Shown here piece after piece: positions 1 through 41,689 of a stretch of 41,689 nt of DNA. The notes beneath the pieces were generated by a model. That model had not been told where the DNA came from, did not search any database, and saw only the letters and a program-made list of their open reading frames with translations. The number at the start of each line of letters is the position of its first letter. Positions within the stretch are counted from its first letter, which is position 1. A program made the translations under genes and the position numbers. Source of the DNA: Gryganskiella cystojenkinii (lineage: Eukaryota; Mortierellomycota; Mortierellomycetes; Mortierellales; Mortierellaceae); NCBI GenBank assembly GCA_015852425.1, contig JAAAIG010000287.1:1-41689 (forward strand), given 5' to 3'.

Positions 1-305
1 TCGGATCTACGGTCATTGATGACGGCTCGTATTCCTTTTCCATAATCAACGCTTTCAGATGGAACTGTCAACAACGTTATCCTTTGTTACTGGTTAAGCT
101 TTCCTCCAAGTTTCCCTGTCGTATGGCGGTCCTTTCATTTACCGCATCCAAGTTCAAACGGTCGATTTGTGTCGAAAATATTTTATTTCGATCTTCTGTA
201 AAAAATGTTCGAGTGTTGTCCATGTGTCGCTTGAACGAGCGCCTTCGCGAGAAAGTAAGCTGGAGGGAGGAGTAACCCAAGGAACCAGTTAAATTGGCCG
301 CCACC
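1..305. other. Gene-free left edge
   Basis: I see no gene in this stretch. It lies downstream of the SRP9 stop codon and probably contains its 3' untranslated region. The open frames on both strands are short and show neither codon bias nor recognisable motifs. Confidence 0.4.
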
Positions 306-932
306 CTACTTGCGCCTGTTCTTCTTTGCCTTTCCACCGCCTCCTTGTTGCATTGCTGGGCTGGATATCGTAGATGAAGCCACTGGAGTTGATGCGCTCA
401 GAGGTGCTGATGGTGATACTACTGGTGCTTCCTGAACGGCGACTGGGATCCGGTTATGCATCTTTGCCATCAAGGAGCGGTTCAGTCTTTCGAACTTGTT
501 GAGGTCTTGCATCTGATCTGTCTTGTATTTGAGGCACTGTCGAAAAAAAAGATGCAAATGTATTAATAACCTGGATCGAATTGAAAATGTTCACCGGGAG
601 GGAAGTGATGGTCTTTTTCCGACAGGAAAAAAAAAAGTGGAGCTGCCTTACTGTGCGATCGTCCGTGACTTTGAGAACGAGCTTGCCCTCGGTGTGGCGG
701 TATTTTGCGACATAACGGGTCTATAGTCAAGGAAACGAGAAAGGATGGATTTGTAAGTCGGCAATGTGGATCCTTGTGGCAGAGTTTGGCTCCTATGGCC
801 TCTTTTCAGAGTTCTTGGTTTGCCACCCTGGTAGTCTGATGAGTGAAAAGGTTCAAGTACATTGTTGGGCGAGAGTTGGTAGAGCTCCTCGGCAGCCTTT
901 TGGAATTCGTCCCAGGCGAGGATGTTGACCAT
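306..932 (-). CDS. srp9: Signal recognition particle 9 kDa protein (SRP9)
   Basis: SRP9 pairs with SRP14 to form the Alu-domain heterodimer of the signal recognition particle. That dimer slows translation elongation while ribosomes are delivered to the ER. Three exons are inferred: 932-861, 720-652 and 536-306, all joined in phase 0, giving 123 residues. Exon 1 carries the tryptophan-containing N-terminal helix (LAWDEFQKAAEELY). Exon 2 carries the beta strand TRYVAKYRHTEGKLVLKVTD. Exon 3 starts CLKYKTDQMQDLNKFERLN, the signature region of the family. Human SRP9 is about 86 residues; the extra length is a low-complexity Ala/Ser/Pro tail ending in a basic KAKKNRRK cluster, which could contact RNA. 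The splice sites have GT and AG and the joined product aligns with SRP9 without gaps around the junctions. The gene diverges from the uS11 gene. Confidence 0.88.
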
Positions 933-1205
933 GCTGAGGGATATAAAGAGTTTAGAAAAGAAAGGGAGAGCGATGGGAAGGACCGTGGATGAGCTATTCC
1001 TCAAAAAGTAATGTAAAGAAAAGCGATGATGGCAAAAAGGGCTGAGTAAAAGAGCAGAGATCGCCTTTGGTGTGGCCCTGAATGAGGGAGATGGCAGATC
1101 ATCATCAAAATTCGAAAGACTATTGACCCCTTAATAAACCAATTGCGGATATCAAACTTGGTCGTCTGGGCAGCGTTGAATCTTCCTTTTTCTCAAATAT
1201 CGAAG
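933..1205. promoter_or_regulatory. Shared intergenic promoter region of srp9 and the uS11 gene
   Basis: The start codons of two highly expressed translation-related genes face away from each other across only 273 bases, so the promoters must overlap or be shared. A pyrimidine-rich stretch (cttcctttttctc, about 1184-1196) lies just before the uS11 start, as is common for ribosomal-protein leaders. I see no clear TATA box. The assignment rests on position only. Confidence 0.4.
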
Positions 1206-2321
1206 ATGGTACAGGACTACTTTAATTTTGGTGGCGTGTACTCATAAACAGGATGTGCACGGGCTGGGACCACATCCATCCATGCCTTGACAAAGCAACC
1301 ATCAATCCATCCATCGACACATCGACACCACTCTCTATCACCCGGCTCGGAACGAACGTCTGCATCAGGACCATCATTCCCTCTGGCCGACAGAACTGAA
1401 CTTTTTGAGTCCGAACCCACTAGTCTCTCATGACTTTGACCTGTCAGTTCAATGCAGAGTTAATCGGCTAGCTCTTGCTTTGGGAAGCGGAGTGAATCTG
1501 ATGGGTTCGGTCAAAAAACGAGCAAGAGATCTCGAGGCGAGAGCAAATCAATCTCTACAGCAGGGGCGATGGAACTTTTTTTTTTCTGCTGGAAAACAAG
1601 GAAAACGAGTCGTGAATGGATGACAAGCTTCTAAGGATCCCGTCAATTGGACGACAGCAATCAATCGAACAATTTTCGGAACAAAGAGGCGTTGTAGATT
1701 CACTCGGCAGCGCGGCAGTCTCGATACGCTACCTACTTGACCAGTTCAGCACCTATCACCTGGAGTGTGTACCGTTTAGCGCACAAACACTCCCTCTCCT
1801 TCTCAACTCGACTTTATAGCCCACATCGACTAACGCAGGAATTTTTATTCTGTCTCAATCTTCTCTAGTCCAAGAAGGTCAAGTCCACCCCCAAGGTTCA
1901 GGAAAACATCTCCCTCGGTCCCCAGGTCCGTGGTGATGAGGAGGTTTTCGGTGTTGCCCACATCTTTGCCTCTTTCAACGATACCTTCGTTCACATCACC
2001 GATTTGACCGGTCGTGAAACCATCTCCCGTGTCACCGGAGGTATGAAGGTCAAGGCCGATCGTGATGAGGCTTCCCCCTACGCCGCTATGTTGGCTGCCC
2101 AGGATGTTGCCGTCAAGTGCAAGGAGGTCGGTATCACTGCCCTTCACATCAAGCTCCGTGCTACCGGTGGTAACCGCTCCAAGACCCCCGGTCCCGGTGC
2201 CCAGTCCGCTCTCCGTGCCTTGGCCCGTGCTGGCATGAAGATTGGTCGCATTGAGGATGTTACCCCCACCCCCACCGATTCTACCCGCAAAAAGGGTGGT
2301 CGTCGTGGTCGTCGTCTGTAA
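1206..2321 (+). CDS. rps14: 40S ribosomal protein S14 (uS11)
   Basis: uS11 sits on the platform of the small ribosomal subunit and binds 18S rRNA near the mRNA exit. The long second exon (1869-2321) encodes a nearly canonical eukaryotic uS11, with the conserved blocks [47 protein letters not shown] and the invariant basic C-terminus [10 protein letters not shown]. No in-frame ATG precedes the conserved region in this exon. The first exon is best explained as the ATG alone at 1206-1208, directly followed by a GT donor (gtacag). It joins the AG at 1867-1868 after a 660-base intron. The product is 151 residues, the same length as human uS11. The start is therefore an inference from length and phase; the body of the gene is certain. 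Confidence 0.9.
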
Positions 2322-2827
2322 ATTATTTACTTTTCGATCTCTTTTGTATCGGATTGTTTATAATTTTTGCAGGAGAAAAACAAAAGCGTCTTCAGAATAT
2401 GCTCTGTCGTTTCTGTTGAAGTTTTTTTAGACCCTTGTAATTAAAGCAAAGCAAAATTACACAAAAACAAAACTACTGCCAGTGATACTATTTTCGCCGT
2501 TGATAAGGAATGAACACTTGGGTGGCTAAGCTTGAAGTGGAGCGATTACGGTTGGGAGGGTAGCTGTGAATATGTGTTTTCTCCCTGTTGCGTGCTGTGC
2601 ATAGGAAAATACCGGGGGATCACAAACAAGAAAGGCAAGTAGGATTTTCCTAATGGCGCATGTGTGTCTCCGCTAAATTAAAAAGATTTTTTTTCATTCT
2701 CGAAATGGCGCAAAATATTGTATTTGAAGCTGGGGTGGCGGATCAAATTTTCGTTCCTTTCTTTCTGCAGCGTCTCTCCACTCCACATCTCCCACAATCC
2801 CATAACAATTACGACCAGCTTATCGAC
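2322..2827. other. Intergenic: uS11 3' end and leader of the DUF4396 gene
   Basis: The stretch contains the 3' end of the uS11 gene (AT-rich, with several A-runs) and the leader of the DUF4396 gene. An upstream in-frame ATG at 2660 would add 56 residues to the next protein. They look non-coding, and the later ATG opens a good mitochondrial presequence, so the later start is preferred. Confidence 0.4.
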
Positions 2828-3583
2828 ATGAACTTCCTTGCTGGCACTGCATTAATTCGGAGGACAACCGTTGCTCCATTTCAAACTAATATTACGCACC
2901 AGCGTCTATTTCAGAACCGCCGTCGTGTCATCCCCGTCTCAGGAACGATCACTCAATGGTACTCATCGAGTACAAATTCAGAAGAAGTAAAGCAAGAAAC
3001 ATCTCCATGCTGCCACAAGAAATCTGTAGTCCCCAAAGCCGATCAAGAACAAAGTAAGAGCTGCCACAAGACCCAGCATCCAAACCAGCATAAACCAAAG
3101 CTCAACAGCTCCGCACTTTCCGCCGGTGCTCTCCAATTCTGGTCGGACCCCAAGACATGGAAGATCGCCTCAACCAACACGTTCAGATGTCTGATCGGCT
3201 GCACGCTTGGGGACCTTTCCATGCTCTTCTACCTCCAGACTTACCACCCAGCCCTTTCTCCGCCTCTGGCCATGGGTTTAGCCATGACCTCTGGCATTTT
3301 GACTTCAATCACTCTGGAGACCTTGATCCTGAGGTATTCTAGCAAGGTGCGTATGCCTTGGTCCTCGGCCTTCAAGACCGCGACGGGAATGTCCATGATC
3401 TCCATGTTGACGATGGAAGCCGTAGAGAACGGGGTCGATTATCATTTGATGGGCTGGGGAAACGTCAATATCTCGGATCCCATGTTCTGGAATGCAATCG
3501 GTTGGAGTGCCCTTGCAGGTTGGTCTACTCCTTTGCCCTTCAACTACTGGAATCTCAAGAGACATGGAAAGTCATGCCATTAA
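2828..3583 (+). CDS. DUF4396 membrane protein, probably mitochondrial
   Basis: This single-exon gene encodes 251 residues. The first 35 or so residues are rich in Arg and hydroxylated residues and lack acidic residues, which suggests a mitochondrial targeting peptide. A Cys/His-rich spacer with CCHK and SCHKTQH follows. The rest matches the DUF4396 family in its order of motifs: a first conserved segment FRCLIGCTLGDLSMLFYLQ, hydrophobic helices, AFKTATGMSMISMLTMEAVEN, and a terminal PFNYWNLKRHGKSCH. That ending corresponds to the PVNYWLI.RGKGH ending common in bacterial members. The family has no established biochemical role. The Cys/His spacer and the terminal CH could bind a metal, which is inference only. 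The gene converges on CDK8 with only 93 bases between the stop codons. Confidence 0.75.
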   Translation: MNFLAGTALIRRTTVAPFQTNITHQRLFQNRRRVIPVSGTITQWYSSSTNSEEVKQETSPCCHKKSVVPKADQEQSKSCHKTQHPNQHKPKLNSSALSAGALQFWSDPKTWKIASTNTFRCLIGCTLGDLSMLFYLQTYHPALSPPLAMGLAMTSGILTSITLETLILRYSSKVRMPWSSAFKTATGMSMISMLTMEAVENGVDYHLMGWGNVNISDPMFWNAIGWSALAGWSTPLPFNYWNLKRHGKSCH

Positions 3584-3676
3584 ACAAGTTACCATCCAAA
3601 ATTAAATAAAAAGATATGAAGTAGCGCCAATGACTTGATTTGTTTTTATGTAGACTATATAGACAACCAACCATTG

Positions 3677-5599
3677 CTACTCTACCCGAGGTCGTTTTGT
3701 GTTCCGGTCGTCCTTGACAGGCGGTACAGGATGTGTCTTTTGAGGCGGTTGTGCTGCTGGCGCCGCAGCAGTCGCCCGCATATCCTTATCCTCGTTTGTG
3801 ATTCTGCGTAATGGGAACTCGACTGGTTGACCAGCAAGCGAACTATTCCAAAAGAGAAAATTGCATTAGTACGTCGTTACATAAACGGAGACCGCGGACG
3901 AAATTGCGGACATAGAAAAAAGGAAACGACCAAGAAGAAGACTTACTCCATGCCTGGCTTGGGATCTTCTTGGAAGTACGGATGGTTGAGTGCTTCCTCG
4001 GCCGTGATCCGCTTCAAGGGGTCATACTCCAACATGGCCGCCAACAAGTTGCACCCTTGTTCACTCTTGATTGGCCATGTTTGATACATCTGACGGAGGA
4101 TATTTGGCATACTAATGGGCAAGAATCACATTAGAAAGCGTTAGTTATTTGTCGTGCACGATATTGAGTAACAAGCAAATCCTGCTCTTAATCGTCTCTT
4201 ACTGTCTGAAGGAAGCCAAGTTGGGGTACTCGGGCTGTTGATCGATCGTAGGCCATCTATCCTCTGCAGGCGAGGAAAAATACGAGGGACAAAAACAAAT
4301 GTTAGCAATGTTGCAGCGACGCAGCGAATCTTCTCAAGACAAACGTTGTTCTTAATCAATGGACTGCTTACTGGTCGGGTTGCCGAGAATATCAAAGATC
4401 TTTTGTAATTGGTTCTTTTGGAAAGGGACTGTCTTCTTGTTCTCGACCTTTGCTTCCTCGCCCTTGAAGATTGGCCGCAGTGTGATCAGCTCTGCAAAGA
4501 TACATCCAATGGCCCAAATATCGATCGCCTTTGTATAATGTCGAGATCCTAACAAGAGTTCGGGTGCACGATACCAGATCGTTACGACGACTTTGTCGCC
4601 GTTGAAAAGCGGTTGCAGTGGCTTGTAAAACATTCGAGCCAATCCCAGGTCACCTGCGAAAGAGACAAAAGTGTAATATCTCGGTGTAAGATTATGGTGG
4701 TACCCCAAGCAACATTAGAATAAAGTAACTTTTTGAGTATTTGCCCTCGGCTTACCAACTTTGACTACTCCATTGGCTGTGACGAGAATATTGGCCGGTT
4801 TTAGATCACGATGCATTACCCAGTTGGCATGAAGATAAGCGACCCCGTTCAATAATTGCCAAAGGAACGACTTGATTGTGTACTCAGACATGAACTTGCG
4901 CTCGGGGTGACTGTGGAACCCAATGATTTGCTAATAGATACGGGTAAGAATAAAAATCCTGTCAGTCTACGACCCACGGAGTCTCCTTGACTGTTTGCCA
5001 TCCTGTGCATATCTTGTCAGTTACCAAGAGGTCGTGCTCAGCATATTCAAAGACCATGTGGATCGACTTGTCCTCTAACAGCACTTCCTCCAGACCAACA
5101 ATATTCTCATGATGAAGTTCTCGGCAAAGCTATTTTGTGGTGTTAAAAGGAATATGAATACCATGTCAGCATCCAGACCATGAGTCCATTTTTTTCTCTC
5201 GCCGAGGCTTGATCAAGGACTTCGGACAATGTCCCTTACTGCTATCTCTCGACATGCTGACTGTGAGATTCCGATATAGGTAGCTGCCTCGCCCTCCTTA
5301 TCCGGCTTGAACTTTTTAATCGCATATTCCTTTCCGTCGTCTCTACAAGACGATAGTAGAGTCATGAAGATGAGTCATTCCAGTCGGAGGCCAGAGAACA
5401 ACTGTGACAAAGGTTGCAAAGAAGGCTTTCGCTGGCTCTCTTACTTGTTCCTTGACTTTGCCTTGTAAACGCGACCATATGTTCCGGAACTGATAAAGCC
5501 GAGGATATCGTATTTGGAGGCGATCTTTTGTCGGCCAGAGTCGCGCTTTTGTTTGTACTCTGTCATGGACATGGATGGCAACTCATCCGTGTTTTCCAT
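3677..5599 (-). CDS. cdk8: Mediator-associated cyclin-dependent kinase CDK8 (Ssn3/Srb10)
   Basis: CDK8 with cyclin C forms the Mediator kinase module, which phosphorylates RNA polymerase II and transcription factors. Eight exons are inferred: 5599-5445, 5342-5240, 5129-5025, 4930-4756, 4653-4372, 4263-4203, 4111-3947 and 3842-3677. They give 403 residues with every junction in phase. Visible motifs are the glycine loop SSGTYGRV (about residue 37), catalytic Lys61 in YAIKK, the CDK8-type SQSACREIA helix in place of PSTAIRE, and HRDLKPAN with Asp163. The metal site is DLG at 181, where most kinases have DFG and animal CDK8 has DMG. The activation segment [14 protein letters not shown] has Asp where other CDKs carry the phosphorylated Thr, a CDK8 trait. 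The C-terminus is a basic tail ending KRPRVE. The start was set at the first ATG in frame; two later Met codons (residues 10 and 12) are possible. Confidence 0.93.
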
Positions 5600-6220
5600 C
5601 CCTTTGTTGAGCGATTCTCTCGAGATGACTACTTTACTGTTGGTTCCAATATACAAATGAAGGGCTCTTTTCTTTTCTTTCTCTCCTGTGATGCGGTGAT
5701 TGTAAATTCGGTTGCTGGAGTCCTCTTTGATGATGGTCGTTCTTGTCCTTTGTTTGATGCATCCAAAAACGAATTAAAAAGCTGGCTATGCACAATCCCT
5801 TTTTCGCCCAATGTGACTGCTCATTGACAAGTACCAAATTGACGTGGGCAAAGCCTAGTCATCCCGAAACACGGCCAGAATTGCTCAGGTACAGGTACCC
5901 TGACCAGCACCTGGTCGGTCCTTTTTGAAGCTTTCAAAAGAAGACTATGGATGAGCGAACTCCCAACCTCCAAACTTTATCAGGGGAACTTCTTAGACAA
6001 CCAATATGGTCTTGAGTTACCGCTCAATACCTCAGCAGACTTTGCTCTATGGCTTCAGGTTTTTTCGAATGTTGCTTTAATATGCTATGCTGTTTGTTGG
6101 CGTATCCTCAATATGTGATGAAAAATTGATGACTGTAATTTCTTTCTGCTTTTTGCTGCTGCCGCTCTTGTTGTCGCTGTTATTCGCCTCCTTCTAAAAA
6201 AAAATCCTGGACTCTAATGA
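5600..6220. other. Intergenic between two minus-strand genes
   Basis: This holds the CDK8 promoter and leader and the 3' flank of the nucleolar protein gene. The only structure I noticed is a short interrupted palindrome (gaccag-cac-ctggtc, about 5902-5916). I see no coding sequence with codon bias. Confidence 0.35.
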
Positions 6221-7661
6221 TTAGGCATCGGGGAACTTGAAGGAACGGGACTCAAAGTCGATCTGACCTCCCTTGTATGAACCACGTTTCTTTTTCGTCT
6301 TCTCGGCACGGAACCCCTTGCCACGAGTGACAATCATATCCAAATGAGCTCTGTAACCGTATCCGGTTTCGCCGCCTGCTCCGGACATGAACGTGTTATC
6401 CTTCAACTCGTCAGCCATGAATGTGACATCCTCGGCCTTGACGCGCTTGAATGGCTCGTTCTGGACCTTGGTCTTCTTTTCGCCATCCTATTTTTGTTTT
6501 TTTTAAAAAAAAAGATGTTGAGAGCTCAGGGTCAGTATATCTCAGCGTGACGAGGTTACAATATACAAAGCTATATGTCAATATTTGTCATTTCAATTAC
6601 ATCAGTCTTCATCTTCTTGGCAGGAGGAGGAACAACGATCTCGACCTTTTTGACAACGGGCTTTTCGTCCTCAGAGTCAGAATCAGAGCTGTCGCTATCC
6701 GAGCTATCCGAGCTGGAAGAGCTCGATGAGCTGCTATCACTGTCGCTGTCGCTATCCGAATCGTCCGAGCTGTCGCTGTCTGAGCTATCCGAGCTGTCTG
6801 AGGAGCTAGACTCTGAAGAAACCAAAGAAAAGGAAGGGGAAGAAGAGGATGAGGACAAGGATGAGGCAGACATGGCGGACGATTCATCGCTTTCAGAGGC
6901 ACTGATGCTCTCCGAGTCGCTACCGGCATCACTTTCGCTTTCTGATTCACTAGAGTTGTCTGAATCGCTCGAGTCACTGTTGGGATCGCTTTTGCTGTCC
7001 GAGTCACTTGAGCTCACAGAGTCACTTTCGCTTTCCGATCCACTAGAGTTATCCGACGACAAGGAGGACTCGCTACTGCTGCTGCTGCTGCTATTAATTT
7101 CCTGTGCGATGATGATAAAATGCTTACTCTCGTCTTCGCTGCTGGAGGAGGAATCAGACTCATCCTCGCTTTCTGATGATGAGCTGGAAGACTCCTCGGA
7201 AGAGGAAGAAGACTCGTCCGAGGATTCCTTCATATCAGCATCCTCGCTGGACTCGCTGCTGCTGCTGCTGGATCCTGACTCGGACCTATCGGAAAAGGAG
7301 ACATGATCCAGTTAGTCGACAACAGTCTCAATAAACGCTATTCATTTCCTGCACTTTTGATTTCCCCTCGCCGCCACGTACGCCTTTGCCTGTGCGTTGT
7401 AAATTTCGACCAAAGTCTGTGTGGGCTTGGAGCTGGACTTCAAGGTCTATGGAGAGAAAGTTGTTAGGGTAGACAAAGCTGTCGTTGTTAGGTACATTCT
7501 TGGTAGAGTCCACAGTCAATAAAGAAGTGAATTATAAGAGGTGTGTGTATATTCAGACATACGTTCTTGGCCTCCTTTTTGAAAGCCTTCAAGGTCTCGA
7601 CGCAGTCCTGGTCCTTCAAGAACTGCTCGATGAGAGGGAAGAGCTCAGCTGGTGCGCCCAT
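6221..7661 (-). CDS. srp40: Nucleolar phosphoprotein of the Nopp140/SRP40 family (NOLC1-like)
   Basis: Members chaperone box C/D and H/ACA snoRNPs in the nucleolus. Four exons (7661-7563, 7446-7382, 7285-6601, 6487-6221) give 371 residues. Residues 1-33 form a LisH-like helix pair, with the pattern LIEQFL...CVETLKAFKKEAK typical of this family. The middle 220 residues are almost pure Ser alternating with Asp and Glu, an ideal casein kinase 2 substrate. Next comes a short KKVEIVVPPPAKKMK stretch. The last exon is a complete SRP40 C-terminal domain: PFKRVKAEDVTF, then GYGYRAHLDMIVTRGKGFR and KKKRGSYKGG. The Ser-rich core is partly encoded by runs of AGC/GCT triplets. The core is interrupted once by a 10-residue hydrophobic patch (FIIIAQEIN). 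The gene diverges from the mS26-like gene. Confidence 0.9.
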
Positions 7662-8045
7662 TGTATGTAATGTATAAAGAGAGTAAGAAGTGGATGGGGG
7701 TACAGGGGAGAGGGAGTTGGGATGGAATGAAATGGAAGGCGATGTCTGTATGAGATACGGTAAAGTGTGGACTGAACGCGTGCAAAAAAAAAAGAGCTTT
7801 GCAGAGGGTGTTCCAAAAAAAAAAAAAAAAAAAAATACACTGCGTCAAAGTCCACTTTGATTTGTTTTGAAGAGTGGCTTTGAATGACTGTTAATTGAAC
7901 TGATCCGCTTGATCTGGTCACGTGCGAACTATAATCTCGAGCTGTCCAAAATGTACTCTCTCCCTCCTCCGGATTATTTGGTCCATTCAATCCCTTCTCC
8001 CATTCCACATCGACATCGACTCCATCGTCAGGATCACTTCACACC
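7662..8045. promoter_or_regulatory. Bidirectional promoter region with a 21-base A tract
   Basis: These 384 bases separate two divergent gene starts. An uninterrupted run of 21 A residues occupies 7815-7835, and a shorter A9-10 run lies near 7785. Long dA:dT tracts exclude nucleosomes in fungal promoters, so this one may keep both promoters open. No TATA box is obvious on either strand. Confidence 0.45.
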
Positions 8046-8870
8046 ATGCTTCGTCAACTCACAACGAGGCTGCCTCGCGCCACTTCTCAGCTCAGGACAT
8101 TCACTACGGTCCGCACTATCGATGAGCCCTCTGCCAACTACAGACCTGGAAAGGAAGGATTCGCTCCTGGCATGCCACACCCTCCCGGCAGCTCTCCTGC
8201 TCCCTCGCCCCCACCAGCACCCCGTACCGTCGAGGATCTCCCCGAGATGTCAAAGTCGCACGACCATAAGGCCCACGGTTCACCCACACAAAAATTCGAG
8301 CTCGAGATGACCAAGCTCCGTCATGCGTATCAGAGAGAACACTTTCAGGGTCAGGATGCGCTCAGGACCGAGAAAGAACGTCAACGCAAGGGATCACTCC
8401 GTCGTCTCCAGCTCAAGCAAGCCGGGGATCGCGAGGACAACGAGAAGCGTCTCGAATTTGAACGTCTCATGCAACCCGCAGGATCCTCAGGACCCGAGAG
8501 ACATGAACGCTTTGCTCAATTCGTGCAGGAGCGTAAGGCCCAAAGGGTCGCAAACTTTCAGAAGAGAGAGGAAGCCGCCTCGGAGGAGAGATTGGAATCA
8601 ATGGTCCGGTTATACCACGCCGCAGAGGATTTTGTCACGTTCGAGAACTTGGATGCCAAGGTCAACGAGTTTTTCGAAGCTGGAAAGCAGGGCAAGGTCT
8701 ATGTGCCGACGGTCCAGGACATGGTTGTCGAGGTTAATGAGGGTGGCGGAAAGATCTCACATGCGGATCTTGTGAGTAGGGAGCAGGAACTCCGGGATGC
8801 GTTGGACGGAACGGTCTCTGGAGGTAAGATCGGTATCGATGCTGTCAAGGCCAAGGTCGAGTCATCGTGA
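8046..8870 (+). CDS. Mitochondrial small ribosomal subunit protein, mS26 (MRPS26/Pet123)-like
   Basis: This single-exon gene encodes 274 residues. The N-terminus (MLRQLTTRLPRATSQLRTF) is basic with no acidic residues, a strong mitochondrial presequence. A Pro-rich linker follows, then a long, highly charged helical region rich in Arg, Glu and Lys from about residue 85. The segment FVTFENLDAKVNEFFEAGK resembles the FITRENLEARVE segment of animal MRPS26, and the length and charge pattern fit fungal Pet123. I infer a structural role in the mitoribosome. The assignment rests on a short local resemblance plus overall character, so another mitochondrial coiled-coil protein is possible. Confidence 0.6.
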   Translation: MLRQLTTRLPRATSQLRTFTTVRTIDEPSANYRPGKEGFAPGMPHPPGSSPAPSPPPAPRTVEDLPEMSKSHDHKAHGSPTQKFELEMTKLRHAYQREHFQGQDALRTEKERQRKGSLRRLQLKQAGDREDNEKRLEFERLMQPAGSSGPERHERFAQFVQERKAQRVANFQKREEAASEERLESMVRLYHAAEDFVTFENLDAKVNEFFEAGKQGKVYVPTVQDMVVEVNEGGGKISHADLVSREQELRDALDGTVSGGKIGIDAVKAKVESS

Positions 8871-9640
8871 AGTTAGGATGACAGGATAAGAAAGAAAAGA
8901 AGCGAACCCCTGAGTCGGAGGAGGAGAACGAGCGAGGAAAGGGGAGAAATAGAAACCAACCAACCAACAACCATATTTTACATAAATCATCATCATTATT
9001 TTTTATTCTATCGTGTTAAGAGGTCGGGAACAGACAGACAGACAGATGGACGGACGGACGGATATGCAGCAAAACCTTGGAACTCATGCATGCCACAGAT
9101 TATTTTTGTTGTCTTTCTTTCAGCGGTGACTGACAGTGCTCGGACAGCAATAAACACGACAACAACGACAACAACGACTGGCGGGCTAAAGTGCAGTAAT
9201 GGCAAACAGACTTGTCCGATCTGGGGTCAACTATGGCTGTACGTCGTCTGCTGTCATTGATTTCTTTTTTGGCGGCAGACGACGATAAAGAATAAAAACA
9301 ACAAATAAGAATTTCCTTCTGCGCTGTTCTTTTTTCTCTCTTTCACTCTCACTCTCACTCTCATTTTCTGCATTGTTCCGTTTCTTTGCATCCTCCAACA
9401 CACTCCCCTGCCTTTTATCATTTATACCTGCTTCCATCATCACTCTCCATTTCCTTCATTCTTCTTTTCCTCTCTTGTTGTCACCACTATCTGGGTTGTG
9501 CTTGTCTGGTCAGCGCACTTTTCCACGACTCTCTCTGCAAAGGGCTTTTTCGTTTCCTCACCCTTTTTTTTTTTATATATTACGCCCCCCATTCATTCAT
9601 GAGCCACTCTCTCTTTCTTTTTCTTCTTTCCCTTGCTTAA
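8871..9640. other. Intergenic: mS26-like 3' flank and DOT1 promoter
   Basis: No gene is visible. It contains a short tandem CAGA/CGGA region (about 9033-9062), a pyrimidine-rich tract with repeated cactct units (about 9338-9362), a T12 run and a TATATATTA box at 9574-9582. The box lies about 60 bases before the DOT1 start codon and is the likely core promoter element for DOT1. Confidence 0.45.
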
Positions 9641-12600
9641 ATGGCCGACAATCCCTACCTCAACTTTCTCGAAAGTCTCGGCGGCAGCCACTCGACCCTC
9701 AAAAAACTTGCCTCCACCTCGACTCCCCGTACCACAACCGCCCCTTCCTCCTCTTCCATCTCAAACCTGCACTCGCGGCACCCTTCCTCTACGTCTTCTT
9801 CAGCAAGACCATCGTCCTCAGCGTCGACTGCGCCTAGACCTGTTGGTCAATCCTCGTCCGATCGCCCTTATTCGTCTTCAAGTTCAAAACACGGCAGTGC
9901 TAGTCGACCTTCATCCTACTCTCACTCCTCCAGTTCCTCGTCTTCAAAACAGAGGTCATATGATCGGTATGACCGGCACGACCGTAACGACAGATATGAT
10001 CGTCATGACCGATATGACCGGGACGACCGAGACGACAGACGTAGACAAGAACAGAGCCATGGTCACAGCAAGAGTCTCAGCCATTCTTCCGTGTCCTCTT
10101 CCTCTCGAATGAACATTGATCGGCACGATTCCAAACCTCGCCACCTCCATCAACACCAACAACAACCCCACCCCAATGACCGCCGTCCAGTTTCAAACGA
10201 TTACCACCATAGTAATAGTAGTAGTCGTAACAGTACCAAGACGACAATGGCGACGACCCATCAGCGTCAGGAAAGCCGTGAAAGTGAGAGTGCCAAGAGT
10301 CCAACAAGGGATGAGCGGATCAGCTCCAGCGGTCAAAACAAAAGCCCTGTGACCAACAACAATCGAAAACGTGAGCGCCACGCAGAGGTCGAACCGTTGT
10401 CGTCATCGAGTCTAATCCGAGACCCCTCTGTTGCCACCAAGACGGATGGTCCCGAGTCATTACCAGACGCAAGGGCTGTCAAGAGACACGCAAGGAGCAG
10501 GACCTGGAGCCGTAGTCCCAGTAGGAGCAGGAGCCGGAGCCGAAGCACGAGCAGGGACAGAAACACAGGCAAAAATATGGGCATCAGCAGAGGTCCAGTA
10601 TCAGCCTCTGTCGCAGCCTCTGTCCCTCTTGAAGTCGCTTCTACGCACCACAGCCGCCCTACGACCCCACCGCCTCCAGTACCACTCCCCCTTCCTCTCC
10701 TTCCTCCTCGTCCTCCTAGCACACCTCCACACCAGCAGCGCGATTTTCTTGACTTTGATGACACATCCTCACTCTCCACCTTGTCTTCGCCCTCGTCGTT
10801 TTCATCCTCACCAACACCTCGATCAATGCCCTCGTCACCTGTCCGGAGGCCGGACCTTTCACCTCTCCACCGAACTAAAATGACCGAGAGCATAGTACCT
10901 GCCCAGGCATCACCGGCGTCATTTTCGTCAACCTCCTCATTGTCGAGCCCATCGCCCGATCGAAGCAATCGGACCTCACCTGATCCAGAATCAGGATTGG
11001 GCCTGAACTCCGTTGGACCATCACCGTACTCGTCAACACCCTCTGAACTCGACTCTGTGGCAGATAGCCCCAATCCTCTGGATAAAAAGCAGAACCTCAA
11101 GGAGAGTGGTCAGGGAAATCTGGTGCTTGAACTCTTTGGTGCCTTGTCTAAACCCAAGACTGTTGCAATCGATACCAGGGGCCTTCAGGACGAAAAGAAG
11201 CGACTAAAAAAGCCGGTCGAGCTGGATGACGATGAAGCGTTTTTGGGCACCGTACCACCACAGCCCAACACGATTAGCAAGCCTGCATCTAAAAAAAAGC
11301 CCGGATTGACGAACGGCAAGCGAGTCTCGCCAAATGACACTCTTTCGAGAGAGATTGTCGTCATTAACCCAACCAAAGGATCTGTTTCGACCAGAACTAT
11401 TGATGTCCCTTCCAAACCAAAAGTCGCTCAATCAAACGGCAAGGCCTCAGGAGCAAAATCTGGATCGGCATCAGCTTCACCCTCAAAACCAACAACCAGC
11501 TCTCTTTCAAAAAAATTGGCGACCGCCACCGACTCTGGTGCTACCAGTACCTCGACAAGCAATGGATCTGCTATCCCAAGAAGGATGTCACTTCTCCATT
11601 CGGATCAAATTGTGGCTGCAGCCATGGGACGTTACAAGAACCGTAAGTTTTCGAACAACCTAATATTGAAACAATCGGGTAATTGTGGCTATGTGGTAGT
11701 TGCAGGAGTTTAACAAAAATTAATGTGTTTTTTTTGGGAAAAAAAACCTGTAGATTTCCATATGCTTGTTGAAGATTCAGACTCAACAGTGGCCTCGAAC
11801 CCCTCCTCCACTGGAGGCGATACCATGCATGTTTCTCTCGAGTACCCAGGAAAGGACTCGCGCGAGAAGTAAGCCAACATATATTTTTCTTGACACGACT
11901 TGGATATGACGGTTGAAACCTTTCAGTGTCTAACACAAGGATCACTTTCTCTTAGGTTCACTCTCATGAAGCCTTTCTTAAGCAGATCCAAGGCAGAGTC
12001 GGACGACAAGGATGAATATAATCCAATCGAGGATCTGATTCAGACCGTGCGCACCATCATGGAATACTTCTTCACCCCGGAGCAGTACAAGGAGCTTTTC
12101 GGTTCACAAAATGAGGGACTCTATCGCAGTCTCACGAAATACAAGGTTCGCAAGGATGGAGCACAGTTCATGAAGGCCGTAGAAGAGTTCAACACGATCA
12201 TGAGGAAACAGAAGGCGAGTGGAGCGATTGAGAGTCACATCAAGCAATACGGTCATCGACTCCCGTATGACCTCGTGGTCCACATCTTGGGTCAAGTTTA
12301 TTCGCGCACTGTAGCCGCTAGGGCGTCGAAACTGAACAACTATGAAGCATTTTCGAACAATGTCTATGGTGAGATTCTGCCGATCTTGACCAAAGAATTT
12401 ATCCAGCGGGCGAAACTGGATCACACCAAGGTCTTTGTGGATCTAGGATGCGGTATCGGCAATGTCGTCCTTCAGGTTGCTCTTCAAACTGGTGCCGAGT
12501 CCTATGGTGTCGAGATCATGGATACCCCTGCCAAATTTGCAAAAAAACAGGCTAGTGAGTTTGAGGCTCGTTCTCGGTAAGGACAAAATGCTGAAGGCGC

Positions 12601-13110
12601 ACCTTGATGCTTATAGAATTTGCGGATCAAAAAAATTGTACGGAATTCTAACTCGCATTTCTTTTTGACCACACGACCACTCAATGAATTAGTGCTTACG
12701 GATTGAACCATGGATCAGTGAAGATGATCAAGGGTGACTTTTTGGATACACCCGAGTTGGTCGGAATCCTAGCCAGGGCTGATGTTGTCCTCGTCAACAA
12801 CTATGCGTTCAACTCTGCGTTGAATCAGTCTCTTTTGCAGCTGTTTCTGGACTTGAAGGAAGGTTGCAAGATCATCTCACTCAAGACCTTTGTCCCGTTG
12901 GATCACAAGATCAATGTTCGGAATGCCGGCAGTGTGGAGTCCATCCTGAGAGTCAAAAAGTATCCCTATTACACCAACGCAGTCTCTTGGACTCACAATG
13001 GTGGGGAGTATTTCGTGGCGACCGTCGATCGAGCTCCTGTCCAGGCCTTTTATGAACGAGGCGTGTACGATGATGGCGGTGGCCGACGATCAAGTAGTCG
13101 TAGACATTAG
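9641..13110 (+). CDS. dot1: Histone H3 lysine-79 methyltransferase DOT1
   Basis: DOT1 methylates Lys79 in the core of histone H3 and acts in silencing and the DNA-damage response. Four exons (9641-11642, 11754-11868, 11956-12576, 12693-13110) give 1051 residues. The catalytic domain fills roughly residues 700-1040. It shows EEFN and the Y..R region, the SAM-binding motif VDLGCGIGN at 867-875, GVEIM after it, VNNYAF at 947-952 (the NNFAF motif specific to DOT1), and the terminal VSWTHNGGEYF strand. The first 660 residues are disordered. They include a Tyr-Asp-Arg repeat block near residues 106-126, an Arg-Ser dipeptide block near 288-310 and Pro/Ser-rich stretches. Basic patches before the catalytic domain probably bind nucleosomal DNA, as in yeast Dot1. 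All exon joins keep the frame. Confidence 0.92.
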
Positions 13111-13550
13111 AGTGGACATTGCTCTTTTTTGTACTTGCTTGTACTTTCTTGTTCAACTTTTCGTTTCATTTTCCACTTTTTTTTTCACATTTTCGTTTTT
13201 GTATATTCCCTTTCTCTGCATCTCAACAAAACGATTCTTCTCGGTGTTTTTCTCTTCCCATTGATGCAGTCGCTTTTTATCTTTTTTTTTCATTTCGATT
13301 TTCCTGTTTTCTCATCCCTTCGATATCGAAAAACATATCAAAAATACCATGTGCATAACTAGAAAAGCAAAAACGTTTGTTTCGTTCATGAACCCAGCGA
13401 ATACCTTAGATTCGAAAAAAATAACGAGTATATTTTGGTCGTGAAAATGATGCCCGTTGCTATAAAGTTCCTCGCCCGTCAATAATTATCATTTCTGATC
13501 GTTCCTAAAGTGATTTTCCTCTCAAACGTTGGCACTCGTTTGATTGACTA
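13111..13550. other. Convergent 3' flanks of dot1 and cnb1
   Basis: Very T-rich on the plus strand just after the DOT1 stop, consistent with a 3' untranslated region and poly(A) signals. I see no coding potential. Confidence 0.4.
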
Positions 13551-14554
13551 CTAGAACGACTCGAGTGTCATCTGCTTGGCGATATCTGTGTTCTCAACTG
13601 CACCACAGAACTCCTCGAACGAGATCTTGTTATCACCATCTTTGTCGGCCTCCATGATGGTCTTGTCGACGATTTGCTGGAGTTGATTATCCTTGAGGTT
13701 GGAACCAACCATCATCTTCAAAACAAGGAACAGTTCTCCGTTTGAGATGTAACCGTCCCTGTCCATGTCGTACACCTTGAATGCGACTATATTAACAAAA
13801 GACAAGTGTTGTCAGTGACATCATCTTTCGAATACAAAAAGAAGGACCTCTAAGTCTTCCTCGATGATAACAAAAGAAAGTACAACAGAATCCGTACATC
13901 GCAACTTTTCTATCTTGTTTCCCTTGTTGGAGAAGGCGCTCAGGCCGGCAATAAACTCTTTGAAATCGACATCTCCGCCACCGTCCTCGTCCATGATGGC
14001 GATCAATCTGGAGGCCAAAGGGTTGGTTGCAATCTGGGGGATGGCCAAGAACTCCTCCTTATCGATGGAACCTGAACCGTCCTTGTCGAGCTTCATGAAC
14101 CGTTTGTAAAGTCTCTGGATCTCTTCTGCGGTGACTGGGAAGCGGAGCATTTCAATAAAAACGATATGAAATGATGAGTGTTAGGGAAAAATGCCTCTTT
14201 TTGCCAGCTGGAATTTTGGTCAGTATGCAGGCTGTGTCGCTCATGGTCTCGCCCTGAAGGCTGAAGAATGGGTCTTTCTCCAGGATATTTTTTAAGGTCC
14301 TGGATATTGTCATTATGCATCCTCGAGCATGTTTCCAAGAGTATTGACCGCTTTCAGTCTGCCGCGGTTCCTCTTGCCATCAGTCTTCCTTTGTGAATTA
14401 AAAGGATCCCTCAGCCTCAGTGGGTGATTCTTTTGCCATTTCCAAGCTCTGTGCTGTGCATTTGCATTTGCTCAATTTGTGCAGGCTAAAAATGTAGCTT
14501 ACAGTTCGAGTCCCTGACCATCTCCTCAAGAGGTTGTGAAGCGCCTTGTCCCAT
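13551..14554 (-). CDS. cnb1: Calcineurin regulatory subunit B
   Basis: Calcineurin B binds four calcium ions and activates the calcineurin phosphatase, which controls stress response, dimorphism and drug tolerance in fungi. Three exons (14554-14503, 14134-13898, 13786-13551) give 174 residues, the normal size. The second residue is Gly (MGQGAS), a predicted N-myristoylation site. Four EF-hand loops are intact, starting DKDGSGSI at 34, DEDGGGDV at 66, DMDRDGYI at 103 and DKDGDNKI at 144. The [12 protein letters not shown] segment contacts the catalytic subunit. Intron 1 is 368 bases, long for this window. Both exon joins complete a phenylalanine codon (NFTAEEI and LRFAFKV), matching the family exactly, so the model is secure. 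Confidence 0.96.
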
Positions 14555-15477
14555 GGTTATTATTTGTTTTCTGTTGGTTTGGTTGTTTTGGGCGGTCAGT
14601 CGATAATTCTGTCGAATGTATTGCGGAGACAAAGGGAGTGATGAAATGAGAAGAGAATAATGAAAGAAAGAATGAAAAAGAACTCCACCCAACCCGCGTG
14701 CCATTTTTTGGTACGATTGCTTTTTTTGGCTTTGGATAAAAAAACGTGACGCGACCCCGATAACGAGATTTATTTTTTACTCTCGACTCTTTCTCCTGCA
14801 TTAGCCCCGTCCAACGGCGCCACACTTCCTGCAAGTTTGGCAAAGTAAGAAGGACATCCAGTGAAAAACCAATCAAAACATCTTTTTTTTTTTTGGTTGT
14901 CCTGTTTTAAGCAACTTTACTGTGATCTCCTCCCGTTCAAAAACAACCTTGACTTGAGAGAAAAGACCCTCTTCCCCCGGCCAAGACGAAGGGACGTCAA
15001 AGAATCCATATAAAAAAGAATGGCGAGTACCCTCGCCTCATTCTACTGTCACTCTGAATATGGTCGAGCTCACTACCCTCGAAGAAATTTAGCTCTAGAT
15101 CAATAGCTGTCAGTTACTCTTCCGAGACTTTGGGATGTTGGCTTTTAATCATGAAGAGGGCTGCTGGCACGTGAGCGAAAGCCTACCTATTGTTCGCAAA
15201 CGCGTTGCTGCCCTGGATCGACGACCCCTCTACAAGCGTATCCCACTTTCGGTCAATGTTCGTGCAGAAACCCCCTCTGTCACCATGGTGTATGTATTCG
15301 TAGGCGCAAGAAGACTTCAAGCTAGCGGCAACAACTTTTTTATCCACCTTGAACAAATAAATCACGTGGCTGTATTCCCAAATAAACGGGCTTTTGCGTT
15401 GGTGTGAGAAAAGAGAAGTCCACAAACTCCATTCACCTCTGTTTTTTCCACATTCACATCGAGTCAAAGCCCGAGCC
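14555..15477. other. Intergenic between cnb1 and the DDRGK1-like gene
   Basis: This 923-base stretch holds the two divergent promoters. It has T- and A-runs near 14880 and a possible TATA-like atataaaaaag at 15008-15018. An ATG at 15060 opens a frame of only 10 codons. I see no gene. Confidence 0.4.
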
Positions 15478-17286
15478 ATGGTAAAGGACCAATGCATCAT
15501 TCAGAGTCGCTGCAGCAGAAAACCGGAAATAGGGACACCATATCATATCAGGGGTGCAGCGACATTGGGACATGGACAAAACAGCCCAGCCTCATTTCAT
15601 TTTTCGAAAGCCATGTCCATGGCAGACGACCAGACCAGATGACACAAAAAAAGCTCAAGAGCACACTGAGCTTGAGCCGCTATGGGACCAAAAGAGAGAA
15701 GAATTCGCTGACACCCACTGCCTTGTTATGTTCCGCTCTCATAGTCGCCGCTCAACCCCATTGTCTATATACCACCCACTGTCCTGGTCCTGGCAATCGG
15801 AGGGATTTTGGCATATCATTATCAGGAACGAATCTATCACGTCCGAGATCGAGCCCTTTGGAGAGTCAAAAGATTCTGGCACCGAGCCACAGGGTCAGAG
15901 GGTCGATATGACAGAATTCGAAATCAGGATATTCATGAGGCTGTTCAAGATTGGAGGCCAGGTCAAAATCCGGGACTCGGTCGTCTCGAGGACGAGGATT
16001 TCGAGTTTGAAGATGACGATGATGATGTAGATGAAGAAGAGGAGCATGAAGGAGTCGCAGCGCCTGTTGAAGGACAAGAACTGGACGGCGAATTGATGCC
16101 CGAGGCTCTGGCGACAACGACAACTTCGGCAAGGTTGAGGATGCATCATGAGATGGTCCAGCAGATGAGAGCGCGTGCGGGGTTTGCTCCCGAACCTTTC
16201 CCGGGCGACGAACCTGCCGAGGGAGAAGAAGGAGAGGATGACGACGATGATGAAGATGATGAGGAAGGAGGAGGAGCCGGTTCATCGCAATCCCACGCAG
16301 CAGGAGCACACCGCATTCGAAAGATTGGCAAGAAGAAGGCCGAGAAGCTTCAGCGGAAGGAACAAATGCGAGCGTATCGTGAGGTATGCCGGTCATTCAT
16401 TGCACGGATATAGAAGAACAATCGCTGGTGACTATATGCTTTCTGGTATCGAGAGACCCTTTTCTGAGCCTGTTATCTTTTCTATCTCTTCTTCTTGGTA
16501 ATGTCGATAGTGGATGGATGCCCAGCGAGAGGAACGGAGACAACAAGAAGAAATGTTTAAGGTCCACGAAGCTGCATTACAAGAGGAACGACAACGGAAA
16601 CGAGCTGCCCAGATCGAAAAGGACCGTCAACGTAAAGAGGCTCTAAAGAAGAAGGAACTCAAGGATCAAGAAACAAAGATGAAACAGACCCAGGTCGAGA
16701 GTCAAAAGGATGAAACTGTCAGGAAGGAACTCTTGGCTTATATTCAGGTATGGCATGTCTGTTCTTTTTTCATTTTTTACCTTTTGCTTCTTGCATTCAA
16801 CTCGGCGCTGGTACTAATCGTTTTTTCTTTTATTTCTTTGTACTATTGTAGCGGATCAAATCATTCCGCTTAGCCGATCTTGCAAAGCGACTGGGTAGGA
16901 CTGAGGCTCAACTCTTGAAGGATCTGGCGGCAATCGCACAGGAGAGCTCGTCTTCCTCCTCGTCATCACCACGGGACCAAACTTCGTCCTCAGCATCGAT
17001 CCTACCACCGCCGCGGATCGTTTTGGCTTCGGGGCCTTTGACCTCGCCTACATTGACCCGTTCTAAATCTGGAGGTGCCATTCCAACGACCTCAGCATCT
17101 TCTCCTGTTTCACCACAGTCGCCTCAGCTTTTGATCTTATACGACTCTTCGGCTGATCAATACGTGGTCCTGAACGACAAACAACTTCGGTCTTTTGCTG
17201 AGAAAGTTCAGGGACATGGAAGAATCAACACGAAAGAGATGAGCATTGCAAGTCAGGAAATTTTTAAGCCTTCACAAAAACATTAA
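15478..17286 (+). CDS. ddrgk1: DDRGK1/UFBP1-like UFMylation adaptor
   Basis: In animals and plants DDRGK1 is an ER-membrane protein that binds the UFM1 ligase UFL1 and directs UFMylation of ER-bound ribosomes. Four exons are inferred: 15478-15480 (ATG only), 15745-16383, 16511-16747 and 16852-17286, giving 437 residues. Residues 7-25 form a hydrophobic signal anchor (IVYIPPTVLVLAIGGILAY) near the N-terminus, as in the family. An acidic region follows, then the conserved IRKIGKKKAEKLQRKEQMRAYRE, matching human GKIGAKKLRKLEEKQ. Next is a long charged helix and a C-terminal winged helix starting near 294 (FRLADLAKRLGRTEAQLLKDL). About 60 Ser/Pro-rich residues are inserted before the last hairpin, and the eponymous DDRGK is replaced by DSSADQY. 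QGHGRINTKEM then matches RQRGRVSIAEL. The ATG-only first exon is inferred from a gtaaag donor and phase. Confidence 0.8.
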
Positions 17287-18151
17287 AAAAAATACTAAGG
17301 ATGATTGAAAGAGAAGATGTTAGAAAGACTTTAATGGAAATGTTAAAAAGGAAAATATAATACGGAACTAGACTATGGCGTGTTAGTAAAGGGAAATGAA
17401 AAGAGTGGAGAGTGGAGGGGAAATCGTTTGTTTCGATCATGGGCTGTTGAAGCCTACAATTTCGCTGTTGAAGCAAAGAGAAACTAGCAAAAAAGAAAAG
17501 GAGTCTTTTTTCTTTCTTTTTTCGAGCCTTCTTCACCTATTCTTGAGTTTTTCAGATTTGAGTGGGTTAAATAGAAAAAGAAAGAGTCTTTCATTTTTCT
17601 CTCTATCCAAAAACAAAAGAAAAGCTCAACAAGATTCAGCTGGAGAAAAAGAGAAAAAGAAGGTCAGTCCAGGTCAAAACGGGGCCACTGATCATTTTCT
17701 GCTCGCTCTTGGTGTTGAAGAAGAGTGGGAAAAGAACCAGGTAAGCCGATTGTAAATGAGGAGGAACAACCAGGCGAATCACCGCCAGAGGTGGTTGTTC
17801 TCTCATATCAATACTCGTTATTTTTTTTTTGCCGACTGGAGTATGCGCATCTATTCACAAGAGAAAGAGAATGGATGGAGAACAGAGAGTGACGGGTATA
17901 ACATGAGAAAGATATAGACTGAATGGGACGGGGAAATGGATAATAGAAAAAAAAAGAAAAGGAATGGAAAAGTTATTTTCATCGGCATATCTCTTTATCA
18001 CCACGACACACGACTCGGAGGAAGAGAATGAAAACACGGAGCGGGAGGTTAGCGGAGGAAATCTGGAGCCAGTGCCCGATCGGGACCCGAAAAGTGAAGG
18101 TGCTGGGGTATGAAAGGGATCGACTCGAAGTCGAAAGGACGCAGAGAGCGA
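17287..18151. other. Intergenic, purine/pyrimidine-rich, with a doubtful exon-like segment
   Basis: It holds the 3' flanks of two convergent genes. A plus-strand open segment (about 17624-17749) ends in NGATDHFLLALGVEEEWEKN plus one Gln, followed by a good gtaagc donor. I could find no start or partner exon, so I do not call a gene. T-runs occur at 17821-17830. Confidence 0.3.
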
Positions 18152-18439
18152 CTAAGCACTGTGTCTTCGGGATTGCTGATCTCTCTGCTGAGCGAGTGGG
18201 TCATGGACCATGATCGAAGGCGCCTGACCCCAAGGGGCACGAGACATAGGCATGAGGCTCTCGAGAACCTGGGAACGGGTAGTAATTCTAGGTGAATCGG
18301 GCGATGGACGCGTATAGGCCACGTTGCGGAGCTGGACGACTCTAGGAGAAACCGGGGAGGACGAGGAGGCCGTCGAAGCGACGGAGACACGGTCCTCTTC
18401 GATCTGGATGTAACCCTGGCGTTGGATTTGGTGCGACAT
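18152..18439 (-). CDS. Small Ser/Arg-rich protein of unknown function
   Basis: I do not recognise this protein. It is an intact single-exon frame of 95 residues starting MSHQIQRQGYIQIEEDRVS. Codons are strongly biased to C or G at the third position, like neighbouring real genes and unlike the intergenic frames, which is the main reason to call it. Residues 20-33 are a Ser/Thr/Pro-rich patch with SP sites (SSSSPVSP). The central RVVQLRNVAYTRP looks like a beta strand, and the tail is rich in Gln and Arg. There is no signal peptide or membrane segment. A TATAAATA-like element lies at about 18664-18675 on the minus strand, roughly 230 bases upstream of the ATG. Confidence 0.55.
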   Translation of the reverse strand: MSHQIQRQGYIQIEEDRVSVASTASSSSPVSPRVVQLRNVAYTRPSPDSPRITTRSQVLESLMPMSRAPWGQAPSIMVHDPLAQQRDQQSRRHSA

Positions 18440-19094
18440 AGTTGGAATAAACGAACAGCTGCGAAGAGTTAAAGAGAGTGAAGTGCTAGAAGGGACTTGT
18501 TGACTTAAGGATCTGAGGGGTGCGGGTGATGAACTGTTGCTTTGTGCTTGAGAATGTACTGTAATAGTGGTTTGGTCGTGCGTTGTAGTGCTTCAGGTGA
18601 AATCTCGGTATCCTTGGTAATATTGAGGTGATCAGAAAGGGGGATGGAACAAAACCTTTGACCTATATTTATATTTTCCAGGATCTATCAAAGTGCACGG
18701 CTGTTTTCTCACAAAAAGTTCAGCTGCGATTGGCGATGAGTCAGAGCGTACAGTGTCACCGCTGGGGCCGTTCGTTTCTCCATTGACTTCGGTGTATGTT
18801 TTGACATCTCTCAATCTGGTCGCTTATTATTCTTTTTTTTTCTTTTCTTTTTCCAACTCCTCAGTCGAAAGTTCTTCAGGAGCGCAGAAAGCCGGGGGAG
18901 GGTGATTTGTTGGGACAGCAGTGGTGTATAAAGAGACAGTGCTGATCTCGAATTGACTTTGTCTTCGCTTTGCCTCTTTGAAGTTTGTCGGACATTTTGA
19001 CCTGACTGGAACTCTAAAAGTCGTGATTGAGTCGTGCCTGCGCTGCGGAGGGCGTAGACTTTTAGTAATACAAAGTCCTTCCAACTCTAACCAA
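18440..19094. other. Gene-free stretch upstream of the small minus-strand gene
   Basis: It carries the presumed promoter of the small protein, including an AT-rich TATA-like element (atatttatatttt, 18664-18676). No open frame shows codon bias. Confidence 0.35.
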
Positions 19095-19150
19095 CCCACC
19101 TCATCAACCACCTCATCGTTCAGCTGATACCCACCTCATACCCACCTCAT
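19095..19150 (+). repeat. Short imperfect repeats of cccacctcat
   Basis: The decamer cccacctcat or a close variant occurs four times, at 19095-19104, about 19108-19116, 19130-19139 and 19141-19150. The array sits about 75 bases left of the large inverted repeat and may mark an unstable insertion region. Confidence 0.6.
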
Positions 19151-19223
19151 CGTACATGACGACCTCCCTGGGTTTCAAGTAGCGACGACTTCAAACCAGT
19201 TGACAATTAGTCCCTCCCTCACA

Positions 19224-19523
19224 AAAGTTGGTCGGCCACACAAAAATTCGTATCTCCACCAAAAAAGGAAGTGCGACCAGGATTTCGTTTGACGACCAAC
19301 GACCAACTGCTGTCTTGAAAGCCTGGCAAATTTCCCTATATTTTTGACATCCCTGTCACTCGTCGCCCGAGCAGAATAATAACTTTTCTTGCAGGGATGT
19401 CAAAAATATAGGGAAATTTGCCAGGCTTTCAAGACAGCAGTTGGTCGTTGGTCGTCAAACGAAATCCTGGTCGCACTTCCTTTTTTGGTGGAGATACGAA
19501 TTTTTGTGTGGCCGACCAACTTT
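19224..19523. repeat. Perfect 132-bp inverted repeat with 36-base spacer (foldback element or hairpin RNA locus)
   Basis: Bases 19224-19355 and 19392-19523 are exact reverse complements over all 132 positions, separated by a 36-base spacer (19356-19391). Identity stops abruptly at both outer ends (caca before, cgcg after), and I find no direct repeat there that would be a target-site duplication. Each arm contains several TGGTCG words (see findings). The spacer has no open frame. The structure could be a foldback or MITE-like mobile element, or a transcribed hairpin giving double-stranded RNA. It lies in the intergenic space 181 bases past the stop codon of the hydrolase-phosphatase gene, so it could also be in that gene's 3' untranslated region. 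Confidence 0.97.
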
Positions 19524-19704
19524 CGCGTGGGAAGAACAACGTAGACCTACAAATACTATCGTCTATTTCTCTTTAGTTTATTATCATCGCTCTTGCATAA
19601 TAACATGCTCTGGTTCCTAATGTTAGCAACACAATGCACGAGTTCTCTTCTCGATTCGATCGAGAAGAGAGAGCGGCAGTGAACAGCAACGAGTCCTGTC
19701 TTTT

Positions 19705-22159
19705 TCACAGAGCAGATCGAGGAAGAGGGATGGTGACGACAAGAGCATCATGGACTTCCTGGATCTGTTCATTGGTCAATTGCATCTCCTTCATCAAGAA
19801 CTCGTGGATTGTTCCATATTTTGTATGGAACTTTTCCAAGAACCGGGTCATATACTCGGCCCTTTTCGGCAAAAGTCAAATTTTATAGTCAGCAACCGCG
19901 GCTTTTTGTTCTGATCTCGTTTGTAGACATTCTCATGCAGTCAAGGTGGCTTTTACTTACTTTGCAGAGAGCGCCTCACGAACCTTGGAATCTGCAGTTT
20001 CGTCACCGATAAATGTTTTAAGGAACTGGACATCTTCTTCTTTGACTACAAACCATTATGAGAATAAAAGGCATTAGTTAGATAAGCTTACGCGAATAAT
20101 ATTTTAGACATTTGTGTAACCCTTTTTTTTTTTGGCGCGTATCGCTGCCTCGGAAAAAGAAGAAAATGACTTACTAGCCATGCACCGTCTCGTCAACTCG
20201 TACTCCCAAGCGATCGTCTCCTCGTCCACTCCACATATCAGCTGTAACAGCGCGCATACGACCCCGGTTCTGTCCTTTCCAGCCGTACAATGGACAATAA
20301 ATGGTGTCCGCTTTTTGACGACATGATCCAGGACGGGTTGGAAAAAGTTTTTAATTGTGGGCATCATTGACATGTAGGCATCCGCAAAGCCTTCGGTGCC
20401 TCCAAGGTACATGGCAAACCTGGCGGCGATTTTCACAGGGGAGTAATCCTCGTCCGCAAAAACCGGTATATGGTGTCTCTTGATCTTGTCCACTTGGCTG
20501 TTGCATGTTAAAAACAAGCAGTGAGTTCTTAGCCTGTTCATGTACATGACTACTCAATCAGGTCAAAATACTTACAAGGTCCCTCGGCGCTCGACCTCTG
20601 AGGTCGACCGGAGATCATAGACATCTGTGATGTTAAGAGCCTTCAAGACCTTGATACCCTCTTCCGTTGGACTCGAGATACTAAAAGATAGAGATTCAGG
20701 ACCTTGCAGTTAGAAAATCAGACTGTCCTCGCCTTTGTTTGGATTTTTTTTTCGCCATTACAAGAATATTGCTCACAACACCATACTCTGCACAGCGATA
20801 GATAACACCTGGTCGGAGGTATTTGACGGTCCCATCGTTCTTGGATGGGATCCAGGTATCGCCCACGGTTCTAAAGTTCAAAACGCCACCGACAGCGTTG
20901 ACCCAAGTCTTCCAGTTTGGCATGATCCGTCTTGTCCAATCTTCCTTACGACCCTCGACCGAAAAGTAATGGGCGACAGTCTCGGAGATCTCTTTGATAT
21001 GATCCCGATAGTTGTGGTCTGCGTTGGTGATGATACGGACGGTCGTGTTGGCATGCGAAAGGTGAGACTGGAGCGTAGCCACATCCTTGACAGGCACGAC
21101 AGCATCCTCGGATCCGTGACAGAGTAAGATGTTGGTCATCGAGGGGATGTTGACCACTACGAAGAAAAAAATCGAGGGATGTTAGACTGAGCAAGGCGGA
21201 CGGAACCATGGGCTGGACGGGTCAATCCCAGATCACTGCTTACCAGTCTTGGTGTTAAAGTTGATGAAATCATCAAAGTTTTGTCTAGTGACTCGGAGCG
21301 ACACCTCTTTTCCGGCCGCATGAGCGACCCAGTCAAAGTAGCCTTCGTCGTCCATCATGTTCATGACATGTTTGCCATGACGTCTCTTGACGTCGGCCAT
21401 ATCGAACCGAGTCGAGATACTGACGATATGGGGGATTAGCGGTGCATGGTTCGACAGTGCGGCATAATTCAACATTGAGATCGCTCCACGAGAATGACCG
21501 ATCAGAGCATAGATCTCATATCCCCGTTGTTCCCAGTAATTGACAACTGTATCGATATCCTCAAAGTCGTCGTCCCAGTTCGAGTAACCCATCTGGCCCT
21601 CAGACTCGCCGTTACCTCTGTCAAAAATCGCGTCCATATTATCAAGTTAGGAAGAAACCACCAAAAGTTAACCTCTTGACCTTTGTGGCTCTACACTTGG
21701 ACATCCAAATCAACAAACGATTCGTTTTTTTTTCCTTGGTCACCTGTAATCAAAGCGGAACGTGTCCATGTACGGCGCCAACAGATTGGCTAACAAGGGC
21801 TGAAAGAGATAGTTCTTGTGGCCTGCATATCGCGCAAGTTGTTTTATGATAGAGGATGCGCAGAGTGATCAAAAGACGCACAAACACGCAAACAAAAGAA
21901 TGTCTTCGTGAGCCGAGGGAAATTGTGAGGAAGTGAACGCTTCTGATTTTTTTTTTTCTTGCATTCTCTCAATTCGACAGGGAGATGCGTGGTCTCTCTG
22001 CTTACCGAGTACGCCATGACCGATGATTCCGAGTCGGCGCGTTGGATGGTTTGTAGACTGGAGAATACCAGCGAGAGTCAAGCTCTTATCTGGAATGGCA
22101 ATCCGAACGTTGGTGAGGGTCCCTTGGATAGGACCCAGATCGACTCTTTCTTTTGCCAT
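19705..22159 (-). CDS. Fusion of alpha/beta hydrolase and tyrosine phosphatase
   Basis: Eight exons are inferred: 22159-22006, 21822-21744, 21617-21244, 21156-20787, 20680-20576, 20497-20175, 20045-19961 and 19861-19705. They give 548 residues with all junctions in frame. Residues 1-265 form a serine hydrolase: oxyanion-loop HGVLGHKNY, nucleophile motif GHSRGA with Ser120, Asp220 in HGSEDAVVP and His250 in NADHNYR, so the triad is complete. Residues from about 290 form a fungal/bacterial type dual-specificity or phosphoinositide-like phosphatase (Y_phosphatase3). They include NFRTVGD, RPGVIYRC, a YDLRS strand, and the P-loop HCTAGKDRTGV with Cys431 and Arg437. The protein lacks a signal peptide or membrane segment, so I expect it in the cytosol. 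Substrates of either domain are unknown. The fourth donor (gtatgg) was chosen because it alone keeps the frame. Confidence 0.85.
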
Positions 22160-23502
22160 GATTTTTTTTTTCTTGTTAAATTAAGAGAGGCAAGGAGGGA
22201 GGAAACAGTGGAAGGTTGAGGTACAGATTGCAAAAAGTGGGAAGAAATGATGAATGGAAATGAAGCATAAAGAAAGGGAAGTTCTGATGGAGAAATGGGA
22301 ATGGAGCGAAAGGGTGAATATTGACCCCCACACAACCGTCTGTTCTGTCCGTCCCTTTTCTCAAATTTGCTGCCTTTGCTCAGCCGAAGGGACCGATCAT
22401 TTCCGGCCGAAAAACTGAAAATTGGTGGCGCTAGATTTTATCTTTCTCTGTTCTCTCTTTCCAGAGAGTTGACCCTCCATCTGCTAATTTATTTATTTTT
22501 TTCGTTTTCTGCAAAAAGCACATCTACGATGCGCGTCCCACAGGGCTACGACCAAAGGAGGCAGATTTAGGCGATTCGCACTCGCCTTTTTCCATGTCGT
22601 ACAGCACCAGACCTGGAGGTGTTCAAATGCCGCCAAAAGATCCATCGCTGTAAAAAATTAACAGCTCCCAAGCCACCGCTTTTCCTCGCCCATAAAAAAC
22701 AACACACCAAGAAAAAAAAACTTCTTTCTCTTTCCTCCACCCCCTCTCTCCCTTTTACATCCCTCCTCTTCCACCCACAATTGAAACTCGTAAGCATCGC
22801 TTGACTCATGATAATAAAAATAGAGAACCCAGCTCTGCAACATTCAATCCCATATTATGCTATGATGAAATTATGCTACCCCACTATCATTCCCACATAC
22901 ACACACAACCAGGCCACCTCGTGTTCGTGAGCTCGCTTCGCTTGAAACTTCTTTATATAAAGGCGGGGGGACGATCTTCCCGCTGGAGAAACCCGTTTCT
23001 TGCAAACCATAGCGAAATATACTCACTAGACATGGTGGCCAAGAGCCTAATCCCAGGGTCGTTTTGTATGCCATGATTGAGTCTGTTTTTTTTCCAACGA
23101 ACAGATCCGCTTTGGTATATCTTCCCACATTCTTGTTTTTTCTTTATATCAAAGGTTCGCATTGAATGTCCCCTGTTCGAGGAATCTTTGTCAGTTGACG
23201 AGGATCTGAGCAGGAGGATTGAGGTTTGAGTCCTCACAGCCTTCATTACTTTCTCTCTCTCCGCTTTTGTCGATTATGCCTCTGTTATGCTCCCCTTCCC
23301 CCCCTAGGATCGAACACTCTGTCATCTTGCTCAATAAACAAATGTAAACAACACAAACTTCAACAGTCCGCAAATATGGATGAACTAGAATATTGTCGTA
23401 AAAGTCATGAACGTTAGGGTATATTTGAGAAATCGTTACGGGAGTGTACTGTATGTGTATCTACATGTGCGAGGATGTGTGAGAGAGTCAGTGGGGGTTC
23501 AT
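22160..23502. other. Long intergenic region with a possible small RNA promoter
   Basis: No protein gene is supported in these 1343 bases. The most notable element is a palindromic ctttatataaag at 22951-22962. A T8 run follows at 23086-23093, about 125 bases to the right, a spacing that fits a small Pol III-type transcript. The sequence in between matches no snRNA or snoRNA that I recognise. Pyrimidine-rich tracts lie near 22720-22760. Confidence 0.3.
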
Positions 23503-26151
23503 CTAAAAAGTTAATTGTCTAGTGGATCCAGGATACACGGCGGCAGCTCTACGGTAGCGTTTTGTTACTTCCGAGCTTCGTACTTCATCTGAGGAATCGC
23601 TATCACCGTCCTCGTCTTCTTGACATTGGGGTAAGGCAACAGGAGTGCCTCGCCTACAAAGATCAAAATAATCCTTGGACTCAGGCGTTGAGGACGACGA
23701 TGCTGGCGTGGATGCGGTCGAGCACGGGGTCCATTCGTGAACATCATATTCAAAGACCTTGGTCCTCTTGAGATCGAATCTTACGCACCGACGCGCCTTT
23801 GCACTGGAAGCGTTGCCCTTGGTTGGTGATGACGGTGATCGTTTGAGGTGGTTTTGTTCGCCCTTTCTGTCCAACGATAGTGCCATTCCTGCACCTCCTG
23901 TTGCTGCAGTCCCTAGAGCTTTTCTACAGGGCGAAGAAGCATTGTTGTTGACCCAGCTCGAGGACGAAGACAGGGACAGCGAAAGGGGTCTTGAGTTTGA
24001 TGACGCAGAAAAACCTCCTATCGCGGACGGTGACGACGACAAGGAACTTGAGCTTGAGCCGCTGATGCTGCTACAGGAAACACCGGCAGTAAACGAGGCT
24101 CCTCGGCGACGGATTCTCCTCCAGTTCTCGCGTGCTTCTTCCCGTTCCTCTCGGAGCTTGAGTTGGCGTAATTGCTCGGCTCGTTTGCGTTGGCGGGCCT
24201 GACGTTCTTGTAAGGTCGAGGGGAGAGGGTAGGGCAGATCGGCCTCACCCAAAAAATCCTGTGGGGAAGGTTCACCACTGGTCATGGAACATGCCGAGTT
24301 TATGCTGCCACTGCCACTGCCAGCACGACAAGAGATGGAACAGAATCCAGTATTGACCGAGGGTGGAGAGGGCGTCCGAGTGGTCCTGTTGGAGAGAGTC
24401 GTGTTGGGCTTAGGCTTGACTTGTTCGAATCCACGAGAGTTCAAACGACGCTGCTGCAGACCTGGGGCGCAATTAGCATCGCTACAGTCCAGAAGGAAAT
24501 TTTCATTCGTGTTCCTGCAGCCGTCGTCGTGGTGAACATGAGTCTCAGCCTGCTTTTCTTGTCCGAGACCCTGGGAACCCAAGGGCGAGCCCTCACTGGC
24601 GGGACTGATCGGATCATGTTTCTCCTCAAAAGACCTAGAACTCACGGGCCTTCCACGGCCAAAATACTCGTCTGATTCAGCGGTCGTCGTCGTTGTCGTC
24701 GTGGGAGTCTCTGCGAGAGGGTCCCCGCTGAACTGAAGCTCCTCTGGAGAAGACAGAAGATCTGCGGGGGTGGGACGTTGCTGCCACCAAGAATGTCGAT
24801 CTGCAGCCGGGAGGGCAGGGAAAACAAAGTGATGATTTTGTTTTTTCGTTGGGGGTGAAGACAATGGTGAGCTTGACGAGAGCATTGAGGACAGGGAAGA
24901 GCAGGAAGAGGACGAGGAAGTAGATGAAGAGGCGGACGAGAGCGATGGGACAGCAGACGAGGGCGGGGAGAGGAAAGTGGGTGGTGAGAGCGAGAGCGAA
25001 AGTGAGGGTGCTTGAGCCTTGTAATGAGGAAGAGCATGGTATCGAGGTTGTATTTGTGGTGGCTGATAAAAATGTTGTTGGTCATCGTCAACTAGACACA
25101 AAGACCATGCCGACGCTGGTGGGGAGGACGACGCTATCGAGGAAGGAGGAGAGGACAAGACGGGCGATAAAGACGGTGGTGCTGAGGGCGACGACGATGC
25201 TGTCGATGAGGTCGAGGCCGATATCGATGGTGAAGGAGATGACGATGCAGCGGCTGGAGGATCCTCCTGCAGTGGCGAGAACGATCTAGCGTTATCGTTA
25301 TTGTCATTATCGCCGTTGATGTTGTCATCATCGCCGGTGATGCTGCTTCCACAACTGCTGCTAGTGCAGTTGTCAAGGTGACCAGAACCACCGGAACTGA
25401 GAAGACTTCCAGAATGGCCCAGTTTTGACGATCCAAAGGCGGCGAAACGAGGTTTGGAAGAGATCCTGGTGAACGTTGCTCTGGATCGGACTGGTGCTTG
25501 ATGTTGATGGCTGTTCTCCTCGGACAACGGAGAGGACAGCAGTGGTTGATAGGTCGAAGTGGAAGCTGAAGGTTTCATTACACTACTCTCCTGCAAAAAA
25601 GACAGAGCTGCCTTCTGAGCCTCTGCTCGATCGTAGTGTCGATGGGCTGTAAAGAGCGGTGCTGAAGGTGGCGGTGGTGGTGGTTGTTGTTGTTGGAGTG
25701 AATTGTTCGAGGAGAGGTTGTTATCGAGATAGTCGGAAGGTCGCTGGTTTTTGAGAGGAGAGGAAGAGGAGACAGCTCGGAAGCGATCGAGACCACTACG
25801 GTCGCTGCGACTGTTGATGCCAGTGTCTATGTTGCAGTTGTGGTCACTGTCATCACTGGTAGTGCCGAGAATTGAACTGGACAGGGTCCTCGTCGTCAAA
25901 GGCATCACCGATGTCGAAGGCGTGGTGTCCTTCCGCGTGGGTTTCTGGAGTGTTGGGGTGGAAAGTGTGGTGTTTGAGAGAAGAAAGGCAGAGGGGGATG
26001 GAGCAGGGACGGTTCTTGTCAGACGAGTAAAAGTCTTTTTGGGGAAAGAAGGTCTTGTTCGGCGAGGAGCGGTGTCTTCAGAGTCAGCACCGAGATTGAG
26101 GTTCCCCAGGGCATCGAGGACATTGTAGGATGCCATGGGAGCGGAAAGCAT
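23503..26151 (-). CDS. Large low-complexity protein with C-terminal VRFD motif, function unknown
   Basis: I do not recognise this protein. It is one uninterrupted exon of 882 codons plus stop if the ATG at 26151 is used; a second in-frame ATG lies five codons on. Most of it is Ser/Pro/Thr-rich and disordered, with a Gln-Pro run near residue 150 and acidic Asn/Asp stretches. Three parts look constrained. One is the N-terminal SYNVLDALGNLNLG. The second is a basic helix near 640-682 (QERQARQRKRAEQLRQLKL). The third is a segment near 788-809 (RCVRFDLKRTKVFEYDVHEW). RCVRF fits the RVxF docking motif for protein phosphatase 1, which makes a phosphatase-targeting role possible but unproven. The frame continues open to the left of the ATG, but that part is Phe/Ser-rich leader-like sequence. 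Confidence 0.7.
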   Translation of the reverse strand: MLSAPMASYNVLDALGNLNLGADSEDTAPRRTRPSFPKKTFTRLTRTVPAPSPSAFLLSNTTLSTPTLQKPTRKDTTPSTSVMPLTTRTLSSSILGTTSDDSDHNCNIDTGINSRSDRSGLDRFRAVSSSSPLKNQRPSDYLDNNLSSNNSLQQQQPPPPPPSAPLFTAHRHYDRAEAQKAALSFLQESSVMKPSASTSTYQPLLSSPLSEENSHQHQAPVRSRATFTRISSKPRFAAFGSSKLGHSGSLLSSGGSGHLDNCTSSSCGSSITGDDDNINGDNDNNDNARSFSPLQEDPPAAASSSPSPSISASTSSTASSSPSAPPSLSPVLSSPPSSIASSSPPASAWSLCLVDDDQQHFYQPPQIQPRYHALPHYKAQAPSLSLSLSPPTFLSPPSSAVPSLSSASSSTSSSSSCSSLSSMLSSSSPLSSPPTKKQNHHFVFPALPAADRHSWWQQRPTPADLLSSPEELQFSGDPLAETPTTTTTTTAESDEYFGRGRPVSSRSFEEKHDPISPASEGSPLGSQGLGQEKQAETHVHHDDGCRNTNENFLLDCSDANCAPGLQQRRLNSRGFEQVKPKPNTTLSNRTTRTPSPPSVNTGFCSISCRAGSGSGSINSACSMTSGEPSPQDFLGEADLPYPLPSTLQERQARQRKRAEQLRQLKLREEREEARENWRRIRRRGASFTAGVSCSSISGSSSSSLSSSPSAIGGFSASSNSRPLSLSLSSSSSWVNNNASSPCRKALGTAATGGAGMALSLDRKGEQNHLKRSPSSPTKGNASSAKARRCVRFDLKRTKVFEYDVHEWTPCSTASTPASSSSTPESKDYFDLCRRGTPVALPQCQEDEDGDSDSSDEVRSSEVTKRYRRAAAVYPGSTRQLTF

Positions 26152-27030
26152 TGAATGAAAGGAATGTTCAACGTGGGGTGCTGGTGGTGGAAAGAAGGAG
26201 TTGAAACGAGTGGATGTGAATGTCTCTATAAAGTAAAGAGGAAGGAGGAAGAAAGAAAAGGAGATGGATAGAGAGGTTGGTTGGAATGAGAAGGAATAGT
26301 GATGGATCGAGCAAAGGAATGATGTAATGAAGGGAGAATAAGAGAAAGAGACAATCAAAAGGTCAGCCTGGTCATTCGCTCGTCATCGTTTCCTTCCTTT
26401 TTTGTTTCTCCATCTTTTCTTTTCTCTCCATCTAATCCTTCTCTGTTTCTCTTTTTCTTTCTTCTTTTTCGTTCTAGTCTCTCTCACGCTCGCTGTCCCT
26501 GTTGCCTTTTGTTCACCATCGTCATATCTGTTATCCATCTCCCCATCCCCCCCTATCTTCCTCTTCAAACGGTGCTAGTTAAAAAGCAGAGAAAAAGCTT
26601 CCGTCCTTCCTTTCTGTCCTTTCTCCTCCTCTCTTGTCCAATGTCCTTGTCTCTTGAATACCTATTTCCAGAGTTGAAATTCATTTTAACAACGCACATT
26701 TCGATCTCCGCTCAAACCCACACGCCTGCTTGTTTTAATCTGTCTCGTCTCGCCGCTTCATCGCCCAGAGAGCGCGGCAATTTCATGGTTGTGTTTTTAG
26801 GCATGTCAGTCAGACAGCAAGAGAACTAGATTTTATTTTGAGAACGGTGTTCTTTCCTGCAACCAAGTGTTGTCTATTTTGCTTCGCCCCGAAACATGTC
26901 TTCCCAAGAAAAAGAAAAAAGGGTCACGCCCTATAAAGTGTGGAATTGGCATGCACTCTTTATTTTTTTTGTAATATCTCAGAGCGCACGGCGCACACAT
27001 CTCATAATTGACATCACTCTACCAATATCG
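26152..27030. other. Gene-free, pyrimidine-rich region
   Basis: It holds the promoter of the large unknown minus-strand protein and the 3' flank of the GNAT gene. The plus strand is strongly C/T-rich from 26390 to 26640. No codon-biased frame is seen. Confidence 0.35.
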
Positions 27031-29033
27031 TCACCACCACAGACTGACAACATGGTGATCCACCTTGGGGAACAAGATATTCAACAGCATCTTTGACTCG
27101 CCATCCCTCACAAAACTCTCTCCGTACATCTCCAACAGTTGATCCACATCCACATCGCCCAACACCAACTTTGTAAACGACAGCGGCGAGAATGACCCTC
27201 CAAAGATCAGCGGACCAGGCGCGTCGTTCGTACCTTCATCCATTCTCTTTCTCTCCGCCAACATTAACTCTTCACCCGTGAGCGGTCGCCAATCGTTTGT
27301 GACCTCGACAACCCTGCCGTTCTTAAAGACAACCTCCAACCCACGACCGGAGCATCCCTCAACCTTCTTGAAGAAATCCAACTGCATCGAGGCCGAGATT
27401 CCTCGGAAAGCCGACTTTGAAAGACGTTCCTCCAGAACCGGTGCGACCTTCAAGATGAAGCCAGCATAATTGTTCATGCGGGTGTAAATCCGGTCGTTGA
27501 TATCCGGTTGCGAGATGGAGGTCATGATCACACTTGCTGGATGGTGAGGCCCCAGTCCGTTGATGACGTGGTCAATCATGGACGGCTCAGGATCGTTTGG
27601 GTTATCATATCGATCCTTGGCGCATTTGAGCATCGCTCTCAGGACTGGGAAAGTTGCCTCATGGTACGTGATGCCTTCAATGGACTCGTCCATTACAAAC
27701 AGATCCCATTGCCAAAGACCCATAAATGACGTGACCGACACGCCAACATCTTTACCGGTCTTGGCATCGACCACGATCCGGGTCTGGCGCGAGCCATCAA
27801 ACATGGACTGCTTGGTCTCGTAGACATCATGGATCGTAAACTTCCAGTAGGCCTCGTCAAAGGTCAGACCGACCTCGGTACCAGGTCGGTGCAGTTTCTC
27901 TCGGGTGCTCATGCAGAGCAGGTAAGGGATATCCGCAAGCGTGACCAGTCGCACAGTAAAAGGCTCCGGAACTTTTGGGTTTGCCTTGGGGACTTGATCT
28001 ATCGAGGCGACCCTGGATCTCTTGGGGCCGGTGCGAAGTCCATAAGTGTACCCGAATTGTCTAAAATAAAGGAAAGTAGCGACAACTTGTTAGTGCTTCT
28101 GTGCATATTTTGAGATATTCGCGAGCTAGTAAATCTCGATTCGAGTCAAGCGTACGTACAGGTAGAAGTGAGGGATACCATAAATGAACTGGATCAGATC
28201 TCCTCGCTCATCAGAGGCTGGATGGACCATCTCAAGAAGCAAGCGGCGAATGAGTCCTCGGTTGCGGAAGTCTATATACACCGAGCGACGTTTTTGTCAG
28301 CATGCTTGTACTCAGAAAGGTACCTGCATCATAATATTTCTATAAGAGGTAAGTAAGTAGGGCTACCTGGATGTGTAGCAAAGACCTCGGGCTTGCCAAA
28401 CTGAATGGGAACCGAGCCATAATATCCTGGGACCGCATGAAGACAACCACAAGCGACGATCGGGTTCTCGTGTGGACCAGCTTTAGTGTTCTCCACCAAT
28501 GCATAATCGTATACGGTCATCACGGCACTATTGCCCCGCATGAGTCGTCTCTACAGTAATGAGAACCGCCAGCGAAAAGAACAGTAGTTGATATTGAAAC
28601 AGATTGAAACGTGAGTTCAAAAGATACAAAAGACACTGGATGATCACTTTTTCGTCGCTCTCTCTTTCTTTGAAAGGCAACGAGAGAGAGGGGGGGAAAT
28701 GAACTGATCGTCCCAACAGAAATGACTCTGTACTTACACCTGAGGCTGTCACCATTTCGTTTGGGGGTGGGTACTCACCAGGAGGCAAAGGAATGCCGAG
28801 CTGTTCCCACTATCCAAGATCCCAACCGATGCAATTAGCAGTCAGTAAGAGACAAAGAATGGGAAGTTTTCTTGGAAATGAACACATATTCTTCAGGCTA
28901 GTACCTGAAAGGCTTTGCCGCACAAGGCGCCAATGTTTTCGCAATCCTCTTGGGTAGACCAGCGCATGATGAGGCCATCACCGAGGTCGATTCGCTCGGG
29001 TCTTGGGCCAGGTTTGAGTGCAAAGATTGTCAT
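27031..29033 (-). CDS. GNAT-family N-acetyltransferase of the Eis/SCP2 type
   Basis: Five exons (29033-28905, 28809-28738, 28550-28367, 28271-28160, 28060-27031) give 508 residues, all joined in frame. The N-terminal half is a GNAT fold: LGDGLIMRWSTQEDCENI, ACGCLHAVP, VFATHPDFRNRGLIRRLLLE. The last includes the RxxG acetyl-CoA loop. IYGIPHFYLQFGYTYG then matches the GNAT segment with a Tyr that often acts as acid. A second, degenerate acyltransferase region and a C-terminal sterol-carrier-like domain follow (RGLEVVFKNGRVVEVTNDW). This order is that of bacterial Eis acetyltransferases, though the substrate here is unknown. No signal peptide is seen. The start lies next to a GGAA repeat in the leader. 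The gene diverges from scm3. Confidence 0.8.
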
Positions 29034-29468
29034 GGTGGGGAAGAAGGAAGGAAGGAAGGAAGGAAGGTTGGCAAAAAAGAGCAAGAAAGAAGAACACCAA
29101 TCAAGTGGTATTTATGCTCTCTCAAGAAGAAGTTAAAAAGAAAGAAGAAGAGAGAATTAGTGGCCAAGAGCGTCAATGACGATTGAAAAGTCGGTCCAAC
29201 GGCGGCTCAAAGAAAGAGCAGAAAAAAAAGACGCCGGTGCCCGTTGAGTGGTTGTGAAGTCACGTGGCCTTTTTTTTTTTTTTTTTGGCGCGTTCTGTTG
29301 TTGCTGTGGACCTTCTTCGCGTTCAATTGATTACCGTCGTCGTCACTCTTTCCTGTGATCATTCATTCAGGGAGAAGCAAAAGGAGATGCCTTCGACAGG
29401 ACGACGATAAGACCAAGAAGAACAGTGAAACAGTGACCATAACCAACTAGGACGTGCATCCATCAGCA
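29034..29468. promoter_or_regulatory. Bidirectional region between the GNAT gene and scm3
   Basis: The start codons face away from each other across 435 bases. It includes an A/G-rich leader beside the GNAT start and a T16-17 run at about 29270-29286, close to the middle. The long T run may keep both promoters nucleosome-free. No TATA box is evident. Confidence 0.4.
29044..29067 (+). repeat. Tetranucleotide (AAGG)6 microsatellite
   Basis: Six consecutive copies of aagg lie in the leader of the GNAT gene, 11 bases upstream of its start codon (read as CCTT on the transcribed strand). Such tracts change length readily. Confidence 0.85.
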
Positions 29469-32132
29469 ATGCCCTTCCATCCACCCTCCCATTCGCTCGT
29501 CCCACTCTTGCTTACCCAGTCACGCAAGCATCACCGTCATCGTCATTCCCTGGACTACAACCGTCCCTTCAACCTGTCGCCTTCCTCTCATCACCCCACT
29601 GATGGATCAGACTCGCAAGACCAGCAAAACAACATTGAAACTGATCTAGACAATACCGTCGATGTCTCGGACTCTGATCAGCCAGAGTCTTCCTCTCCGC
29701 AAACAGAAAGTGAGGAAGAGTCCAGTCTCGAGGATCTAAACGACCCTCAAGATCATGAACAGGAACCCGTCCAACACGAACACGAATACAACGACGATAA
29801 TGAATCCGATTCTCAAGTCGACTCTGACTCTGATTCGGATTCATCCTCTCTCTCGCTCAACAACTATACGGGCGAGGATGCTCCCTCGGCAATCAAGCCA
29901 AGTCTGGACGAACTCCGTCAAGCCTCCACGGACCGACTCGCCCTGGCCTGGAAGGACATTTTTGATCGATACGAGAACAGAGAACCGGATGCTCCCGATG
30001 ACGAAATCGATCTCTTGACAGGCGAGATCATCGTCGACCACGGCGTCCTGAGAGAGCAACAGGTTCCTTCGCTCTTTGGGACCATGACCAAACTCGGATT
30101 GGATCTGAAGGAACCTCTAGAAGAAGAACGAATTCGGTTACGTCGACGTGTCTGGAGAAAGAACAAAGCGCTCTTGAAAAGACAAGGCGCCAACAAGAAC
30201 AGTCATCATGACAAAAATCCCGATAAAGAAGGACGCAGTGATCATGGCGGCACCTCTTCTTCGTCCTTGTCATCAGCGTCCCCTCCTCGCCATGATCCTC
30301 CTCGGAATCATCGTCGCTATCAACAGGGACCGGATGAAACCTATGGTGGAGAGGACTTTGACAATTTGTTGTTTTCGCCACCACCCAAGAACAGATCATC
30401 CTCGGACAACACTCCTCCCAAGGTGCCGATTCGGTCAAGTCCAACACGACGTAAGAACGAAAGGCCGAGTTCTCGTGAGAATGTCGAGTTCAAGATCTGG
30501 GACAAGAAGGATCAAACCATCATAGGATCACCAAGTGGATACGAGATCGACCAAGATGAGGACAACGACTCTGACGATGATCAGTCTGAATATGGTGAAT
30601 ACTACAAAGCCGATCGTAGTGAGCATGCCAGGGACAATATCACCCGAACGCCCAGACGCTCCACAGGACGACCCACAGCAACCGATACTCGGCCATTCAC
30701 CAGAGAGTCTTCAAGTGAGCGTTACGCATCGACCTCAAGCAAAACCGCATCCAGCAGACGATCCTCCTGGTTCGATCCAGACGACATTGACGACCATCGC
30801 GGATTTCATCCGCCTTCCCATGGTGCCATCAAACGTTCTCCTTCCCCGACACCGTCACCATTGCGCACCAACGAGATCTCGATCGAATCTGCAGCAATTC
30901 TTCACCGGTCTACAAATCTGAGATCCAGGATGGCGCCAAGAACTGCTGCTCTGGCGGACTCACTTTTTTCTAAGAGGACACCTACACCATCCTTGATCCA
31001 GTCGTCTTCATCTCCTTCACCGTCCTTGCAGACGTCAGTAACAACACCGCCGCCGCCGCCGCCGTCAAGGTCCTTTTCTCCCTTTGCGACCACGATCCCA
31101 TCTTCGTCCAGACGCCCTTCAACAACAACGACAACCACCGCCTCAACTACGATTTTCTCTACGGTGTTACCGGCGAGCACCAAGAGAAAGCACAGCACCG
31201 TCTTTGACGATGATGTCGACATGTACCCAGTTACATCGTCATCGTCTCAATGGCACTCACACGATCCCCAAAATCCATTTCTGGACCAACCTTACAGTCA
31301 TACTCGGGATGATAGCGATGACGAGATAGTCTCGGCGGAACATGGCAAAGATCCGTACGGATTCACCCCCTCGCCTTCTTCATCGCCTTTGTCTCGCCAT
31401 CTCCTGCCACTCCTGCCTCTTCAATCTACCTACCAATCCCAGTCCGAGCATTTTACAACACCGACCAAGAAGCAGAGGCATGAGGACATGTTTTCTTTAG
31501 GATCCCTCGCGTCTATCACTACCTCGCCATCTTCGACCTCGTTTTTGCAGTCAACCTTGTCAACGGCTTCTTCTCAACTGCAGCGTCAGCGGTATCAATC
31601 GCACACAACAACAGGTGCGACAACATCTTTGTTTGAGCTGGGATTGGCAACTATAGCAACCCCGTCGACCCCTTCGCGTCCTCCTCGACCGGTTTCAATG
31701 ACAGATATGATCACTCCGAGAACAGAGCTTGCAAGAACCGTCGATCTGCTTCGACTCAGTACACCTCCACCTCTGGCCACGACGGTTCCTCGAGCGGTAC
31801 CTCCGCTCTCGTCGCCCGTTGTTGTTCCCCAGACTCTGCATACGAGCGTACCTTCGCTTCCTACTCCTGCCTCGGTTCCTGCTCCCGCTTCGGCACCTAC
31901 TCGGGCCCTTGTGGAGACAGCAATCAAATCGTGGACACCTACTTCAACAACAGTGGTGCCATCAATTTTGTCTAGGCCAGAACCATCTTGCAACTCCATG
32001 ACAGCTGCTTCGGTTTCAGCGACAACTAGCGCAAGTCAAAAGAGCCGGGTCTTGTCGGGAACCAAAGGTGTTCCTCCGAGTTGTGGAGGACCTGGTATCT
32101 GCTCGAAAGAGTTTTGCTTCAAGTGTCTTTAA
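29469..32132 (+). CDS. scm3: Scm3/HJURP-family centromere histone chaperone
   Basis: Scm3 delivers the centromeric histone H3 variant CENP-A to kinetochores. This single-exon gene encodes 887 residues. The Scm3 domain lies at about 147-205. It includes LALAWKDIFDRYE (helix) and then DEIDLLTGEIIVDHGVL, the family signature DxIDLxTGEIVxDNG, followed by a basic stretch RIRLRRRVWRKNKALLKR. The rest is disordered: acidic Ser/Asp clusters before the domain and long Ser/Thr/Pro-rich segments after it. The protein ends in a small Cys cluster, CGGPGICSKEFCFKCL, that may bind zinc. I used the first in-frame ATG. Yeast Scm3 is about 220 residues, so this is large even for a fungal member. The family call rests mainly on the signature. 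Confidence 0.75.
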   Translation: MPFHPPSHSLVPLLLTQSRKHHRHRHSLDYNRPFNLSPSSHHPTDGSDSQDQQNNIETDLDNTVDVSDSDQPESSSPQTESEEESSLEDLNDPQDHEQEPVQHEHEYNDDNESDSQVDSDSDSDSSSLSLNNYTGEDAPSAIKPSLDELRQASTDRLALAWKDIFDRYENREPDAPDDEIDLLTGEIIVDHGVLREQQVPSLFGTMTKLGLDLKEPLEEERIRLRRRVWRKNKALLKRQGANKNSHHDKNPDKEGRSDHGGTSSSSLSSASPPRHDPPRNHRRYQQGPDETYGGEDFDNLLFSPPPKNRSSSDNTPPKVPIRSSPTRRKNERPSSRENVEFKIWDKKDQTIIGSPSGYEIDQDEDNDSDDDQSEYGEYYKADRSEHARDNITRTPRRSTGRPTATDTRPFTRESSSERYASTSSKTASSRRSSWFDPDDIDDHRGFHPPSHGAIKRSPSPTPSPLRTNEISIESAAILHRSTNLRSRMAPRTAALADSLFSKRTPTPSLIQSSSSPSPSLQTSVTTPPPPPPSRSFSPFATTIPSSSRRPSTTTTTTASTTIFSTVLPASTKRKHSTVFDDDVDMYPVTSSSSQWHSHDPQNPFLDQPYSHTRDDSDDEIVSAEHGKDPYGFTPSPSSSPLSRHLLPLLPLQSTYQSQSEHFTTPTKKQRHEDMFSLGSLASITTSPSSTSFLQSTLSTASSQLQRQRYQSHTTTGATTSLFELGLATIATPSTPSRPPRPVSMTDMITPRTELARTVDLLRLSTPPPLATTVPRAVPPLSSPVVVPQTLHTSVPSLPTPASVPAPASAPTRALVETAIKSWTPTSTTVVPSILSRPEPSCNSMTAASVSATTSASQKSRVLSGTKGVPPSCGGPGICSKEFCFKCL

Positions 32133-32390
32133 AAAAAGGAAAAACTAGTCTACAGTCTGACAGTTTAGATAAAGCTTGTGTCCTCTTTTCGAAATGCTTC
32201 CATAGCGCCTTTATGCATGCAATCAGATATTTGAAAAAACAAACAAAGCATTATTTATTTTGATAATTTACATTGATTCGTGCTCATTGAATCGGAAAAA
32301 AAGTGCAAAGGGAAGAGTGGTGAGTGTGTGTTATGAAAGTGCTGTGGAGCATGAAAGGCATTGACGAGAGGACATGACGGTCGCGATAAC

Positions 32391-35300
32391 TTAAGCGCGG
32401 GCCTGAGCCTTGGCAGCCATCTGGTTCAAGGCGGAGCCGAACTTGAACCACTTGATCTGATCCTCGTTGAAGGTGTGGTTGAGCTTGATATCGATCTCAG
32501 AGCCATTCTCCTTCTTGACGTGCAAGTTCAGGGGGACACCCTCCTTGAAGGAGGTCAAGCCCTGGATGGAAACCTTGTCAAAGGGAGCAATCTTGTCGTA
32601 ATCGGCAGGGTTGGCGAAGGTCAAGGGCAAGAGACCCTGCTTCTTGCAGTTGGTCTCGTGAATACGGGCAAAGGACTTGGTGATGACAGCAGCACCTCCG
32701 AGGTGACGGACCTCCAAGGCAGCGTGCTCACGGGAGGAACCCTCACCGTAGTTCTCGTCACCAATGACGATCCAGGGGACGTTCTTAGCCTTGTAGTCAC
32801 GGGCGACACCGGGGACGGTATCGTACTCACCAGTCAACTGGTTCTTGACAGAGTTGACACCGAGGTTCTCAGAGTTGAGGGCACCGATCAACATGTTGTT
32901 AGAGATGTTGTCCAAGTGACCACGGAACTTCAACCAGGGACCAGCCATGGAGATATGATCGGTCGTGCACTTGCCCTTGACCTTGATCAAAATGGGCATG
33001 TCGTTCATGTCCTTGCCATCCCACTTCTTGAAAGGCTCGAGGAGCTGGAGACGGTTGGAGGTAGGCGAAACCTTGACGGAGACGTGACCCTTCTCGGTAG
33101 GAGGGGCCTGGTAGGTCTCCTCACCGGGATCGTAGCCGCGGGGGGGAAGCTCGTTACCGTTGGGGCTAGAGAACTTGAAGGGCTTGCCATCGGCACCGAT
33201 GAGGGTGTCCTTGGTGGGGTCGAAAGTCAAATCACCGGCAAAGGTCATGGCAGTGACAATCTCGGGCGAGGCGACGAAAGCATGGGTCTGGGGGTTGGCA
33301 TCGTTACGTCCGGTAAAGTTGCGGTTGTAGGAGGTAATGATAGAGTTCTTGGTGCCCTTGGGGACATCCTGACGATCCCACTGACCAATGCAGGGACCGC
33401 AAGCGTTGGCGAGGACAACTCCACCGGCATCGTTGAGGATGCCCATCTGACCGTCACGCTCGATGGTGGCACGAATCTGCTCGGAACCGGGGGTGATGGT
33501 GAAGATAGACTTGCACTTCAAGCCGTGGTCGAGAGCCTCCTTGGCGATCGAGGCAGAACGGGACATATCCTCATAAGAAGAGTTGGTGCAGGAACCAATC
33601 AAACCGACCTCGAGCTTGGCGGGCCAGTTGTTGGCAATGACAGTCTCCTTGAACTTGCTGAGAGGGGTGGCAAGATCGGGGGTGAAGGGACCGTTGATGT
33701 GGGGCTCCAAGGTGTTGAGATCAATCTCAATGACCTGATCGTAGTGAGCACCGGCATCGGCCTTCAAGTTGTGCTGGAAGGAATCGGCCCACTCGGCAAT
33801 GTAGGGGCGAGTGGTGGCCTTGAGGTAATCAGACATGCGAGAGTTGTAAGGGAAGAGAGAGGTAGTGGCACCAATCTCAGCACCCATGTTACAGATGGTG
33901 GCCATACCAGTGCAGGACAAGGTGTCGACACCGGGTCCGAAGTACTCGACGATGGCACCGGTACCACCCTTGACGGTGAGAATACCAGCAACCTTCAAGA
34001 TGACATCCTTGGCCGAGGTCCAGCCAGACATCTTTCCGGTCAACTTGACACCAATGACCTTGGGGCACTTGAGCTCCCAGGGAATATCGGCCATGACATC
34101 GACAGCATCAGCTCCACCGACACCAATGGCGACCATACCGAGACCACCGGCGTTGGGGGTGTGGGAATCGGTACCGATCATCAAACCACCGGGGAAGGCA
34201 TAGTTCTCGAGAATGATCTGGTGAATAATACCAGAGCCGGGTCTCCAGAAACCGAGACCGTACTTGGCGCAGGAAGTCGACAAGAAGTCGTAGACCTCCT
34301 TGTTGATATCCTTGGCACGAGTCAAGTCCTTGACGCCTCCGATCTGGGCCTCAATCAAATGGTCGCAGTGGACGGTGGAGGGAACGGCAACGTTGGGGAG
34401 ACCGGCAGACATGAACTGGAGCAAAGCCATCTATTGGATTGCGAGAATCATCGCACAAGGTAAGAACGAGGAGCATCGTTAGAGACATGTCATGGTGCTT
34501 ATTATGCGCTTCCAGTAGCTTCTATCTGAAAAAGATTAGATCGGCCTTTTTTTCGCTGTCCCGTCTCTCTCCCAGCCTCTCCTGTGAAAAACAATAACAA
34601 ACGGCATATTGGTTGCTCCTCCAATCCCGACCGGGCGGCAATCCAAACTCAGCCATGGCCAGAAAAATCCAGAGAGCCTTTTCACGTTGAGATTTGATTT
34701 GCACGATAGTAGAGATACGCCTCGCTCCTCTCTTTTTGAGTTTTCGTCTCCCCCTTATGACAATCGATCTACACATAGGTTGTCGTTGTTGATATTATGC
34801 GCATCCATCCACGATCCTAGATCTGGATTATGAAAAGAGAGGGAAAAGCTTACCTGGGCAGTAGCATCCTGGCAGGCAACACGATCGGGACGGAGCTTGA
34901 GGTAGGACTTTCCACGCTCAATATCCTGGTTGTGGGCATCATCCAAATGACCGTAGACGATCTTCTCGGCGAGGGTCATAGGCTGGTTGAGTCTGTTGGA
35001 TAGATATCATTGTCGAATGGTGAAAGGATAGGGAAAAAAACGAGGGGTGGTGTCGTCGTCGGTGGTTTGAGAATCAGTTTCGGGGAAACCGAAAAATGAA
35101 ATATTTTTTGTTTGGTTGTGTTTGTTTATGTTTGGTTCGGTCGGTCGGAAATGGGAAAAGTGAAGGGGTGACGAAAATTCGAAGGGGGTTGTAAAAAAAG
35201 AGACTTGGTTAGATGGGGAACTTGTGTTGAGGATGTGGGTAAAAGACAAGAGGTGGTGGGTTTCTTCCGAAAGGAGAAAGAAGGAGATGTTGACTCCCCT

Positions 35301-35658
35301 CTCTCTCTCTATCAAAAGAAACGAGCATTTGGAATAATCCTTCAATAACACTTGCCTCTTGCGGACAATGGCGAGGTTGTCCTCAATACGCTGGTAGTTG
35401 ATGTACTGGTCCTTCTCCAAGTTGGACATCTGGACCTTGCGAGCAGCGCCAGTGCCGGCAGCCTGGGCAAAGGTGCGCATGGGAGCCTTGATGGCAGCAG
35501 CCTGCGAAAAATTTCAAGAGTATGATGAAAGGTGATCGTCAGTATGATGATATCGAAAGCGCGTGTATTCCCTTTTTTTAGTCCTTTTTGGATCGAACAA
35601 AGGGTATGAGAGGTATCCTTACCTTCCAGGTGCGTGAAATAGCTCCGGAAGAGAACAT
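32391..35658 (-). CDS. aco1: Mitochondrial aconitase (aconitate hydratase)
   Basis: Aconitase converts citrate to isocitrate in the TCA cycle using a [4Fe-4S] cluster. Four exons (35658-35623, 35501-35356, 34992-34854, 34430-32391) give 786 residues, a normal mitochondrial length. The N-terminus ([19 protein letters not shown]) is a mitochondrial presequence. The body is highly conserved, with [22 protein letters not shown] and [12 protein letters not shown]. The cluster ligands are Cys388 in GSCTNSS and Cys451/Cys454 in ACGPCIGQ. The substrate-binding [16 protein letters not shown] is intact. Codon use is extremely biased, pointing to very high expression. Intron 2 uses a GC donor (gcaagt at 35355) instead of GT; no GT donor keeps the frame. 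A TATAAG element lies near 35903-35908 on the minus strand, about 245 bases upstream. Confidence 0.98.
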
Positions 35659-37621
35659 TATGTGTGTATGTGTAATATGAGAGGAAAGAGAGAGAAGAAG
35701 TTGTTTCTGATCAAGGCGAATGAGTTGAGAATAAGGGACAAGATCAAGAAAGGTGAATCAAGTCACTAGAAGGAGGGGGAGGGGGAGAAGTGGTGATGGA
35801 GTGGAGTGGAGAGAGGAGAGAGAAAAGAAAAGAGTGAAGAAGAGGAAAGAAAACAAAAACAAGAAAAAAAAAGAGAGAGAAAACGGCTCGGAGTGATGGA
35901 TACTTATAGTGTCCGAAGGGGGAGGGGGGGATGACATCGATTGTTGTTGTGTCGTGTGTTTTTTACTTGGATTTTGCATGGTAATTAGGCAGACGGTCTT
36001 GATGACATATGAAAGATACCCCACTTCCGGCGTTCCTTTTCCGGACAGGAGAGCAAACATAACAACTGCTTTCCAGGCACTCTTTAGAGAGCAAAATGCC
36101 AATTCAACAACTAATCTTTTGCTTCCAACAGATCAAAGTATGTGTAAAAAAAGAGACCATCTCCGAGCGACAAACCTCAGACAGAACCGAACATCGACTG
36201 AGTTTCATCGTAGAAACTTAAAAAAAAGATTTTTGCATGGCCCGTCTGCAATTTTTTCGTGGCCCTCACGTGACTTTTCTCGGCGCTCTCATTTTTGGGT
36301 TGATCCTGTCGTTTTTTTATGCGATCTGCACTATGTCCAGTAACTACTTTGAGGAGATGAGTGACCGATGACTGATTGCATTGCCAAGAGAGGAAATCGG
36401 CCGAAATACGGGGGAAAAGGGTGAGAAGAAGATGCGCGCAAGGATGACCCCATCTGGATGTAGGGGGTGGAATGAACGCCACATTCGTGCGACATTTAAA
36501 AGGAGGCGTAGAGGTCACCAGTTGGAATGAACTAGTAGATCAAACAAACGCAGGCAACCAAGCCCGATAAGGCACAACCAATTGAGACAAACCGATCTCA
36601 CACACTCTCCACGCTCGCCCAGCAAGACCCCTTTACCTCTTGTCGTCTTTTTTCCTTGTCGACTTGCTTCCGTTTATCAAAACGCCAACACCCCAGAGCT
36701 CACAGGCACTTCTCGGCTTTTTTTCGCTCGCACAGAATGAAAAAAATATACCGTTGGAAACACAGCACAGAAGGAAATAAAAGGGCGTCGGTCGCACTGT
36801 TTGTGCTTCCTTCCAGACCTGGGCATGCTTTTCCGAATCTCCGAAACCCTGTTCTTTTTTGATTTCGTTTTACGATTCGAGCGATACCCCTGGATCTGCA
36901 CGATATCCTCAGTTTTTGCACGTTTTCTCTGTCCGCTTTTTTTTTGCGTTTACTCCACTACTTCTACCTTGCGAGTTCTTCTGCCAAAGCTCAATGGAAG
37001 ACGAATTGCAATAAAATGCCGCATTAGTAGATCTTTGTTCGAGACTACCAAGTCTGAGAAAAACTCTTTTTTTTGTTCGCGATCGTCATGCGCCACTCCA
37101 AACGGCCAGCAGACTTATGCACCTGCGACTGTGGCCGGTGCGGTTAGGGAAGAGCCGAAGTGGGGCCACCACTTCGACAGTAAATATGCGTATGAAATGG
37201 GAACTCCCGTTCTTTAGAAATAAATCCTCTCCGTACCCCCTCTCCTTTATCGTGTTTGCTCCAGCTTCTGAAGAACTCTCCGGGGAATCTTGAACAACGA
37301 GAAAGAAAGAGAAAAAAAGGAGCCAGATGATCCGTTTGCGCCTCTGATCTCAAACAAAGCAGTAAGAAAGAGAAAGAAAAAGAAAAGGCGATATATCATG
37401 TGACCACAAACAGAATGGGCGCATGGGTTTTTTTGTGTTCGCTTTGATGCTTTTCCTTTGTTCCGCCTGGTTTACTTCTTTAAAATCCGACTTTTTTTTT
37501 TTTTCTTTTTTTTTTTTCCTTTTCTCGATTTTCATCCTTCGCCTCTTCACGTCTCACCTTTTTTTGTTGCCGACCCATCGCCCACTTCTCTGTGCGACAG
37601 AAGCAAAAAAAAAAAAAAAAA
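35659..37621. other. Long intergenic region between aco1 and the CN hydrolase gene
   Basis: I call no gene in these 1963 bases. It includes the aconitase promoter (TATAAG near 35905). A TATA-like atttaaaagg lies at about 36494-36503, followed by a C-rich leader-like stretch on the plus strand. An open plus-strand segment at 36828-37217 ends GHHFDSKYAYEMGTPVL. It could be a small gene but shows weak codon bias. The last 20 bases before the next start codon are almost pure A. Confidence 0.35.
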
Positions 37622-40027
37622 ATGCTCCGTGAGTTTATCTCGATCCCGTCCATCACGACGGCTCTGGTTCCGTTGCTGGTCCTCGTCAGTGCCGTCTTTG
37701 GACCAGGATTGCTCAATGTTCCTATAACACCTTATCTAACCATCACCTTGTCACTCGGTTACCTCGACCGTCTTGGTTCCTGGTCTCGGGCTGCCATCCT
37801 CCCGAACTTTTACTTGCTCGCTTGTATGGCCGTCGGCACCGGACTGGCTTACTCGGGTATGCTCCAAAGTGATGTTTGGGATAATTCTCTGATGACGACC
37901 CCGTTCTTGATCGGTTTGGGTGCTTCGATTATCTATCTGATCCCACTCTGGATCCATGGTGTCTGGCACCGTCGTTTCCTGCCTTTGGAAAGACAAAGGT
38001 TTCAAAACGATGGTAGCTTGGCCCTCCTGGGAACTCTTGTCGCGCCCTCGGTATGGGTAGCCCTCTTCACGATCGTCTATGCGGTGAGCCCTATTGGATC
38101 CTATGGGTCGATTGCTTATACACAATTTCAGATTGAACCCTTGGTCCAATGGGCTTCGGTCGCCGGTATCGCCGGTATTGAGTTTTATATGGTAAGTACC
38201 TGACTCAAAACACTTGCGGTTTGCCTTTCCCCTCCCCCCTCTCTCCCTGCCTCCACTGCTTCCACTGCTTTACCGATTTGGCATAATAATTGTTTGTAAT
38301 GTCAAGGCAAATTAGCTTGCCGAGTCCACGTTTTTAGCAGGCTCTTTGCTTGTGTCTGCGTGGGCTTGGTGCAAGGATGGACCACTTATTTGGAGTGCAT
38401 AATAGCTTATTTTCCAGCTCATAAATTGTTTTCTTTTTCTGGAGCTCGGAGATATTCTTTGTAATATCCAATACCACCTTGGAAGCTATTCTTTCAAAAA
38501 ACTTTGACGGGGAGAATGTTGGGCTCAATTGGTGGCGATCTTTTTTTTTATTTTCTGACTTAAGATGAATTCTTCGCGTTTCCTGGCTGGCAGACCAAAG
38601 GAATTGACACGCGTGCAAGATTTGAAGTCGCTTGTCCAATTAATATTTTCTTATCTATCCTTTCGCAAAATAAAATAATCATAAAATAGGTGTGGGCTTC
38701 GGTGATCCTCCACCGTGTCTGGACGAATTATATCCGCCTCGAGTCCTACGGAGATCCCAAGGAATGGAACCATCTCGATGAGGGTATCAGCACATCCACA
38801 ACAGCCGCCAGTCACCGGCACCGTTTTGCTCAGTCTAAGATTCTGGCCCGTCGAATCCTCTTTGCCCCTACACCCACGTTTGTGATCGTCACCTTTGTCA
38901 TATCACTCTATGGCTCCATGCGATTCTGGAATGCGGACGGGACGTTCTTTATGCGACCGCTTCATGATACCATCTTGCCGACAGCTCGGGCAAGTTGTAT
39001 CATTGGATCCACAGAATCAAACGACATGGCGTCGTACATGAATCAGACAGTCCAGTATGCTCAACAAGGTTCCGAGATTGTGATCTGGTCCGAGACTGCG
39101 GTCCTGATGAACAACTCTTTGATGACGGATCAGTTCCTGAACAGGGCCAAGAACATCTCGTCGACCTATGGGATATATCTCGGTGTCACTTATTCTCAGT
39201 TTGTAGACGAGCAGATGGTCAAGAGCAAAAACATGTTCACATTGATTGACAACAAAGGTCAGATTGCGTTCGAGTACCAGAAGGCGCACCCTGTCGCGAT
39301 GGTCGAGACCAGGGTGATTGCGGGACCGCATGTCTTGCCCGTGACGGATACTGTGGATAAGTTTGGAGGGATCCGAATGGGTGGTGCCATCTGCTTTGAT
39401 ATGGATTTCCAAAACTTTATTGCCCAGGCTGGAGACAAGAAGGTCGATTTGATGTTGCAGCCAAGTTGGACATGGGGTGAGCATATCATGTTCTTTTTTA
39501 AAAAAAATACTATAGAAAAAAGGTATCGTTTTGACTCTTGAGCTGATGGTTCCTCTCTTTTCATTTGCGTAGGTTCTATTGGTCGTCTCGAAGCCTCGAT
39601 CCAGTCTTTCAGAGCAGTCGAGCAAGGGTTCACTTTATTTCGTTGCGGTTCCTGGGCACCATCGACAGTTTGGGACACGTATCATCAGCTCTTCGGTTAC
39701 ACCTATAACCTGGGTTCTGGCGCCTTCCATGCCGACATCCCTCTTCGGAGACATGTTGCCACGGTTTATAACGCGGTCGGAAATCTCTGGTCCTACATAT
39801 GTTGCTTCTATGCTATCGTCACTCTTGGGTTGATCCTAACCCCAAAGAGGATTCTGGATCGTAGCCTTGAGAGATTTGAGGGCCGTGGGTGGTTCATTGT
39901 CGGGTCGACGGATAACAGTAGTATCGGGGGGTCGAAAAAGAGTGTCAACGCTGCTGGTCCTGGCCTGACCACCGTGAATGAAGATGCTGACCTGGAACAG
40001 TCTAGGACCGGGGAGGAATCCGTCTAA
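37622..40027 (+). CDS. Membrane carbon-nitrogen hydrolase, apolipoprotein N-acyltransferase (Lnt)-like
   Basis: Three exons (37622-38191, 38690-39476, 39573-40027) give 603 residues. Exon 1 and the start of exon 2 encode several hydrophobic helices (residues about 8-210), another helix lies near 255-275, and a final one near 550 (WSYICCFYAIVTLGLILTP). Between them is a nitrilase-fold domain with the full triad: Glu325 in IWSETAV, Lys388 in YQKAHPVAMVE and Cys425 in GGAICFDMDF. This layout of membrane helices around a nitrilase domain is that of bacterial Lnt, which N-acylates lipoproteins. Fungi have no bacterial lipoproteins, so the substrate is open. Intron 1 is 498 bases. The start codon follows a run of 17 A residues. 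A hydrophilic Ser/Gly tail of about 50 residues ends the protein. Confidence 0.85.
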
Positions 40028-41689
40028 AAAAGATCTTTCGATTGGATGAGAGGGATTTGAATGTAGGAAAAAAACACGTTTCATTTTCCTGGCGCGTATT
40101 TTTTCCTCCGTATGCAATCCAATCCTTGACCTCAATGAATAGCAATAAACAACAAAAAAAAAAAGGTCCTTTCAGCCGTGCAGACAGGGATATTGAGTGC
40201 ATACAAAGACGTAGGTGTGTGCAAGGGCCATCCTCAGGCAGAGGGAAGGTCAGGGCAAAGATGTGGCGGCGGGTAGAAAATCTGTGTAAGATTTTTGTGG
40301 CGGTATGAAAAAAAAGCCTCACGGAGACATCTTTTGGACCCTTGATTGATTTCTCACCCCTCTCGTCGTAGTCCCCTCAAAAAGCTGCTGTAGGACGAAA
40401 ACGAGGAGGAGAGTGCTATCCTGAGCTCCAAAAAAATCTGCGATTTCTGAGGGTCTTTTTGAGGCAACTCAAAATGTCGTGAAAGAATAAACTGGGTAAA
40501 TGAGCATGTGGAAGAGATAGCAAAGATAGTCGGTAATGTTCCGAAGTCGAGATAGGACAATAATTGTAATGACAAAACATACAAGACTGAAGAGTAGTAG
40601 AGACGAATAAAGGAAGAGTGAGGATACGATAGTGGCACGAACGAGGAGGAGATAGTAAGGGTGGTTCATTATAAAAAATAGGTCAGGCAGGGCTCGCAAG
40701 AAAGATATTACGAAAGTGGGTCACTCGCCACAAAAGACAATGACAATTCTCTCTTAGTCTACCCTGCCACCCACATCACCAGCATCGCCAACATCATCAT
40801 CGTTATAGGGTCCTGCTGTCAAGGTTATGGTTCGGGATGTCCCTTTGTTTTGTTTTTTCTTTCTCTTCTTTTTTGTCTAGGCTGCTCTGTGCTCAGGTAT
40901 ATTTTTTGTCCTGTCATTTAGGGATTGGGCAAAATGACCTAGACGGAGAAAAAAATCACAAAAAGAAACGAATTCGAAAAGAAATGCCTCATTTTTTTAT
41001 ATTTCACCCCTTCCCTTTTGCCTGTTCCCAACAAGTTCACACCACACCAGCCAGACTTGGGATTTGAGTCGGTGGAAAGAATGGTGGGAGGATGCATGGC
41101 CTGTTAGTCTGTTGTTTGAAAAGTAAAAATAAAGAGAAGAAATGGAACGAACGAACAAAGTGCTGTTTCGCTTTTCACCTTGCAGGCTGTGGGATCGTCA
41201 TTTTTCGACTTATGCCCTTTCGCGAGAATGGGGTAGATAAAAATAATTTTTTGATATAAGACCAAAGGTTTTTTACTTCTTCGTCTGTTCTTATCTTCAA
41301 AAAGCTCTGCCCTCTCCTCCTCTTCTTCTTTCCTCTTCGCTCTTCGAATCCATCCCTCGTTACTCATCCTTGCCACCCCGTTTTGTCATAATTCCTTGGC
41401 AGTCATAATTCGTTTCCTTTTCGAGGCATTTCAAACCCCAGTCAAGTCAGCTCCACTTTTATTCCGCCAGCACATTCTTTCACCTTGTCTCATTAGTCAG
41501 CGATTCCTTGACTATATTACATCGCTCTCACTTTCCTTGGTTCCCCACCTTTTTGCTGTACAGGTCTTCTCTTTCTCTCAACTGTACATATATCCGTCCT
41601 TCTCTTTTTCTTTGCTTGTATAACATACCCCAACAGCTGTACCATACCTCCACTCGTCCTCCCACAACACTCACACACACACACACACA
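40028..41689. other. Gene-free right edge
   Basis: I find no supported gene in the last 1.66 kb. The plus strand becomes strongly C/T-rich after 41280, as in the leaders of other genes here, so a plus-strand gene may begin beyond the window. Hydrophobic minus-strand frames near 40354-40699 look like products of A-rich plus-strand DNA rather than genes. Confidence 0.4.
41672..41689 (+). repeat. (CA)n microsatellite at the window edge
   Basis: Nine CA dinucleotides run to the last base, so the full length of the tract cannot be seen. It may be cut by the window or by an assembly break. Confidence 0.8.

What the first reader, a model, noticed from the sequence alone, without database searches (positions are those of the whole stretch)
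19224..19523. Perfect 132-bp inverted repeat around a 36-base spacer
Both arms match at all 132 positions as reverse complements. Random drift would introduce mismatches quickly, so the structure is either very recent, under gene conversion, or kept as a functional hairpin. Transcription across it would give a 132-bp perfect duplex, an ideal Dicer substrate for siRNA production. No transposase frame and no clear target-site duplication are visible, so it may be a non-autonomous foldback/MITE element or an undescribed hairpin RNA locus.
Basis: seen in the sequence. Interest (0 to 1): 0.78.

Follow-up and report, generated by a model that had tools for sequence, protein, structure and literature searches.

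The report
Transposon relic with copied inverted arm
An old, decayed mobile-DNA fragment in a soil fungus seems to have had one of its arms rewritten as an exact mirror copy of the other, probably by a DNA-copying slip, which gives a perfect hairpin without any sign so far that the hairpin itself has a job.

Summary
A further 14 bp on each side pairs at 9 of 14. The host is the soil fungus Gryganskiella cystojenkinii. Left arm and spacer are colinear with a decayed, low-copy repeat family found at 8 other loci; self-BLAST found long inverted arms in 0 of these 8. Seven aligned copies differ from the arm by 17-39% overall (10-26% in best local pieces), yet the two arms differ at 0 of 132. All 16 substitutions and 68 deleted columns that set the left arm apart from the family majority are also in the right arm. 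All 5 mismatches lie in the outermost 14 bp, where the right end still resembles the family terminus. Best explanation: an old MITE/foldback-type relic whose right half was recently overwritten by a reverse-complement copy of its left half (template switch, or conversion/abortive gap repair). The mechanism is inferred. An RNA function is untested: Argonaute-like and Dicer-like genes exist, but no transcript data. Short-read merging of near-identical arms cannot be excluded. A new example of a known kind; modest interest.

The parts
19210..19223 (+). Left element terminus (diverged terminal inverted repeat)
   Evidence: GTCCCTCCCTCACA; 9 of 14 pair with 19524-19537; preceded by TA; only weak resemblance to the L003 terminus (395 of 19,834 random window 14-mers score as well)
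19224..19355 (+). Left arm: decayed copy of the repeat family, the inferred donor
   Evidence: colinear with family units in the alignment of 7 copies; identical to the right arm 132/132
19356..19391 (+). Spacer: continuation of the family body with an internal deletion of about 37 alignment columns
   Evidence: alignment; blastn of window 19341-19400 to L005, L009, L007 and L008 at 83-88% in pieces that stop at 19392; deleted columns 105 in all minus 68 in the arm
19392..19523 (-). Right arm: reverse-complement copy of the left arm, the inferred recipient
   Evidence: shares 16/16 substitutions and 68/68 deleted columns of the left arm relative to the family majority; the match of the spacer to family copies ends at 19392
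19524..19537 (-). Right element terminus, inferred to be older than the right arm
   Evidence: reverse complement GTTCTTCCCACGCG resembles the L003 terminus; 18 of 19,834 random window 14-mers score as well (yardstick chosen after seeing the sequence)
19577..19582 (-). Candidate poly(A) signal AATAAA of the neighbouring minus-strand gene, between its stop and the repeat
   Evidence: pattern match; consensus match only
19705..20553 (-). 3' exons of a Y_phosphatase3-type tyrosine phosphatase gene; the repeat lies about 170 bp beyond its stop
   Evidence: Pfam PF13350 on window:19708-19875:- and 20107-20553:-; exon limits inferred

Best explanation
An old, degenerate copy of a small, apparently non-autonomous DNA element (MITE/foldback type) with short, diverged terminal inverted repeats. 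Recently its right half was overwritten by a reverse-complement copy of its left half. Shown: arm identity, colinearity of left arm and spacer with the family, and the left arm's private changes in both arms. Inferred: DNA synthesis left the right strand just after ..CTTTTCTTG (zero to one base of homology at that junction), copied the left arm outward, and rejoined the right side within a pre-existing terminal repeat. That is a quasipalindrome-to-palindrome template switch, or equally conversion or abortive gap repair between inverted ends. The hairpin is read as a by-product with no demonstrated function.
For: Perfect arms 132/132 but 5 mismatches in the outer 14; p = 3.9e-6 if mismatches fell uniformly over 146 positions. 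Seven aligned family copies differ from the right arm by 17-39% and from the arm by 10-26% in local BLAST pieces of 22-91 bp, against a 95% upper bound of 2.2% between the arms. The arms share 16 of 16 substitutions and 68 of 68 deleted columns relative to the family majority. Left arm plus spacer continue the family body up to 19392, the sequence beyond does not. Self-BLAST at E <= 1e-3 found long inverted arms in 0 of 8 loci of the same subfamily. The right terminus alone resembles the family end (18 of 19,834 random 14-mers). Flanks matched nothing else in the genome. Precedent for the mechanism: abstract of PMC8794818, passages of PMC8604942 and PMC7954356.
Against: No ancestral or sister allele was available, so direction and single-event nature are inferred. 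A copied tract of 132 bp is longer than the longest event (128) in the great-ape gold-standard set, whose median is 12 (passage in PMC7954356). The alignment has many indels, only 7 copies, and one of them (L004) carries a local inversion. Weaker inverted similarity does exist in relatives: 41 nt at 73% and 26 nt at 92% in L003, 35 nt at 74% in L005. A related element (C175, L031) has foldback arms at 83% and C558 has 49-bp perfect terminal arms, so palindromic members occur in the wider clan. The left terminus resembles the family end only weakly (395 of 19,834).
Confidence: 0.72

Rival explanations
1. A foldback/long-TIR MITE that inserted recently as a complete palindrome and has not had time to diverge.
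For: C175 element has 118-125-bp inverted arms; C558 element is 152 bp with 49-bp perfect terminal arms and TA on both sides, so such elements exist in this genome.
Against: No near-identical copy elsewhere in the assembly; aligned relatives are 17-39% diverged overall and 10-26% in local pieces; the element's own two ends differ at 5 of 14 while the interior differs at 0 of 132; no TSD (TA left, AA right).
Confidence: 0.13
2. Assembly effect: a real imperfect inverted repeat whose near-identical arms were merged to one sequence by a short-read assembler, or whose spacer orientation is arbitrary.
For: Assembly is in 1050 contigs. Low-coverage genomes (about 10x) have been used for zygomycete phylogenomics, and multi-locus plus low-coverage sequencing for Mortierellomycotina genera (passages in PMC10386755). 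A 132-bp perfect repeat exceeds common k-mers (recalled).
Against: The two arms end in clearly different sequence on their outer sides, the flanks match nothing else, and the whole 328-bp element fits inside an ordinary read pair (recalled). How this genome was sequenced was not seen: the paper that might say so is not held.
Confidence: 0.1
3. A functional hairpin RNA or inverted-repeat siRNA locus, kept perfect by selection or conversion, acting on related repeats.
For: Piwi domains, 11 matches on 6 contigs, and two genes with paired RNase III domains; exact 21-mers of the arm occur in 3 other family loci (C466, C462, C884).
Against: No transcript or small-RNA data; a candidate poly(A) signal of the neighbouring gene precedes the repeat; no second locus with the same hairpin was found; in the RNase III gene pieces scanned no Dicer-dimer or helicase domain was reported and one PAZ match is below its cut-off (the pieces are cut by locus ends).
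Confidence: 0.05

Closest known systems
Quasipalindrome-to-palindrome template switching (abstract of PMC8794818; passages of PMC8604942 and PMC7954356)
   Same: inverted arms made identical by copying one into the other; reverse-complement tract with sharp ends
   Different: the yeast examples in the passages seen have arms up to 16 bp and the ape set a median copied tract of 12 (maximum 128); here 132 bp, with no ancestral allele available. PMC8604942 also says that homogenisation of long inverted repeats has been reported many times
TIR extension by recruitment of internal sequence in Galileo (passages of PMC3573991; one section and passages of PMC4168063)
   Same: non-TIR internal element sequence becomes part of both inverted ends; recombination/conversion, and template switching during gap repair, are proposed there
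   Different: Galileo is a P-superfamily element with TIRs of hundreds of bp and 7-8-bp TSDs; here a 328-bp element, no transposase sought, no TSD at this locus
MITEs / foldback elements (definition recalled)
   Same: short, non-coding, inverted ends, dispersed low-copy relatives with similar termini
   Different: the 8 same-subfamily loci lack the long inverted arm; TSD not seen at this locus

Membership tests
MITE (TIR-bearing non-autonomous DNA element) | dispersed relatives sharing the terminus | tested here: met
   8 other loci with body matches; similar left termini read at C466, C462, C331 and C811; the terminus pattern with up to 3 mismatches gave 4 sites, two of them the ends of this element, and 0 for the reversed control
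MITE (TIR-bearing non-autonomous DNA element) | terminal inverted repeats | tested here: met
   the outer 14 bp pair at 9 of 14; resemblance to the family terminus is good on the right, weak on the left
MITE (TIR-bearing non-autonomous DNA element) | target-site duplication | tested here: not met
   TA left, AA right at this locus; TA on both sides in 2 of 4 small related elements scored (C558, C67; in C67 it could be a longer TAATA), not in C856 or C23; C762, C831 and C873 were seen but not scored
MITE (TIR-bearing non-autonomous DNA element) | autonomous partner with transposase | not tested
   no transposase search was made in the genome
Foldback element | long inverted arms characteristic of the family | tested here: not met
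   0 of 8 same-subfamily loci have them; C175 in a sister subfamily does, at 83%
Template-switch-homogenised quasipalindrome | arms identical and sharing changes absent from relatives | tested here: met
   16/16 substitutions, 68/68 deleted columns; follows from arm identity plus the family comparison
Template-switch-homogenised quasipalindrome | ancestral imperfect form at the same locus | not testable with these tools
   no relatives of G000 are held
Hairpin siRNA locus | transcription and arm-derived small RNAs | not testable with these tools
   no expression data on hand

The most novel reading that the evidence does not exclude
In this fungal repeat clan, decayed single-ended copies are repeatedly re-made into perfect foldbacks in place by template switching between short diverged ends, producing new Dicer-substrate hairpins that silence the remaining copies.
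Probability: 0.05. Interest if true: 0.65.

Novelty: new member of a known kind. Interest (0 to 1): 0.27.

Why it matters
It is a natural example, with relatives to polarise it, of how a long perfect inverted repeat can arise on an old transposon relic. It illustrates that perfect arm identity dates the last copying event, not the insertion, and it is a caution against reading perfect hairpins as functional or as young insertions.

Tried and rejected
Rfam search of 18000-21000 at E <= 1: 6 matches; five miRNA-family matches lie on the hairpin, all below gathering scores (for example 52.5 against 84 bits); the sixth, CLRN1-AS1 at 19836-19913, lies outside it and is also below. Rejected as shape or chance matches. 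The L003 inverted pair 1461-1501 / 1783-1823 was first taken as that element's two ends; the right part is better read as a small element with CCCTACACAAACTTGAG ends joined there, but this was not settled. Coding potential of the arms: stop-to-stop frames of 53-90 aa touch the repeat; none was tested against protein families. A paper search for Mortierella with MITE and terminal inverted repeat found 0 papers; the cited Mortierellaceae phylogenomics paper is not held. A transposase partner was not sought: I spent the 12 genome searches on other questions. In the alignment, L012 (C811) was left out as short and rearranged, and L011, L013 and L018 are further pieces of loci already represented.

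Full report
What is there. Arms 19224-19355 and 19392-19523 are perfect reverse complements over 132 bp with a 36-nt spacer; the next 14 bp outward pair at 9 of 14 and then homology ends. It is the strongest inverted repeat that one search lists in the window, and it folds far below 100 shuffles. The finding is confirmed to the base.

Where it is. A protein of the window (27031-27954, minus) is identical to one from Gryganskiella cystojenkinii on a contig of the same length, 41,689 bp; this is a Mortierellaceae fungus. The repeat lies about 170 bp beyond the stop of a minus-strand tyrosine phosphatase gene (PF13350), with an AATAAA between the two. On the other side no gene was identified (the frame at 18155-18592 has no Pfam match). 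Neither flank matched anything else in the genome (the tool warns that no match does not prove rarity).

Relatives. The arm has no near-identical copy in the 35-Mb assembly; it has patchy relatives at C466, C462 and C884. Using the C466 copy as query adds C551, C331, C453, C265 and C811, making 8 loci of the same subfamily. In an alignment of seven of these (L012 at C811 left out), the window's left arm and spacer follow the family body in one orientation, with internal deletions in the arm and one in the spacer. Self-BLAST of the minus strand at E <= 1e-3 found long inverted arms in 0 of the 8 loci; L003 has a 26-nt pair at 92%. A looser search shows weaker pairs, 41 nt at 73% in L003 and 35 nt at 74% in L005. 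More distant members of the clan do have inverted arms: C175 with 118-125-bp arms at 83%, about as far apart as C175 is from the C971 copy (86%), and a 152-bp element on C558 with 49 bp perfect from the ends and TA on both sides.

Dating argument. The seven copies differ from the right arm by 17-39% over aligned columns, and by 10-26% in local BLAST pieces of 22-91 bp, so the insertion is old. The arms differ at 0 of 132 (95% upper bound 2.2%). In columns where at least four copies agree, the left arm has 16 substitutions and 68 deleted columns against the majority; the right arm has every one. This follows from their identity, but it means that the right arm was made, or remade, after those changes. 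All five mismatches of the 146-bp pairing sit in the outer 14 bp (p = 3.9e-6 under a uniform model; approximate, because the extent of the pairing was set by homology). The right outer 14 bp by itself resembles the L003 terminus (18 of 19,834 random 14-mers as good); the left does so only weakly (395 of 19,834) (yardstick chosen after seeing the sequences). So two old, diverged ends appear to enclose a young mirror copy.

Mechanism (inferred). The spacer-side junction has zero to one base of shared sequence; the outer junction lies inside sequence shared by the two ends. This is what is expected if synthesis snapped back onto the left arm and returned by homology within the short terminal repeat. 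Template switching that turns imperfect into perfect inverted repeats is documented (abstract of PMC8794818; passages of PMC8604942, and PMC7954356); for perfect inverted repeats with arms up to 142 bp in Nematomorpha mitochondria it is named as one possible mechanism (passages of PMC6649704). [quoted passage not shown] Replication template switch, gene conversion and abortive gap repair cannot be told apart here.

RNA function. The genome has Piwi-domain matches (11 on 6 contigs) and two genes with paired RNase III domains (a PAZ match below cut-off in one; no Dicer-dimer or helicase domain reported in the cut pieces scanned), so a transcribed hairpin could be processed. Exact 21-mers of the arm occur in three other family loci (C466, C462, C884). 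No expression data were on hand; this remains a possibility with low weight.

Limits. No relatives of this genome were held, no reads, and the tool states that the genome gives no file, so a genome-wide count of similar palindromes was not made. A short-read assembler could have merged nearly identical arms; how the genome was sequenced was not seen.

Noticed in passing
L004 (C462:14562-14611): In this family copy a segment of about 50 bp just inside the left terminus is inverted relative to the rest of the unit, a second local inversion in the same family.
   Followed up: partly
L070 (C558:24069-24220): A 152-bp element with 49-bp perfect terminal inverted repeats, GGTCG-rich, flanked by TA on both sides; looks like a young MITE of the wider clan.
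   Followed up: partly
L031 / L043 (C175:33159-33639): A foldback-like element of a sister subfamily with 118-125-bp arms at 83% identity.
   Followed up: partly
L008 / L013 (C331:73500-73845): A family copy carrying an insertion that splits its left part.
   Followed up: no
window 32391-34430: A 679-aa minus-strand frame that looks like aconitase (recalled, no family search) with a 700-aa open frame on the opposite strand.
   Followed up: no
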